Shown here piece by piece: positions 1-64,000 of a stretch of 64,000 nucleotides of DNA (positions within the stretch are counted from its first letter, which is position 1; each line of letters begins with the position of its first letter). The stretch is from Spongiibacter taiwanensis. GTDB taxonomy: Bacteria > Pseudomonadota > Gammaproteobacteria > Pseudomonadales > Spongiibacteraceae. Location: the NCBI RefSeq assembly GCF_023702635.1, contig NZ_CP098455.1, forward strand, positions 186,001 through 250,000. The letters run 5' to 3'. Under the pieces are notes generated by a model, which did no database searches, was not told the DNA's origin, and was given only the letters and a program-made list of their open reading frames with translations. The position numbers and the translations under genes were made by a program.

Positions 1-24
1 CGGCGCGCAACGCCATTTGCTTAA
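1..24 (+). CDS. 3' tail of an upstream gene (product uncertain)
   Basis: Frame 1 is open from the window edge to a TAA at 22-24 and encodes a tail reading RRATPFA. In many gammaproteobacteria the gene before pabC is fabF (beta-ketoacyl-ACP synthase II), so a fabF end is the contextual guess. Seven residues cannot identify it. The stop overlaps the start of pabC, which would fit translational coupling. Confidence 0.25.
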   Translation, partial: RRATPFA

Positions 25-816
25 TGGCAATCGGCTGACCGGCATTGCCCCCGACAACCGGGGGCTTGCCTACGGCGATGGGCTATTTGAAACTATCCTG
101 GTGCGTGATGGCCGTCCCGTTTGGCTGGACGCCCATCTTGACCGCCTTGAGCGCGGCAGTAAACTTCTTGAAATACAGTGTGATACCGATCTTATTTCAT
201 CTGAAATACATCACTTTGTATCGAGCTGTGATGCCCCTTTTGCGATTCTGAAAGTGGTCTTGTTTCGCCGCGCACAGGGGCGGGGCTATGCACCGACAAC
301 GGCAAAGGCGGAACGGCTACTAACGCTGTCGTCCGGCGCGCCCGCTCGGGTTGCCTGGCAGCGAGGGATCGAGGCCATCGTTTGTCAGCATCGATTGGCA
401 AGTCCTTGCCTGTTGCCGGGGGTCAAGCACCTCAATCGCCTGGAGCAGGTTTTTGGCGCGCGGGAACTATTGCAGCGCCGGGCGGTGGAGGGCTTGATGT
501 TTGACTCGCGGGGCGCCCTCATTGAAGGCACCCGTAGCAATGTGTTTATTGTGCGGGGGGGAGTGCTGGTGACACCCAGTCTGAACGAGGCAGGGGTTGC
601 CGGCATTATGCGCGCTAAGGTTTTGGAATGGGCCCACCAAGGTGGTCAGCCCGTTAAAATTGGTCGGCTCGGTTACCCGGATCTGGCAGCCGCTGACGAA
701 GTTTTTGTTTGCAATAGTGTGTTTGGTATTTGGCCGGTGACCAAGGTGGAGTGTTTGACCAAGTCGGTTGGCCCGGTGGCTCGACAATTACAACAAGAAT
801 TCGAGGAGCTATTTAA

Positions 817-820
<4 letters not shown>
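17..820 (+). CDS. pabC: Aminodeoxychorismate lyase
   Basis: PLP enzyme of fold type IV that converts 4-amino-4-deoxychorismate to p-aminobenzoate and pyruvate in folate synthesis. The N-terminal GLAYGDGLFET segment (17-27), the probable Schiff-base lysine K137 in LPGVKHLNR, the IEGTRSNVF segment (169-177) and AGVAGIMR near 192-199 are all typical. Length 267 aa matches the family. The TTG at 17 is used as start, but no ribosome binding site is visible and the frame stays open to the window edge, so the true start may lie further left. It overlaps mltG by 4 bases. D-amino acid or branched-chain aminotransferases share the fold, but the neighbours (mltG, tmk, holB) favour PabC. Confidence 0.9.
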
Positions 821-3531
<2,711 letters not shown>

Positions 3532-3556
3532 TGGCTAGGGTCTTTGGAGTCTTTTG

Positions 3557-3907
3557 ATGAGTGGTCCCCAGAGTGCAAAAAATGGCATCCTTTCTCTGAC
3601 AATTCGGGACAAGGCGGTGCTGTATGCCGCCTACATGCCTTTTATCAAGGACGGGGGCCTGTTCGTGCCCACCACCAAGGTCTACAACATCGGCGATGAA
3701 GTTTTCATGCTGCTCAGTCTGATGGACGAGACGGAGAAACTGCCGGTGGCGGGGCGGGTGATCTGGATTACTCCCCGAGGCGCGCAGAGTAACCGGGCCG
3801 CTGGTATCGGTGTGCAGTTTATTGGCGAAGACAACAGCGCCAATAAAAAAATTGAGGCCTATCTGGCCGGCATACTCGAGTCTGAAAAGCCCACCCACAC
3901 CATGTAA
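3557..3907 (+). CDS. pilZ: PilZ-domain protein, type IV pilus assembly
   Basis: Single-domain PilZ protein of 116 aa. The segment with YAAYMPFIKDGGLF and the tail NRAAGIGVQFIG closely resemble P. aeruginosa PilZ as I recall it, the type IV pilus factor that works with FimX and PilB. The c-di-GMP-binding RxxxR motif of canonical PilZ domains is absent, as in that founding member, so direct c-di-GMP binding is not expected. ATG 3557 is preferred to the adjacent TTG at 3554. The position between holB and tatD is common in gammaproteobacteria. It implies pilus genes elsewhere on the chromosome, and a fimL-like gene is present at 52.5 kb. Confidence 0.9.
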   Translation: MSGPQSAKNGILSLTIRDKAVLYAAYMPFIKDGGLFVPTTKVYNIGDEVFMLLSLMDETEKLPVAGRVIWITPRGAQSNRAAGIGVQFIGEDNSANKKIEAYLAGILESEKPTHTM

Positions 3908-3961
3908 CCGCGGGGGCACTGGGCCCCAGCGTCCCACCGCTAAGTCTTACTCGGATTACCT

Positions 3962-4738
3962 ATGCTTGTTGATAGTCACTGTCATTTAGATCGAATTAAC
4001 TTGGCGCCGTACGACGGCGATCTTGCCGCCGCCGTTTCCGCCGCTGGCGAGCGCGGTGTTGAGCGCATGCTGTGTATCGGCATTGATATGAACAATGCCC
4101 CCGACGTAGTGGGTATTGCCGAGCGCTTTGACAATATTTACGCCTCGGTGGGTGTTCATCCATTGGATATCAGTGACAGCCTCTGCGCTGAGGAAACTTT
4201 GCTGGCTCTGGCCGATCACCCGAAGGTGGTGGCCATTGGCGAAACTGGTCTGGATTATTATTACAGTCAGGAAAACAAGATCGCCCAACAGGAGAGCTTT
4301 GCCCGCCACCTGAGGGTGTCAGCGCGCTGTGGAAAGCCCGTGGTAGTCCATACTCGTGAGGCGCGAGAAGACACCTTGGCGCTCATCGCCGAGCATGGGG
4401 ATTCGCAGGTTGCCGGGGTATTGCACTGTTTTACCGAGAGCTGGGAAATGGCCGAAGCGGCAATCGATATGGGTTACTACATTTCCTTTTCCGGCATCAT
4501 TACCTTTAAGAATGCCGAAGCATTGCGCGACGTGGTCCGCCGGGTACCCATGGAGCGGTTATTGGTCGAAACCGATTCTCCCTATCTTGCGCCGGTACCC
4601 TATCGTGGCAAGAAGAACGAGCCCAAGTACGTACGCGAAGTCGCCGAGTGTGTTGCCGAGCTGAAGGGCCTGTCTCTGGGCCAGGTGGCCGAGGAGACCA
4701 CCCGCAATTTTGACGCCCTGTTTAATTTGGCTGGCTGA
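3962..4738 (+). CDS. ycfH: TatD-family metal-dependent hydrolase (YcfH type)
   Basis: Predicted metal-dependent DNase/hydrolase with a TIM-barrel amidohydrolase fold. Metal-ligand motifs are all visible: DSHCHLD near the N-terminus (H6, H8), IGETGLDYYY, VVVHTREA, VLHCFTES and ETDSPYL. Length 258 aa matches the family (about 260). The holB-pilZ-tatD order is the usual context for the YcfH paralogue. The physiological substrate of this paralogue is not settled. Confidence 0.9.
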   Translation: MLVDSHCHLDRINLAPYDGDLAAAVSAAGERGVERMLCIGIDMNNAPDVVGIAERFDNIYASVGVHPLDISDSLCAEETLLALADHPKVVAIGETGLDYYYSQENKIAQQESFARHLRVSARCGKPVVVHTREAREDTLALIAEHGDSQVAGVLHCFTESWEMAEAAIDMGYYISFSGIITFKNAEALRDVVRRVPMERLLVETDSPYLAPVPYRGKKNEPKYVREVAECVAELKGLSLGQVAEETTRNFDALFNLAG

Positions 4739-4807
4739 GGCCGCTTCGCAACCCGGCGAGGGCCAGCCAGTAAATTACGTAACCGCTATTAACCTCGGAG
4801 AAGCACT

Positions 4808-5926
4808 TTGTCCCCCGATTCCCTCAGTAAAACCCCGTTGTACGATTTTCATCTTGCCCGAGGCGCAAAAATGGTGCCTTTTGCTGGCTACCTGATGCCG
4901 GTCCAATACCCGATGGGGGTGCTGAAAGAACATCTTCATACCCGCAGCGCGGCGGGTTTGTTTGATGTGTCCCATATGGGGCAGATTCGTGTCTCTGGGC
5001 CCAATGCAGCCGCGGCCCTGGAGGCGATGCTGCCCATTGATGTGTTGGGTTTACCTGTGGATCGACAGCGCTATGGTCTGCTGACAAACGAAGTGGGCGG
5101 GGTGATCGATGACTTGATGGTGGCCAACTGCGGCGACTACTTTCACTTGGTGGTCAACGCCGCATGCAAGGAGGCGGATCTGGCCCATCTCCGCGCGTCA
5201 TTGCCTTCGTCGGTGAAGTGCGAATACCTTGCAGATCAGGCCTTGCTCGCGTTGCAGGGGCCCAGCGCCCGGGCGGTACTCGCTCGGTTGGCCCCGAGTG
5301 TGGCCGAGCTGGCGTTCATGGAGACGGCTCATATTGAGGTGGATGGAGTTGCGTGCTGGCTGAGTTGCTCGGGCTATACCGGCGAGGATGGCTTTGAATT
5401 ATCGATTCCCAACGACCAGGTGGAGTCGTTGGCAAAACGCCTGTTGGCTGAGCCCGAGGTGGAACTGATCGGACTGGGCGCTCGGGATTCACTTCGTCTA
5501 GAGGCGGGGTTATGTCTGTACGGCCACGAGCTGAATGAATGCACCACCCCGATTGAGGCCAGCTTGCTTTGGGCAATATCGCCGGTTCGGCGCCCTGGCG
5601 GCGAGCGCAGTGGCGGTTACCCAGGTGCGGATGTTATCGGTCAACAGATTGAACAGGGTTGTCAGCGCAAGCGGGTGCTGCTGGATATCGATGGCCGGGC
5701 GCCGGTCCGCGATGGCGCCGAAGTGGTGTTGGACGATGGCACCGTTATAGGTCAGGTGTGCAGTGGCGGCTTTGGCCCCAGTGTGAGCAAACCCATCGCC
5801 ATGGCCTACGTTGATAGTGCCGCCCTGGCGGCAGGTAATGCGCTGTTTGCCGCGGTACGGGGGAAGCGTATCGGTGTTACGCCGCGGGCCAAACCCTACA
5901 TCACCCAGCGATATTTTAGAGGCTGA
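4808..5926 (+). CDS. gcvT: Aminomethyltransferase (glycine cleavage T protein)
   Basis: Transfers the aminomethyl carbon from lipoylated GcvH to tetrahydrofolate, releasing ammonia. The N-terminus contains YDFHLARGAKMVPFAGY and VSHMGQIRVSG, both typical of true GcvT rather than YgfZ. GYTGEDGFELSIP and GLGARDSLRLEAGLCLYG are also present. Length 372 aa is standard. The TTG start at 4808 follows a GGAG about 7 bases upstream. No gcvH or gcvP lies nearby, so the partners must be encoded elsewhere. No glycine riboswitch is apparent in the 69-base gap before it. Confidence 0.9.
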   Translation: MSPDSLSKTPLYDFHLARGAKMVPFAGYLMPVQYPMGVLKEHLHTRSAAGLFDVSHMGQIRVSGPNAAAALEAMLPIDVLGLPVDRQRYGLLTNEVGGVIDDLMVANCGDYFHLVVNAACKEADLAHLRASLPSSVKCEYLADQALLALQGPSARAVLARLAPSVAELAFMETAHIEVDGVACWLSCSGYTGEDGFELSIPNDQVESLAKRLLAEPEVELIGLGARDSLRLEAGLCLYGHELNECTTPIEASLLWAISPVRRPGGERSGGYPGADVIGQQIEQGCQRKRVLLDIDGRAPVRDGAEVVLDDGTVIGQVCSGGFGPSVSKPIAMAYVDSAALAAGNALFAAVRGKRIGVTPRAKPYITQRYFRG

Positions 5927-5943
5927 CGCGGGGGCGGGCTGTC

Positions 5944-6990
5944 GTGGCGTTTCAACATGGAATTGTAGAGGGGTTTTACGGGCGCCAATGGAATTGGTCG
6001 CAGCGGATGTCACTGCCCACCTTAATGCGCCAATGGCAGCTGGATTGTTACATTTACGCGCCCAAGGGCGATGCCAGTCTGCGCAGTCACTGGCAGCAAC
6101 CCTTTAGCCCTGAGCAGTTCAGCCGACTGCACCGTCTCGGCGAGGCGTTTCATCACGCAGGATTGCAGTGGGGGGTAGGGCTGTCTCCGGCCGGGTTACA
6201 GGCCACCTGCAATCAGGCGGATCTGGCAACACTTTCTGCCAAGTTGGCGAGCATACGTCAGCTTCAGATAGATACGCTCTGGTTACTCTTCGATGACTTG
6301 CCCGCTGGGAATCCCGAGCTTGCCGCTAACCAGTTGCGGGTGGCGGAGTGTGTTCTGGACTCCCTGCCGCAGACGCGCATTGCCGTGTGCCCGAGTTACT
6401 ACAGCTTTGATCCCATTCTGGAAGAGATCTTCGGGGACTGTCCCGCTGGCTATTTCGAGCAACTTAATGCCGGGTTGCCGCCATCCGTTGATTTGCTTTG
6501 GACCGGCAACAAGGTTGTCAGTGAGTCAATAAGCGCTGCAGATATTGCCGCTGCCACAGCGACTTTGGGTCGGCCCCCGCTGTTGTGGGACAACTACCCG
6601 GTCAATGACGGACGCAAAACCAGCCGCTTTCTGCATCTGGCACCTTTCAGCCAACGAGCGGGGATCGATCCTGCGCGCTGTCGCGGGCACTTCAGCAACC
6701 CCATGAATCAGTTCAGCCTGAACCAGCTCGCACTGACCAGTCTTCATGCGCCGCTCAGCGATCCTTGCGATACCCTGGCGCTGTCAGACTGTGATATTCC
6801 TGCGTCCCTGCAATATTTGCTGGGCCGGGATTGGCAGGCCTTCCAGTGCCGTGGACTCGATGGCATGACCGACGCTGAGAAACAGCAGCGTGTGGCCGAG
6901 TATGGCGCCATCGATCATCCCATGGCCGTCGAAGTGGTGGAGTGGCTGAATGAAGCCTACCGCTTTGACCCCAATTGCCTCACAGAATAG
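5944..6990 (+). CDS. GH84-like beta-N-acetylglucosaminidase domain protein
   Basis: Probable glycoside hydrolase related to family 84 (hyaluronidase / O-GlcNAcase / NagJ), which uses substrate-assisted catalysis on N-acetylglucosaminides. Diagnostic segments are GIVEGFYGRQW (6-16), YAPKGD (38-43), the predicted catalytic Asp pair in LLFDDLP (D117, D118), LWDNYPVND and NPMNQFSLNQLAL. It is 348 aa, essentially the catalytic barrel alone, without the accessory domains common in secreted GH84 enzymes. There is no signal peptide, so it is predicted cytoplasmic. GTG 5944 begins 17 bases after gcvT, suggesting cotranscription. The natural substrate is unknown. Confidence 0.8.
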   Translation: MAFQHGIVEGFYGRQWNWSQRMSLPTLMRQWQLDCYIYAPKGDASLRSHWQQPFSPEQFSRLHRLGEAFHHAGLQWGVGLSPAGLQATCNQADLATLSAKLASIRQLQIDTLWLLFDDLPAGNPELAANQLRVAECVLDSLPQTRIAVCPSYYSFDPILEEIFGDCPAGYFEQLNAGLPPSVDLLWTGNKVVSESISAADIAAATATLGRPPLLWDNYPVNDGRKTSRFLHLAPFSQRAGIDPARCRGHFSNPMNQFSLNQLALTSLHAPLSDPCDTLALSDCDIPASLQYLLGRDWQAFQCRGLDGMTDAEKQQRVAEYGAIDHPMAVEVVEWLNEAYRFDPNCLTE

Positions 6991-7073
6991 GCGCGACGCT
7001 CTCCCTCATAATGTGCTTAATCCATATCGAGGGCTTGCCAATAGCGAGCCTATCAAGTACTTTTGTGATCCTG

Positions 7074-7090
7074 TGTTTACGGTGTAAACA
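7074..7090. promoter_or_regulatory. Palindrome upstream of fadBA, candidate operator
   Basis: A perfect inverted repeat TGTTTAC-ggt-GTAAACA lies 47 bases before the fadB start. A weak promoter-like pair (TTGTGA at 7063-7068, TAAACA at 7085-7090, 16 bases apart) would place the repeat over the -10 region, a classical repressor position. It resembles neither E. coli FadR sites nor the GAAAC/GTTTC type of PsrA site closely, so the regulator is unknown. Confidence 0.4.
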
Positions 7091-7136
7091 TAACAGTAAC
7101 AAGTCCGACCGTGGCAACTGATTTGAGGAAGACTTC

Positions 7137-10477
<3,341 letters not shown>

Positions 10478-10497
10478 AGTCGCCTTATTGCTGCGTT

Positions 10498-10520
10498 AGC
10501 CGGGGATTTGCCCCGGCTTG
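10498..10520 (+). terminator. Candidate terminator after fadA
   Basis: An 8-bp stem (AGCCGGGG / CCCCGGCT) with a 5-base loop begins 20 bases after the fadA stop. The T-tract is poor (TTGATCCTGTCTT), so termination efficiency is uncertain. Confidence 0.45.
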
Positions 10521-10546
10521 ATCCTGTCTTGGTGCTGTGGCACAAT
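10518..10546 (+). promoter_or_regulatory. Candidate sigma-70 promoter for the tRNA-Leu gene
   Basis: TTGATC (10518-10523) and CACAAT (10541-10546) are separated by 17 bases, each matching 4 of 6 consensus positions. An alternative, TTGTTT (10581) with TAGCTT (10604) at 17 bases, sits closer to the tRNA start. I cannot choose firmly between them. Confidence 0.35.
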
Positions 10547-10623
10547 CTCGAGCCTCGCGTGGCCGGAAGCTGCGCGATTTTTGTTTAAGCCGTTTTATTT
10601 CAATAGCTTAGATGGCTTGACGG

Positions 10624-10708
10624 GCGGATGTGGTGAAATTGGTATACACGCCAGATTTAGGTTCTGGTGCCGCAAGGCGTGAGAGTTCGAGTCTCTCCAT
10701 CCGCACCA
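10624..10708 (+). tRNA. tRNA-Leu (anticodon UAG)
   Basis: A class II tRNA of 85 bases including an encoded CCA end. The acceptor stem GCGGATG (10624-10630) pairs with CATCCGC (10698-10704), followed by A-CCA. The anticodon stem CCAGA / TCTGG (10651-10655 / 10663-10667) encloses a loop with TAG at 10658-10660, reading the leucine codon CUA. The long variable arm GCCGCAAGGCGT-type hairpin and the GTTCGAG T-loop (from 10685) are present. It stands alone between fadA and tig. Confidence 0.95.
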
Positions 10709-10793
10709 TTTTCCAAGAATTTTAATAAATAGCTGATCGAGACCGCTATTTCTACAGCTGTTTATGTTGCCAGTTCTGTATTGAGGACCTCCC

Positions 10794-12122
10794 ATGCAAG
10801 TTTCCGTCGAAACCACGTCCGGTTTAGAGCGCCGCCTTATTGTCGCTGTGCCTTCGCAGCGCATCGACAGTGCGGTTGATAGCCGTCTGCAAGAAGCCGC
10901 GAAAACAGTGAAGCTGAACGGCTTCCGTCCCGGCAAAGTGCCCATGCGGGTTATCCGCCAGCGCTACGGCCAGTCAGTGCGGATGGAAGTGCTGGGCGAG
11001 GTAATGAATGAGTCCTTCTACGAGGCGATCCAGCAGCAGGGCCTGAAGCCAGCGGGCCGTCCTGAAATCGAGCCTAAAAGCCTGGAAGAAGGGAAGGACG
11101 TCGAATTTGTTGCCACCTTCGAAGTATTCCCAGAGATCGAAACTAAGGATTACAGCGGTATCGAGGTGAAAAAACCCGTTGCCGAAGTCACTCCTGCAGA
11201 TATCGACAATATGATTGAAAATCTGCGCAAGCAGCGCGCCAGCTGGAAGGCTGCCGAGCGAGCCGCTCAATTGGGCGACCAGGTTGATATTGATTACGCC
11301 GGCACTAAAGATGGCGAGGCCTTCGATGGCGGCAGCGCCGAGGGCAGCAAATTGGAGCTGGGCTCCGGTCGCATGATTCCCGGCTTTGAAGATGGCATTG
11401 TTGGGCTTTCTGCCGGCGAGGAAAAGACGCTGGCATTGAGCTTCCCCGAGGATTACCACAACGAAGCGCTGAAAGGCGCTGCAGTTGAATTCGCCATCAA
11501 GGTCAATGCGGTAAATGAAAAAGTACTGCCCGAGCTTAATGACGAGTTCTACGAAATGTTCGGTGTGAAAGAAGGCGGCGAAGAGGCCTTCCGCGCTGAA
11601 GTCGAAAAAAACATGACTCGGGAATTGAAAAACGCGAGCAAGGCCCGCATTAAGAATCAAGTGATGGAAGGTGTTCTGGACCTGCACAGCGATATGCAGG
11701 TTCCCAAGGCCTTGGTCGATCAGGAGATCGATGCACTGCGCAAGCAGCAGATGCAGCAGTTCGGCGCGCTTGCCGAGAAACTGAATCCGGCCGACATCCT
11801 GCCAGACGACCTGTTTCGCGAAAACGCAGAGCGTCGGGTGAAGTTGGGTCTGGTGTTGAATGAACTGATCAACGCCGAAGGTATTACTGCCAGCCAGGAC
11901 AAGGTGAAAGCAGCCCTGGAAGAAATGGCCGAGAGCTACGAAGACAAAGACGAGATCATCAACTGGTATATGGGCAACCCCCAGCAGCTTCAGCAGATCC
12001 AGGCGATGGTTGTGGAAGAGGAAGTAGTAGAAAAACTACTTGAAAAATCAAAAGTTAGCGAAGAAACTTTGAGTTACGAGGAAGTCTTGTCGCCCCCTCA
12101 GCAGGAAGACGACGCGTCTTAA
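10794..12122 (+). CDS. tig: Trigger factor, ribosome-bound chaperone
   Basis: Ribosome-associated chaperone with peptidyl-prolyl isomerase activity that meets nascent chains at the exit tunnel. The ribosome-docking signature GFRPGKVP is at residues 43-50. An FKBP-type domain spans about 150-245 (GDQVDIDYAG, IPGFEDGIVG), followed by the helical chaperone domain and an acidic tail. The 442 aa length is normal. It is followed by its own strong terminator and then clpP-clpX-lon, the usual gammaproteobacterial proteostasis cluster. Confidence 0.96.
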   Translation: MQVSVETTSGLERRLIVAVPSQRIDSAVDSRLQEAAKTVKLNGFRPGKVPMRVIRQRYGQSVRMEVLGEVMNESFYEAIQQQGLKPAGRPEIEPKSLEEGKDVEFVATFEVFPEIETKDYSGIEVKKPVAEVTPADIDNMIENLRKQRASWKAAERAAQLGDQVDIDYAGTKDGEAFDGGSAEGSKLELGSGRMIPGFEDGIVGLSAGEEKTLALSFPEDYHNEALKGAAVEFAIKVNAVNEKVLPELNDEFYEMFGVKEGGEEAFRAEVEKNMTRELKNASKARIKNQVMEGVLDLHSDMQVPKALVDQEIDALRKQQMQQFGALAEKLNPADILPDDLFRENAERRVKLGLVLNELINAEGITASQDKVKAALEEMAESYEDKDEIINWYMGNPQQLQQIQAMVVEEEVVEKLLEKSKVSEETLSYEEVLSPPQQEDDAS

Positions 12123-12148
12123 ACCAGACGTCGCGACGTCCCCCTCCT

Positions 12149-12188
12149 TCAAGCGACTGAACTCACGTTCCGTCGCTTGATTTTTTTT
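12149..12188 (+). terminator. Rho-independent terminator after tig
   Basis: A 9-bp perfect stem TCAAGCGAC / GTCGCTTGA with a 14-base loop is followed directly by eight T residues. It would separate tig from clpP transcription. Confidence 0.85.
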
Positions 12189-12238
12189 GGGCATCTAATA
12201 ACGTAGGCGAGGCCTACGACGCTTGAGAGTGGAGATTT

Positions 12239-12880
12239 ATGTCGAATAATAGCTTTGATGGAATGAGTAAGAGCCAGATCAATAGCCTGGGCCTGATCCC
12301 GATGGTTGTTGAGCAAACCGCCCGTGGCGAGCGCTCCTACGATATCTACTCTCGTTTGCTGAAAGAGCGGGTGATTTTCTGCGTCGGCCCGGTTGAAGAC
12401 CATATGGCAAACTTGATCGTTGCCCAAATGTTGTTTTTAGAATCGGAAAATCCCGACAAAGACATCCATCTATACATTAATTCACCTGGGGGCTCGGTGA
12501 CGGCGGGTCTGTCTATCTATGACACCATGCAGTTCATCAAGCCCGACGTGAGCACGATGTGCATCGGTCAGGCGGCCAGCATGGGCGCCTTCCTGCTGAG
12601 CGGTGGTCAGAAGGGTAAGCGCTTTATCCTCCCCAACGCCCGCACCATGATCCACCAGCCCAGTGGCGGCGCTCAGGGGCAGGCGACCGATATTGATATC
12701 CACGCCCGTGAAATTTTGATTATCCGCGAGCGTCTGAACCACCTGATGGCTGAACACACCGGGCAGACCTACGAGACCATTGCCAAGGACACAGAGCGGG
12801 ATAATTTCATGAATGCCCAGCAGTCCTGCGACTACGGTTTGGTCGACCAGGTGCTCTCCGAGCGTAAACCAGCTGCCTGA
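12239..12880 (+). CDS. clpP: ATP-dependent Clp protease proteolytic subunit
   Basis: Serine peptidase that forms a double-heptamer barrel and degrades proteins unfolded by ClpX or ClpA. The catalytic triad is visible as S114 (GQAASMGAF), H139 (MIHQPSGG) and D188 (KDTERDNF), matching S111/H136/D185 of E. coli with a 3-residue offset. Length 213 aa is standard. ATG 12239 follows GTGGAGA. clpX starts 113 bases downstream and could be cotranscribed. Confidence 0.96.
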
Positions 12881-12993
12881 TCCTGGGGCAAGCCCTGACT
12901 TGCAAAAGGGGGGCAAAGCGGTCATCTTTAACCCTGTAGGTGCTGTGGCACTGGCCAGTTTTTTGCTGGCCGAATTGAACAAGGTGGAAACGC

Positions 12994-14268
12994 ATGAGTA
13001 GTAAAAACAGCGGAGACGATAACGGTAAATTGCTCTACTGTTCCTTCTGTGGAAAGAGTCAGCACGAAGTACGTAAGCTAATTGCCGGTCCTTCCGTATT
13101 CATCTGCGATGAGTGCGTGGACCTCTGTAACGACATTATTCGCGAAGAAGTGCAGGAGGCTGCCACCGAGGGTGGTCGCGAAAAGCTTCCGGTGCCCCGC
13201 GAAATCAATGACACCCTGGACCAGTACGTGATTGGCCAAGAGCGTGCCAAAAAGGTGCTCGCGGTAGCGGTATACAACCACTACAAACGGCTGCGCCACG
13301 GCGACGCCAGTAAAGACGGTGTCGAGCTGGGCAAAAGTAACATCCTGCTCGTGGGTCCAACGGGGAGCGGTAAGACGCTGCTGGCTGAGACCCTGGCCCG
13401 GCTGCTGGATGTACCCTTCACCATCGCTGATGCCACCACGCTGACAGAAGCGGGCTACGTCGGTGAGGATGTTGAAAATATTATCCAAAAACTGCTGCAA
13501 AAATGTGACTACGATGTAGAAAAGGCTCAAATGGGCATTGTCTACATTGACGAAATTGACAAGATTTCCCGCAAGTCGGACAACCCTTCGATTACACGGG
13601 ATGTGTCTGGCGAAGGTGTTCAACAAGCGCTGCTGAAGTTGATCGAAGGCACAGTTGCATCGGTGCCGCCCCAGGGAGGGCGCAAGCACCCCCAGCAGGA
13701 GTTTTTGCAAGTCGATACAGCGAACATCCTTTTCATCTGCGGCGGAGCCTTTGCCGGTCTGGATAAAGTCATTCGTGATCGCTCCGAGAAAGGCGGTATC
13801 GGCTTTAGCGCTGAGGTAAAGAGCAAAAACGATTCTCGCAATGTCGGTGAGGTACTGGCCGACGTCGAGCCGGAAGATTTGGTTCGTTACGGGTTGATTC
13901 CCGAGTTCGTTGGCCGTCTACCGGTTATTGCAACGCTGGAAGAGCTCGATATCGATGCCTTGGTCAGTATCCTGATCGACCCCAAAAACGCCCTGACCAA
14001 GCAGTATGCCAAGCTGTTTGAAATGGAAGGGGTGGAAGTGGACTTCCGCGAGGACGGTCTGCGCGCGGTGGCAGAGAAGGCCATGGTTCGTAAAACCGGT
14101 GCCCGTGGCCTGCGCTCGATTCTCGAGTCGGTACTGCTCGACACCATGTACGACCTGCCGTCTATGGATAATGTTAGCAAGGTAGTGATCGACGAGTCGG
14201 TCATCTGCGGTGAATCCTCCCCCATCCTGGTCTACAGCGAGCAACGCAAAGCTGCTCCTGAAGATTGA
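12994..14268 (+). CDS. clpX: ATP-dependent Clp protease ATP-binding subunit
   Basis: AAA+ unfoldase partner of ClpP. The N-terminal zinc domain has C16, C19, C38 and C41. Walker A GPTGSGKT is at 121-128, followed by a VYIDEIDKI Walker B, the GYVGED pore loop and the RKH loop ([11 protein letters not shown]). Length 424 aa matches the family. A GTGG-AAACGC ribosome-binding region precedes the ATG. The operon ends at a very strong hairpin just downstream. Confidence 0.96.
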
Positions 14269-14273
14269 TAGAG

Positions 14274-14309
14274 TTGCAACGGCGCAGCCCCTGCGCCGTT
14301 GCAATTTTG
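14274..14309 (+). terminator. Strong terminator after clpX
   Basis: A perfect 14-bp stem (14274-14287 with 14291-14304), rich in G+C, with a 3-base loop starts 6 bases after the clpX stop. A short TTTTG tail follows. Confidence 0.8.
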
Positions 14310-14331
14310 TCAGTTTCTTTACAAGTCAAGT

Positions 14332-14360
14332 CTTGTATTTCCCAGCTGTTATCCCCATCT
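14332..14360 (+). promoter_or_regulatory. Heat-shock (sigma-32) promoter for lon
   Basis: CTTGTAT (14332-14338) and CCCCATCT (14353-14360) are 14 bases apart. The -10 element is a full match to the sigma-32 CCCCATnT pattern, and the -35 element keeps the CTTG core. It lies 85 bases before the lon start, directly after the clpX terminator. E. coli lon is known to be under RpoH control, which supports the call. Confidence 0.75.
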
Positions 14361-14444
14361 TGGAGATAAGGTCAAAAGACCTCTAGAGTCACCGGAGCCT
14401 AGCGGTTTCAGGTGATGCCCTCAGCTCAGTAACGAGGCGACGCA

Positions 14445-16871
14445 ATGGCTGAACAGCAAGCAACCCTAGAACTTCCTCTTCTTCCCCTGCGCGATGTGGT
14501 GGTCTACCCCCACATGGTAATACCGCTGTTCGTGGGACGGGACAAGTCGATTCGGGCCCTTGAACTGGCGATGAGCAACGACAAGGAAATCGTGCTTGCA
14601 GCACAGCGTGACCCGGATGTGGATGAGCCGGGTACCGACGACCTTTACGATATTGGCACCGTGGCCAATATCCTGCAGTTACTCAAACTCCCCGACGGTA
14701 CGGTGAAGGTGCTGGTTGAAGGCGACTATCGCGCTCAGCTGAATTCCATCACCGCAGAGGAAGACTATTTCAAAGCGGATGTGTCTCCCTTGGCCGGGAA
14801 AGTGATTCCGCCGGAAGAGTCCGAAGTGATGCTTCGCTCGGCGGTTTCCCAATTTGAGAAATACATTAACTTGAGCAAAAAGATTCCCTCCGAAGTGCTG
14901 ACCAGCTTGTCAGGCATCGATGAGCCGGGTCGCCTGGCGGATACCATTGCCGCTCATATGACTATGGCGCTGGAGCAGAAGCAGGCCGTATTGGAAATGG
15001 TTGACGAGCGGGAGCGCCTTGAGCACCTGATGGGCTTGATGGAAGCTGAGATCGATCTGTTTCAGGTGGAGAAGCGCATTCGCGGCCGCGTAAAGAAACA
15101 AATGGAAAAGAGCCAGCGCGAGTACTACCTGAATGAGCAGATGAAGGCCATTCAGCGTGAGCTGGGCGAAACAGAAGACGGCGTAAACGAGCTTGAAGAG
15201 CTAGAGAAGCGCGTTGAAAAGGCAGGAATGACCAAGGAGGCCCTGGATAAGGCTCGGGCGGAACTCGCCAAGCTCAAAATGATGTCTCCGATGTCGGCCG
15301 AGGCCTCCGTGGTGCGCAGCTACATCGATTGGCTGGTCAACATCCCCTGGCAAAAACGCTCACGGGTTAAGCACGACCTAAAGCGCGCCGAGGAAGTGCT
15401 CAATCAGGACCACTATGGTCTTGAGGAAGTGAAAGACCGCATTCTTGAATACTTGGCAGTGCAAAAGCGCGTCAAAAAGGCCAAGGGTCCCGTTCTTTGC
15501 CTGGTAGGGCCTCCGGGGGTCGGCAAAACCTCTCTTGGCGAGTCGATAGCCCGTGCCACCAACCGTAAATTCGTGCGCATGGCCTTGGGTGGTGTGCGCG
15601 ATGAGGCTGAAATTCGCGGTCACCGCCGAACCTATATCGGCTCAATGCCTGGCAAGGTGGTGCAAAAAATGTCCAAGGTGGGTGTGCGAAACCCGCTGTT
15701 CTTGCTCGATGAAATTGACAAAATGGGAATGGATCACCGCGGCGACCCGGCCTCGGCCATGCTTGAGGTCCTCGATCCAGAGCAAAATCATGCCTTTAAC
15801 GATCATTATCTTGAAGTGGATTACGACCTGTCTGACGTGATGTTTATCTGCACGTCAAACTCGCTCAATATTCCAGCGCCGCTGCTGGATCGTATGGAGC
15901 TGATCCGGATACCCGGTTATACCGAGGATGAGAAGGTCAATATCGCCCGCCGTTACCTGATTCCCAAGCAGTTTAAAAACAATGGGCTTAAGGCGAAAGA
16001 AGCGAAGATTGAAGATGAAGTTTTAAGGGATATCGTTCGCTTCTACACTCGGGAGGCCGGGGTGAGGGGGCTGGAGCGTGAAGTCGCAAAAATCTGCCGC
16101 AAGATTGTTAAGAATGTGGCACTGAGCGACGACAACACGCCAGTAGAAATCACCTCCGCAAACCTTGAGGATTTCCTTGGCGTGCGCCGCTTCACCTTCG
16201 GCAAAGCCGAAGAGGAAAACAAGATCGGCCAGGTCACCGGCTTGGCCTGGACCCAGGTGGGCGGCGAGCTGCTGACCATCGAGGCGGTATCGGTTGTCGG
16301 CAAAGGTCGGCATATCAAGACCGGGTCGCTAGGTGACGTTATGCAGGAGTCGATTCAGGCCGCCATGACCGTGGTACGCAGCCGTTCCAAGCGACTTGGC
16401 ATCCCTGCGCAATACCACGAAAAACACGATATCCACATTCATATGCCGGAGGGGGCGACCCCCAAAGATGGTCCATCGGCAGGTATCGGCATGTGCACCG
16501 CGCTGGTATCGGTTATCACCGGAATTCCCGTGCGCTCTGATGTTGCGATGACCGGGGAAATTACCCTGCGAGGGCAAGTGCTCGCCATCGGGGGGCTGAA
16601 GGAAAAATTACTGGCGGCACACCGCGGTGGCATCAGGACTGTGGTGATCCCGGCAGAGAATGAGCGGGACTTGAAAGAGATTCCGGACAACATCAAGGCC
16701 GACCTCCAGATCAAACCAGTTAAATGGATTGATGAGGTGCTCGACATCGCCCTTGAGCGCATTCCCGAAGAGATTTCTGAAGAAGCCTACTTGGCAGGAA
16801 TCGGCGCTTCTGATAGGGCGGTGGAGTCGTCAGAAGATAAATCTCAGGGACTTCGACCCAGCGCGCATTAA
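14445..16871 (+). CDS. lon: Lon protease (endopeptidase La)
   Basis: Cytoplasmic AAA+ serine protease that removes misfolded and regulatory proteins. It has an N-terminal substrate-binding domain (about 10-205), a coiled-coil helical region, a Walker A GPPGVGKT at 355-362, LFLLDEIDKM as Walker B, and the C-terminal peptidase domain. The catalytic dyad is S678 in PKDGPSAG and K721 in GGLKEK, matching the S679/K722 spacing of E. coli. The 808 aa length is normal, with a short polar C-terminal extension. A sigma-32-type promoter precedes it, and hupB follows under its own promoter. Confidence 0.96.
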   Translation: MAEQQATLELPLLPLRDVVVYPHMVIPLFVGRDKSIRALELAMSNDKEIVLAAQRDPDVDEPGTDDLYDIGTVANILQLLKLPDGTVKVLVEGDYRAQLNSITAEEDYFKADVSPLAGKVIPPEESEVMLRSAVSQFEKYINLSKKIPSEVLTSLSGIDEPGRLADTIAAHMTMALEQKQAVLEMVDERERLEHLMGLMEAEIDLFQVEKRIRGRVKKQMEKSQREYYLNEQMKAIQRELGETEDGVNELEELEKRVEKAGMTKEALDKARAELAKLKMMSPMSAEASVVRSYIDWLVNIPWQKRSRVKHDLKRAEEVLNQDHYGLEEVKDRILEYLAVQKRVKKAKGPVLCLVGPPGVGKTSLGESIARATNRKFVRMALGGVRDEAEIRGHRRTYIGSMPGKVVQKMSKVGVRNPLFLLDEIDKMGMDHRGDPASAMLEVLDPEQNHAFNDHYLEVDYDLSDVMFICTSNSLNIPAPLLDRMELIRIPGYTEDEKVNIARRYLIPKQFKNNGLKAKEAKIEDEVLRDIVRFYTREAGVRGLEREVAKICRKIVKNVALSDDNTPVEITSANLEDFLGVRRFTFGKAEEENKIGQVTGLAWTQVGGELLTIEAVSVVGKGRHIKTGSLGDVMQESIQAAMTVVRSRSKRLGIPAQYHEKHDIHIHMPEGATPKDGPSAGIGMCTALVSVITGIPVRSDVAMTGEITLRGQVLAIGGLKEKLLAAHRGGIRTVVIPAENERDLKEIPDNIKADLQIKPVKWIDEVLDIALERIPEEISEEAYLAGIGASDRAVESSEDKSQGLRPSAH

Positions 16872-16885
16872 GGCAGAGAGATTCC

Positions 16886-16914
16886 TTGACCGCCCCTGAC
16901 CGAGTTGGTATAAA
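16886..16914 (+). promoter_or_regulatory. Sigma-70 promoter for hupB
   Basis: TTGACC (16886-16891) and TATAAA (16909-16914) are separated by exactly 17 bases, each matching 5 of 6 consensus positions. This would give a leader of about 95 bases before the hupB GTG, consistent with strong independent expression of a histone-like protein. Confidence 0.8.
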
Positions 16915-17016
16915 TCCTCCTCTTTGTCAGGCGGTACGGGGTTTTCGGCCTTTGGTGCCTGATTCATAGCCACGCGAAATCATAGTGTTTCATAACAATT
17001 CAAAGGGGAAGGATAA

Positions 17017-17289
17017 GTGAACAAATCTGAACTAATTGATGCGATTGCAGAGTCTGCTGATCTGTCCAAGGCTTCTGCCGGTCGCGCGCTGGATGCTGCC
17101 GTAGAAGCTATTACCAACGCACTGAAAAACGATGACTCTGTTTCCCTGGTGGGTTTCGGTACTTTCAGCGTTAAAGAGCGCGCTGCCCGCACCGGTCGCA
17201 ACCCTCAGACTGGCGCGCCCATCGAAATTTCTGCCGCCAAGATCCCTAGCTTCAAAGCGGGCAAGGCACTGAAAGACGCCTGCAACTAA
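17017..17289 (+). CDS. hupB: DNA-binding protein HU-beta
   Basis: Small nucleoid-associated protein that dimerises and bends DNA. The 90 aa sequence has the HU/IHF signature around [21 protein letters not shown], with the DNA-intercalating Asn-Pro (RNPQTG), and ends in the usual [13 protein letters not shown]. It starts with GTG after AAGGGGAAGGA, a strong ribosome binding site. The lon-hupB-ppiD order is conserved in gammaproteobacteria. A terminator follows. Confidence 0.96.
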
Positions 17290-17352
17290 GTTCTTGCTGA
17301 AACGGATCTTTACAAGAAGGACAATACTTCGAAGCAAGGTCTGAACAATCGA

Positions 17353-17383
17353 AGGCGCATCCAAGAGGTGCGCTTTTTTTTTA
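17353..17383 (+). terminator. Rho-independent terminator after hupB
   Basis: A G+C-rich stem of about 7 bp (GCGCATC / GGTGCGC, with one G-U pair) is followed by nine T residues, just before ppiD. Confidence 0.8.
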
Positions 17384-17403
17384 TCACACCGAGTTAACCA
17401 CCA

Positions 17404-19284
17404 ATGCTGCAAAACATCCGCAATAATATCCAAGGAACTGCCGCGAAGGTCATTATTGCTATCATCGTTGTTCCCTTTGCCTTTTTTGGTATCGACAGCC
17501 TTTTTCAGAGCGGCGGCCCCAAAGCAGTGGCCGAAATTAACGGCACCGAAATTTCGGAAGCTGAACTTGCCCAAGCCGTAGCAATGCAAAAACGGCGTCT
17601 GATCGGCATGATGGGGGATCAAATTGATCCGGGGATGCTTGATGACTCGGTATTGCGAGGTCCTGCCCTGAACACCCTCGTCAAACAGGCCTTGATGCTC
17701 GATACGGCTGAGTCTGCAAACGTGGTCGTTTCTAATGAGCAACTTAATGCGACCATCGCGGCGATGCCACAATTCCAGGAATCTGGTCGCTTCTCTCAGG
17801 CTCGCTATGAACAGATGTTGCGCCTACAGGGCTACAGCGGTGCACTGTTCAAAGATTTATTGCGTTCAGATCTGGTTATCCAACAGCTTTCGAATGGTCT
17901 TGCTGGCTCGGCCTTCGTAACTGATGCGCAGTTGGCCCGAGTTGTCGAGGTGCTTCATGAAACCCGGGACTATCAGTACATTCCGGTGCCAATCAGCAAT
18001 TTTACCGCTTCCGTCACCGTGACCGATGATGAGATCGCAGCCTATTACGAATCGGCCAAAGACGAATTTCAAAGCGAAGAAAAGGTTCGTCTTTCGTACC
18101 TTGAGCTGAACGAAAGTCAATTTTTTAAACCCGTTTCCGAGGATCAAGTTCAGGCGGAGTACCAGCGCATGGTATCCGGCTTGGAAAAGGACACCGAGCG
18201 CGAGGCGGCTCATATTCTGGTCGAGATTACTGATGACCGCAGCCGCGAAGACGGGGCCAAACTGCTGAAGGAAATTAAAGCGAAGTTAGCCGATGGCGCC
18301 TCCTTTGACGAAATGGCGGCAAAATATTCTGAGGATGCAGGCTCTGCCAATCAGGGCGGCGTATTGGGATTCACCGCCGGTGATAGCTTTCCCAGTGAAT
18401 TTGAAGATGCGCTGGCGACCTTGGAGCCAGGTGCGGTTTCTGGTGTGGTAGAGACAGATGCCGGGCTACACCTGATTAAATTAGTGAGCCTCCGTCAGCC
18501 AGAAGTACCCAGCTTTGATAGTGTGCGCGGGGAGATTACCGAGCGGCTCCGTGAACAAAAAGCCCGCCCTGAGCTGATTGCGAAGGTGGAGGAGCTTAAG
18601 GACCTGGCATTTAATGCGGAAAGCCTGGCGATGCCAGCAAAGCAACTTGGCCTTGAGGTAAAGCAGACCGACTGGCTGAGCCGGACTGATGAGGCAGACA
18701 TTTTTTCTAGCGATCTGATTCGTCAGGCGGCATTTGATGCGACCTTGCGTGAGCAAAATCTGAACAGTGACGTGGTCGAGGTGTCGCCAACCAAGTACGT
18801 GGTTATTCACGTAGAAGAGTATGCAGCGCCCCAGCCGCTGCCGTTGGCTGATGTCAAAGAAGAGATTGTGGCCGCATTAACCTCTGAAAAGGCGCGACAG
18901 GCAGCAAAAGAGAAGGCCGATGCATTGGCAGCGAAGTTGGCCAAAGGGGAACGAGCTGAAGACCTTGCTAAAGCAGAGGGCTTGAAGTGGGAGGCTGTGG
19001 TTGCTGGCAAGCGGAACAGTACCTCCGTTGCCAGCGCCATTCGCAATAAAGCGTTTGCCGTATCCCGGCCGGCGGAAGACAGTGTCAGCACGGCGATTGC
19101 CCAGAATGATGACAGCTTCGTGGCCATTCAGGTTACCGGTGTCACCCAGGGCGACCTGGATCGCCTTGACGTAGCGAGCGCAACTGAAAGTAAAAAGTCG
19201 ATGTATGAGCAGCAGATGGGGCAGGACTTCTCCGCTTACTTTAATTCGCTATGGTCTAATGCCGATATCACAATTCGTAAATAG
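17404..19284 (+). CDS. ppiD: Periplasmic folding chaperone / peptidyl-prolyl isomerase PpiD
   Basis: Inner-membrane-anchored periplasmic chaperone associated with the Sec translocon. One N-terminal membrane segment (about 13-32) is followed by a SurA_N-like region and a parvulin domain near 265-365 (AAHILVEI, EDAGSANQGGVLGF, GLHLIKLV). A long C-terminal domain of SurA-like fold follows. Length 626 aa is typical. ATG 17404 lies shortly after the hupB terminator, so a separate promoter inside that short gap or read-through is required. Confidence 0.93.
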   Translation: MLQNIRNNIQGTAAKVIIAIIVVPFAFFGIDSLFQSGGPKAVAEINGTEISEAELAQAVAMQKRRLIGMMGDQIDPGMLDDSVLRGPALNTLVKQALMLDTAESANVVVSNEQLNATIAAMPQFQESGRFSQARYEQMLRLQGYSGALFKDLLRSDLVIQQLSNGLAGSAFVTDAQLARVVEVLHETRDYQYIPVPISNFTASVTVTDDEIAAYYESAKDEFQSEEKVRLSYLELNESQFFKPVSEDQVQAEYQRMVSGLEKDTEREAAHILVEITDDRSREDGAKLLKEIKAKLADGASFDEMAAKYSEDAGSANQGGVLGFTAGDSFPSEFEDALATLEPGAVSGVVETDAGLHLIKLVSLRQPEVPSFDSVRGEITERLREQKARPELIAKVEELKDLAFNAESLAMPAKQLGLEVKQTDWLSRTDEADIFSSDLIRQAAFDATLREQNLNSDVVEVSPTKYVVIHVEEYAAPQPLPLADVKEEIVAALTSEKARQAAKEKADALAAKLAKGERAEDLAKAEGLKWEAVVAGKRNSTSVASAIRNKAFAVSRPAEDSVSTAIAQNDDSFVAIQVTGVTQGDLDRLDVASATESKKSMYEQQMGQDFSAYFNSLWSNADITIRK

Positions 19285-19291
19285 CCATTAT

Positions 19292-19311
19292 CTCGGCCCT
19301 CCGGGGCCGAG
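19292..19311 (+). terminator. Hairpin after ppiD, possible weak terminator
   Basis: An 8-bp perfect stem CTCGGCCC / GGGCCGAG with a TCCG tetraloop lies 8 bases after the ppiD stop. No T-tract follows, so it may stabilise the mRNA end or act only as a partial terminator before the next gene. Confidence 0.35.
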
Positions 19312-19345
19312 TTGATCAACTCATAAAAATAAGCAGCAGTACGCT

Positions 19346-20080
19346 ATGAAAACAACGGTTAGCCCAGGCAATCTTGATGTCTGGTTTTGCTTTACAGGAG
19401 ACAAACGTCTCAACACTTATCTGGGGGCGTATAACGCGATGCTCTCAGATAGTGAGCGCGAACAATATGAGCAGCTTCCACAGCAGGATCAGCGCCATGA
19501 CTACCTGGTTAGTCGGGTTCTTCTGCGCACCGTTCTGGCTGGGTATTGTGATTGCGAGCCCAATGAGCTTGTCTTTGGTGTAAGTGAGTATGGCAAGCCC
19601 GAGCTCCTGTCTCCTGCTGGCCAGGATTTGCAGTTTAATACCGCCCATACCCATGGCTTGACGGTGTGTGTGGTGGGTCGCTCCTATCCGGTTGGCATAG
19701 ACGCCGAGTATCATTCCGACAGCGCGAGTCTGCTCAGCGTAGCGGACGATTACTTCTCCTCCCAAGAGCTTCAGGCGCTTCACGAGAAGGATAGTGAAGA
19801 GGCTAAGCTGGCTGATTTCTTTCGTTACTGGACCTTGAAAGAGGCTTACTTGAAAGCGCGGGGGCAAGGTCTGTCGATCCCCCTCCACGATTTTTCAGTG
19901 GTTTTGAAAGATGGCGCCTTTGTTGAGTTTTGTGGGCCAGAGGCAGAGCGTTGGGATTTTCGACTGTTGTTACAAGATGCCAATTACACTGCTGCATTGG
20001 CGATGGGCGCAAAGATACAACAATTGCGCCTCCTCAAATGCATCCCGCTTGGGCCGGTAGAAGAGTTCAACGCTACCTGA
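19346..20080 (+). CDS. Sfp-type 4'-phosphopantetheinyl transferase
   Basis: Transfers phosphopantetheine from CoA to a carrier-protein serine, activating acyl or peptidyl carrier proteins. The Sfp-type motifs are clear: GIDAEYH (Mg-binding Asp) and FFRYWTLKEAYLKARG, which matches the WxxKEAxxK signature. The 244 aa size fits the two-half Sfp class rather than the short AcpS type. The partner carrier protein cannot be told from context, because no NRPS or PKS gene is in the window. It may serve a lysine-pathway-like enzyme, a polyunsaturated fatty acid synthase, or ACP itself. It precedes serA on the same strand. Confidence 0.88.
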   Translation: MKTTVSPGNLDVWFCFTGDKRLNTYLGAYNAMLSDSEREQYEQLPQQDQRHDYLVSRVLLRTVLAGYCDCEPNELVFGVSEYGKPELLSPAGQDLQFNTAHTHGLTVCVVGRSYPVGIDAEYHSDSASLLSVADDYFSSQELQALHEKDSEEAKLADFFRYWTLKEAYLKARGQGLSIPLHDFSVVLKDGAFVEFCGPEAERWDFRLLLQDANYTAALAMGAKIQQLRLLKCIPLGPVEEFNAT

Positions 20081-20148
20081 CCTAGGCATCCCGGTTTTCA
20101 AAGCCGATTTTCCTTTTCTGCCTTCCCTTGATCCCCCAGGAGAGAGTT

Positions 20149-21321
20149 GTGTATCAGATTCTGACCCTAAACCAAATTTCTGTGAAAGGCCTTAATCGTC
20201 TGCCACGGGAGACCTTTGAAATTGCCAGTGAGTTCTCCAGCCCAGATGCTATTTTGCTGCGTAGCCACAAGCTGGCAAAAGAGGATATTCCGGCCTCGGT
20301 GAAAGCAATTGCACGCGCGGGTGCCGGCACCAATAACATTCCGGTGAGTGCCTGCACCACCATGGGTATTCCAGTATTTAACACTCCTGGCGCCAATGCC
20401 AACGCGGTAAAGGAACTGGTTCTGGCGGGGCTTGCTTTGGGCTCCCGTGGGATCCTGCCGGGTATCGAATACGTCAACACGCTGGCGGATATGAAAGATG
20501 GCGCTGCCATGTCAAAACTGCTCGAGGCTGAGAAAAAGCGCTTTAAAGGGCAGGAGTTGCTCGGCAAAACCCTTGGTGTTGTTGGACTTGGCGCAATCGG
20601 CTCGATGGTCGCCCGGGTGGCTCTTGACCTGGGAATGAAAGTGATTGGTTATGACCCTGCGTTGTCGGTTGACGCGGCGTGGCGCTTGCCTAGCTCGGTT
20701 CAGAAAATGGAGAACCTTCAGTCACTGTTCGCCAAGTCTGACTTTGTCACCTTGCATTTGCCTGTGCTGGACTCAACCCGCAACCTGATAAACAGTGACA
20801 TACTTGCAGTGGCCAAAGAGGGCGCGTGCCTGCTCAACTTCGCCCGCGAGGAAATTGTCGATGTGGCCGCGGTGGTTTCAGCGCTGGATCAGGGCCAGCT
20901 GCGCCAGTTCATCACCGATTTTCCCACACCGGCATTGATAGGTCGCAAAGACGTTATTCTGATGCCGCACATTGGCGCCAGCACCGATGAGGCAGAGGAA
21001 AATTGCGCGATTATGGCTGCCGACCAATTGCAAGATTTCCTCTGCAACGGGAACATTGTCAACTCGGTGAATTTCCCTGCACTTAGCCTGGAGCGGACCG
21101 GCGGCACCCGACTGGCTATCAGTAATCGCAATGTGCCCAAAATGCTTGGCAGTGTTCTTGGTATTCTGGCGGACGCCGAAATCAATATTCTCGATATGTT
21201 GAACAAAAGCCGGGATGAAATTGCCTATAACCTGATAGATATTGCTGGTGATATCAGCCCGGCACTGGTTAAAGAAATCGAGGCGCTGGAAGGTATCGTA
21301 AACGTGAGGGTAATTCGATAA
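20149..21321 (+). CDS. serA: D-3-phosphoglycerate dehydrogenase
   Basis: Oxidises 3-phosphoglycerate to 3-phosphohydroxypyruvate, the first step of serine synthesis. The Rossmann motif GVVGLGAIGS (within 140-165) and a catalytic-domain stretch FNTPGANANAVKEL are present, and the C-terminal ACT domain (from about 318, RLAISNRNVPKMLGS) is where serine feedback is usually sensed. Among candidate starts, GTG 20149 follows AGGAGAG at 20138-20144 with ideal spacing. The upstream TTG at 20128 lacks such a site. Length is then 390 aa, the short SerA form. The predicted acid-base His is in LMPHIGASTDEAE. Confidence 0.92.
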   Translation: MYQILTLNQISVKGLNRLPRETFEIASEFSSPDAILLRSHKLAKEDIPASVKAIARAGAGTNNIPVSACTTMGIPVFNTPGANANAVKELVLAGLALGSRGILPGIEYVNTLADMKDGAAMSKLLEAEKKRFKGQELLGKTLGVVGLGAIGSMVARVALDLGMKVIGYDPALSVDAAWRLPSSVQKMENLQSLFAKSDFVTLHLPVLDSTRNLINSDILAVAKEGACLLNFAREEIVDVAAVVSALDQGQLRQFITDFPTPALIGRKDVILMPHIGASTDEAEENCAIMAADQLQDFLCNGNIVNSVNFPALSLERTGGTRLAISNRNVPKMLGSVLGILADAEINILDMLNKSRDEIAYNLIDIAGDISPALVKEIEALEGIVNVRVIR

Positions 21322-21364
21322 CCAGGCCACTCGTTAGAACCCGGCGGCCGGAAGGGGTAAAGAT

Positions 21365-21898
21365 ATGGCGGCATTGGACGACATTGCAAAATTGGTGAGT
21401 GCCCATACGAGCCAGCCTCCGCTGGAAAAATGGCACCCCGAGTTGAGCGGTGACATCGACATCGTCATTGGCTCAGACGGACGCTGGTTTCACGAGGGTG
21501 ACGAAATTAAGCGGCGGGAGCTGGTAAAGCTTTTTTCGTCGATTCTGCGGCGTGAGGAAGACGGCTGTTACTACCTGGTCACCCCGGTGGAGAAGTGGCG
21601 GCTGGTGGTAGAGGACCTGCCGTTCACCGTAGTCGATATGGAAGTGTCCGACGATCCCATTCCTGCCATCGCCGTGAAAACCAACACCGGGCAATGGTTT
21701 GAGCTGAGTGCCGAGCACCCTTTGACTGTGACCACGTCAGCGGACCAGGAACCGCAACCCGAGGTGACCACCCTGCGCGGCATGGGCGCGAGGGTGAATC
21801 GCCCCTGCTTTTACCGGCTGGTTGCCTTGGCATCGGAAGAGGGTAGGGAGCTGGTATTGCACTGCCGGGGCGGGCGGTTCTCTCTCGGTAAGCTGTAG
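21365..21898 (+). CDS. DUF1285 family protein
   Basis: Conserved 177 aa protein of unknown function, recognised as DUF1285 from PPLEKWHPELSGDIDIVIGSDG-type N-terminal sequence, EIKRRELVKLFSSILRREEDG and YYLVTPVEKW. No signal peptide or membrane segment is visible, so it is predicted cytoplasmic. It starts 43 bases after serA behind GGAAGGGGTAAAG and may be cotranscribed with it. The family is widespread in proteobacteria; a function should not be inferred here. Confidence 0.82.
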   Translation: MAALDDIAKLVSAHTSQPPLEKWHPELSGDIDIVIGSDGRWFHEGDEIKRRELVKLFSSILRREEDGCYYLVTPVEKWRLVVEDLPFTVVDMEVSDDPIPAIAVKTNTGQWFELSAEHPLTVTTSADQEPQPEVTTLRGMGARVNRPCFYRLVALASEEGRELVLHCRGGRFSLGKL

Positions 21899-21952
21899 GC
21901 ACGCGGGTTGCGGTGATCGGGCGACCTTTGCCCGGCGGCAAAAATCATCGGC

Positions 21953-21985
21953 ATAAAAAAGGGCAGCCACTTGGCTGCCCTTTCT
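21953..21985 (-). terminator. Terminator between DUF1285 gene and etf-QO
   Basis: An 8-bp perfect stem GGGCAGCC / GGCTGCCC (21961-21968 / 21973-21980) with a 4-base loop. The six A residues on the left form a U-tract for the minus-strand transcript, so it mainly terminates the ETF-QO gene. The right side (TTTCTCG) is weaker for the + strand. Confidence 0.75.
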
Positions 21986-21998
21986 CGTTTCGGCTCGC

Positions 21999-23651
21999 TC
22001 ACATGTTCGGATAATTGGGGCCGCCGAGGCCTTCTGGTGTAACCCAGACAATATTCTGCGCCGGATCTTTGATATCACAGGTCTTACAGTGCACACAGTT
22101 CTGACCATTGATCTGGAAGCGCGGACCGTTTTCATCCTCGACCACTTCATACACCCCAGCCGGGCAGTAGCGCTGGGCTGGCTCGGCATATTTGGGCAGG
22201 TTCTCCCGGATAGGAAGCTCTGGATCTTTCAGCGTCAGGTGACAGGGTTGATCTTCCTCGTGGTTAGTGTTGGACAAAAACACGGAGGTCAGACGGTCGA
22301 AGCTGATTTTGTTATCGGGCTTGGGATACTCGATCTTTTTGCACTCGGCCGCGGGCTTCATTTGGGCGTAGTCAGCCTTTCCATCCTGCAGGGTCCAGGG
22401 CAGCTTACCGCCAAAGATATTCAGGTCCAGGAAGGCATAGGCTGAACCAATGAAGTTGCCCCATTTATGTTGGGCAGGGCCAAAGTTGCGTTGCTCGTAG
22501 AGCTCTTTGTAGAGCCATGAGTTCTCGAACGCCGTGGTGTACTCGGTGAGCTCTTCGCCAGTCTTGGAGGCCTCGGTGATCGCTTTGTGAACCACCTCTG
22601 CAGCTAACAGGCCGGACTTCATCGCCGTGTGGCTGCCTTTAATTTTGGCGAAGTTCAGGGTACCTGCATCACAACCAATTAGCAGGCCGCCGGGGAAGGT
22701 CATTTTGGGAAGCGATTGCAAACCACCCTTGGAGATGGCCCGGGCACCGTAGGACAGACGCTCGCCACCTTCCAGGAATTGCTTGATCACCGGATGTTGT
22801 TTGAAGCGCTGGAACTCCTCGAAGGGCGACAGGTAAGGGTTGTCGTAGCACAGGTCGGTAATCAGACCGAGGGCAACCTGGTTGTCTTCAATGTGGTACA
22901 GAAAGCTGCCGCCCAATGCACCGTTCTCGGAAAGGGGCCAGCCGGCAGCGTGGATGACTTTGCCTTGTTCGTGCTTGGCGGGGTCAATTTTCCACAGTTC
23001 CTTGATACCAATACCGTAGTGCTGGGGATCTTTGCCCGCTGCAAGGTCGAATTTTTCAATGAGTTGCTTACCCAGGTGCCCGCGGCAGCCCTCGGCAAAC
23101 AGAGTGTATTTGGCGTGCAGCTCCATGCCGGGCATGTAGCTGTCTTTCTTCTCACCGTCGTGGCCAATGCCCATATCGCCGGTGGCAACACCCTTCACTG
23201 TGCCGTCGTCGTGGAACAGAATTTCGGCAGCGGCAAAGCCGGGGTAAATTTCTGCGCCCATTCCCTCGGCCTGTTCAGCCAGCCAGCGGCACAAATTGCC
23301 CAGGCTGATGATGTAATTGCCTTCGTTATGCATGGTTTTGGGGACGGCAAAGCCCGGCACCTTGGTGGCTTTCTCGGCGCTGGTCATGAAATAGATATCG
23401 TCACCCGTCACCGGCGTGTGGAGGGGAGCCCCTTTTTCTATCCAGTCAGGAAAGAGCTCGTTCAACGCTGTTGGCTCAAAAACAGCGCCAGACAGGATGT
23501 GGGCGCCGACTTCCGATCCTTTCTCAACCACGCAGACACTGATGTCCTGGCCGGTGGACTCACTGAGTTGGCGAATTTTGCAGGCAGCGGCCAGACCCGC
23601 GGGACCTGCACCGACAATTAGGACGTCAAACTCCATCGATTCGCGTTCCAC
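21999..23651 (-). CDS. Electron transfer flavoprotein-ubiquinone oxidoreductase
   Basis: Membrane-associated flavoprotein that passes electrons from reduced ETF to ubiquinone. The FAD motif GAGPAGLAAA lies near the N-terminus. The C-terminal 4Fe-4S domain supplies cysteines in YCPAGVYEV and the CVHCKTCDIKDP cluster. Length 550 aa matches the ETF-QO family. GTG 23651 follows AGGAGAGAG; the in-frame ATG at 23636 is an alternative. It diverges from etfBA, completing a route from acyl-CoA dehydrogenase (not in the window) and the fadBA pathway to the respiratory chain. Confidence 0.94.
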   Translation of the reverse strand: MERESMEFDVLIVGAGPAGLAAACKIRQLSESTGQDISVCVVEKGSEVGAHILSGAVFEPTALNELFPDWIEKGAPLHTPVTGDDIYFMTSAEKATKVPGFAVPKTMHNEGNYIISLGNLCRWLAEQAEGMGAEIYPGFAAAEILFHDDGTVKGVATGDMGIGHDGEKKDSYMPGMELHAKYTLFAEGCRGHLGKQLIEKFDLAAGKDPQHYGIGIKELWKIDPAKHEQGKVIHAAGWPLSENGALGGSFLYHIEDNQVALGLITDLCYDNPYLSPFEEFQRFKQHPVIKQFLEGGERLSYGARAISKGGLQSLPKMTFPGGLLIGCDAGTLNFAKIKGSHTAMKSGLLAAEVVHKAITEASKTGEELTEYTTAFENSWLYKELYEQRNFGPAQHKWGNFIGSAYAFLDLNIFGGKLPWTLQDGKADYAQMKPAAECKKIEYPKPDNKISFDRLTSVFLSNTNHEEDQPCHLTLKDPELPIRENLPKYAEPAQRYCPAGVYEVVEDENGPRFQINGQNCVHCKTCDIKDPAQNIVWVTPEGLGGPNYPNM

Positions 23652-24032
23652 TGACTCTCTCCTCTAATAACGGTATGCCCTTGTATCTGGGCTATTTTTG
23701 GCAAAATCAAAAGGCGCAATTATAGGGCCGCAAAGCACAAAAGGCTATTTTAACCGAAATTTAAGTACGCAAGCGAATTATTTTGAATTGAGCCCGTAGA
23801 CTCTGCTAAAATCAGCGTCCAGAGCGGCATAAGGCAGTAACACTTAAGCGAAATTAATCCTGTGAATGACGATCATTACAGGGTTGTTACCGCTGGTTTT
23901 GTTGACCTACACCGCTGCAGGCGTCAATATAGCGGCGCTTTTACAGGGGCTTGGTCCAGTCGAATCCATTCACGGGTTCGCAGCGTAAGGGCCTCAGCCA
24001 TTCATTAAATTTACGCATGTACTGGGGAATCC
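23652..24032. promoter_or_regulatory. Divergent intergenic region, ETF-QO / etfBA promoters
   Basis: This 381-base gap holds no gene. It separates the minus-strand ETF-QO gene from etfBA. A + strand promoter candidate is TTGAAT (23783-23788) with TAAAAT (23807-23812) at 18 bases, which would leave a leader of about 215 bases before etfB. The stretch 23700-23790 is visibly A+T-rich, as expected for divergent promoters. I could not identify an operator or a riboswitch in the leader. Confidence 0.45.
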
Positions 24033-24782
24033 ATGAAGGTTCTTGTTGCTGTCAAACGAGTCGTTGACTACAACGTGAAAGTGCGTCCAAAAGCGGACGG
24101 CACCGACGTTGACCTCAATAATGTCAAAATGGCGATCAATCCGTTCTGTGAAATCGCTGTAGAAGAAGCCGTTCGCCTGAAAGAGAAGGGCGTTGCGACT
24201 GAGATCGTTGCTGTTTCAGTCGGCCCTAAAGTTGCCCAGGAGCAACTGCGGACCGCTTTGGCACTGGGTGCTGACCGCGCCATTCTGGTTGAAACCGATG
24301 TTGCTGTTCAGCCGCTGGGTATCGCGAAGCTGCTCAAAGCCATCGTTGAGAAAGAACAGCCCCAGCTGGTTGTTATGGGTAAGCAGGCTATCGACGGTGA
24401 TAACAACCAGACTGGTCAGATGCTTGCCGCATTGACTGGCATGGGTCAGGGCACTTTTGCCTCTGAAGTTGCCGTAGACGGCGACAGTGTCAGCGTGACT
24501 CGTGAAGTGGATGGCGGTTTGCAAACAGTCAAACTGTCACTGCCTGCGGTTGTGACTACTGACCTGCGCTTGAACGAGCCACGCTACGCTTCACTGCCGA
24601 ACATCATGAAAGCGAAGAAAAAGACGCTGGATACGACCTCTCCCGACGAACTGGGTGTGGATGTCACTCCTCGCGTTACCACTCTGAAGGTAGAGCCACC
24701 GGCTGAGCGCAGTGCCGGCATCAAAGTTGCTGACGTTGCTGAACTGGTTGACAAGCTGAAGAACGAGGCGAAGGTAATCTGA
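24033..24782 (+). CDS. etfB: Electron transfer flavoprotein beta subunit
   Basis: Small subunit of the ETF heterodimer, carrying AMP and interacting with the dehydrogenases. The N-terminus [18 protein letters not shown], the [18 protein letters not shown] segment and the recognition-loop region [20 protein letters not shown] are all diagnostic. Length 249 aa is exact. Its stop overlaps the etfA ATG by one base, so the subunits are coupled for stoichiometric production. Confidence 0.96.
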
Positions 24783-25711
24783 TGAGTATTCTAGTCCTAG
24801 CAGAACACGATAATGCCTCTATCAAGGGCGCAACGCTGAACACCATCACCGCCGCAAAAGCGATCGGTGGCGATATCACCGTACTGGTTGCCGGCGAAGG
24901 CTGCGGCGCTGCTGCAGAAGCTGCCGCTAAAATCGACGGCGTGAGCAAAGTCCTGGTTGCCGACGATGCTGCCTATGGTCATCAACTGGCAGAGAACGTG
25001 AGCCTGTTGGTCGCTGAGCTGGGCAAAGAGTTTGCCTATGTTCTGGCGCCTGCCACAACTAACGGAAAGAACACGATGCCACGCGTCGCTGCATTGCTCG
25101 ACGTAGGCCAGGTGTCTGACATTATCTCTGTAGAGAGCGGCGATACCTTCAAGCGCCCGATCTACGCCGGTAACGTGATTGCAACTGTTCAGAGCAGTGA
25201 CGCGATCAAAGTGATCACCGTGCGGACCACAGCATTTGACGCTGCGGCAGCGGAAGGTGGTTCAGCTGCTGTTGAGTCTGTATCTTCCAGCCACAATGCC
25301 GGTACTTCCAGCTTTGTGAAGGAAGAGATTGCCAAGAGCGACCGCCCTGAGCTGACTGCTGCTGGTATCGTTGTTTCCGGTGGTCGCGGCATGCAGAACG
25401 GTGACAACTTCAGCCTGCTGTACGCGGTGGCCGACAAACTCGGCGCTGCCGTGGGTGCGTCTCGTGCCGCGGTTGATGCTGGCTTCGTTCCCAACGACAT
25501 GCAGGTCGGTCAGACCGGTAAGATCGTTGCACCAGACCTGTATATCGCCGTTGGTATTTCCGGCGCGATCCAGCACTTGGCAGGGATGAAGGACTCCAAA
25601 GTGATTGTTGCTATCAACAAAGATGAGGATGCCCCGATCTTCCAAGTGGCTGACTATGGTCTCGTTGCTGATCTGTTTGAAGTGCTTCCTCAGTTGGAAA
25701 GCGCTATCTAA
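24782..25711 (+). CDS. etfA: Electron transfer flavoprotein alpha subunit
   Basis: FAD-binding large subunit of ETF, which accepts electrons from acyl-CoA dehydrogenases. The C-terminal FAD-domain signature is complete: [31 protein letters not shown] and [17 protein letters not shown]. Length 309 aa is typical. It overlaps etfB by one base and ends at a strong terminator. Confidence 0.96.
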
Positions 25712-25735
25712 GCAGCGACACAGATACCTCTATCA

Positions 25736-25763
25736 AAGCCCGGCAACCGCCGGGCTTTTTTTT
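25736..25763 (+). terminator. Rho-independent terminator after etfA
   Basis: An 8-bp perfect stem AAGCCCGG / CCGGGCTT with a 6-base loop is followed by a run of T residues, 24 bases after the etfA stop. Confidence 0.9.
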
Positions 25764-25871
25764 GTTCCTAAGTTTCGGTGAACCTCCTCAAACGCATTGA
25801 GTTGGGCGGCCGCATGGGGTAAAAGGGAATGATTGTCGTTTCAAAAGCCAGTTGTTATCAGGAGATGTAAA

Positions 25872-26438
25872 GTGAAGCAGTTTGTCTCTTCGTTATTGCT
25901 CAGCCTGGTCGTGATTTCAGGGCAGGCCCTTGAGCTTGACCCGAAAAACTCGACTCTCAATTTTGTCAGCGTCAAAAATGACGCTATTGCCGAGGTGCTT
26001 ACTTTTGACGAGTTGTCCGGCAGCATCAGCGCTGCCGGTGAAGCGCAAATTTCTGTGCCGCTGGCCAGCGTAAATACCGGCATTGAAATTCGCGATGAGC
26101 GCCTGCGCAAATATCTGTTCAACACAGAGGAATTCGCCAAAGCGGTTTATACCGCGCAGTTAGATATGGCAGCGCTGTCGGCGATGGAAGTCGGGCAGCA
26201 GAAAGCAATGACCCTGGCTGGCGAGCTGGCGCTGTCGGGTAAATCCGGCAAGGTTGACTTTGATATCGTCGTTACCAAGACGGCAGAGGGTAGCTACTCT
26301 GCGGTCACCACCGCACCGGGCTTTGTTGATATTCGCAAGTTTGGCTTGATTGACGGCGTGGGTAAACTGCGCAGCCTGGCAGGCCTGAACAGTATCACCC
26401 TGGTCGTGCCGGTGACTTTCTCGGTGGTCTTCAAGTAA
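25872..26438 (+). CDS. YceI-like secreted protein
   Basis: Predicted periplasmic lipocalin-like protein of the YceI family, whose members bind isoprenoid or lipid ligands. Chosen start GTG 25872 follows CAGGAGA and gives a clear signal peptide (VKQFVSSLLLSLVVISGQA) before LELDPKNSTLNFVSVKND. The family-type pattern of a core IEIRDERLRKYLFN segment and a FVDIRKFGLIDGVG end is seen. Length is 188 aa. The frame is open upstream to 25833, but that would bury the signal peptide. It converges on the antiporter gene with only 14 bases between stops. Confidence 0.75.
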   Translation: MKQFVSSLLLSLVVISGQALELDPKNSTLNFVSVKNDAIAEVLTFDELSGSISAAGEAQISVPLASVNTGIEIRDERLRKYLFNTEEFAKAVYTAQLDMAALSAMEVGQQKAMTLAGELALSGKSGKVDFDIVVTKTAEGSYSAVTTAPGFVDIRKFGLIDGVGKLRSLAGLNSITLVVPVTFSVVFK

Positions 26439-26452
26439 CGGTTTGTCTATGC

Positions 26453-27619
26453 CTAATCCCGGCGCAGTTTGTCTGACAGGGCAATCGGCGTCGGGTAGTT
26501 CAGCACGACGATGTAAGACGACACCATAAAACTGACGATAGCAGTCGCTTGAATCAAGTGTGAAACTTCGTCGCTGATTAGCTCCAAACCCACCGCCACA
26601 TAGGCGATCAACAATGAAAATTCGCTGATCTGCCCCATTCGAAAGCCCAAATCCCAGGCCAGTGCTTTGCTGCGCGTCATGGTTTTCATGAGATAGCGAT
26701 ACACCACGGGTTTTCCCGCCAGCATGAGGCCGGCCAGAATCAGGGTCGGCAAGGCAATGCTGGGCAGTAACGCCAGATCAAAGCGCGCCCCCAATGAGAA
26801 GAAAAACAGGATTAGAAAGAAGTCCCGCAGGGGCTTTAAGTTGATGGCAATGTACTGCGAAATAGGGCTGGTCGCTAAGCTGATGCCGGCCAGAAAGGCC
26901 CCCATTTCGGCGGATAAGCCAAGCCAGTGTCCCAGCTCAGCCAAGCCCAGGCACCAGGCGATAGCAACCAGAAAAATGTATTCGTGAAAGCGGTCGAATC
27001 GCTGTAGCAAGGGCAGTAACAAGTACCGCACCGCCAGGATGGCGAACGCCACCATCAGCGGCAAGGCGAGGAGGGTTTTCATGAGTGCCAGTGAAGAGAA
27101 CTCCCCGCTGCTCATACTGAACAAGATCAGCAGCACGAAGATGGCAATCAAGTCCTGTAAGAGCAACAAGCCCACCATCAACTCACCCGTGATGCGGTGA
27201 TGTAACACCGTCGTGGGTAGCAGCTTGATACCAATAATGGTGCTGGAGAACATCATTGCGGCGCCTGCGATCAGGCTTTCACTGACGCTGTAACCAAAGC
27301 CAAAGCAGACCAGAAAGCCTACGGAGGCAAAGATCAGCGAACTCAGCAAGGCGACCACTGTGGTTTTGCGGAGGGTTTTCGCCAGGGAGCTGGGCTGCAT
27401 ATCCAGCCCGAGTAAAAACAGCAAGAACAAGATTCCGATATTGGCGACTTCGGCCAACAAATTCACGTCGGTCACCCAGGCTGCGCCGAAAGGGCCTACC
27501 GCGGCACCCAGAACAATGTAGGCCATCAGCAGAGGCTGGCGGGTGTACAGTGCTATAGACGCCAGTAGGGCCGCGCCGGTGAAAATAATAAAGAAGGAAA
27601 ATGTCAGCGAAGACGCCAT
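26453..27619 (-). CDS. CPA2-family cation:proton antiporter (membrane domain only)
   Basis: Integral membrane monovalent cation:proton antiporter related to KefB/KefC and CvrA-type exchangers. Many hydrophobic segments fill the 388 aa; the motifs LFLLGLDMQPSSL, SSTIIGIKLLP and AEMGAFLAGISLATSP are characteristic of CPA2. The C-terminal TrkA-N/RCK nucleotide-binding domain of KefB/KefC is absent, so it is not gated in that way. The transported ion (K+ or Na+) cannot be read from the sequence. The start at 27619 lies 102 bases downstream of the DUF934 stop, beyond its terminator. Confidence 0.8.
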   Translation of the reverse strand: MASSLTFSFFIIFTGAALLASIALYTRQPLLMAYIVLGAAVGPFGAAWVTDVNLLAEVANIGILFLLFLLGLDMQPSSLAKTLRKTTVVALLSSLIFASVGFLVCFGFGYSVSESLIAGAAMMFSSTIIGIKLLPTTVLHHRITGELMVGLLLLQDLIAIFVLLILFSMSSGEFSSLALMKTLLALPLMVAFAILAVRYLLLPLLQRFDRFHEYIFLVAIAWCLGLAELGHWLGLSAEMGAFLAGISLATSPISQYIAINLKPLRDFFLILFFFSLGARFDLALLPSIALPTLILAGLMLAGKPVVYRYLMKTMTRSKALAWDLGFRMGQISEFSLLIAYVAVGLELISDEVSHLIQATAIVSFMVSSYIVVLNYPTPIALSDKLRRD

Positions 27620-27672
27620 CGGAAACCCTTAAAGTGCCGCTTGATACTTAAAAGGTAGTCGGATTCTGGCCA

Positions 27673-27701
27673 TAAAAAAAGGCCGCGCAGGGCGGCCTTA
27701 A
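27673..27701 (-). terminator. Terminator of the cysI-DUF934 operon
   Basis: On the minus strand, a GGCCGC / GCGGCC stem (27681-27686 / 27692-27697) is extended by A-T pairs and followed by seven U residues. It lies 20 bases after the DUF934 stop. Confidence 0.85.
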
Positions 27702-27720
27702 TCTGGTTTTGCTGGGTGCT

Positions 27721-28200
27721 TCAACGGCGTCTGAACAAGGGGGTGGGCTGGTCAATGCTCGCCTGGTAAACCTCGTCAAAGTCAGCCAGGCTGGCGATGG
27801 CATCTTCCAGCTCGGTGTTCTCCAGTGCAAAGGCGTCGAACCCGCAGCGCTTGAGGAAGAACAGCTGATCGCGCATAAAGTCACCAATTGCGCGCAGCTC
27901 GCCTTTAAAGCCGTGCTGCTCACGCAGCTCCCGCCCGTAGCTGAAGCCTCTGCCGTCGGCAAACTTAGGGAAATCCACTGCAATGAGGGGCAGTAGGGCA
28001 ATGTCATCGCCCAGGAGTTTGGGCGACTCGTCGCTGGCCAGAAAAACACCAACGTCACCCAATGCTTGCAGCTCGGCTTTCTCCGCCTGCCATAGCGCCA
28101 GCGGCACAATGACTTTACCTTGGTCCGGGAGCGATTCGGTATCGCGCCAAACTTGCCAATCGTCCTGAACCACGCCGTTGTTTTTGATGATATTAGGCAT
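27721..28200 (-). CDS. DUF934 family protein, sulfite-reductase partner
   Basis: Conserved 159 aa protein that accompanies CysI in many proteobacteria lacking a CysJ gene alongside. The start at 28200 gives MPNIIKNNGVVQDDW; an upstream in-frame region is open but lies inside cysI. Segments such as WQVWRDTE, PLIAVDFPKFADGRGFSYGRELR and the terminal half around FFLKRCGFDAFALE are typical of DUF934. It overlaps the cysI stop by 8 bases and is followed by a terminator. Its exact role is unknown; supply of electrons or assembly help to CysI is inferred from linkage only. Confidence 0.85.
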   Translation of the reverse strand: MPNIIKNNGVVQDDWQVWRDTESLPDQGKVIVPLALWQAEKAELQALGDVGVFLASDESPKLLGDDIALLPLIAVDFPKFADGRGFSYGRELREQHGFKGELRAIGDFMRDQLFFLKRCGFDAFALENTELEDAIASLADFDEVYQASIDQPTPLFRRR

Positions 28201-29836
28201 ATACGCGCTCCTTGAAGGGGTCCAGTCCAACCCGGGTGAAGGTATCGACGAAATCCTCCTCTGGTTGGCGCAGGTCGACATAGGCGCCAAGGATCTTCTC
28301 AATCACGTCGGGAATTTCCTCCTGGGCAAAGGAGGGGCCAAGAATTTTTCCGATGCTGGCATCGAGTCCCTGACTGCCGCCGAGAGAGATCTGGTAAAAC
28401 TCCTGACCTTTCTTGTCCACGCCAAGAATGCCGATATTGCCGATATGGTGGTGACCACAGGCGTTCATGCAGCCTGAAATATTCAGGTCGATTGGACCCA
28501 GATCGTAGAGGTAGTCCAGGTCATCAAAGCGACGCTGAATTGCCTCCGCCACCGGAATGGATTTGGCGTTGGCCAGGGAGCAGAAATCGCCGCCGGGGCA
28601 GCAGATCATGTCGTTCATCGTGCCCACTGTCGGGCTGGCCAGGTCAAGATCAGTGAGGGTGCGCCACAGGGTCAACAAATCGGTTTGCTTCACATCGGGC
28701 AAAACCAGATTTTGCTGGTGGGTGGTACGCAGCTCACCAAAGCCAAATTGATCAGCCAGGTCGGCCACCGACTCCATCTGTTCGGCGGTAATGTCCCCGG
28801 GCGCGATGCCAATCGGCTTGAGGGACAGGGTGACAATCCGGTAGCCCGGCTGTTGGTGGGCATGGGTATTCTGCTTGAGCCAGCGGGCAAACTCCGCGCT
28901 TTCCAGAGCCATCGCCTGCAGGTCCTGGTCGTCGAGTGCGGCGTAGTCTGGACGGGTAAAGAAGCCCTTTGCGCGATCGATTTCAGCGTCTGTCAGGGTG
29001 AGTTGGCCATCACGCAGGTAGGCCCATTCGGCTTCAACCTTTTCCTTGAAGGCTTCCGGTCCCAACGCCTTAACCAAAATTTTGATCCGTGCCTTGAACT
29101 TGTTATCCCGGCGACCAAGCTGGTTATAAACGCGCAGAATGGCTTCGAGATAGCTCAGCAGGTGTTGTGGCTCCAGTGCCTCGTGAATCACGCTGCCGAT
29201 CACGGGGGTCCGGCCCAGACCGCCACCAACAATCACTTTAAAGCGGGTTTCGCCGGCAGCGGTTTTAACGATTTGCAGGCCGATATCGTGCACCATCACG
29301 GCCGCGCGATCTGCCTTCGAACCGCATACGGCAATTTTAAATTTCCGTGGCAAGAAGGCGAACTCGGGGTGAAAGGTCGACCATTGGCGAATAATCTCGC
29401 AGTAGGGACGGGCATCTTCCACTTCATCGGCCGCAACACCAGAGAACTGGTCGGCAGTAACATTGCGGATGCAGTTGCCGCTGGTCTGTACGGCGTGCAT
29501 TTCCACAGTGGCCAGCTCAGCCAGAATGTCCGGCACCTCTTCCAGCTTGGGCCAGTTGAGCTGAATGTTCTGGCGCGTGCTGATATGGCCGTAGCCTTTA
29601 TCGTAATCACGGCTGATTTGGGCAAGCTTGCGCAGCTGGCGGCTGCTCAATGTGCCATAAGGAATGGCGATCCGCATCATTGGTGCCAGACGCTGGACAT
29701 ACAATCCGTTCTGCAGGCGCAGTGGCAGAAACTGTTCATCAGTGATTTTGCCATCCAGATAACGCTGGGTTTGATCGCGAAACTGGTTCACCCGCTGATT
29801 GATAATCGCGCGGTCGTAATCGTCGTAAACGTACAT
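28193..29836 (-). CDS. cysI: Sulfite reductase hemoprotein (NADPH-independent CysI type)
   Basis: Siroheme/4Fe-4S enzyme that reduces sulfite to sulfide for cysteine synthesis. Two ferredoxin-like half domains are visible (GYGHISTRQNIQLNWP; and FGFGELRTTHQQNLVLPD). The cluster ligands are in CCPGGDFC and ISGCMNACGHHHIGNIG. Start 29836 (MYVYDDYDRAIIN) follows AAGG at good distance and gives 547 aa; an upstream alternative at 29902 is open. No cysJ flavoprotein is adjacent; the reductant is unknown. Nitrite reductase NirB/NirA families share the motifs, but the DUF934 partner favours assimilatory sulfite reduction. Confidence 0.9.
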   Translation of the reverse strand: MYVYDDYDRAIINQRVNQFRDQTQRYLDGKITDEQFLPLRLQNGLYVQRLAPMMRIAIPYGTLSSRQLRKLAQISRDYDKGYGHISTRQNIQLNWPKLEEVPDILAELATVEMHAVQTSGNCIRNVTADQFSGVAADEVEDARPYCEIIRQWSTFHPEFAFLPRKFKIAVCGSKADRAAVMVHDIGLQIVKTAAGETRFKVIVGGGLGRTPVIGSVIHEALEPQHLLSYLEAILRVYNQLGRRDNKFKARIKILVKALGPEAFKEKVEAEWAYLRDGQLTLTDAEIDRAKGFFTRPDYAALDDQDLQAMALESAEFARWLKQNTHAHQQPGYRIVTLSLKPIGIAPGDITAEQMESVADLADQFGFGELRTTHQQNLVLPDVKQTDLLTLWRTLTDLDLASPTVGTMNDMICCPGGDFCSLANAKSIPVAEAIQRRFDDLDYLYDLGPIDLNISGCMNACGHHHIGNIGILGVDKKGQEFYQISLGGSQGLDASIGKILGPSFAQEEIPDVIEKILGAYVDLRQPEEDFVDTFTRVGLDPFKERVYA

Positions 29837-29999
29837 AATTACCTTGTCTTGGAGTCTGAATAGGGCCGTCTGCAACGCCGGGTCGGCGGCGACTGGATAC
29901 ACCTACATAGCAGGGCGGCGCAATGGTAAATCTGGGTTAGGTTGAGTGCCAACGCTTTTTGCTGATATGGGATAACTGTTGAGCCGATAAACTGCCGGG

Positions 30000-30230
30000 C
30001 TAATTTTGACTGAGCACCAGGCGAACCACCGACGTGACGGTGATAATAAACACGATGACAAACAGTATCGCAGCAATCACGTAGTTTCGAAATTTGCCGT
30101 GCTGAAAGTCCCGCTCACGGTTCTTGCGACTTTGCACGCCGAACGCCGCAGACAATACGCTGCCAATCACCGCAAGGGGCCCCGGCGTATTGTTGCTGGT
30201 CTTGTCGTCCTGGTCTTGATGCTGAGCCAC
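30000..30230 (-). CDS. DUF2970 small membrane protein
   Basis: Protein of 76 aa with a polar N-terminus, the DUF2970 core (GSVLSAAFGVQSRKNRERDF, then H-GKFRNY) and one C-terminal membrane helix (about 50-72). The ATG at 30230 is followed directly by a Gln/Asp-rich stretch. It stands alone between cysI and the small ORF upstream of the metH terminator. Function unknown; members are typically small inner-membrane proteins of proteobacteria. Confidence 0.78.
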   Translation of the reverse strand: MAQHQDQDDKTSNNTPGPLAVIGSVLSAAFGVQSRKNRERDFQHGKFRNYVIAAILFVIVFIITVTSVVRLVLSQN

Positions 30231-30405
30231 CTTTTACCTCGTTGTCGCAGTTGATGGAGGCTATTTTAAGGCGGTGAACCGGCCGGGAAAAGTGACGAAT
30301 ATGAATAAGCGATAGCGATGCGGTCGATATGCTTAAGTTGTCTGAAAATTTCTTGCTATAATCGGTCATCGATTTATAGCCCTACTGCCACTGCCGAGGT
30401 TACCC

Positions 30406-30525
30406 ATGAGCGACAAAGACCAAGAAACCCGCGAAGATAACACTGCTGACGCCATCGCCGCCATTGCCATTCTGAGCTTGGTTGTGGCCACGGTAGTGTA
30501 CTGGCTCTACCATATGCCAAAGTAA
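30406..30525 (+). CDS. 39-residue single-pass membrane protein
   Basis: A short open frame encodes an acidic N-terminus (MSDKDQETREDNTAD) followed by one strongly hydrophobic helix (about residues 16-35, DAIAAIAILSLVVATVVYWL) and a short HMPK tail. The ATG at 30406 follows GAGG at 30396-30399. The composition (charged head, clean transmembrane segment) and the terminator immediately after support a real gene rather than chance. I do not recognise the family. It converges on metH. Confidence 0.65.
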   Translation: MSDKDQETREDNTADAIAAIAILSLVVATVVYWLYHMPK

Positions 30526-30546
30526 GACCCAGTATTACTGATCTAA

Positions 30547-30576
30547 AGAAAAAGGCCGCAAATGCGGCCTTTTTTG
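30547..30576. terminator. Bidirectional terminator between the small membrane gene and metH
   Basis: AAAAAGGCCGC and GCGGCCTTTTTT form a hairpin flanked by A and T tracts on opposite sides, so it can act on both strands. It lies between two convergent genes, 22 bases after the small ORF and 43 bases after the metH stop in the minus direction. Confidence 0.88.
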
Positions 30577-30618
30577 TGGCAGCCCCATTCGACAAAGGGC
30601 CGCCTTTGACTGGAACCC

Positions 30619-33600
30619 TCAGGGATCGTAATCCAGATTGGGTGACAGCCATTTCTCCATTGCCTTGAGCTCCATGCCCTTACGCTTGGCAATATCTGCG
30701 ACCTGCTCCTTGTTGATTTTACCCACGGCAAAATACCTCGCCTGAGGGTGCGAATAGTAAAATCCGCTCACCGATGCCGCCGGAAACATGGCCAGATGCT
30801 CGGTCAGGCTGATCCCGGTGCGAGCACTGGCATCAAGCAGCTTGAACAGGGTTTCCTTTTCGGTGTGGTCTGGGCAGGCAGGGTAGCCCGGCGCAGGGCG
30901 AATGCCCCGGTAGGCTTCCTTGATCAGCTCCTCGTTACTGAGTTGCTCGTCCGGCGCATAGGCCCAGAATTCGGTCCGCACGCGCTTGTGCAAATGCTCG
31001 GCAAAGGACTCGGCCAGTCGGTCTGCCAGGGCCTTGACCATAATCGAATTGTAATCGTCACCCTTGGCCTCGTAGGCTTTTGCCAGTTCCTCCGCGCCAA
31101 TCCCCGTGGTAACGGCAAAGCCACCCACATAGTCTTTCACACCAAGCCCTTCGGGGGCGATGTAATCCGCCAGGCTCATTTGCGGTTTATCATCGGGTTT
31201 AACGGCCTGTTGCCTAAGGTGGTGCAGGGTGGCCAGGGTATGACCATCCTCGGGATCCATCACCGCCACATCGTCGCTGCCAACTCGCTGTGCGGGCCAA
31301 AAACCGATGACGCCTTTCGCCTTGAGGCTGCCGTTGGCGATGATCTCATCGAGCATTTTTTGTGCGTCGTTAAACAGGTTGGTGGCCGCTTCACCCACAG
31401 TATCGTCGCTGAGAATGCGAGGGTACTTGCCCGCCAAGCCCCAGGAGATGAAAAAGGGCGTCCAGTCGATCGTTTCCCGCAGGGTTTCCAGCGGGTAATC
31501 GATAAATTCGCGCAGGCCGAGGAAGGCTGGCTCCGGTGGGGTATAGCTCGCCCAGTCGGTGGTGAACGCCCGTTTGCAGGCGTCCTCGTAACCGAGCAGG
31601 CGCGTTTTGCCCTGGCGACCAGCCCGGCGCGCGCGAACCCGTTCGTAGTCCTCTCGCTGCTCCTGAACAAACGCCGCCTTGAGGTCCTTGCTGATCAGCT
31701 GACTGGCAACCGACACACTGCGTGATGCGTCCGGTACATACACGGTGCCGTCGTTCTGATACTTGGGCTCGATTTTTACCGCCGTGTGCGCTTTAGAGGT
31801 GGTGGCGCCACCAATCATCAATGGCACCGACAACCCCAGTCGCTGCATTTCGCTGGCCACGTGGACCATTTCATCCAGTGACGGCGTAATCAGTCCGCTC
31901 AGGCCAATAATATCAACGTTTTCCTGTTTGGCGGTTTCGAGGATTTTTTCGCAGGGCACCATTACCCCAAGGTCGATTACCTCAAAGTTATTGCACTGCA
32001 GCACGACGCCGACAATGTTCTTGCCAATATCGTGAACGTCGCCTTTCACGGTAGCCATCAGTACTTTGCCGTTGGCCTTGGCACCCACTTCCTTGCCCGC
32101 TTCTATAAAGGGGTTGAGGTAGGCCACCGCCTGTTTCATTACCCGCGCCGACTTGACGACCTGAGGGAGGAACATCTTGCCGTCGCCGAACAGGTCGCCA
32201 ACCACATTCATGCCGTCCATCAACGCACCCTCGATAACATCAATGGGCTTGGCCGCTTGCAGGCGTGCTTCCTCGGTATCCTCTTCAATGTAATCGGCAA
32301 TCCCTTTTACCAGGGCATGCTCGATGCGTTTTTCTACCGGTAATTCCCGCCAGCTGAGATCTTCTTTGGCAGGGCCGGCGGTGCCATCGCCTTTGAACTG
32401 GTCGGCGATCTCGAGCAGGCGCTCCGTGGCATCATCCCGGCGGTTGAGAATCACGTCCTCCACCCGCTCGCGCAGCAGCTCGGGTAGATCATCGTAAATT
32501 GCTAACTGGCCGGCGTTGACGATACCCATATCCATGCCGGCTTTGATTGCGTGGTAAAGAAATACCGAGTGAATCGCTTCCCGAACCGGGTTATTGCCCC
32601 GGAAAGAAAACGACACGTTAGAGACCCCGCCGGAGATCAGCGCGTGGGGCAGGGCTTGACGAATAAAGGCGGTGGCTTCAATGAAGTCCACGGCATAGTT
32701 GTTGTGTTCTTCGATCCCAGTGGCCACCGCAAAGATGTTCGGGTCGAAGATAATGTCCTGGGGCGGAAAGCCGATTTCATTTACCAGAATGTCGTAGGAC
32801 CGCTGACAGATATCTTTGCGCCGTTGGAGATTATCGGCTTGGCCGGCCTCGTCGAAGGCCATCACTACCACCGCTGCACCGTATTTCAGACACTGCCGCG
32901 CGTGGGCGCGGAACTCTTCCTCGCCTTCCTTTAAGGAGATCGAGTTAACGATTGGCTTGCCCTGAATGCACTTCAAGCCCGCTTCGATAACCGCCCATTT
33001 GGACGAATCCACCATGATCGGCACCCGGGAGATATCGGGCTCAGAGGCGATCAGATTGAGAAAGGTCACCATGGCCTTCTCGGCATCGAGCATGCCTTCA
33101 TCCATGTTGATGTCGATGATCTGGGCGCCGTTTTCCACCTGCTGCCGAGCCACCGACAACGCTGCGTCAAAGTCATTTTCCAGAATCAAACGCTTGAACA
33201 CGGCGGATCCCGTCACGTTGCAGCGCTCGCCGACATTGACAAACAGGGTCTCGGGGCCGATTTCGAAGGGCTCGAGCCCGGCCAAGCGGCATTTGGGCGC
33301 ATGCTGGGGCAGGGGGCGCGGCGCGGCGCCGTCAACGGCTTTTGCGATGGCCTCGATGTGGGCGGGTGTGGTACCGCAACAGCCGCCGATCAGGTTGAGG
33401 TAGCCGCGCTGGGCAAAGTCGCGCAGCTCGTCGTGCATGTCCTCGGGGGTTTCATCGTATTCGCCAAACTCGTTGGGGAGACCAGCATTGAAGTGGCCGC
33501 TGAAGTAGCAGTCAGCTGCATCAGCCAGTTCCTCAACAAATGGCCGTATCTCACTGAATCTTCTACCACAATTACTGCCGACGATAAGGGGTTTTGCGTG

Positions 33601-34317
33601 GGCAATGGAGTTCCAGAATGCCTTGGGTGTCTGCCCCGACAGGGTGCGGCCACTGACGTCTGGAAAGGTCACCGAGACCATAATTGGCAGCTCAATACCG
33701 GTGTCCTCAAAGTACTGCAGCACCGCAAAGACCGCAGCCTTGGCGTTGAGACTGTCAAATACCGTTTCGATCAAAATAATATCGCTGCCGCCGTTGACCA
33801 GGCCGCGGGTCGACGCATAGTAATCGGCAACGAGCTGATCGTAGGTGATATTGCGGGCGCCCGGATCATTGACATCGGGGGAGATGGACGCAGTACGGGG
33901 TGTCGGGCCGAGAATGCCTGCCACAAAGCGTGGTTTGGCAGGGTTGCGGGCGGTTTCGGCATCGGCCACTTCCCGGGCCAGTCGCACACCCGCTTCGCTC
34001 AGCTCTTCGGCGATGTCGCCGAGTTCGTAATCCTGCTGGGAGATAGCCGTGGCGTTGAAGGTATTGGCGCCGATCAGATCGGCGCCCGCATCGAGGTAGG
34101 CCTGGTGGATTTCCCGCACCACTTGCGGCTGGGTCAGGGTCAACAGGTCGTTGTTGCCTTTCAGGTCGCGGTGATAATCCGCGAAACGCTCACCGCGATA
34201 ATCCGCTTCGGAGAGTTTGTAGCTCTGCAGCATGCTGCCCATCGCCCCGTCGATGATTAAAATTCGTTCTTTGAGGGCATTAAGCAGCAATTCGCTACGA
34301 TTGATCGCGTCGGTCAT
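30619..34317 (-). CDS. metH: Cobalamin-dependent methionine synthase
   Basis: Transfers a methyl group from methyltetrahydrofolate through cobalamin to homocysteine. Start 34317 ([11 protein letters not shown]) follows CCAGGA and yields 1232 aa, the full-length form. Order of modules: homocysteine domain with zinc ligands C250 and C313-C314 (GGCCGTTP); pterin domain ([21 protein letters not shown]); B12 cap and binding domain with the lower-ligand His in [11 protein letters not shown]; and C-terminal activation domain with [12 protein letters not shown] for S-adenosylmethionine. No cobalamin or SAH riboswitch is evident in the short leader. It diverges from nfuA. Confidence 0.96.
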
Positions 34318-34470
34318 GAATATCCTGGTGAAACTGGCAAATGGTAAGACAATGCAAAGGTTTGCGGGCTGTGGCGGCAATCGCCTTCGTGGTAAACTGC
34401 GCAATTCTAGCAGATACTCCCGCGTCCATTGAAATTGTTTGCGAAAACAGCGGGATATGAAGAGGTGTAT

Positions 34471-35088
34471 ATGGCAAGCGAAGAAGTCGTCGCAATCGAA
34501 AACCCTGTTAATCTGACCATTACCGAGTCGGGGCAGGATTATTTGGCCGAGTTGCTCGCCAAGCAGGACGACGTCATTGGGGTGCGTGTTTTCATCACCC
34601 AGCCGGGCACCCCCAAGGCGGAAACCTGTATTGCCTACTGTCGCGATGGCGATGCCAACGACGGTGATGTGGTGGTGGAATACCCAAAATTTAATGCCTA
34701 TTTCGAGGCCCGCAGCGTGCCGTTTCTGGATGAGGCGCTGATCGACTACGCCAAAGATCGCATGGGCGGGCAGCTCACCATCAAAGCGCCTAACGCCCGC
34801 TTACCCCGGGTGAGCGCCGACAGCCCCCTCGAAGACCGTATTAATTACGTGCTCTACAACGAGGTGAATCCCGGTCTGGCTGCCCACGGCGGCGAAGTGT
34901 CTCTGGTGGAGGTTACCAGCGACAAATACGCCGTACTCAAGTTTGGCGGTGGCTGTCAGGGTTGCGGCATGGTTGATGTGACCCTTAAAGAAGGCGTGGA
35001 AAAAACACTTCTCGACCAAGTGCCGGAATTGGCAGGTGTTAAGGACAATACCGATCACACCAATACCGAGAATGCTTACTTCAAATAA
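34471..35088 (+). CDS. nfuA: Fe-S biogenesis protein NfuA
   Basis: Carrier that delivers 4Fe-4S clusters, important under oxidative stress and iron limitation. The N-terminal half is a degenerate A-type carrier domain, and the C-terminal Nfu domain has the cluster-binding C162 and C165 in [15 protein letters not shown] 34471 follows AGAGG and gives 205 aa; the frame is open further upstream but the extra residues are unlike NfuA. A GC-rich hairpin (about 35093-35111) without a T-tract follows, before the thioesterase gene. Confidence 0.93.
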
Positions 35089-35130
35089 CCGTCGCCGGCC
35101 TCCGGCCGGTGACCAGCGTGCCCGAATCAA

Positions 35131-35559
35131 ATGAGACTGCCCAAAACCCGTACGGAAATTCAGGTCCGTTTCTCAGACCTGGATATGCTTGGCCATGTCT
35201 CCAACAGCGTGTATGCCCAGTACTTTGATCTGGCTCGGATCGATTATTTTCGCGAAGTGCGGGAATTCAGCGAAGTTCCGCAATACGTGGTGGCCAGTGT
35301 GAAGATGGATATGCTGCAGGAGATTCGCTTTGACCACCGGGTCGTCGTGGAGACCTGGGTAGAGAGCGTCGGAACCAAAAGCATGAACATTGCCCACCAT
35401 CTTTACGCCAACGGTGACTGCGTGACGGTCAGTCGCAGCGTGCTGGTGGGGTTCGACACCCAAACCCGTAAGGCCGTGGCCTTGCCCACGGACTGGGAGC
35501 CCACCGATCCAAGTAAAATCCCCGAAGTGCCCGCCCGACTCAAACCCGGTATCGGGTAG
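35131..35559 (+). CDS. Hotdog-fold acyl-CoA thioesterase
   Basis: Small (142 aa) thioesterase of the 4-hydroxybenzoyl-CoA thioesterase / YbgC-like class. The signature RFSDLDMLGHVSNSVYAQYFDLARIDYF contains the catalytic-type Asp followed by GHVxN. It lacks any signal peptide. The substrate is unknown; such enzymes act on short or aromatic acyl-CoAs. It heads a compact run with YchJ (9 bases later) and the EEP-family gene. Confidence 0.85.
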   Translation: MRLPKTRTEIQVRFSDLDMLGHVSNSVYAQYFDLARIDYFREVREFSEVPQYVVASVKMDMLQEIRFDHRVVVETWVESVGTKSMNIAHHLYANGDCVTVSRSVLVGFDTQTRKAVALPTDWEPTDPSKIPEVPARLKPGIG

Positions 35560-35568
35560 GGCGCCGCA

Positions 35569-36024
35569 ATGGCTCATTGTCCCTGTGGTTCTGGACTTGA
35601 TTTTGAGCACTGCTGTGGCGTCCTCATCAGGGGGGAGCGCCTGGCGCAATCCCCCGAAGAGCTGATGCGTTCGCGCTATAGCGCCTTTGCTACGGGTGAG
35701 GTGGACTACCTGATCCACACATGGCTGCAACCACCGGACTCCCGGGATGCACTGGCAGCAGACATTACCCAAACGCGCTGGACCAGACTGGTGATTGTTT
35801 CTGCTCCGCCTGCGCGCAAAGACCAGGGCGAAGTGGAATTTGCCGCATTCTGTCAGACCGGTGAGGCCAGCTTCGACCAGCTTCATGAGCGTTCACGTTT
35901 TGTCTTCCAGAATGGCCGCTGGCACTACGTGGATGGCAAAATGTTGCCGCCAATCAAACTAGGCAGAAATGAACCCTGCTATTGTGGCAGCGGTCTGAAA
36001 CGCAAAGCGTGTCATCCGAATTAG
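35569..36024 (+). CDS. ychJ: YchJ-family SEC-C motif protein
   Basis: Protein of 151 aa with paired cysteine clusters: [14 protein letters not shown] at the N-terminus and the SEC-C zinc motif [16 protein letters not shown] at the C-terminus. The middle region ([28 protein letters not shown]) is characteristic of the YchJ / UPF0225 family. Predicted zinc-binding cytoplasmic protein; function not established. Start ATG 35569. Confidence 0.88.
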
Positions 36025-36034
36025 ATCAACAGCC

Positions 36035-36778
36035 ATGCGGATTCTGTCCTACAACGTTCACAAAGGTTTTTGCTCCGCCAACCGTCAGTTTCTGCTGGCC
36101 GATATTCGGGAGAGTATTCGTGCTGTCGATGCTGATGTGGTGTTTCTGCAGGAGGTGGTGGGCGAAAATCACCGCCATGCCCGGGCAATTGACAATTGGG
36201 TTCACGGTGGTCAGTTCGAGTTTCTCGCCGACAGTATTTGGCCCCATTTTGCCTATGGCAAAAACGCTGTGTATCAACACGGCCACCACGGCAATGCCAT
36301 TTTGAGCAAGTTTCCGATTATCCATTCAGACAATGTGGATGTGTCGCTCTACCGCCAATCCCAGCGCGGCTTGCTGTTTAGCGAGGTCGAGTCGGGTGTG
36401 CATTTGGTCTGTGTTCACATGGGTCTGCTTGGCTGGGAGCGCCACCGACAGTTCCAATTGCTGGAGCGCGCTATCGCCGAACGGGTACCGGCTGCTGCGC
36501 CGCTGATTATTGCCGGTGACTTCAATGACTGGACGGGGGCAATCCACCAGCGGTTTAAACGCCATTTGCGCCTCAGGGAAGCCTTCACCCAGCTCACCGG
36601 CAAGCCGGTGCGCAGCTTCCCCGTCAAGCGGCCGTTTTTTCGCCTGGATCGAATCTACTATCGTGGTTTTGAGGCCGTCGAAGCACGGCGCCTCAGCGGT
36701 CCGCCCTGGGACCGGCTTTCAGATCATTGTGGCATTTATGCGGAGCTGCTTCCGGCTGATGCCGGTGCGCGGTCGTAA
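36035..36778 (+). CDS. Endonuclease/exonuclease/phosphatase family protein
   Basis: Predicted metal-dependent phosphodiesterase of the EEP superfamily, 247 aa. The key motifs are in order: LSYNVHKGF, FLQEVVGE (metal-binding Glu), VCVHMGL, IAGDFNDW and LSDHCGIYAE. No signal peptide or membrane helix is seen, so it may act in the cytoplasm on nucleic acid, lipid or phosphoester substrates; a precise substrate cannot be deduced. It starts 10 bases after ychJ and ends before two terminators. Confidence 0.83.
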   Translation: MRILSYNVHKGFCSANRQFLLADIRESIRAVDADVVFLQEVVGENHRHARAIDNWVHGGQFEFLADSIWPHFAYGKNAVYQHGHHGNAILSKFPIIHSDNVDVSLYRQSQRGLLFSEVESGVHLVCVHMGLLGWERHRQFQLLERAIAERVPAAAPLIIAGDFNDWTGAIHQRFKRHLRLREAFTQLTGKPVRSFPVKRPFFRLDRIYYRGFEAVEARRLSGPPWDRLSDHCGIYAELLPADAGARS

Positions 36779-36794
36779 ACTGAGAAGCCACCAT

Positions 36795-36820
36795 AAAAAA
36801 AGCCCCGGGGGACCGGGGCA
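36795..36820 (-). terminator. Second minus-strand terminator downstream of aroG
   Basis: A GCCCCGG / CCGGGGC stem (36802-36808 / 36813-36819) is preceded on the + strand by seven A residues, giving a U-tract for leftward transcripts. It backs up the hairpin at 36876-36904 and keeps DAHP synthase transcripts from invading the convergent gene. Confidence 0.7.
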
Positions 36821-36875
36821 ATGCCATAGATGGTATAGAAGCACTTTTACTACGCCGCTAGAAAATCTTTAGATC

Positions 36876-36904
36876 AAAAAAAACGCCCATCGGGCGTTTT
36901 TTTT
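36876..36904. terminator. Bidirectional terminator between EEP gene and aroG
   Basis: Eight A residues, CGCCC, a 3-base loop, GGGCG and eight T residues form a symmetric hairpin that can terminate either strand. Confidence 0.85.
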
Positions 36905-36962
36905 CAAATGTACCAGCGTCTCACGAAGCCAATTCAGGCGGGAGCGCCGTCTGCACTTCCGA

Positions 36963-38036
36963 CTATTGGTTACGCGTTGGCAGTACATCTTTGATTTTAT
37001 TGCGTAATTTGCGCAGTGTGGTTTCGGTATCGTCCCAGCCGATACAACCGTCGGTCACCGAAACACCGTACTGCAATTGGCTCAAGTCAGCGGGAATACT
37101 TTGATTGCCTGGCTTGAGGTTGCTCTCGATCATTAAACCAATGATGGATTTGTTGCCCTCGAGAATCTGGTTGCCCACGTCTTCTACCACCAGAGGCTGC
37201 AACGCCGGGTTTTTGTTCGAGTTGGCATGACTGCAGTCCACCATAATATTCAGCGGGTGGCCGGCCTTGGTCAGCGCATCCTCACACAGTTTGATGTGGA
37301 CTGAATCGTAGTTTGGGCCGGCGCTGCCGCCGCGAAGAACTACGTGAGCATAGGCGTTGCCCCGGGTGTGGATAACCGCGACCTGGCCATCGTCGTTCAT
37401 ACCCAGAAAACGGTGGGGGTTAACGGCAGAGCCAATGGCATTCATGGCAACGTCAACACCGCCATCGGTGCCGTTTTTGAAGCCCACAGCCGAAGACAGG
37501 CCGCTGGCCATTTCACGGTGGGTCTGCGACTCGGTGGTGCGGGCGCCGATCGCCGACCAGGCAATAAAGTCTTGCAGGTACTGGGGCGAAATGGGGTCCA
37601 GCGCCTCGGTGGCGGTGGGCAGGCCGATGTCGCAGATATCCATCAACAATTTGCGACCAATGTGCAGCCCCTCTTCAATTTTGAAGGTGTCATTGAGATG
37701 GGGATCGTTGATCAGGCCCTTCCAGCCAACCGTGGTACGCGGCTTCTCAAAATACACACGCATCACAATGACCAGTGTATCAGCGACTTCATCGGCCAGT
37801 TTCTTTAAGCGACCGGCATAATCAAGGGCGGCCTCAACATCGTGGATAGAGCAGGGGCCAACCACCACAAACAAACGGTGATCTTTGCGATCGAGAATAT
37901 CGCGGATGGTTTGGCGGCTTTGGGATACCAGCTCCCGGGCACTGTCACTCATTGGCAGCGCGGCTTTCAGTCGAGCCGGAGTAATGAGGATCTCCTGGGC
38001 TTCGACATTCAGATTTTCGACAATCGGTTTAGACAT
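36963..38036 (-). CDS. aroG: 3-deoxy-7-phosphoheptulonate synthase (DAHP synthase, class I alpha)
   Basis: First enzyme of the shikimate pathway, joining phosphoenolpyruvate and erythrose 4-phosphate. Active-site segments VVGPCSIHD, RVYFEKPRTTVGWKGL, GARTTESQTHRE, GLSSAVGFKNGTDGG and MVDCSHANSNK are conserved. Length 357 aa is typical. Which aromatic amino acid inhibits it (AroF, AroG or AroH specificity) cannot be decided from sequence by eye, so the symbol is generic. It has its own terminators on the left, and diverges from the small secreted-protein gene. Confidence 0.92.
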   Translation of the reverse strand: MSKPIVENLNVEAQEILITPARLKAALPMSDSARELVSQSRQTIRDILDRKDHRLFVVVGPCSIHDVEAALDYAGRLKKLADEVADTLVIVMRVYFEKPRTTVGWKGLINDPHLNDTFKIEEGLHIGRKLLMDICDIGLPTATEALDPISPQYLQDFIAWSAIGARTTESQTHREMASGLSSAVGFKNGTDGGVDVAMNAIGSAVNPHRFLGMNDDGQVAVIHTRGNAYAHVVLRGGSAGPNYDSVHIKLCEDALTKAGHPLNIMVDCSHANSNKNPALQPLVVEDVGNQILEGNKSIIGLMIESNLKPGNQSIPADLSQLQYGVSVTDGCIGWDDTETTLRKLRNKIKDVLPTRNQ

Positions 38037-38162
38037 AAGGCCTACGCAACATCAATTTCAAAAGAGCCGGGCATTTTACCCTAAAGGTTCGCTAAATAAA
38101 TGCACAGCGAGGAAATTCGGCAGTAAAATACGCAAATAATTGGTCGCTGTGGATGTTAGCCG

Positions 38163-38462
38163 TTGTTGTTATTTCGCCTGTTTGCCCTTTTGCTGGTCTT
38201 GCCCCTTGGGAGTCAGGCCCAGTCGGGGGAAAAATACCCTTCGCACGACGATAACACTCCGGTGAAAGAGCAGCCCTTGCCCCTTGAAAAATGGTCGCCG
38301 CGCCCGCGAATACTCCCCCACGACGACCCGAACCAGCTGCCCTGTGATCAGGTCGGGCAGGTCAAACCCACCAGCGAGCAACACCGCCGTGACCTGCAGG
38401 CGCGCCGTCAGCAATGCTTGCAAAAGTACCGGGCTTTCACTCCAGGCGACGGAGTGCGCTAA
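38163..38462 (+). CDS. Small secreted protein upstream of rlmD
   Basis: A 99 aa frame with a convincing signal peptide (MLLFRLFALLLVLPLGSQAQS) followed by a Pro-rich polar region with two cysteines (PCDQVGQ and QQCLQK) that could form one disulfide. The only starts available are TTG at 38163 or 38166, since an in-frame TAG lies at 38157-38159, and the ribosome binding site is weak. Its TAA overlaps the rlmD ATG (TAATG). I do not recognise the family. Confidence 0.6.
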   Translation: MLLFRLFALLLVLPLGSQAQSGEKYPSHDDNTPVKEQPLPLEKWSPRPRILPHDDPNQLPCDQVGQVKPTSEQHRRDLQARRQQCLQKYRAFTPGDGVR

Positions 38463-39766
38463 TGGCCCAACGCAAGGGGCCCACCACGTTCAAAGCTCGC
38501 CCCAGAAAGAAGACGCCACCGCAGAAAGCGTTCGAGCTCGATATTGTCGATCTCGCCGATGACGGCCGGGGAGTGGCCCGACACCAAGACAAGGTGGTGT
38601 TTGTCGTCGGTGCGCTCCCGGGAGAACGGGTCTCGGCCACCTTGGTGCGGCAGCAGAAGCGCTATGACGATGCCATCCTGTCGCAAGTGATCAGGCCATC
38701 TCCGTCACGAACTACCCCTTTTTGCCAATACATTGAACGTTGCGGTGGTTGCCAGCTCCAGCATCTGGAAATCGATGCCCAGCGCAAGGCAAAGGTGGAT
38801 CGCTTGGCCAGAGCACTTGGCCAGACAATCGATACCGACGGGCTGGAGATGCTGGTGTCCCATGACAAGGGTTATCGGCACCGGGCCCGCTTGAGCTACC
38901 GCCAGGGTGTATTGGGATTTCGCGCAGCGGCCAGTCACGACGTTGTCGACATCGCCAGCTGTCCGATTCTCGACCCGGTGCTGGACCGGGCGTTTCGGGA
39001 GAAGCGCGGGATCTTGCTCGAGTATCTTCGGGATGCAGGGCCATCGGAGTTGTTGTTGGCAGTGGGTGAGGGCCGTGTTGGCCTCACCATCCAGCAAAAA
39101 GCCCCGCTCCACCAAGCGGCTATTGAACACCTGGCCCAGACGCTTGCACCTGAAATAATGCTGTTTGCTGTTCACGCCGCAACCGGGGGTTGGCGGGGTG
39201 AAAACGCGCCACTGGCGTATCCTTTGCCCGGGGATTTGTCGATCGCCTTTGAGCCTGGGGATTTTACCCAGGTGAACCCGAACGTAAATCGCCAGATTCT
39301 GCTCACCATCAGCCGGTGGCTATTGCCTCAACCCGGCGAGCGCATTGCCGATTATTTTTGTGGCTTGGGTAACTTCGCCCGGGTGCTCGCCAGCCACGGC
39401 GCAGAGGTCGAGGGTTTTGATATGGGGGAGCAGATGTTGCAGCGAGCCCAGATCCAGGCTGATGCAGAAAAACTGCCCATTCGGTACACACAGGCCGATC
39501 TTTTCAACCCGGCGCATTTGCGGTTGCCTCAGGGGGTTAAGAAAGCCGTTCTCGATCCGCCCCGGGCGGGTGCAATGGCCTTGTGCGAATTTTTGGCGGG
39601 CCGCAAAGCACTCGCCAGCCTTGCCTATGTTTCGTGCAACCCTGCCAGTCTCAAGCGCGACCTGGCAATTCTGACCGCAGGTGGATTTCGGGTCGTGTCT
39701 GCTCTGGCTGCCGATATGTTTCCCCACAGCCACCATGCAGAGTCACTGGTGCTGCTGCGCCGCTAA
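38462..39766 (+). CDS. rlmD: 23S rRNA (uracil-1939-C5)-methyltransferase RlmD
   Basis: Methylates U1939 of 23S rRNA. A TRAM domain occupies about 20-78, the 4Fe-4S cysteines are C88, C94, C97 and C167, the SAM motif appears in ADYFCGLGNFAR, and the catalytic cysteine is C392 in YVSCNPASLKRDL. ATG 38462 gives 434 aa, the family length; the frame is open upstream but overlaps the secreted-protein gene. TrmA and RlmC lack the TRAM or Fe-S arrangement seen here. Confidence 0.93.
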   Translation: MAQRKGPTTFKARPRKKTPPQKAFELDIVDLADDGRGVARHQDKVVFVVGALPGERVSATLVRQQKRYDDAILSQVIRPSPSRTTPFCQYIERCGGCQLQHLEIDAQRKAKVDRLARALGQTIDTDGLEMLVSHDKGYRHRARLSYRQGVLGFRAAASHDVVDIASCPILDPVLDRAFREKRGILLEYLRDAGPSELLLAVGEGRVGLTIQQKAPLHQAAIEHLAQTLAPEIMLFAVHAATGGWRGENAPLAYPLPGDLSIAFEPGDFTQVNPNVNRQILLTISRWLLPQPGERIADYFCGLGNFARVLASHGAEVEGFDMGEQMLQRAQIQADAEKLPIRYTQADLFNPAHLRLPQGVKKAVLDPPRAGAMALCEFLAGRKALASLAYVSCNPASLKRDLAILTAGGFRVVSALAADMFPHSHHAESLVLLRR

Positions 39767-39790
39767 CGGCAGTTTGGTGCTGATCACCAA

Positions 39791-40930
39791 CTAGCCCGAT
39801 TTTTTTGCCAGCAACACCACGAATTTAGGATCTGAGGCAATCACCTCAATCTTGCCGAACAGTCGTTTCAAGTCCTGGTGATAGCCCAAATGCCGGTTTC
39901 CCACAACGCAGAGCTGGCCGCCAGGGCTTAGGTGGTAATGGGCGTCTCTGAACATCTGCCGAGCGATGTGGTCGCCCAGATCGTACTCCTGGTGGAAGGG
40001 CGGGTTGCACAGCACCAGGTCAAAGGGCGCACCCTGGTAGGCGGTCATGCCGTCACCGGCGCAAAATTGGGCCTTGGTGGTCGGGTAATGTGCCGCCATA
40101 TTTTCCCGGGCGCTGTCGATGGCCAGAAAGGAATCATCAAAGAAATGCAGTTGCGCCTGTGGCCAGTGGTGTAGGGCGCGCAGGCCGAGCAAGCCATTAC
40201 CGCAACCCAGATCTGCGATTCGCGGCTGGCCCGGGGGCGAGAGCTGAGGCATCACCCCGATCAGCAACCGGCTGCCGCGATCCAGTTTGCCGCGAGAAAA
40301 GACATTGGCCCGATTAGACAGCGCAAGATCCCATTCAGGCAGGTTGGTGACCTGGCGATCTTCCTGAATATCGGCTGGACCCAAGGCTTCGCCAAAGAAA
40401 ATCAGTCGCGCCTTTTTCCAGGCCAGACTGGGCTGGGTTGGTCCGGCAATGCTGTCGATCAAATCGATGGTTGGCCGGTCGATATGCTTGACCATCCCGG
40501 CACCGATCAACTGCGCGCCCGCATTCACCAGATCAATCAATCGTTCCAGCTGGAAGCGTAGCAGCGAGTGGCTCTTGGGCAGGCGGAAGAAAATTCGGCT
40601 GTATTGCCCCGTCGGCACTTCGGTGGCAGGCAGAAATTGAGGATTTGCCGCGCCGTTGCGCCCGGTGTTTTCCACGGTGGCCAGTTGGGCGACGGCAGAA
40701 TCGCCCCAGCTGACGCAGCGGTATCCCTCTTGCTGGAGGGCCACCGCCAGGGCGCCGAAACGATCATTGACTAACAGCACCGGCTCATCGCCATCCGGCG
40801 GCTGATCGGCCATATGCTGTAATAGCAAGAGGTCGGCTGCATCCCAGGCCTGCAGCACTTCCCGGGGGCGGCGGGGACGACGCAACAATTGCGCCGACCC
40901 AAAGGGGGAGGTCATCAAAGTGTTGGACAT
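39791..40930 (-). CDS. rlmG: 23S rRNA (guanine-1835-N2)-methyltransferase RlmG
   Basis: Methylates G1835 of 23S rRNA. The N-terminal half (LQAWDAADLLLLQ, LVNDRFGALA) and GPTQPSLAWKKARLI match E. coli RlmG as I recall it, and the C-terminal MTase domain has DLGCGNGLLGL and the catalytic NPPF motif (LCNPPFHQEYDLG). Length 379 aa fits RlmG (about 378) better than RsmC (about 340). It converges on rlmD, with 24 bases between the stops. Confidence 0.88.
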   Translation of the reverse strand: MSNTLMTSPFGSAQLLRRPRRPREVLQAWDAADLLLLQHMADQPPDGDEPVLLVNDRFGALAVALQQEGYRCVSWGDSAVAQLATVENTGRNGAANPQFLPATEVPTGQYSRIFFRLPKSHSLLRFQLERLIDLVNAGAQLIGAGMVKHIDRPTIDLIDSIAGPTQPSLAWKKARLIFFGEALGPADIQEDRQVTNLPEWDLALSNRANVFSRGKLDRGSRLLIGVMPQLSPPGQPRIADLGCGNGLLGLRALHHWPQAQLHFFDDSFLAIDSARENMAAHYPTTKAQFCAGDGMTAYQGAPFDLVLCNPPFHQEYDLGDHIARQMFRDAHYHLSPGGQLCVVGNRHLGYHQDLKRLFGKIEVIASDPKFVVLLAKKSG

Positions 40931-40946
40931 GAATGCGGCCCGGCCC

Positions 40947-41822
40947 TCAGGCGCTGGGAGACTCGAGCAGCTGTCGCTGTAATTCGGCGATCTCTGGCGC
41001 GCCTAAGCCCAAACCGATTTCCAGGTAGTTGTCGACGGTCTCATAGTGCTCTTCAATGGCGATAAAGGCCTCTTCCAGAAAGCGGGCCTGAACACCAAAC
41101 AGGGTGCGCACAACGTCGGCGTTTACCTGGTTCATACTGTGCTCACCCAGATATCGCACCGCCTGCTCAATGCGGTTTTGGGTAAAGTGATTGGTGGCTA
41201 GGTAGTCTTCCATTACCGTGCTTCTGGACACACCCAGGGCGGTCATAATCATCGCGGCAGCAAAACCAGTGCGGTCCTTACCCGCGGTGCAATGAAACAC
41301 CATGGGATAGTGCTCATCTTCCATCAACATGCCCAGCCAGTCTCGGAACACGCCAGTGAAGCGTTCGACCATTTCGCGATTGGCCTCGATCAGATAACGG
41401 GCCATCTCTTCGGGTGTGGCGTCCTGCTGCATGAGGTGGCGGGAAATCTGCTCAACCTGGGCGGCGTCGACCGAAACCGGCATGGGCCGGACGATGATCT
41501 GGGTCTGATCCAGCAGGCTATGGGGCGACTCCTGGCGCTCCTCATCAGAGCGAAAGTCCACCACCTTACGGATACCCAGACGCTCTAGAAATCGCTGGTC
41601 ATCATCGGTCAAGCGGGACAGCTTGTCCGAGCGATACAGTTTGCCCCATTTCAGGCTGCGGCCATCTTCGGTGAGATAGCCGCCGAGGTCGCGAAAGTTA
41701 TGCGCCTTGTTAAAGGGCAGCTTGCGTAATTCCAGGCGTTGCTGGGGCGGCATCTGAGCGGGAATCGGCCGCGTCAGATAATCGTAGGGAAGTTCGACGG
41801 GTTCAACCGGGGGCAGCTTCAT
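40947..41822 (-). CDS. Tyrosine-protein phosphatase (dual-specificity-like)
   Basis: Predicted cytoplasmic protein phosphatase of 291 aa with the P-loop signature FHCTAGKDRTG, in which HCxAGKDRTG is the variant typical of the bacterial Y_phosphatase3 group that includes lipid-phosphatase-like members. NFRDLGGYLTEDGR near the N-terminus is also characteristic. The substrate may be protein or phosphoinositide-like. It starts 108 bases downstream of the ABC operon and 16 bases upstream of rlmG in the minus-strand order, so may be cotranscribed with rlmG. Confidence 0.85.
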   Translation of the reverse strand: MKLPPVEPVELPYDYLTRPIPAQMPPQQRLELRKLPFNKAHNFRDLGGYLTEDGRSLKWGKLYRSDKLSRLTDDDQRFLERLGIRKVVDFRSDEERQESPHSLLDQTQIIVRPMPVSVDAAQVEQISRHLMQQDATPEEMARYLIEANREMVERFTGVFRDWLGMLMEDEHYPMVFHCTAGKDRTGFAAAMIMTALGVSRSTVMEDYLATNHFTQNRIEQAVRYLGEHSMNQVNADVVRTLFGVQARFLEEAFIAIEEHYETVDNYLEIGLGLGAPEIAELQRQLLESPSA

Positions 41823-41930
41823 GGGCGTAAGGCACTAAGGTGAGATGGGGCGTCCGCAAGATTAAGGCATTGTACCTTGCCAGTGCCAGTATTGACCAAC
41901 ACTGGGCGCCCTAACGGGGTCGATAAGCGA

Positions 41931-42920
41931 CTACGGTCCATCCTGCTGCGCCAATATTTCCCAGTAATGACACGCCGCCGAGTGGCTATCTGCTGGCGCC
42001 GATTCCAACGCGGGTTCGGCTTCCGCGCATGTGGGCTGGCGGTGGGGGCAACGGGTGTGAAACCGACAACCACTGGGCGGTGCCAGTGGTGAGGGTAAGT
42101 CGCCTTTGGCGACTTGTACGGGTGACGGCGGCACACCAAGCTGGGGCAGGGCAGACAACAGGGTTTTGGTATATGGATGCCGCGGCCCTTCATAAACTGC
42201 GGTTGCCGGCCCCACCTCGGCCAATTTTCCAAGGTACATCACCGCGATCCGGTCACTCATGTGGCGCACTACTGACAGATCGTGGGAGATAAACAGCATC
42301 GCCAGCCCCAACTCAGCCTGGATATCCACTAACAGGTTGAGTATTTGGGCCTGCACCGACACGTCCAAGGCGGAGACCGGCTCATCGCAGATCAGAATCT
42401 TCGGTTCGAGGGCGATGGCCCGCGCGATACCAATGCGCTGGCGCTGGCCGCCGGAAAACTCGTGGGGATATTTGTTGGCAGCACTTTGGGGAAGGCCGAC
42501 CATATCCAGCAGGGCCAAGACCCGTTGACGGCGGCTGGCGCGATTGCCAACACCGTGAATCACTAACGGCTCTTCAATGAGGGTTTCAACCGGATGGCGG
42601 CTGTTTAAAGACTCGAAGGGGTCCTGGAAGATCATCTGCAGGTCGGCCCGCAGCGGGCGCATCTCCCGGTCTGATAGTCCCACCAACTCCCGGCCCTGAT
42701 AGCGAATGCTGCCCGCCGTGGCCCGGTGAAGGTTGAGAAGGGCCTTGCCCAGACTACTCTTGCCACAGCCCGATTCACCAACCAAGCCCAGGGTTTCGCC
42801 GGCCTGCAGCGAAAAACTGACGCCATCGACTGCTCGCAGCCATTGGCGTGGTGAGAACATTCCCCCTTTGTGGGGAAAGTGGAGTTTGAGGTTTTCGACC
42901 TCTAACAGCGGTGCACTCAT
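41931..42920 (-). CDS. Peptide ABC importer ATP-binding protein (OppF-like)
   Basis: Second ATPase of a Yej-type importer, 329 aa. Walker A GESGCGKS, the signature SGGQRQR, and Walker B LICDEPVSALD are in order, and the C-terminal oligopeptide-type cysteine domain has CRFHTRCPHRQPTC. In E. coli, YejF fuses two such ATPases; here they are separate genes overlapping by 4 bases. It is the last gene of the five-gene operon transcribed from 47799 leftward. Confidence 0.9.
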   Translation of the reverse strand: MSAPLLEVENLKLHFPHKGGMFSPRQWLRAVDGVSFSLQAGETLGLVGESGCGKSSLGKALLNLHRATAGSIRYQGRELVGLSDREMRPLRADLQMIFQDPFESLNSRHPVETLIEEPLVIHGVGNRASRRQRVLALLDMVGLPQSAANKYPHEFSGGQRQRIGIARAIALEPKILICDEPVSALDVSVQAQILNLLVDIQAELGLAMLFISHDLSVVRHMSDRIAVMYLGKLAEVGPATAVYEGPRHPYTKTLLSALPQLGVPPSPVQVAKGDLPSPLAPPSGCRFHTRCPHRQPTCAEAEPALESAPADSHSAACHYWEILAQQDGP

Positions 42921-43903
42921 GCCTGCAGCTCCCGCCAGTGGTGGCAGGCAACCCAGCCGCTGGTTTCATCAGCCGGGGTGAGGGGCGGGTTCTCCTGTCG
43001 GCAGCGCTCATCTGCACGGTGGCAGCGGTTGGCAAAGCGGCAGCCCGCCGGCATTTCACTGGCTGACGGCACCTGGCCTTCAAGGGATCTCAAGGGCGAC
43101 TTTGGCGGATGACCGGCGCCGGGCAGCGCGCCAAGCAAGCCCTTGGTATAAGGATGGCGCGGAGTGGAAAACAGCGCCGCGCTGTGGTTCTGCTCAACGA
43201 CTTGACCAGCGTACATCACCGCAATACGGTCGCTAAGCTGAGACACCAGCGCCAGATCATGGGTGATAAACAGCATGGCCATGCCGCGCTCATATTGCAG
43301 CCGCTTGAGGAGCTGGACGATTTGCGCCTGGATGGTGACATCCAGTGCTGTCGTCGGCTCATCGGCGATCAGCATGGTGGGCTCGCAACTCAGCGCCAGC
43401 GCAATCATCACCCGCTGACGCATACCGCCTGACAGCTCGTGGGGGTAGGCATCTACCCGATCTTCCGGCGCCGGGATACCCACCTCGGCGAGTAATTCAA
43501 TCACTCGCGCCCGGCGTTGGCCTTGACTCATTTCGGGGAAGTGCAGGGCCAATGCCTCGCCAATTTGCTTGCCAATACGGTGTACTGGATTGAGGGCGCT
43601 CATCGGATCCTGAAAGATCACCGCAATCTGGCGCCCGCGCAGACGGGCCATCGCGTTAACGTCGAGGGCATCCAATGCTTGGGATTGAAACTGGATCGAT
43701 CCCCGGCTACGGCGCGCCTGGGGCTTGGGTAGCAGGTCGAGAATCGACATGGCCGTGAGGCTTTTGCCGCAGCCAGATTCACCAACCAGCCCAAGGGTTT
43801 CCCCTTGCCCAATTTGCAGGGAAACGCCACTGACCAGCTCCCGGTAGACGCCCTCGTCATCGCGAATTTCCACAGCCAGATCTGCAATGGCAAGCAGGCT
43901 CAT
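42917..43903 (-). CDS. Peptide ABC importer ATP-binding protein (OppD-like)
   Basis: First ATPase of the Yej-type importer, 328 aa. Walker [11 protein letters not shown], the signature LSGGMRQRV, Walker [12 protein letters not shown] and the C-terminal oligopeptide ABC domain with CRFANRC and ERC are present. It overlaps the OppF-like gene by 4 bases and the binding protein gene by one base, so expression is coupled with both. Confidence 0.9.
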
Positions 43904-45720
43904 TAGTTAAGCTTCCACGTTTCGTCAATTTCCAGCAGCGGCGCCGGGGGGAGGGGTTGACCCTTGTCCTTCAGGTCTTCAATCTGCCGTTTGGCCGCTT
44001 CGTCAATCCAGAAAAGGCCACCACTGCCGCCCATGGGTGAAAACAGCTGGTCGCTGGTGCGCGTCCCGTGAAAGGCGGGCAACTTTAACCAGCGCCAATA
44101 GGCTTCCCGGGTGTAGGGCACTTTAAACGTCGGGATATAGGAGCCCTGTTCATACACCATTTGTTCCAGCTCATGGGCCAGTTTTACCCGGGTCACTTTA
44201 TCCGTGGCCGTTCGATAGGCCATGATTTTCTCGTCCATCTGGGGATTGTCGGTGTTGGTCACATTATTGGTCTGGGGCTTATGGGCGTTATCGGAGTGAT
44301 AGAACTCCCAATATCGCGGCGAGAGCCCGGCACCGGACCAGGCCATCCAGGCGGCCTGGTGTTTGTTTTCCAGAATCTGTTTGAAGGCGGTGGACCCATC
44401 CAGCAGGTTGAGTGCTAACTCGATGCCGGCCTTGCGCGCCTCCTGGGCCAGTATCACCAGGCGATCATTGTGTCCGCTGCTGTAGTAGGTGACCCGAATA
44501 CTCAAGCGCTGGCCATCCTTGACCCGAATGCCATCGGGGCCCCGCTCGCTCCAGCCAGCCTCGGTCAGGTACTGGTCGGCCTTGGCTAAATCAAAGCGAC
44601 GGGCGCGAATATGGGTATTGGTGTAATCACCGTAGCCCTCATTGGCGGTTTGCATGCGCTCGTAATCGCCCCGCAATACGGTGTCGATCACCTTTTGCAC
44701 GTTGAGGGCGTGAGCAATGGCGTAGCGGACCCGCTTGTCATCCAGAGGTGGGGCATCTTCATTCAGGAACAGGCCGTTAATCGGCTGAGGCACATCGTTG
44801 TAGAACTTGATCTTGGCCACGTAGCCCTGCTCGTAGATCTCACCCTGTGCTTTTTTATGCCAGAAGCGGGGCATCAGCAGCGGAAAGTTATCCAGTTCGC
44901 CTTTGCGAAAATATTGGTAGGCCACGTTGATATCGCGTATCACCTTCACCCGGATATGCTCTGGGTTAAAGCGATACTGAAAATAGCGCTTATTGTTGGC
45001 CCACCAATCTGCCTTGCGGGTAAATTCGACGTATTTGCCCTTGCGGACCTCACTGATCTGATAGGGTCCGGTATTTGGCTCGATACGCCAGTTGTAGTCC
45101 CGTACCCAGTTCTCATCCAGGATGTGAAAGTGCTCAGGAACGGGCGACAGGCTCAGATCAAACAACATTTCATCGGCGGGCTTGGCGACCGAACCGGCAA
45201 TGCCGATGGTGTGATCGTCGTACTTCACCACCTCGGTAATCACCTCTGAGAAATAATTGTTATACCAGGGGGCCAGAATGAATTTTGAGCGCATGAACGA
45301 CAGGGCGAATACATAGTCGTCCGCAGTCACTGGCTCGCCGTCTGACCAGCGCGCATCGGGGTCAAGCCGATAAAAGATACTGTGGCCGTCGTCACCGAAG
45401 GCCCAGTGGGTTGCCAACTCTGGGATCGGCTTTAGCGTGTTGGGGTGGAGGCCCACTAAGCCGAGATCATTGGCGCGCAAAAAACTGGCGAAACTGCCAT
45501 TGGAGTCCGGCCCCACGAGGCGCAAGGTTAACGGGAAAGTGGTGACAAAGGTGCGAAAGCGTCCGCCCCGTTTCGCATCCGGGCTGGCGAAGATGGGGTC
45601 TTCATTGTTGGTTTGCCACTGCAGATCCGCAGGCAGGGCCTCTGGTAACCCGGCCTGCGCTGGTAGGGCGCATAGATTGGCGAACAGGACCAGCAACAGG
45701 CTGGCGACGATTTTACTCAT
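43903..45720 (-). CDS. yejA: Extracellular solute-binding protein, YejA-like
   Basis: Periplasmic peptide-binding protein (family 5), 605 aa. Start 45720 gives a signal peptide MSKIVASLLLVLFANLCALPAQA, while the upstream frame extension has no such feature. Conserved blocks include RLDPDARWSDGEPVTADDYVFAL, NTGPYQIS and VRYAIAHALNV. YejA homologues bind N-formyl peptides and microcin-C-like peptides in E. coli, so this importer could take up such peptides; a general oligopeptide role is equally possible. It lies between the permease and ATPase genes. Confidence 0.88.
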   Translation of the reverse strand: MSKIVASLLLVLFANLCALPAQAGLPEALPADLQWQTNNEDPIFASPDAKRGGRFRTFVTTFPLTLRLVGPDSNGSFASFLRANDLGLVGLHPNTLKPIPELATHWAFGDDGHSIFYRLDPDARWSDGEPVTADDYVFALSFMRSKFILAPWYNNYFSEVITEVVKYDDHTIGIAGSVAKPADEMLFDLSLSPVPEHFHILDENWVRDYNWRIEPNTGPYQISEVRKGKYVEFTRKADWWANNKRYFQYRFNPEHIRVKVIRDINVAYQYFRKGELDNFPLLMPRFWHKKAQGEIYEQGYVAKIKFYNDVPQPINGLFLNEDAPPLDDKRVRYAIAHALNVQKVIDTVLRGDYERMQTANEGYGDYTNTHIRARRFDLAKADQYLTEAGWSERGPDGIRVKDGQRLSIRVTYYSSGHNDRLVILAQEARKAGIELALNLLDGSTAFKQILENKHQAAWMAWSGAGLSPRYWEFYHSDNAHKPQTNNVTNTDNPQMDEKIMAYRTATDKVTRVKLAHELEQMVYEQGSYIPTFKVPYTREAYWRWLKLPAFHGTRTSDQLFSPMGGSGGLFWIDEAAKRQIEDLKDKGQPLPPAPLLEIDETWKLN

Positions 45721-46768
45721 AGTAACTGAACTGCTTCGGATCGTAGGCATCCCGAATGGCCTCACCCACATAGGCGACCAGCATCAGGATGACGGTCATG
45801 GCCACCACAACTGAGCCCACTATCCACAGGGACTCGAGGTTTTCGGTGCCTTGTTTCAATAGCTCTCCCCAACTTGGCGTCGGTGGCGGCAGGCCAAAGC
45901 CGAGAAAATCCAGCACCGTCAGGGACGTGATACCGCTGGCAACGGAGAAGGGCACGAAGGTCACCAGGGTGGAGACGCTGTTGGGTAATATATGGCGAAA
46001 CATAATCCGGCTGCCGGAGGCGCCCAGTGCTCTGGCCGCCATCACGTAATCACGGGCAACCTCTTTATAGGTTGCTGTGCGCATGTACCAGGTCATGCCG
46101 GTCCAGCCGAAGAATGCCATGATTAACAGCAGGGTCCAGAAGCCGGGAGTGATAATGGAGGCGACAATCATGATGACGTACAGGAAGGGGACGTTCGACC
46201 AGATCTCTATAATGCGCTGAAAAATCAGATCGAAGGCGCCGCCCCAAAACCCCATCAAGCAGCCAATGGCTACCCCAACGCCATAGTTGAGGATGAGCAG
46301 CGCGATCGAAAATAAAATTGCGATGCGAAAGCCGTATAGCAACCGCGCCGCCACGTCTCGCCCGCTGGTGTCGGTGCCTAGATAATGTTGCGTTGCCAGA
46401 GACGAGGCGTGGGGCGGGAAGTCTCCGGCAATCAAATCGGTCTCTAATGGACCAAAGGGGATTGGCGGCATCAGCAGCCAGTTACCCTCATCCTGGTCGG
46501 CAAAATGCTGTTGCAGATCCCGGTAATTGACCTCGTAGGCGTAATCGAGGCCAAACTGCTCGCCGCTATACACATTGCTATACGTAGGGAAGTACCACTG
46601 GCCCTGGTAATGAACCAGCAAGGCGCGATTGTTGGCGAGAAGCTCTGCCCCCAGGCTCAGGGCAGTGAGCAGCAGTAAGAGCCAGGCCGAGTAATAGCCG
46701 CGTCGGCTGCGCTTGAATCGCTGCCAGCGCTTGATTGCAACGGGATTTTTCAGGCTGAAGATGCTCAT
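45713..46768 (-). CDS. yejE: Peptide ABC permease, YejE-like
   Basis: Second permease of the importer, 351 aa. The N-terminus (KRSRRGYYSAWLLLLLT, ELLANNRALLVHYQG) resembles E. coli YejE, and the LGTDTSGRDVAARLLYGFRIA and YKEVARDYVMAARALG (EAA loop) segments are typical of OppC-type permeases. The start at 46768 is chosen over the more upstream candidate because it fits both the 4-base overlap with yejB and the known N-terminus. It overlaps yejA by 8 bases. Confidence 0.9.
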   Translation of the reverse strand: MSIFSLKNPVAIKRWQRFKRSRRGYYSAWLLLLLTALSLGAELLANNRALLVHYQGQWYFPTYSNVYSGEQFGLDYAYEVNYRDLQQHFADQDEGNWLLMPPIPFGPLETDLIAGDFPPHASSLATQHYLGTDTSGRDVAARLLYGFRIAILFSIALLILNYGVGVAIGCLMGFWGGAFDLIFQRIIEIWSNVPFLYVIMIVASIITPGFWTLLLIMAFFGWTGMTWYMRTATYKEVARDYVMAARALGASGSRIMFRHILPNSVSTLVTFVPFSVASGITSLTVLDFLGFGLPPPTPSWGELLKQGTENLESLWIVGSVVVAMTVILMLVAYVGEAIRDAYDPKQFSYYE

Positions 46769-47799
46769 GCGGTTGCAGGGCCACCAAAGCGAATACGGGG
46801 GTCCACCAAGGCCACGCACAGGTCCGAGAGAATATTGCCGACCATATACAACAAGGACGAGATCACCAGAATGCCCATGACGACCGGGTAATCCCGTTCG
46901 AGAATCGCCTCGTAACCCAACAAGCCAATACCATCGATATTGAAAATGGTCTCAATCAGAAAGGAGCCGCCAATCAGCACGGAAATATTGTTGCCAAAAG
47001 AGGTTGCGATGGGAATCAGGCTATTGCGGGTGGCATGGCGCCGTACCGCCTGATGGCGAGACAGGCCCTTGGCGGCGGCGGTGCGCATATAGTCGGCAGA
47101 CTGGTGATCCATCAGCGCATTTTTCATCATGAAGGTGGTCATGGCAAAACTGCCGGCCATGTAGGCGATCAGCGGTAGCACCGCATGGTGGAAAACGTCC
47201 TGGACCCGTCCCCAATAACTCAGGTCATCGAAATCATCGCTAACGAAACCGCCCAGCGGAAACCAGTCCCAGTAGCCAGCAAACAGCGAAATAGCCGCAA
47301 TCCCAATAACGTAACTGGGCAGGGCATAGCCGAAAAAAACAACCCCGGAGGACCAAGCGTCAAAACGGCTGCCATGATACATCCCCTTGAGCAGCCCGAG
47401 GGGAATGCATACCGCATAGGTAAGGATGAGGGTGGTGATGCCGAAAAACAGCGATACCGGAAAGCGCTCTTTGATGATGTCCCAAACGGGATCCTGATAG
47501 CGGGTGGAGTGACCTAAATCAAACTGCAGCACCTTGCCCAACCACTCTGCATAACCAGTTAGCACTGGCTTATCAAAGCCATAATAGGCCGCAAGATCCT
47601 TGAGCTGTTCCTCCGAAAGCGTGCCACCACTGCCTTGGTTTTTTTGCATGGCGCCACTTTCGCCCCCCAGTTGCGCCTGGGTCATCATCCTCTCGATCGG
47701 CCCGCCGGGAACCACCCGCGTGACCGCGAAAACCAGAAGGGTGATACCGATGAAGGTGGGCGCAATGAGCAGAAACCGGCGAAGGAAATAAGCCGCCAT
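46765..47799 (-). CDS. yejB: Peptide ABC permease, YejB-like
   Basis: First permease of the importer, 344 aa with about six membrane segments. The N-terminus MAAYFLRRFLLIAPTFIGIT, VTRVVPGGP, the DYMRTAAAKGLSRHQAV cytoplasmic loop (EAA motif) and the end LCVALVDPRIRFGG match the YejB family. It is the first gene of the operon yejB-yejE-yejA-ATPase-ATPase, transcribed leftward. This order differs from E. coli, where yejA comes first. Confidence 0.9.
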   Translation of the reverse strand: MAAYFLRRFLLIAPTFIGITLLVFAVTRVVPGGPIERMMTQAQLGGESGAMQKNQGSGGTLSEEQLKDLAAYYGFDKPVLTGYAEWLGKVLQFDLGHSTRYQDPVWDIIKERFPVSLFFGITTLILTYAVCIPLGLLKGMYHGSRFDAWSSGVVFFGYALPSYVIGIAAISLFAGYWDWFPLGGFVSDDFDDLSYWGRVQDVFHHAVLPLIAYMAGSFAMTTFMMKNALMDHQSADYMRTAAAKGLSRHQAVRRHATRNSLIPIATSFGNNISVLIGGSFLIETIFNIDGIGLLGYEAILERDYPVVMGILVISSLLYMVGNILSDLCVALVDPRIRFGGPATA

Positions 47800-47841
47800 A
47801 GACCTCGCTTAGATCAAATCAGGTGACAGACCGTTGCTAAC

Positions 47842-49512
47842 TTAAAGGCCTGCGCGAGTGATGTCTACATAAAGTGTGAGGGACTGGCCGGGGCGCAGAT
47901 ACTTACTGGGATTGATCTTGTTCCACTCCAGAATATCGTTGACGGTTACCTTGAAGCGATTGGCGATGCGTGCCAGAGAGTCGCCTTTGCGGACCTTATA
48001 CCCGACCTTGCGAATCATTCGGGAATCAATTTCCTTCTCCACCCAGACAGAAAGACGCTGCCCAGGGCGAATCACATTTTTCTGGCTGAGGCGGTTCCAG
48101 GAGGCCAGCTCTTTCGTGGAGGTATTAAACTGGGCCGCAATATGGCTGAGGGTGTCACCAGGCTGAACCGTGTAGAACTGCTTAACGACTTCGGTGCTCT
48201 CGTTACCGCTCACCAGACTATCGCCATTGCGCGCGTCCGGGATTAACAGCGTTTGACCGATCTGCAGCGTGCTGCTCTTGAGCTGGTTGTTATTTTTAAT
48301 GGTGGCCACATCAACGTGGTGAGCGCGGGCGATTTTGGTCAGGTTATCGCCAGAGCGAACCTTGTATTGCTGCCAGCTGATCCGCTTTTCCGGCGGAATC
48401 GACGCCAACCGTTGGCGGAAGCTGTCTGCGCTCTCGCTGGGCACGAGCAAGCGGTGGGGGCCTTCCGGTGAGGTCATCCAGCGATTAAAGCCGGGGTTCA
48501 AGCGATACATTTCATCCACCGAAATGTCCGCCAGCTTGGCCGCCTGGGCAAGATCGATCTGGCTGCCGGTGTTCACCACCGCAAAATGGGGGGTATCCGC
48601 CAGTTCGGGCAAGCTGATATTAAAGCTGGCAGGGTTTTTGTAGATCTGTACCAGAGCGAGAAATTTGGGGACGTAATCTTCTGTCTCAGAGGGCAAATTC
48701 AGCGACCAGAAGTCGGTGCCTTTGCCGCGGGCGCGATTCTTCTTGATGGCTCTACCCACCGTGCCTGACCCGGCGTTGTAGGCGGCAAGCGCCAGCAGCC
48801 AGTCACCATCAAAACGCTTGTTCAAGCTCTCCAGGTAATCCAGTGCTGCCTCGGTTGCATCAATGACATCCCGGCGACCGTCGAACCACCAGTCCTGACG
48901 AATGCCCACATGCTTGGCGGTACTCGGAATGAACTGCCACAGTCCCGCAGCACGACCGTGGGAGTAGGCGAGCGGATCGTAAGCGCTTTCAACAATGGGC
49001 AACAGTGCCAGGTCGGTGGGCAGTCCGCGCTTTTCCAGCCGGTGCATGATGTAGTGCAGGTAGCGCGAGCTGCGCTTGCTGACTTTAGTCAGGTAGTAGG
49101 GGTGTTTGGCGTACCAAGCCTGCTTGTCTTCAACTTCAGCGTGATTTGCCAGATCTTGTAATTCGAGCTGATCTGCCAGGCGCACCCAAATGGAGTCGTA
49201 AACCCGCGGTGTGACGGGTTTGGCGCGTACCTGCGCCACCAGGGGCTGAGCAGAGGCGACGACGGTTTTGGCGGCTGGCTTGCCGTCGTAGCGGTAACCT
49301 TTGGAGTTGTGCTTACGCTCGACTTTCTCTTCCTGGATGCCCACCAACTGGCAGCTGCCGTCGCGAACAGAGCCAGCATTGCTGCACAACCGCTGCTGGC
49401 CAGAAGTGCCTGACCTCGCAGTATCGGGGCGCTTTTGTACCGGGGCACAGCCACTGACAAGCAGTATCGCCACGCTGAGAAGAGCTAAAATTAGGCCGCT
49501 ATTTTTTGTCAT
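47842..49512 (-). CDS. mltD: Membrane-bound lytic murein transglycosylase D (LysM)
   Basis: Outer-membrane lipoprotein that cleaves peptidoglycan glycan strands. A lipobox LLVSGC puts the lipidated cysteine at residue 22. The SLT domain has LPIVESAYDPLAYSHGRAAG with the predicted catalytic Glu, then LWQFIPSTA. Three C-terminal LysM repeats of peptidoglycan-binding type begin YKVRSGDNLTKIA, YTVQPGDTLSHIA and YKVRKGDSLARIA. Length 556 aa matches MltD with three LysM domains. The mltD-gloB pairing is common in gammaproteobacteria. Confidence 0.94.
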   Translation of the reverse strand: MTKNSGLILALLSVAILLVSGCAPVQKRPDTARSGTSGQQRLCSNAGSVRDGSCQLVGIQEEKVERKHNSKGYRYDGKPAAKTVVASAQPLVAQVRAKPVTPRVYDSIWVRLADQLELQDLANHAEVEDKQAWYAKHPYYLTKVSKRSSRYLHYIMHRLEKRGLPTDLALLPIVESAYDPLAYSHGRAAGLWQFIPSTAKHVGIRQDWWFDGRRDVIDATEAALDYLESLNKRFDGDWLLALAAYNAGSGTVGRAIKKNRARGKGTDFWSLNLPSETEDYVPKFLALVQIYKNPASFNISLPELADTPHFAVVNTGSQIDLAQAAKLADISVDEMYRLNPGFNRWMTSPEGPHRLLVPSESADSFRQRLASIPPEKRISWQQYKVRSGDNLTKIARAHHVDVATIKNNNQLKSSTLQIGQTLLIPDARNGDSLVSGNESTEVVKQFYTVQPGDTLSHIAAQFNTSTKELASWNRLSQKNVIRPGQRLSVWVEKEIDSRMIRKVGYKVRKGDSLARIANRFKVTVNDILEWNKINPSKYLRPGQSLTLYVDITRAGL

Positions 49513-49551
49513 AATTAGTTTTAATTATCGATTGTAAGCCCTTGTTGCAGG

Positions 49552-50334
49552 TCAAAAATTGTCTTTCCAGGAACGCAAGCCTGCAAATATCTGGACATCA
49601 GTCCAGCGTTGCAGCTGAGCCCAGCTGGCTACGTTGCGTTGTATTTCCTGGCTTTTGACGCGCAGAAAAGGGTTGGTTTGCCGTTCCAGCTCGATGGTGG
49701 AGGGAACGGTAGCAATACTTTTTTTACGTTTTTTCTCAGTTTCTTCGAAACGCGCCTTAAGCGCAAGGTTTTCAGGCTCAACCGCCGAGGCAAAAACCAG
49801 GTTGCTGAGGGTATATTCGTGGGCGCAATAGACCCGTGTGGCACCCGGAAGTTCGCTCAGTTTGGTGAGGGAGTTGAGCATTTGCTCGGGGCTACCCTCA
49901 AACAGCCGACCGCAACCACCGGCGAACAAAGTGTCCCCGCAAAACAGGATTGGGTCGCAATTATCGGGCTGTGCGAAGTAGGCAACGTGATCGAGGGTGT
50001 GACCGGGGACTTCGTGAACCGAAAACGCAATGTCAAAAATGTGAACCCGGTCGCCATCGAAAAGGCGGCGATTAATCTCCGGGACGGAATTTTGGGGACC
50101 ATAGACGGGAAGATTGGGCCATTTTGCCATCAGTTTGGCGAGACCACCGACATGGTCAGGGTGATGATGGGTGATGAAAACTGCGATAAGCTCTAGATTG
50201 GCGCGAGACAGCGCCTCGATTGCGGGCACAGCATCGCCGGGATCAACCAGGATCGCTTCATTGCCCCGGCGAAGGCACCAGATATAGTTGTCCTGAAACG
50301 CCGGTATGAGATCTATCGTAATCGTGTTCTGCAT
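49552..50334 (-). CDS. gloB: Hydroxyacylglutathione hydrolase (glyoxalase II)
   Basis: Hydrolyses S-lactoylglutathione to lactate and glutathione, the second step of methylglyoxal detoxification. The metallo-beta-lactamase metal motif is THHHPDHVGG, with further ligands at VPGHTLDHVAYF and FCGDTLFAGGCGRLFEG. Length 260 aa is typical. It diverges from the methyltransferase gene; a shared promoter region lies at 50335-50429. The window also encodes glutathione reductase at its right end. Confidence 0.94.
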   Translation of the reverse strand: MQNTITIDLIPAFQDNYIWCLRRGNEAILVDPGDAVPAIEALSRANLELIAVFITHHHPDHVGGLAKLMAKWPNLPVYGPQNSVPEINRRLFDGDRVHIFDIAFSVHEVPGHTLDHVAYFAQPDNCDPILFCGDTLFAGGCGRLFEGSPEQMLNSLTKLSELPGATRVYCAHEYTLSNLVFASAVEPENLALKARFEETEKKRKKSIATVPSTIELERQTNPFLRVKSQEIQRNVASWAQLQRWTDVQIFAGLRSWKDNF

Positions 50335-50429
50335 AATTGTTCGCTAGGGTAATAAACCCGTTTTTATCTGGCAAGAACAGTGCCAAAAACTTGGGCTTTA
50401 GTTCATGAAATCGTCACGGAGGAAGGGAT

Positions 50430-51194
50430 ATGGCCAGTTGGCGCACTCAACACTCCCCTGATGTTCTGCTCCCTGCACTGCGGCAGTGGTTCAAGTCTTC
50501 GGTGGGCCGAACAGTGCTTCAGGAGGAGCGACCGTTAATTAACCGCGCGGTCAGCGATAATGATATTGCCCACTGCAACTTGCTCAAACTTAGCGTCATT
50601 CCCGACGGCTGTCCCCTGGATGCCGAAGATTATCGGCGTCAGTTCCATCTGGGCAGCCCCGCACAGTACGGCTTCAGTCAAGTGTTGGATGCTATCTGCG
50701 ATTTTCAACAGCTGCCGATTGCCAACGAGTCCCAGGACGTGGTGGTGCTGCATCACTTGCTGGAGTTTGTCGACAATCCCCACCGGGTGCTCAGAGAAGT
50801 GGAGCGGATCGTCGTACCTCATGGCAAGGTGGTAATTTGCGGCATCAACCCCTTTTCGCTGCTGGCAATGCGTGGCCTGCTGGGCAAGGTCAAGCGCAGC
50901 GCGATGTGGCAAAACCACCGCCTGACGATTCATCGCATCACCGACTGGCTGTCGTTGCTGGGCTTTGATGTGCAAGATGTCTCCTACGGTTTTCATCGCC
51001 TGCCCATCAACAAACCCGCTGTGTGCATGCAACATCGGCCCCTGCCAACCACCATCGCGATGGGTGGCATTTTTGTGCTCAGCGCGACAAAATACCGCGC
51101 GCCGCTGACACCCTCGGCGGACTCCTTGCGCAGCCGCGCCCAGATTCTGCGCCACCCAGCAATGGCCGGCGCAACCCGCAACATCAAGACATGA
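50430..51194 (+). CDS. Class I SAM-dependent methyltransferase (gloB-rnhA neighbour)
   Basis: Predicted methyltransferase of 254 aa, in the position that YafS-like proteins occupy between gloB and rnhA. The core resembles the methyltransf_11 pattern: [48 protein letters not shown] recognisable GxGxG motif I is missing or degenerate, so activity is not certain. Substrate unknown. It starts after AGGAAGGGATATG-like spacing, and rnhA begins 7 bases later. Confidence 0.8.
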
Positions 51195-51201
51195 GACACC
51201 G

Positions 51202-51657
51202 ATGACACAAACCGCAAGAACGGTTGAGATTTTTACTGATGGCGCCTGCCGGGGGAACCCGGGGCCCGGTGGATGGGGCGCCGTGCTGCGTTGGGGGGAC
51301 GCGGAAAAGCAGCTCTATGGCGGCGAAGCCGATACCACCAATAACCGAATGGAGCTGTTGGCCGCGATCGAAGCTCTGCAGGCCTTGAAGAAACCCTGTG
51401 AGGTCGTCCTGACCACTGACTCCCAGTACGTTCGCAAGGGCATTACCGAGTGGATTGAAAACTGGAAGCGGCGTGGCTGGAAAACCGCAGCAAAGCAGCC
51501 GGTAAAAAATGCGGACCTATGGCGGCGGCTGGACGAGCAGGCAAGCCGGCATAGCATTCAGTGGCAGTGGGTGAAGGGGCACAGCGGCCACCCTGAAAAC
51601 GAGCTGGCCGACGCCCTGGCCAATCGCGGAATAGACACCTTGAGAATGAAAAAATGA
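51202..51657 (+). CDS. rnhA: Ribonuclease HI
   Basis: Degrades the RNA strand of RNA:DNA hybrids. The four catalytic acids are evident: the Asp of [16 protein letters not shown], the Glu of NRMELLA, the Asp of TTDSQYV and the Asp of [10 protein letters not shown]. Length 151 aa is standard. Its stop overlaps the dnaQ ATG (ATGA), the common rnhA-dnaQ arrangement, although in E. coli the two genes diverge. Confidence 0.96.
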
Positions 51658-52370
51658 GACAGATTGTTCTCGATACCGAGACCACCGGCCTGGACCCCAA
51701 CCAGGGGCATCGCATTATTGAAATCGGTTGTGTTGAGCTGGTGGACCGTAAACTGACGGGCCGCCATTACCACCAATACATCAATCCTGGCCGGGAGGTG
51801 GACGCCGGCGCCGTTGAGGTGCACGGTATCACCAACGAAATGCTGGCAGACAAGCCCACATTCTCTGCGATTGTTGATGATTTTCTGGATTTCATCCGCG
51901 GTGCGGAACTGGTGATTCACAACGCCCCCTTTGATGTTGGCTTCATTGATGCCGAACTCCGCCACGAGCTTCGCGAGGAAACCGTCAACAGTCTGTGCAC
52001 GGTGGTCGACACCCTGGTGATGGCCCGTCAAAAGCACCCTGGCCAGCGAAACTCGCTGGATGCATTGTGCCAGCGCTACATGGTGGACAACTCCCAACGG
52101 GACCTCCACGGCGCCTTGCTGGATGCCGAAATTCTCGCCGACGTCTATCTCCTGATGACTGGCGGTCAAACCAAGCTGGCCTTGTCGGCAGAGGAGGGCG
52201 ACGATGGGGAGGCTCGATCAGATAACGCCATCCGCCGGCTCAGCAGTCAACGCCCACCGCTGAGGGTGATTTCTGCCAACTCTGAGGAGCTGGCAGCCCA
52301 CAACAAATTGCTTGATATTGTCGACAAAGCCAGCGGCGGCACCAGTCTTTGGCGCCGCACGCCAGAATAA
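51654..52370 (+). CDS. dnaQ: DNA polymerase III epsilon subunit (proofreading exonuclease)
   Basis: 3'-5' exonuclease of the replicative polymerase. ExoI motif [10 protein letters not shown], Exo[12 protein letters not shown] and ExoIII-epsilon [15 protein letters not shown] (with His and Asp) are all present. The probable beta-clamp-binding QTKLAL follows the domain, matching the position of QTSMAF in E. coli. Length 238 aa is typical. Overlaps rnhA by 4 bases. Confidence 0.96.
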
Positions 52371-52500
52371 TTTTAATGAGCACTGCCGGATTGCGCGCTG
52401 GGAAAGCGAGCAAAATGGTGGTAAATAGTCTTAAATATCGGCAGCTTAAATGCACAAATAAAGGTGCTGAGTCAAAATTTGTCGGCAACGAGGTCAGCGC

Positions 52501-54213
52501 GTGACCCTTAGATTTGAAATCAATTCCAGCTCGATGGGGCTCGTCTCCGAAGAGCTCAATAAAACGTTGCAGCAGGCAACCGGGGCATTTGAGACCTTTT
52601 TATCAGAGCGCCATAGCCTCGACCTGCTGTCTCAATGTGAGGCCGACCTTCGCCAGATAGGCGGCACCCTTCGACTGCTTGAAATTAAAGGCGCCGCATT
52701 GATCGCCGACGAAATGCGGGCCCTGGCGCGCAATATTATTGGCAATACCGAAGCCGTACCCGAAAATCAGCTCAACGCACTCTCCACTGCGTTTTTTGTA
52801 CTGCCCCGGTATTTGGAGTCGGTGCAGAACAACCGGGCCGAGTTGCCGGTACTGGCTCTGAGTCATGCCAATGAGCTGCGGGCCGCCCACGGCCAGCTGC
52901 TGCTTCCTGACAACTACTTTTCCGGCCCCAGCCCGTTCCTGTTTTCACGTGATTCAAAGTTGCGAGTGACCTCCGACCCGGTGGCAGATACCGAGCTACC
53001 CAGTCAGTTGCAACGCCAGCGGCAGATCTACCAGACCGGACTGCTGGGCATGTTTCGCGACAACGAGGTTCAGCCCCACGCGCAATTGATGAGTCGCGCA
53101 TCGCGCCGGCTGTGCGGCATGGCACAACCGGGGCCAGAACAGCGATTTTGGCTGCTGGCCAATGCGCTGCTTGATGCCTATTGCCAGGGCGGGTTGGAGT
53201 TAACCGCCCAGCGCAAGCGTGTGCTCGCCGCGGTTGAGGGCCAGATCCGCGCAAAATTGAAAGAACGGCCGGTTGGCAACGAAGTTCTTGAGCAGGAAAT
53301 TGTTTTTTTGCTGCAGCTGTCTGGCTGTACTGAGGGGCTAGCCGGGCGGGTTATCAAAGCCGCCGGGATTCGCCCGGAACAGCACACCGACGCCGAGCTT
53401 CGGGATTTTCGGCACCAAATGCTGGGGCTTAGCTACGATACCGTTTCATCGGTGCTCAATGAGTTACGTGCCGAGCTGCGGCACGCCCGTGATGTACTGG
53501 AGCTGCTTGCCCAGCACGGCAGTTCTGAAGAAGAAGAGATATCACCTTTGTCTCAGCTCCTGCGGCAGAGCAGCGATGTACTCAGGGTGTTGAACCTGGG
53601 GAGCCTGGCGGACCTGCTCATCGGGCACCGCGACAAGCTCGATGCCATGGTGGGCCTGGACCTGGCCGGTAAAACCGATGAACTGGACGACCTGGCCGAG
53701 GCGCTGTTGTTTGTGGAGTCCAGCCTGGCCCAAATTGAGCGGCGGCAATTGACCACAGAGGATTTCGCCGACCTGTCGCCAGAGAAGCGCGACCAAATCT
53801 GTGCCGACAGTCAGCTGGCTGAAGCGCGGGGCATTGTTATTCAAGAAGCAAAAGACATTATCAATCTGGTCAAACGCTCGATTGCCGCCTACGCGGACTC
53901 GGGCTTTGACAGCAGTCATATTGCCAATCTGCCGGATTTTCTGCACTCGGCCAGGGGGGCATTCAAGTTGATGTGCATGCCCAAAATCACCGAGATCATG
54001 CGTGCCTCTGCGGTGTTTATGGACCGTTTTGTGCGGCGCAGCAATGTCGAAATCAGCGAAGACAATCGAACCCTGGAAACCTTGGCAGACGCCATGATCA
54101 GTATCGAGTACTACCTCAATGAACTGACGCGGCATCACCAGGCCGATGAGCGTATTCTGGCGCTTGCCGAAGCCTCATTGTCGGAGCTTCGTGAAAAGGT
54201 GGTCACCGTATGA
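52501..54213 (+). CDS. fimL: FimL-like twitching motility regulator
   Basis: A 570 aa soluble protein resembling P. aeruginosa FimL and the N-terminal part of the chemosensory kinase ChpA. Visible features are Hpt-like helical regions in the N-terminal 110 residues (SEELNKTLQQATGAFETFL, DLRQIGGTLRLLEIKGAALIADEM) and again in the C-terminal part (IPDFLHSARGAFKLM region). No obvious phospho-accepting HxxKG motif is seen, in agreement with FimL being non-phosphorylated. FimL in P. aeruginosa is linked to cAMP and type IV pilus output. GTG 52501 follows GAGG. It overlaps the next gene by 4 bases (ATGA). Confidence 0.7.
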   Translation: MTLRFEINSSSMGLVSEELNKTLQQATGAFETFLSERHSLDLLSQCEADLRQIGGTLRLLEIKGAALIADEMRALARNIIGNTEAVPENQLNALSTAFFVLPRYLESVQNNRAELPVLALSHANELRAAHGQLLLPDNYFSGPSPFLFSRDSKLRVTSDPVADTELPSQLQRQRQIYQTGLLGMFRDNEVQPHAQLMSRASRRLCGMAQPGPEQRFWLLANALLDAYCQGGLELTAQRKRVLAAVEGQIRAKLKERPVGNEVLEQEIVFLLQLSGCTEGLAGRVIKAAGIRPEQHTDAELRDFRHQMLGLSYDTVSSVLNELRAELRHARDVLELLAQHGSSEEEEISPLSQLLRQSSDVLRVLNLGSLADLLIGHRDKLDAMVGLDLAGKTDELDDLAEALLFVESSLAQIERRQLTTEDFADLSPEKRDQICADSQLAEARGIVIQEAKDIINLVKRSIAAYADSGFDSSHIANLPDFLHSARGAFKLMCMPKITEIMRASAVFMDRFVRRSNVEISEDNRTLETLADAMISIEYYLNELTRHHQADERILALAEASLSELREKVVTV

Positions 54214-54854
54214 GTCTTGATCAGTTCCTGTACAGTGCCTGTGGTGCCGGTTTTATTCTGTGCCTGCTCAGCTTGATGCTGCTGCGTCGCCGTCCCCTGG
54301 CGGGCCTGATTGCCTTGATCATCACCGTTTCAGCCACGGTTGGAATTGCACTGCTCAGCCGCGATGTGCTGAGTTACCGGCGCCTGGGCGACGAGGAACT
54401 GGTGGCCAAAGTCTTTATCGGTCAACGGGACAAGCAGCGCTACGTGGTCAGCGTGGATCAACGCAATGAAGATGCACTGCAGTCTTTTATGATTGCCGGT
54501 GACGAGTGGCAACTGGACAGCCGTGTGCTGAAATGGGACAAAGAGCTGGCCCGGATCGGCTTTGATAACCTCTTCCGTTTAGAGCGCATTTCTGGTCGCT
54601 ACCAAGACATCAATGCCGAAACGTCGGCGGTCCGCACCGCGTACTTGGTGAATTCCTCGGCGCCCGTCGACGTATGGCACTGGGTCAGGGAGATCGACTT
54701 TTTGTGGCAATGGGTTGCAGCGGATTATGGGAGTGCGGTCTATGCCCCCATGATTGATGGCGCTCAATATTCTGTTTATATGACCTACAGCGGCCTGAGT
54801 ATTCGTCCGGACAATCCCATTGCCCAGGCCGCCCTCCGGCAATGGTCGCCTTGA
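54210..54854 (+). CDS. Uncharacterised membrane protein after fimL
   Basis: A 214 aa protein with two N-terminal membrane segments (about 8-25 and 31-48), the rest being soluble: a periplasmic or cytoplasmic domain of about 160 residues with LRVSVDQRNEDALQ-like stretches and a Trp-rich VDVWHWVREIDFLWQWVA segment. It overlaps fimL by 4 bases, which implies cotranslation. I do not recognise the family. A function linked to pilus or chemosensory output is speculation from the neighbour only. Confidence 0.75.
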   Translation: MSLDQFLYSACGAGFILCLLSLMLLRRRPLAGLIALIITVSATVGIALLSRDVLSYRRLGDEELVAKVFIGQRDKQRYVVSVDQRNEDALQSFMIAGDEWQLDSRVLKWDKELARIGFDNLFRLERISGRYQDINAETSAVRTAYLVNSSAPVDVWHWVREIDFLWQWVAADYGSAVYAPMIDGAQYSVYMTYSGLSIRPDNPIAQAALRQWSP

Positions 54855-54914
54855 GCCCCAGGTCAAGGCGCTCTAAGATCACCCCCTTTCCGATAAGTCC
54901 GCCAGGAGTCACCT

Positions 54915-55952
54915 TTGGAATTTTTATCTAGTTACGGCCTGTTTCTGGCAAAAAGCGCCACCGCGGTGGTCGCTATTGCCTTGGTCATTGGCCTGATTGC
55001 CTCTGTCAGTCAGCGCAATAAGAAACAGGCGGAAGGTCACATTGAAATCGAGCGTCTGCACGAGCGTTTCGAAGACTGGGAGGACTTGATGCAGTTTCAC
55101 CTGCACGACGAAGCCAGTTATAAAAAGATGCACAAAGAGAAAAAGAAAACGGCCAAACGCGAAAAGAAAGGGAAGGGTGAAGCCGCTGCTGGCCGCAAGC
55201 GCCTCTTTGTGGTCGATTTTGACGGCGATATACAAGCCTCCGATGTTGAACTGTTGCGCCACGAAATCTCCGCAATCCTGACCGTGGCAACCCCCGATGA
55301 TGAAGTCTTGCTCCGTCTCGAAAGCCCCGGCGGCATGGTGCATAGCTACGGTCTGGCGGCATCCCAGCTTCAGCGCATTCGCGATAAGGATGTGCAACTT
55401 ACCATCGCCATTGATCGGGTCGCTGCCAGTGGCGGGTATATGATGGCCTGTATCGGCAACAAGCTGCTCGCCGCGCCCTTTGCCGTGATCGGCTCAATTG
55501 GCGTGGTGGCCCAGCTCCCCAACTTCCATCGTCTGCTAAAAAAGCACGAAGTGGACGTGGAGCTACACACTGCCGGGGAGTTCAAGCGGACCCTGACCAT
55601 GATTGGTGAAAACACCGACGAGGGACGCAAAAAATTCATCGAAGAACTAGAAGAGACCCACATCCTGTTCAAGGAATTTGTGAAGGAAAATCGCCCCCAG
55701 TTAAACATCGAGGAAATCGCCACCGGCGAGGTTTGGTATGGTCGCAGAGCACTGGAAAAGTCCCTGGTAGATGCCATCCAGACTAGCGACGATTACCTAT
55801 TGAGTCGCCGGGCCGACAGCGATATTTTCCAGGTCAAATACCGATTGAAGAAGTCAATCGCAGAGCGCGTTGGTGTCGCCACTCAAGGTGCCGTGGACAG
55901 GGGCACCACCGCGCTGCTGGGTCGGCTTCGTGAAAGTAGATTTTTTCAATGA
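54915..55952 (+). CDS. sohB: Membrane protease SohB (S49 family)
   Basis: Inner-membrane serine protease related to SppA. One N-terminal membrane segment (about 12-30) precedes a Lys/Glu-rich linker (about 68-92), then the S49 domain with the predicted Ser172 (DRVAASGGYMMA) and Lys224 (AGEFKRTLT) dyad. Length 345 aa matches SohB. The start is TTG 54915 after an AGGAGT. Its stop overlaps the AcuI-type gene (ATGA). Its role in quality control is only partly understood. Confidence 0.9.
   Translation: MEFLSSYGLFLAKSATAVVAIALVIGLIASVSQRNKKQAEGHIEIERLHERFEDWEDLMQFHLHDEASYKKMHKEKKKTAKREKKGKGEAAAGRKRLFVVDFDGDIQASDVELLRHEISAILTVATPDDEVLLRLESPGGMVHSYGLAASQLQRIRDKDVQLTIAIDRVAASGGYMMACIGNKLLAAPFAVIGSIGVVAQLPNFHRLLKKHEVDVELHTAGEFKRTLTMIGENTDEGRKKFIEELEETHILFKEFVKENRPQLNIEEIATGEVWYGRRALEKSLVDAIQTSDDYLLSRRADSDIFQVKYRLKKSIAERVGVATQGAVDRGTTALLGRLRESRFFQ
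55170..55177 (+). promoter_or_regulatory. KOPS-like octamer oriented toward dif
   Basis: GGGAAGGG matches the GGGNAGGG octamer that loads and directs FtsK toward dif. It lies within sohB and is the one nearest to dif on its left side. A single match is weak; the meaning rests on the strand bias of all such matches in the window. Confidence 0.4.
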
Positions 55953-56947
55953 GCGAAACCTATAAAGCCCTGCAAACGCGAGAAGAAGATGGTCGTTACC
56001 TTACCGAAGTGGTCGAGCTGGAAAGGTTGCCTCTGGAACCCGGCCAGGTCCGCTTGCAGGTTCATTACTCCTCGCTGAACTATAAAGACGCCATGTCGGC
56101 CTGTGGTAATCGGGGTATCACCCGGCAATACCCCCATGTGCTGGGCATCGATGCGGCAGGGGAAGTGTTGGAGTCAAATTGTGCCGACATGCCGGTTGGC
56201 CAAAAGGCCGTCGTTACCGGCTACGACCTGGGTATGAACAGCGATGGCGGTCTGGCCCAAGAGTTGTGCTGCCCAGGCCAGTGGTTGGTGCCTCTGCCGG
56301 AAAACATGGATTGCCGGTCAGCCATGGCTCTCGGCACTGCCGGTCTCACCGCCGGGCTCTGTGTGTCGCGCATCATCGCCGTAATTGGAGACCTCAAGGG
56401 AAAATCTATTCTGGTGAGCGGTAGCAGTGGCGGGGTGGGCAGCTTAGCGGTGGTGCTGCTTAACCACCTCGGTGCGGAAGTTACGGCGGTTACCGGTAAA
56501 AAAAGCCAATTTGACTGGTTGAAATCCCTCGGCGCCACCCATGTGATGGCCAGGGCCGAGCGCCGCCAGCTTGATACCCGCCCCATCAGTAAGGCCATTT
56601 ATCATGGCGCAGTGGATACCGTTGGCGGAGAGACCCTGGCGAATATTCTCAAGGTGATCCACCCCGGTGGTGCGGTGGCGTGCTGCGGTATGGCCGGCGG
56701 GACTCAATTTGAATCCAGTATTTTCCCCTTCATCCTGCGTGGCATTAGCCTGCTCGGTGTCGACTCGGTGGAAATTCCGCTCGCGGATAAAGCGGCTGTT
56801 TGGCAGCATTTTGCCGACGAATGGGCCTTACCGGAGGCGGCGCTTGCCAGCATTGTCACTGATATTTCCCTGACAGAAGGCGCCGCTATTCTGGGCGACT
56901 TTCTCAAGTCGTCCGTTGTTGGCCGATACCGCGTGAATGTCGGCTAG
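55949..56947 (+). CDS. acuI: Acrylyl-CoA reductase / quinone oxidoreductase (AcuI, YhdH)
   Basis: NADPH-dependent medium-chain reductase of the YhdH/AcuI family, 332 aa. The segment HYSSLNYKDAMSACGNRGITRQYPHVLGIDAAG and the Rossmann SGSSGGVGSLAV motif are typical. Members reduce acrylyl-CoA to propionyl-CoA and protect against toxic acryloyl-CoA, a product of DMSP catabolism in marine bacteria; the role here is inferred. It overlaps sohB by 4 bases and leads by 3 bases to the gspG-like gene. Confidence 0.85.
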   Translation: MSETYKALQTREEDGRYLTEVVELERLPLEPGQVRLQVHYSSLNYKDAMSACGNRGITRQYPHVLGIDAAGEVLESNCADMPVGQKAVVTGYDLGMNSDGGLAQELCCPGQWLVPLPENMDCRSAMALGTAGLTAGLCVSRIIAVIGDLKGKSILVSGSSGGVGSLAVVLLNHLGAEVTAVTGKKSQFDWLKSLGATHVMARAERRQLDTRPISKAIYHGAVDTVGGETLANILKVIHPGGAVACCGMAGGTQFESSIFPFILRGISLLGVDSVEIPLADKAAVWQHFADEWALPEAALASIVTDISLTEGAAILGDFLKSSVVGRYRVNVG

Positions 56948-56950
56948 GTT

Positions 56951-57421
56951 ATGACGGCGAAGCAGCAACCCACATTGATCGGATACTGCCGAGGCATTAC
57001 TCGTCTTGAACTGGTCATCATGGTGGTGATTCTGTCCGTGCTGGGGCTGGTCGTCGCCGAGCAGCTGAGCCGACGGCTCAACCAAGCCCGACAGGAACAG
57101 ATGAGCAGCGATATGGAGCGGATAGCTGCGGCGCTCCACCAATACAAGCTAGATAACAAACGGTACCCCACGACCGATCAGGGCTTGGCAGCACTGTTGT
57201 CGGCCCCCGAAATCTGGCCGCTGGCCAAGTATTGGCACGGCCCTTATTTGACCAGAGACTCTCTGCTGCAGGACCCCTGGGGGCGCTTCTACCAGTATCA
57301 AAGTGAGTTTGCACCACCTTCCTTTGTGCTCAGATCTCTCGGTGCTGATGGCAAAGAGGGCGGCGAGGGCGCGGCTACCGATACTCTGCTTCGCTACCAA
57401 AGCGCCGATGGTCAACGCTAG
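56951..57421 (+). CDS. Orphan GspG-like pseudopilin
   Basis: Type II secretion major pseudopilin homologue, 156 aa. A prepilin cleavage site CRG|ITRLEL puts the processing after Gly15 with Glu20 at +5; the usual T-L-I at positions 2-4 is T-R-L here. The methylated N-terminal helix LVIMVVILSVLGLVVAEQL is followed by KRYPTTDQGLAAL, the G-specific core of GspG. The LLQDPWGRFYQYQ motif is the GspG calcium-site region. No other gsp gene lies nearby. It starts 3 bases after acuI and would be cotranscribed with it. Confidence 0.8.
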   Translation: MTAKQQPTLIGYCRGITRLELVIMVVILSVLGLVVAEQLSRRLNQARQEQMSSDMERIAAALHQYKLDNKRYPTTDQGLAALLSAPEIWPLAKYWHGPYLTRDSLLQDPWGRFYQYQSEFAPPSFVLRSLGADGKEGGEGAATDTLLRYQSADGQR

Positions 57422-57441
57422 AAAAGCAGCGCCGTTGAGAC

Positions 57442-57467
57442 AAAAAGGGGCCATGCGGCCCCTTTTG
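57442..57467. terminator. Bidirectional terminator between gspG-like and nhaB
   Basis: AAAAGGGGCC and GGCCCCTTTT pair perfectly over 10 bp with a 4-base ATGC loop. The flanking A and T tracts allow action on both the convergent genes. Confidence 0.9.
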
Positions 57468-57483
57468 CATTCCTGCTTTGGGA

Positions 57484-58992
57484 TCAATCAAATAACCAAA
57501 CCGCAAGCATTGCAACGGTGCTCATGCTGACCGTGTAGGGCAGGGCCATCACGACCATGCGACCATAGGACAGCCGAATCAACGGGGCGAGGGCGGAGGT
57601 CAACAAGAACAGGAAAGCAGCTTGCCCGTTGGGCGTCCCAACACTGGGGATATTGGTGCCGGTGTTGATGGCAACCGCTAGGTGTTCAAGTTCTTCTCGG
57701 GTCAAATTTCCCGCATCAAAAGCAGCTTTCACCTCATTGATATACACCGTCGCCACAAAGACGTTATCGCTGATCACGCTCAACAGGCCATTGGCGACAA
57801 AGAACATCAGCGTTCGGAACTGCCCCTCGAGGGCCAGCACATGCTCAATGATGGGCTTGAACAGGTGTTGCTCGTGAATGACGCCGACGATGGCAAAGAA
57901 CACCACCAACAACGCGGTGAAAGGCAGCGCCTCCTCAAAGGCATGACCAATGCGATGTTCTTCGACCACGCCATTTAAAGCCGTTTGCAGCACAATGATC
58001 GTAAGACCAATCAGGCCAACAGGAGCAATATGGGTTGCCAACCCAATTACGAGGAAAACCCCCACCAAACCCTGAACAATCAGCGTGGCGATATCCGCCT
58101 TGGAGCGCACCTTGTCTTGCTCGGCATCGTATTCCACCAGCACGCTGCGCACCGACTGCGGCAGCGTAGCGCCGTAGCCGAACTTGCCCGTGACCTCCAG
58201 TAAAATACAAGTGATTAAGCCAATGGCCAGGGTCGGCATAGTGACTGGCGACATCACCTGAATAAAGTGTATGAAGTCCCAGCCCATCTTCTCTGCAATC
58301 AACAGATTTTGGGGCTCTCCCACCAGTGTGCAAACACCGCCAAGCGCGGTGCCCACTGCGCCGTGCATCAGCAAACTGCGCAGGAAGGCGCGGAACTGGT
58401 CGAGGTCGGCCCGGGCGTTTTCTTTGACCTGCTGGTCATCACCGTGGTCGTGATCGCTATGTGAGAAATGACCGCCAGAGGCAACCCGGTGATAAACCGA
58501 GTAGAAACCCACGCCCACTGCGATGAGCACCGCCGTTACCGTCAGCGCATCCAGAAATGCACTCAGCATCGCGGCCATCGCCGAAAACATCAGCGACAAC
58601 ATGACCTTGGAGCGAATCTTTAGCAGTAATTTAGTAAAAATAAAGAGCAGCAGGCTCTTCATGAAATAGATACCGGCGACCATAAATACCAGCAGCAGGA
58701 TCACCTCGAAATTGTTCTTGGCCTCAAGATATACCGCCTCTGGTGAGGCCATTCCAATCACGATAGCCTCAATAGCGAGCAATCCACCCGGTTGCAGGGG
58801 ATAGCATTTCAGCGCCATCGCCAGGGTGAAAATAAATTCAGCAATGAGAAACCAGCCGGTGACGAAGGGCCCTATGGTAAATAGTAGGATCGGGTTGAGA
58901 ATCAGGAATCCAATTATCGTTTTTTTGTACCAGAGTGGCGCGTTTCCCAGAAAATTTCCGGCGAAGGCGCGCGACATGGTGGATTGGTCCAT
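57484..58992 (-). CDS. nhaB: Na+/H+ antiporter NhaB
   Basis: Integral membrane sodium:proton antiporter, 502 aa with many hydrophobic segments. The conserved stretch [20 protein letters not shown], then [23 protein letters not shown], and [10 protein letters not shown] match E. coli NhaB as I recall it. Start 58992 ([23 protein letters not shown]) gives the family length; upstream in-frame residues to 59190 are not NhaB-like. A His/Asp-rich loop ([12 protein letters not shown]) sits between segments. Sodium exposure fits a marine habitat. It converges on gspG across a bidirectional terminator. Confidence 0.9.
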
Positions 58993-59268
58993 AGCATCGT
59001 TATCCTTTTTGTATACCAATGTGCATTCTGCACATTTTTCGACAATTATAGCCGCCGGAATAATAATACAGACCACAGCCCATACAAAGCGGGCAACCGG
59101 GCCATTCGGAAAAAATCCATTTTGCAGGCGTATTACGAGTTTGATAAAAGATTGGGGCATAGGGATAACAGGCGTATCAATACCACACACTTTTCCATAC
59201 TTTAACTCAAAGGACAGCCCGCTTAGCCCTAGTGCCGTAGCGCATTGGTATGTCGTTAAGGAGAGTTC

Positions 59269-59961
59269 CTAGAAAAAGGTGGCCTTCAATGCGGTGTACA
59301 CCCGGTTTTCATTGGGTGGCCCCACAACCTGGTCGATACCCATGGCAGCCAGTTCACTCAGTGCCTTTTCGCGTTCAGACCCAGGGATTTCTGCAGTAAG
59401 TAACCTGGTTTCAGAGTGGTTGCCAAGAAAGGGAACAAGCTCGCTGGCGTTACTGATGATGGATACCCTCAGTTCGCGCATCAGCCGCATCCGGTCTGGG
59501 TCATAGCAACCAAAGGCCGCAATCACGGGGTCGGGCTCCCGCAAGCTCTCAATAATGCTGGGGTGGCGAGTCCAGCTACCATAGCGAAGCGCGTATACTC
59601 GGGCGTGGTCGCCTTCGGCTAAATCCCGAAAAGCATAATAAGCGGCGACATAAGGAGACAAACTCCAGGAGAGAATGGGCGTCGGAAAACCGTAGTAATG
59701 CAACTTTCCCAGATAATCGGATAGCTCACGGGGGCCGCTGATCTTAACCAGCGTTTTTTCATAGAAAGACGCCTGTTCAGCAACCTCGGGCAACAACTCG
59801 TCAAAATATCGGGAAAGACTCATGGCCGTCCCGTCGGTCAGCCGATGGAAACTAGTACGAAGCTGCCATTCAGGATTGCTGTGCCCACGGAAATAGAATG
59901 GTTTTCCCTGGTGAATCAGTGACGTAGCCCATTGTTTGTAGTCATGCCATGACCGAAACAA
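59269..59961 (-). CDS. FRG-domain protein beside dif
   Basis: A 230 aa soluble protein with the FRG-domain core: YFRGHSNPEWQLRTSF (FRG at 24-26) and GFPTPILSWSLSPYVAAYYAF (91-111). In the family pattern as I recall it (GLPTRLLDW), the Asp before Trp is replaced by Ser98 here. FRG domains appear in phage-defence and unknown loci; the biochemical function is unsettled. The start is TTG 59961 after TAGGAAA. It lies 111 bases from the dif site, transcribed away from it, with no partner gene. It may be a recent acquisition. Confidence 0.72.
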   Translation of the reverse strand: MFRSWHDYKQWATSLIHQGKPFYFRGHSNPEWQLRTSFHRLTDGTAMSLSRYFDELLPEVAEQASFYEKTLVKISGPRELSDYLGKLHYYGFPTPILSWSLSPYVAAYYAFRDLAEGDHARVYALRYGSWTRHPSIIESLREPDPVIAAFGCYDPDRMRLMRELRVSIISNASELVPFLGNHSETRLLTAEIPGSEREKALSELAAMGIDQVVGPPNENRVYTALKATFF

Positions 59962-60072
59962 ACTAATTTCCTAGCAAAAGAACCATTTAATCGAGAGGCG
60001 AGTATCTAACGCCAGATTTCTTTAGTTCAATGTACTTTGATTTGGCCTCTGCGTTAAATCAAAATATCATTA

Positions 60073-60100
60073 ACTTCGTATAATGTATATTATGTTAAAT
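60073..60100 (+). other. Chromosome dimer resolution site (dif)
   Basis: A 28-base XerCD target: XerC arm ACTTCGTATAA (60073-60083), centre TGTATA (60084-60089), XerD arm TTATGTTAAAT (60090-60100). Centre and XerD arm are identical to E. coli dif; the XerC arm matches at 7 of 11 positions. XerC and XerD recombine here with FtsK to resolve chromosome dimers, and the site marks the replication terminus. The surrounding bases are A+T-rich and hold no gene. KOPS-like octamers in the window point towards it. Confidence 0.93.
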
Positions 60101-60216
60101 CATGGGTAAGGAGGAAAATCTCTGTCTAGACCGACGGTTCACCTGCGCTTTATCCTTCAGACTCCACAACAGTGCCGAACGTATTTTGTTAAGGCTGATT
60201 ATCTGAAGGAATCGCA

Positions 60217-60477
60217 ATGCCAAGGAAGTTCTCACTCGCTGTACTCCTCAGCGTCTGCTGTAGCTCGTTGAACGCAGGAAAGTACAGCGTTTTCACCATT
60301 GATAAATCGCTAGACGATAAGCGACGCCAGCACAGCCAAAGTGAGTGCAGGGCCTACACCCGAAACTTCCAGTATCTCGAAAAGTGCATCAAGAAAAGTT
60401 CTTGCGGCACAGCCAAGAAGAAACAACGAGCAGCTCACCACCACTGGAACATGCTCTACCATAAGTATTGTCTGTAA
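60217..60477 (+). CDS. Small secreted cysteine-containing protein
   Basis: An 86 aa frame with a signal peptide (MPRKFSLAVLLSVCCSSLNA) and a very basic mature part with cysteines spaced as in ECRAYTRNF, EKCIKKSSC and YHKYC, so two disulfides are possible. ATG 60217 follows GAAGGA at 60204-60210 with ideal spacing. No family recognised. It lies 116 bases to the right of dif on the opposite strand to the FRG gene. Confidence 0.6.
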   Translation: MPRKFSLAVLLSVCCSSLNAGKYSVFTIDKSLDDKRRQHSQSECRAYTRNFQYLEKCIKKSSCGTAKKKQRAAHHHWNMLYHKYCL

Positions 60478-60792
60478 ACATGCGCAGCAGATCGCACGCA
60501 GCTGGGCACAGATCACCCGCCGACCTGCCATAGCGATTGAAACCCTCTGGAGCAAGCCGTGGTGAATGCAGTCCACTGATTAACGGCCGGTAGTAATTAT
60601 GCTTACAGACTACGCCGCCATCATTTTTTATTCTCACCCCTAGTGCACGCTAAACCTGCAAGTTGCATTAGTGTTCCTGTGTCACTGCTCAACCTTAATA
60701 ACAGGCAACCACACGGTTGCCGGAAAAATATCAAAGGAACCCCACAATTACGCTGTTGTCACTGTAATTGTCCTAGCTCCGGTGTAGTATTG
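60478..60792. other. Gap between the small secreted gene and prc
   Basis: About 315 bases without a convincing gene. Frames here are short or shadow the neighbours. The prc frame is open leftwards to 60643, but the residues before 60793 (with a Cys-rich, Gly/Pro-containing stretch) do not look like Prc. No terminator or strong promoter was recognised. Confidence 0.5.
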
Positions 60793-62961
60793 ATGCGAAT
60801 TATTAAAATGATCTGGAAGTTACTCTCTGTGCCACGTCTCGCATTCTCTTGTTACAAGCTAGCCCGCTCGGTCCCTGGTGCGCTTCTCTTTGCTGGTCTG
60901 CTCCTCGCACCAAGTCTCCACGCACTTACCCCTGCGCCAGAACACAAGCAGGCAATCACGGAAATAGTGAAGCAGCTGGAAAGTCGGCATTACGTCAAGC
61001 TTGACGTCGACGACGCCTTTTCCTCTCGTCTGCTCAACGCCTACTTGGACGACTTGGACCCAAATCGCCAATATTTTCTGCAAAGTGACATTACCGAGTT
61101 CCAATCGTATCGCTCGCTGCTTGATGATCAATTGAAGAAAGGTGACCTGACTGCGGCTTACAAAATTTTCGATCGGTATCTGGAACGGATCACCCAGCAG
61201 CTAGGCGTTACGGTTAAAGAACTGCCCAAATTGGTGGCAGATTTCGACTTCAAAAAGCAGGAAGAAATTACCCTTGATCGCTCAGAAGCGCCCTGGCCCC
61301 AATCCGAAAAAGAAGCCAACGAAATCTGGCGTAAACAGGTAAAGAATCGCGTGCTCAGCCTTAAATTGGCCGAGAAAAAGGACGAGGACATCGTCGAATT
61401 GTTGACCAAGCGCTTCAAGAATCAGCTGAAGCGGCTTAGCCAGATAGAAGCCGAAGATGTGTTTCAGAGCTACGCCAACGCGGTCGGCTCTCTTTACGAC
61501 CCTCATACCGACTATTTCTCCCCTCGCCTGTCCGAGAACTTCCAGATCAATATGAGTCTGAAGCTGGAGGGGATCGGCGCGGTTCTGCAAATGGAGGACG
61601 ATTACACCAAGGTCGTGAGGCTGGTGGCGGCGGGCCCCGCAGACAAGCAGGGACAATTGCACCCCTCTGATCGCATCGTCGGTGTCGCCGAGGGCAAAGG
61701 CGGCGAAATGCAGGATGTGATTGGTTGGCGATTGGATGATGTTGTCGACCTCATCCGCGGCCCAGCAGGCTCTATCGTCCGGCTGGAAGTGATACCTGCG
61801 GTAGCTCAGAGTGAAGAAGAGCGCATTGAAATTGTGATCGAGCGGAATGAGGTAAAGCTCGAGGAGCAAAGCGCGAAGGGCGAAATTATTGAAGTTCCGG
61901 GTCCGAATGGCGAGATGCACAAGATCGGCGTGATCAATGTGCCCGCTTTCTATCTGGACTTTGAAGCCTTCCGGCTTGGCGATCCCGAATATCGGAGCAC
62001 CACCCGAGATGTGAGCAAGATTCTCGAAGATTTGCTGAATCAGGATGCCGAGGGCATTGTCATTGACCTGCGTAACAACGGCGGCGGCTCTCTGACCGAG
62101 GCCAACGCTCTAGTGGGCCTGTTTATTGAGTCCGGCCCCACGGTGCAAATTCGCCATTCCAGTGCCCGCATTATTCGTGAGGGGAAGCGTCGCAGCTCCC
62201 CCTACTACTCTGGCCCCCTGGCGGTGCTGATCAACCGGATGAGTGCGTCGGCCTCAGAGATTTTCGCCGGTGCCATTCAGGACTATCAACGTGGCATCGT
62301 GCTGGGAACCCAGTCCTTCGGCAAAGGCACAGTGCAATCGGTTAATCCGCTTAGCCACGGCCAACTGAAACTGACGGAGTCCAAATTTTATCGGGTGTCC
62401 GGTGATAGCACGCAAAACCGCGGTGTCATTCCCGATATTGCGTTTCCGCCTATCTACGACAAGGACGAAATCGGCGAGAGCATTCTGGATAATGCGATGA
62501 ATTGGGACCGGATCCCGTCCGCCCGCCACAACTACTATTTCGACCTGAAGTCTGCCCTTCCGAAATTACAAAGCAGTCACGAGAAGCGCATTGCGACGGA
62601 TCCGGATTTTGTATATCTGCAGGAACAGATTTCCCAGATCGAAAAATTGCGCAACCGCAAAACTTTATCCCTCAATATGGAAACGCGTAAGGCTGAGCGC
62701 GAAGAGCAAAAGACCCTCCGGCTAGCGATGGAAAATCGTCGCCGCATCGCTAAAGGCGAGCCGCCGCTGGAGAAGCTTGAAGACGACGACAGCAAGAGCG
62801 ATGATTTGGCAGCGGCAGAAGAAAGCGAGATTAATGCTGCTGAGGACGAATCGAAGGACGACGAAGACAAAGAGCCAGACCCGATGGTGATAGAAGCCAG
62901 CCGCATTCTGGTCGATGCCATCCCCTTCTTCCGGCCCGAACGTCTGGCCATTGGCCCCTAG
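60793..62961 (+). CDS. prc: Carboxy-terminal (tail-specific) protease Prc
   Basis: Periplasmic serine protease with a PDZ domain that processes proteins from their C-termini and controls murein hydrolases. Start 60793 gives 722 aa with a signal-anchor segment (about 27-45: RSVPGALLFAGLLLAPSLHA). The N-terminal part, PDZ domain (about 275-345) and the peptidase with MSASASEIFAGA and QSFGKGTVQ (Ser-Lys dyad) follow, then a Glu/Asp/Lys-rich C-terminal tail. The ribosome binding site is weak and ATG 60808 or a nearby GTG are alternatives. Unusually acidic C-terminal repeats (EDDDSKSDD, EDESKDDEDK) extend the protein beyond the typical E. coli Prc end. Confidence 0.92.
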   Translation: MRIIKMIWKLLSVPRLAFSCYKLARSVPGALLFAGLLLAPSLHALTPAPEHKQAITEIVKQLESRHYVKLDVDDAFSSRLLNAYLDDLDPNRQYFLQSDITEFQSYRSLLDDQLKKGDLTAAYKIFDRYLERITQQLGVTVKELPKLVADFDFKKQEEITLDRSEAPWPQSEKEANEIWRKQVKNRVLSLKLAEKKDEDIVELLTKRFKNQLKRLSQIEAEDVFQSYANAVGSLYDPHTDYFSPRLSENFQINMSLKLEGIGAVLQMEDDYTKVVRLVAAGPADKQGQLHPSDRIVGVAEGKGGEMQDVIGWRLDDVVDLIRGPAGSIVRLEVIPAVAQSEEERIEIVIERNEVKLEEQSAKGEIIEVPGPNGEMHKIGVINVPAFYLDFEAFRLGDPEYRSTTRDVSKILEDLLNQDAEGIVIDLRNNGGGSLTEANALVGLFIESGPTVQIRHSSARIIREGKRRSSPYYSGPLAVLINRMSASASEIFAGAIQDYQRGIVLGTQSFGKGTVQSVNPLSHGQLKLTESKFYRVSGDSTQNRGVIPDIAFPPIYDKDEIGESILDNAMNWDRIPSARHNYYFDLKSALPKLQSSHEKRIATDPDFVYLQEQISQIEKLRNRKTLSLNMETRKAEREEQKTLRLAMENRRRIAKGEPPLEKLEDDDSKSDDLAAAEESEINAAEDESKDDEDKEPDPMVIEASRILVDAIPFFRPERLAIGP

Positions 62962-63007
62962 TAATTATTGTTGTCGCTTCACAGCCGCACATTGGTGTAA
63001 CTGAAAT

Positions 63008-63040
63008 GAAAAAGCCCGGGACACGCTCCCGGGCTTTTTT
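63008..63040. terminator. Bidirectional terminator between prc and gor
   Basis: AAAGCCCGGGA (63011-63021) and TCCCGGGCTTT (63027-63037) form an 11-bp stem with a 5-base loop, flanked by A and T runs, between convergent genes. Confidence 0.9.
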
Positions 63041-63098
63041 CTTGCGGCGACGGCACACACTCTTGACGGCCACCCCAGTCGGCGGCCCGAGTTAAAAA

Positions 63099-64000
63099 CT
63101 ATCGCGTGGCTTCGCGCATCGTCACAAATTCCTCTGCTACGGTAGGGTGAATGCCGATGGTACTATCGAAATCCGCCTTGGTTGCACCAGCCTTGATTGC
63201 CACCGCGATACCTTGGATGATTTCTCCTGCCTCATCCCCCAGCATATGGGCGCCAATCACTTTGTCACTGCCCCGCTCCACAATCAGCTTCAGAAAGGTC
63301 TTTGTCGGATTGCCGCTCAAGGTGTGTTTGAGATGTCGAAAGTGCGACGTGTACACGGCAATATCTTTGCCCTGCTCTCGGGCGGCCTCTTCACTTAAGC
63401 CGACCGTCGCCAGGTTTGGCAAGGAAAAGATCGCGGTGGGGATATTGGCGTAATCAACCGCCCGGTCATCACCGTTGAACAAACGGCGAGCGAGATTCAT
63501 ACCCTCTGCCAACGCCACCGGTGTGAGTTCCACCCCACCAGTGACATCACCCAGGGCATAGATGCCTGGCTCCTGCGTTTCAAACTGGCTGTTGACCTCG
63601 ATATAGCCGCCGCTGGTGATCGACACCGCGGTATTTTCAAGCCCCAGGTTTTCCAGCGCCGGGCGTCGTCCCGTGGCAAATAGCACGGCTCCGGTGTCCA
63701 GCTCACCGCCACTGGTCAGCGAGAGCCGATACCCCTCCCCGGCTTTCGCAATGGCCGCCACGTTTTCATTGAAACGCAGGTCGATGCCCTTGGTACCCAT
63801 CTCGCCGGCCAGTTGCTCTCTTAATTCACTATCAAAACCACGCAGAAATAGCTCACGCCGATAGATCTGGGACACCTGAATGCCAAGGCCGGCGAGGATA
63901 CTGGCAAACTCTGTTGCAATATAGCCGCCGCCAACAATGGTGATATGACCCGGCAGCGTGTCTAGATAAAATATTTCATTCGAGGTGATAGCGTGCTCAC
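63099..64000 (-). CDS. gor: Glutathione reductase, C-terminal part (cut by window end)
   Basis: The frame continues without a stop from 63099 to the window edge, so the 5' part (FAD-binding motif and redox-active CxxxxC) is outside. The visible part begins in the segment HAITSNEIFYLDTLPG and includes the NADPH-binding GGGYIATEFASIL, an Arg-rich stretch (IYRRELFLRGFDSELRE) consistent with NADPH preference, the FATGRRPALENLGLE region, ALGDVTGGVELTPVA, and the interface-domain end with GIHPTVAEEFVTM (active-site His-Glu pair). It regenerates glutathione, which also feeds the GloB pathway. Mercuric or dihydrolipoyl dehydrogenase relatives are less likely. Confidence 0.9.
   Translation of the reverse strand, partial: EHAITSNEIFYLDTLPGHITIVGGGYIATEFASILAGLGIQVSQIYRRELFLRGFDSELREQLAGEMGTKGIDLRFNENVAAIAKAGEGYRLSLTSGGELDTGAVLFATGRRPALENLGLENTAVSITSGGYIEVNSQFETQEPGIYALGDVTGGVELTPVALAEGMNLARRLFNGDDRAVDYANIPTAIFSLPNLATVGLSEEAAREQGKDIAVYTSHFRHLKHTLSGNPTKTFLKLIVERGSDKVIGAHMLGDEAGEIIQGIAVAIKAGATKADFDSTIGIHPTVAEEFVTMREATR
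63733..63740 (-). promoter_or_regulatory. KOPS-like octamer right of dif, opposite orientation
   Basis: CCCTCCCC on the + strand is GGGGAGGG on the minus strand, matching GGGNAGGG and pointing left, toward dif. It lies inside gor and is the only such match I found to the right of dif. Confidence 0.4.

Follow-up and report, generated by a model that had tools for sequence, protein, structure and literature searches.

We report that the 28-mer at positions 60073-60100 of the window (the whole stretch of 64,000 nucleotides that was analysed, i.e., genome positions 186001-250000) is almost certainly the resident chromosomal dif, an ordinary chromosome dimer resolution site. In the nine of the 18 genus genomes that are without xerC, xerD and dif, a single tyrosine recombinase of ~410 amino acids, together with a dyad upstream of its gene at the point where the KOPS motifs converge, likely does the same job, probably reached by the same FtsK. 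The two readings taken together are, in our view, quite probable. In the best reading of our analysis, a plasmid-type single-recombinase module, which would work like XerL of the Legionellales, may have replaced XerCD/dif in part of the genus. As a site, the window dif is routine and serves to anchor the chromosome map, and its genome represents the state that keeps XerCD/dif, one of the two states in which the terminus of this genus exists. Positions, motif polarity, gene presence or absence at the stated thresholds and the linkage between site and gene were obtained by computation.

The dif site of the window and its neighborhood

The first-pass annotation of this DNA had proposed a near-canonical dif, and the proposal held. 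The plus strand reads ACTTCGTATAATGTATATTATGTTAAAT, and 24 of its 28 bases agree with E. coli dif; the XerC arm holds all of the mismatches (positions 1, 2, 4 and 7), and both the central hexamer and the XerD arm are the same as in E. coli, as the annotation had it; the polarity that it gave, XerC on the left and XerD on the right, was read correctly (Table 1). The 21-mer starting at 60080 has one match in the window at ≤3 mismatches, with 0 expected from 100 shuffles, and one match at the same threshold in the whole genome, a single contig of 3,714,182 bases (reversed-pattern control, 0), so no better dif lies elsewhere on the chromosome. The gap around the site, 255 bp long, is gene-free and A+T-rich, again as annotated; the 100 bp around dif have 30% G+C, a value matched or undercut by just 28 of the 63,900 overlapping 100-bp windows. 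Among 30 further loci compared, the 28-mer is identical in G002, and the XerC arm ACTTCGCATAA occurs in four more relatives. In the available part of PMC2731167, the 28-mer of Thiobacillus denitrificans differs from the window dif by 1 base. Judged from the sequence, the window dif is not unusual, and its XerC arm is a minor variant.

Table 1. Positions (window coordinates) of the dif site, its parts, its gap and the nearest KOPS-like motifs
Feature	Position	Strand	Remarks
dif site, 28 bp	60073..60100	+	4 mismatches vs E. coli dif; sole genome match; at skew switch and KOPS convergence
XerC-binding arm ACTTCGTATAA	60073..60083	+	alignment with E. coli dif
Central hexamer TGTATA	60084..60089	+	same as E. 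coli dif
XerD-binding arm TTATGTTAAAT	60090..60100	+	same as E. coli dif
A+T-rich gap around dif	59962..60216		38% G+C vs 55.7% in the window; ORF table
Nearest left KOPS-like motif GGGNAGGG	57538..57545	+	genome 243538; oriented toward dif; motif scan
Nearest right KOPS-like motif	63733..63740	-	genome 249733; oriented toward dif; motif scan

The gap is flanked by an FRG-domain ORF (59269-59961, minus strand) and an 86-codon ORF without a Pfam match (60217-60477, plus strand), the latter followed by a tail-specific protease ORF (to 62961, plus strand). The FRG-domain ORF matches the PADLOC candidate defense family PDC-S15 (E 2.2e-23); at high similarity it was found in its own genome only among the 21 family genomes searched, with a weak match in G005 (30%, ~100 amino acids). 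A phage origin of the dif region was considered and dropped, 58500-62000 being without a match in the phage collection. A conserved linkage of dif with the tail-specific protease was likewise rejected, as dif lay inside the fetched stretch at 1 of 25 named loci (L102). Please note that 60070-60088 is identical at 18 of 19 bases to part of the loxP site of phage P1. A half-loxP reading fails, since the genome holds no loxP-like site (≤3 mismatches) and ACTTCGYATAA is a frequent XerC arm of the relatives; the likeness arises because loxP resembles the dif consensus, plus chance. The new dyad of the relatives, described below, was not found in the window (≤3 mismatches) nor in the fetched stretches of the window's own genome.

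Terminus features and Xer genes of the chromosome

Cumulative GC skew was checked with 40 separate 10-kb samples and 304 contiguous kb around dif, and the reversal is present. Between 400 kb and 2.11 Mb every one of the 21 samples has a negative skew, and each of the remaining 19, which span 2.185 to 3.64 Mb and include 1-10 kb, has a positive one; over the 304 kb the cumulative maximum falls at window 57671, 2.4 kb to the left of dif. Because the sign of the sample skew flips there, the opposite switch, presumably the origin, lies near 2.11-2.185 Mb, and the replication arms are therefore about 1.9 and 1.8 Mb. KOPS-like motifs over the same 304 kb number 33 on the plus and 6 on the minus strand to the left of dif, and 4 and 25, respectively, to the right; within 60 kb of dif, 28 of 29 are oriented toward it. 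The annotation had gone further and placed the window at the replication terminus. The skew switch and the KOPS convergence at dif speak for this; the wording was too strong, in that dif marks the zone of KOPS convergence and not a measured meeting point of forks. The part of PMC3025954 that is available argues that replication does not end strictly at dif.

The genome encodes XerD near 471 kb (375.6 bits; cut-off, 329.6), XerC near 1779 kb (353.7 bits; cut-off, 335.15) and FtsK_gamma near 255.6 kb (93.6 bits; cut-off, 30.6). In all six genus genomes that have both on one contig (G000, G002, G004, G007, G011, G014), ftsK is on the XerD side of dif. The features that define a dif and are computable here, i.e., the site, its uniqueness, the terminus position, KOPS and the gene set, are all present. 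If the system works as in E. coli, FtsK would load on KOPS when sister chromosomes are joined by recombination and would then travel along the DNA to dif, where XerC and XerD would recombine the two dif copies and separate the chromosomes.

Two other places on this chromosome drew our attention. At genome 136001-166000 (L009, L010), on the left arm and 80-110 kb from dif, the local skew departs from its surroundings (-0.040, -0.007 and +0.004 per 10 kb), possibly an inserted or inverted segment. Close to the opposite skew switch, at 2186151-2187038 (L057, L058), lies a 338-codon tyrosine recombinase that the XerD profile matches in two pieces, a pattern like that of integron integrases.

Absence of XerC, XerD and dif from half of the genus genomes

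We searched 57 genomes for the dif 21-mer, the window's own included; 18 of them make up the genus (G000-G017, own included) and 39 are outside it (G018-G056). A match (≤3 mismatches) was found in 39 of the 57; among the 21-mers with 3 mismatches, that of G034 was scored as dif, and G008, G041 and G051 were scored as dif-less. The genus falls into two halves: dif, XerC and XerD are all present in nine genomes (G000, G001, G002, G004, G007, G010, G011, G013, G014), and all three are missing from the other nine (G003, G005, G006, G008, G009, G012, G015, G016, G017) at the thresholds used, i.e., 2-3 mismatches for dif and E ≤ 1e-60 for the Xer proteins. Weak dif matches with 2 mismatches in G008, G012 and G016, and with 3 in G008, went uncounted; the reversed-pattern control equalled them in G008 and G012 and gave none in G016. 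A more diverged dif was sought in the XerCD-less genomes as well, including with looser scans that covered 80-120 kb in the ftsK region of G006, G008, G009 and G012, and none was credible.

FtsK-gamma is kept throughout the genus (18/18), with the core VQRKLRIGYNRAARLIETME identical in every genome. A search of the XerCD-less genomes with PF00589 at E ≤ 0.001 gave other recombinases; the best match, classified by profile for eight of the nine (all except G017), was an integron integrase above its cut-off in seven and a weakly matching integrase in one; G006 has only two PF00589 proteins, an integron integrase and the ~410-amino acid recombinase. On the FtsK tree, three changes between the XerCD and the XerCD-less state are needed, at least two of them on well-supported branches; since the genomes are related, their counts are not independent.

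A single recombinase with an upstream dyad

The ~410-amino acid tyrosine recombinase is found in all nine XerCD-less genus genomes and in two of the nine that have XerCD (G001, G011). By profile it matches the general integrase domain PF00589, and the Xer models stay far under their cut-off, e.g., XerC with 63.9, 53.3 and 57.9 bits for three copies vs 335.15. Upstream of the gene is a dyad of ~30 bp, two arms of ~12 bp around 6 bp, roughly TATNTCCGATAC-N6-GTATTGGAAATA, which starts 87-98 bp before the gene in all nine XerCD-less genus genomes and 82-144 bp before it in G001, G011, G019, G035, G036 and G041. The arms of the chromosomal dyads are mostly imperfect, with 8-11 of 12 positions matching. 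Nineteen recombinase copies are closer to the query (≥62% identity), and in 15 of them the dyad precedes the gene; as to the other four, the contig continues for 72 bp upstream of G003a and for 2 bp upstream of G005b, and G008b and G012a, which are unmatched at the query start, are without the site. A scan of the fetched loci with a dyad profile, built from those same 15 upstream sites, gave matches solely at the recombinase modules and at second copies in G008, G009 and G012. In each of these three genomes the two dyad copies are in opposite orientation and 6.3-6.4 kb apart (G008 C1:1856519 and 1862808; G012 C1:2170911 and 2177314; G009 C6:17057-23530, L143/L144), and the segment between the dyads of G009 holds a SprT-like ORF, a transposase of the Tn3 family and the start of a second recombinase, which is truncated. 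Extra or truncated recombinase copies occur, as a mobile element would show.

A recognizable dyad was found at none of six distant homologues, nor at those of G055 and G056. The latter two (G055 C1:3180353-3181318; G056 C1:1733015-1734274; 31-32% identity) are located at 4.7 and 18 kb, respectively, from the dif that each genome keeps.

With respect to position, 53 of 55 KOPS within 60 kb are oriented toward the dyad over seven of the nine XerCD-less genomes: 12/13 in G006, 6/6 in G008, 7/7 in G009, 7/8 in G012, 4/4 in G015, 7/7 in G016 and 10/10 in G017, where the count for G009, G012, G015 and G016 covers less than 60 kb on one side of the dyad. G003 and G005 were left out because their contigs are short; the KOPS seen there, from one side only, also point toward the dyad (4/4 and 2/2). 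Over the stretches read, the skew maximum lies 7.5 kb (G009), 10.6 kb (G012), 37 kb (G006) and 62 kb (G008) from the dyad; as the two are not always close, skew alone is a weaker guide than KOPS.

Genomes carrying both sites

Three genomes have dif and the dyad side by side, at distances of 2.4 kb (G001), 5.7 kb (G011) and 2.7 kb (G019). Both Xer proteins were found in G001 and G011; the Xer search covered the genus genomes, and G019 is outside the genus. The KOPS oriented toward dif vs the dyad are 9/11 vs 9/11 in G001, 9/12 vs 8/12 in G011 and 11/13 vs 10/13 in G019, i.e., dif has a small advantage over the dyad in G011 and G019 and none in G001. In G001 the skew is negative on either side of dif. 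A different kind of doubled site was seen in G027, where two dif-like 21-mers (C81:16985 and 29854; 1 mismatch each) lie 12.9 kb apart on the same strand, a pattern expected of an element inserted at dif.

The recombinase beyond the genus and on plasmids

The 39 genomes outside the genus were classed by dif alone. A homologue of the recombinase (E ≤ 1e-10) is present in 10 of the 12 that are dif-less vs 4 of the 27 with dif; G022, which is 75% complete, and G050 have neither dif nor the recombinase. Members of the family are present in 1509 of 72,556 plasmid records (E ≤ 1e-5) and, as a weak match, in 1 of 50,697 phage records. Five plasmid copies, chosen among the matches listed, were looked at, and each has a dyad starting 72-151 bp upstream; the 12-bp arms are perfect in two of them and match at 9, 9 and 10 of 12 positions in the others. 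Viral contigs with the new dyad came down to one (L270), without a recombinase match, and the candidate was set aside. In the recombinase tree, whose most distant rows form long branches, a plasmid copy from Agarilytica sits among the chromosomal copies on a well-supported branch, and the tree as a whole disagrees with that of FtsK; the module has therefore moved between hosts. Relatives of Tn3-family transposases were found in the stretches near the module in G005, G008, G009 and G012, also in G011 and G019, and at E ≤ 1e-10 none was found in the fetched stretches of G003, G006, G015, G016 and G017.

Alternative explanations and the preferred reading

For the window, it is extremely improbable that the 28-mer belongs to a mobile element, either as what remains of an attachment site or as a plasmid-type Xer site. 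Dif-like sites are indeed left by elements that use XerCD, and the adjoining candidate-defense FRG-domain gene, at high similarity unique to its own genome among the 21 family genomes, would suit such an origin; against it, the 28-mer is the sole match in the genome, phage similarity is absent around it, and it sits at the skew switch and the KOPS convergence, with nearly all KOPS within 60 kb (28/29) oriented toward it. A comparable question applies to the nine relatives, where XerC, XerD and dif might appear to be missing together through an artefact of thresholds or incomplete assembly. The limited mismatches of the dif searches, the strict Xer cut and the fact that drafts make up most of the nine, G003 being 84% complete, would allow this. 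Completeness, however, is at least 99% in eight of the nine, the PF00589 search at E ≤ 0.001 returned other recombinases, as judged from the best match in eight of the nine, the looser scans near ftsK in four genomes gave no credible dif, and the absence of all three parts from the same nine genomes is hard to explain by chance, so that we regard an artefact as very unlikely.

The main rival to a replacement of XerCD/dif is a passenger element. The recombinase and its dyad would then serve the resolution or integration of a Tn3-type transposon, a plasmid or an integrative element with a tendency to accumulate near the terminus, and dimers would be resolved otherwise or not at all. The Tn3-family transposase relatives near the module in six genomes, the abundance of the recombinase family on plasmids, the truncated and duplicated copies and the departure of the recombinase tree from the FtsK tree are all what such a passenger would leave. 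Yet a transposase relative is absent from the stretches of five genomes, the recombinase is present in nine of nine XerCD-less genus genomes with an intact dyad in each, 53 of 55 KOPS point toward the dyad in seven genomes, and FtsK-gamma is unchanged. Because of this presence, the intact dyads, the KOPS orientation and the unchanged FtsK-gamma, a housekeeping role fits better, and we consider the passenger explanation unlikely, though it keeps a real share of probability. If the module indeed serves the chromosome, FtsK would bring the sites of the new recombinase together, and one recombinase would do the work of two. The module probably came from plasmids, an origin suggested by the copies found there, and the genomes with both sites look like intermediates. 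It is fairly likely that the module took over conserved chromosome maintenance in the following way: it settled beside dif, coexisted with it (as in G001, G011 and G019), and dif, xerC and xerD were then lost together, with KOPS and FtsK-gamma retained.

Comparison with known systems

Set against dif/XerCD of the proteobacteria, as described in the available parts of PMC2731167 and PMC5357621, the window site is alike in its 11+6+11 bp layout, conserved XerD arm, low G+C, intergenic position and the presence of XerC, XerD, FtsK and KOPS, and nothing is notably different; its 2.4 kb from the skew maximum compares with a median of 7,277 bp in the accessible text of PMC2731167. As to its relatives, in the literature searched, where subscription journals are thinly covered, no report was found of such an exchange of XerCD/dif for a single recombinase. 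Since one genus holds dif-only, both-site and module-only genomes, these marine bacteria offer a setting in which to trace and test the exchange, and to ask if the two recombinases share one FtsK. In PMC2731167, as far as its text was available, Saccharophagus degradans, Colwellia psychrerythraea and the Legionellales are large-genome bacteria without dif/Xer, and their substitute is posed as a question. The distribution of recombinase homologues outside the genus may, if the replacement reading is true, answer how large-genome gammaproteobacteria without dif/XerCD resolve dimers.

Several described systems resemble the relatives' module. With the tyrosine recombinases of plasmids and Tn3-family transposons (PMC8138268, in part) it shares PF00589, frequency on plasmids and, in some genomes, a Tn3-type transposase nearby; unlike them, it is located at the KOPS convergence in genomes without XerCD, and the matching transposase is missing from the stretches of five of the nine. 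Like XerS/difSL of streptococci and XerH/difH of epsilonproteobacteria, as outlined in the parts of PMC2731167 and PMC9765430 at hand, it would combine one recombinase, a site close to its gene and dimer resolution; the recombinase matches the XerS profile weakly (26.5-38.9 bits; cut-off, 267), the hosts of XerS and XerH differ, and the comparison is one by description. The closest likeness in features is to dif/XerL: according to the available portion of PMC9765430, XerL answers the question of the substitute for the Legionellales, whose genomes are those that its methods describe as searched, and here, too, one tyrosine recombinase would replace XerCD, with a long-armed site of ~30 bp near the terminus. 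There are differences as well. The relatives' dyad lies immediately before its gene, while in L. pneumophila >400 kb separate dif from xerL (same source); the chromosomal arms are mostly imperfect, and the exchange is visible inside one genus. Plasmid-borne relatives are shared by both systems, XerL of Coxiella being found on plasmids in the accessible text of PMC9765430, and among the matches listed for our recombinase a plasmid protein of Legionella fallonii is 35% identical over the query.
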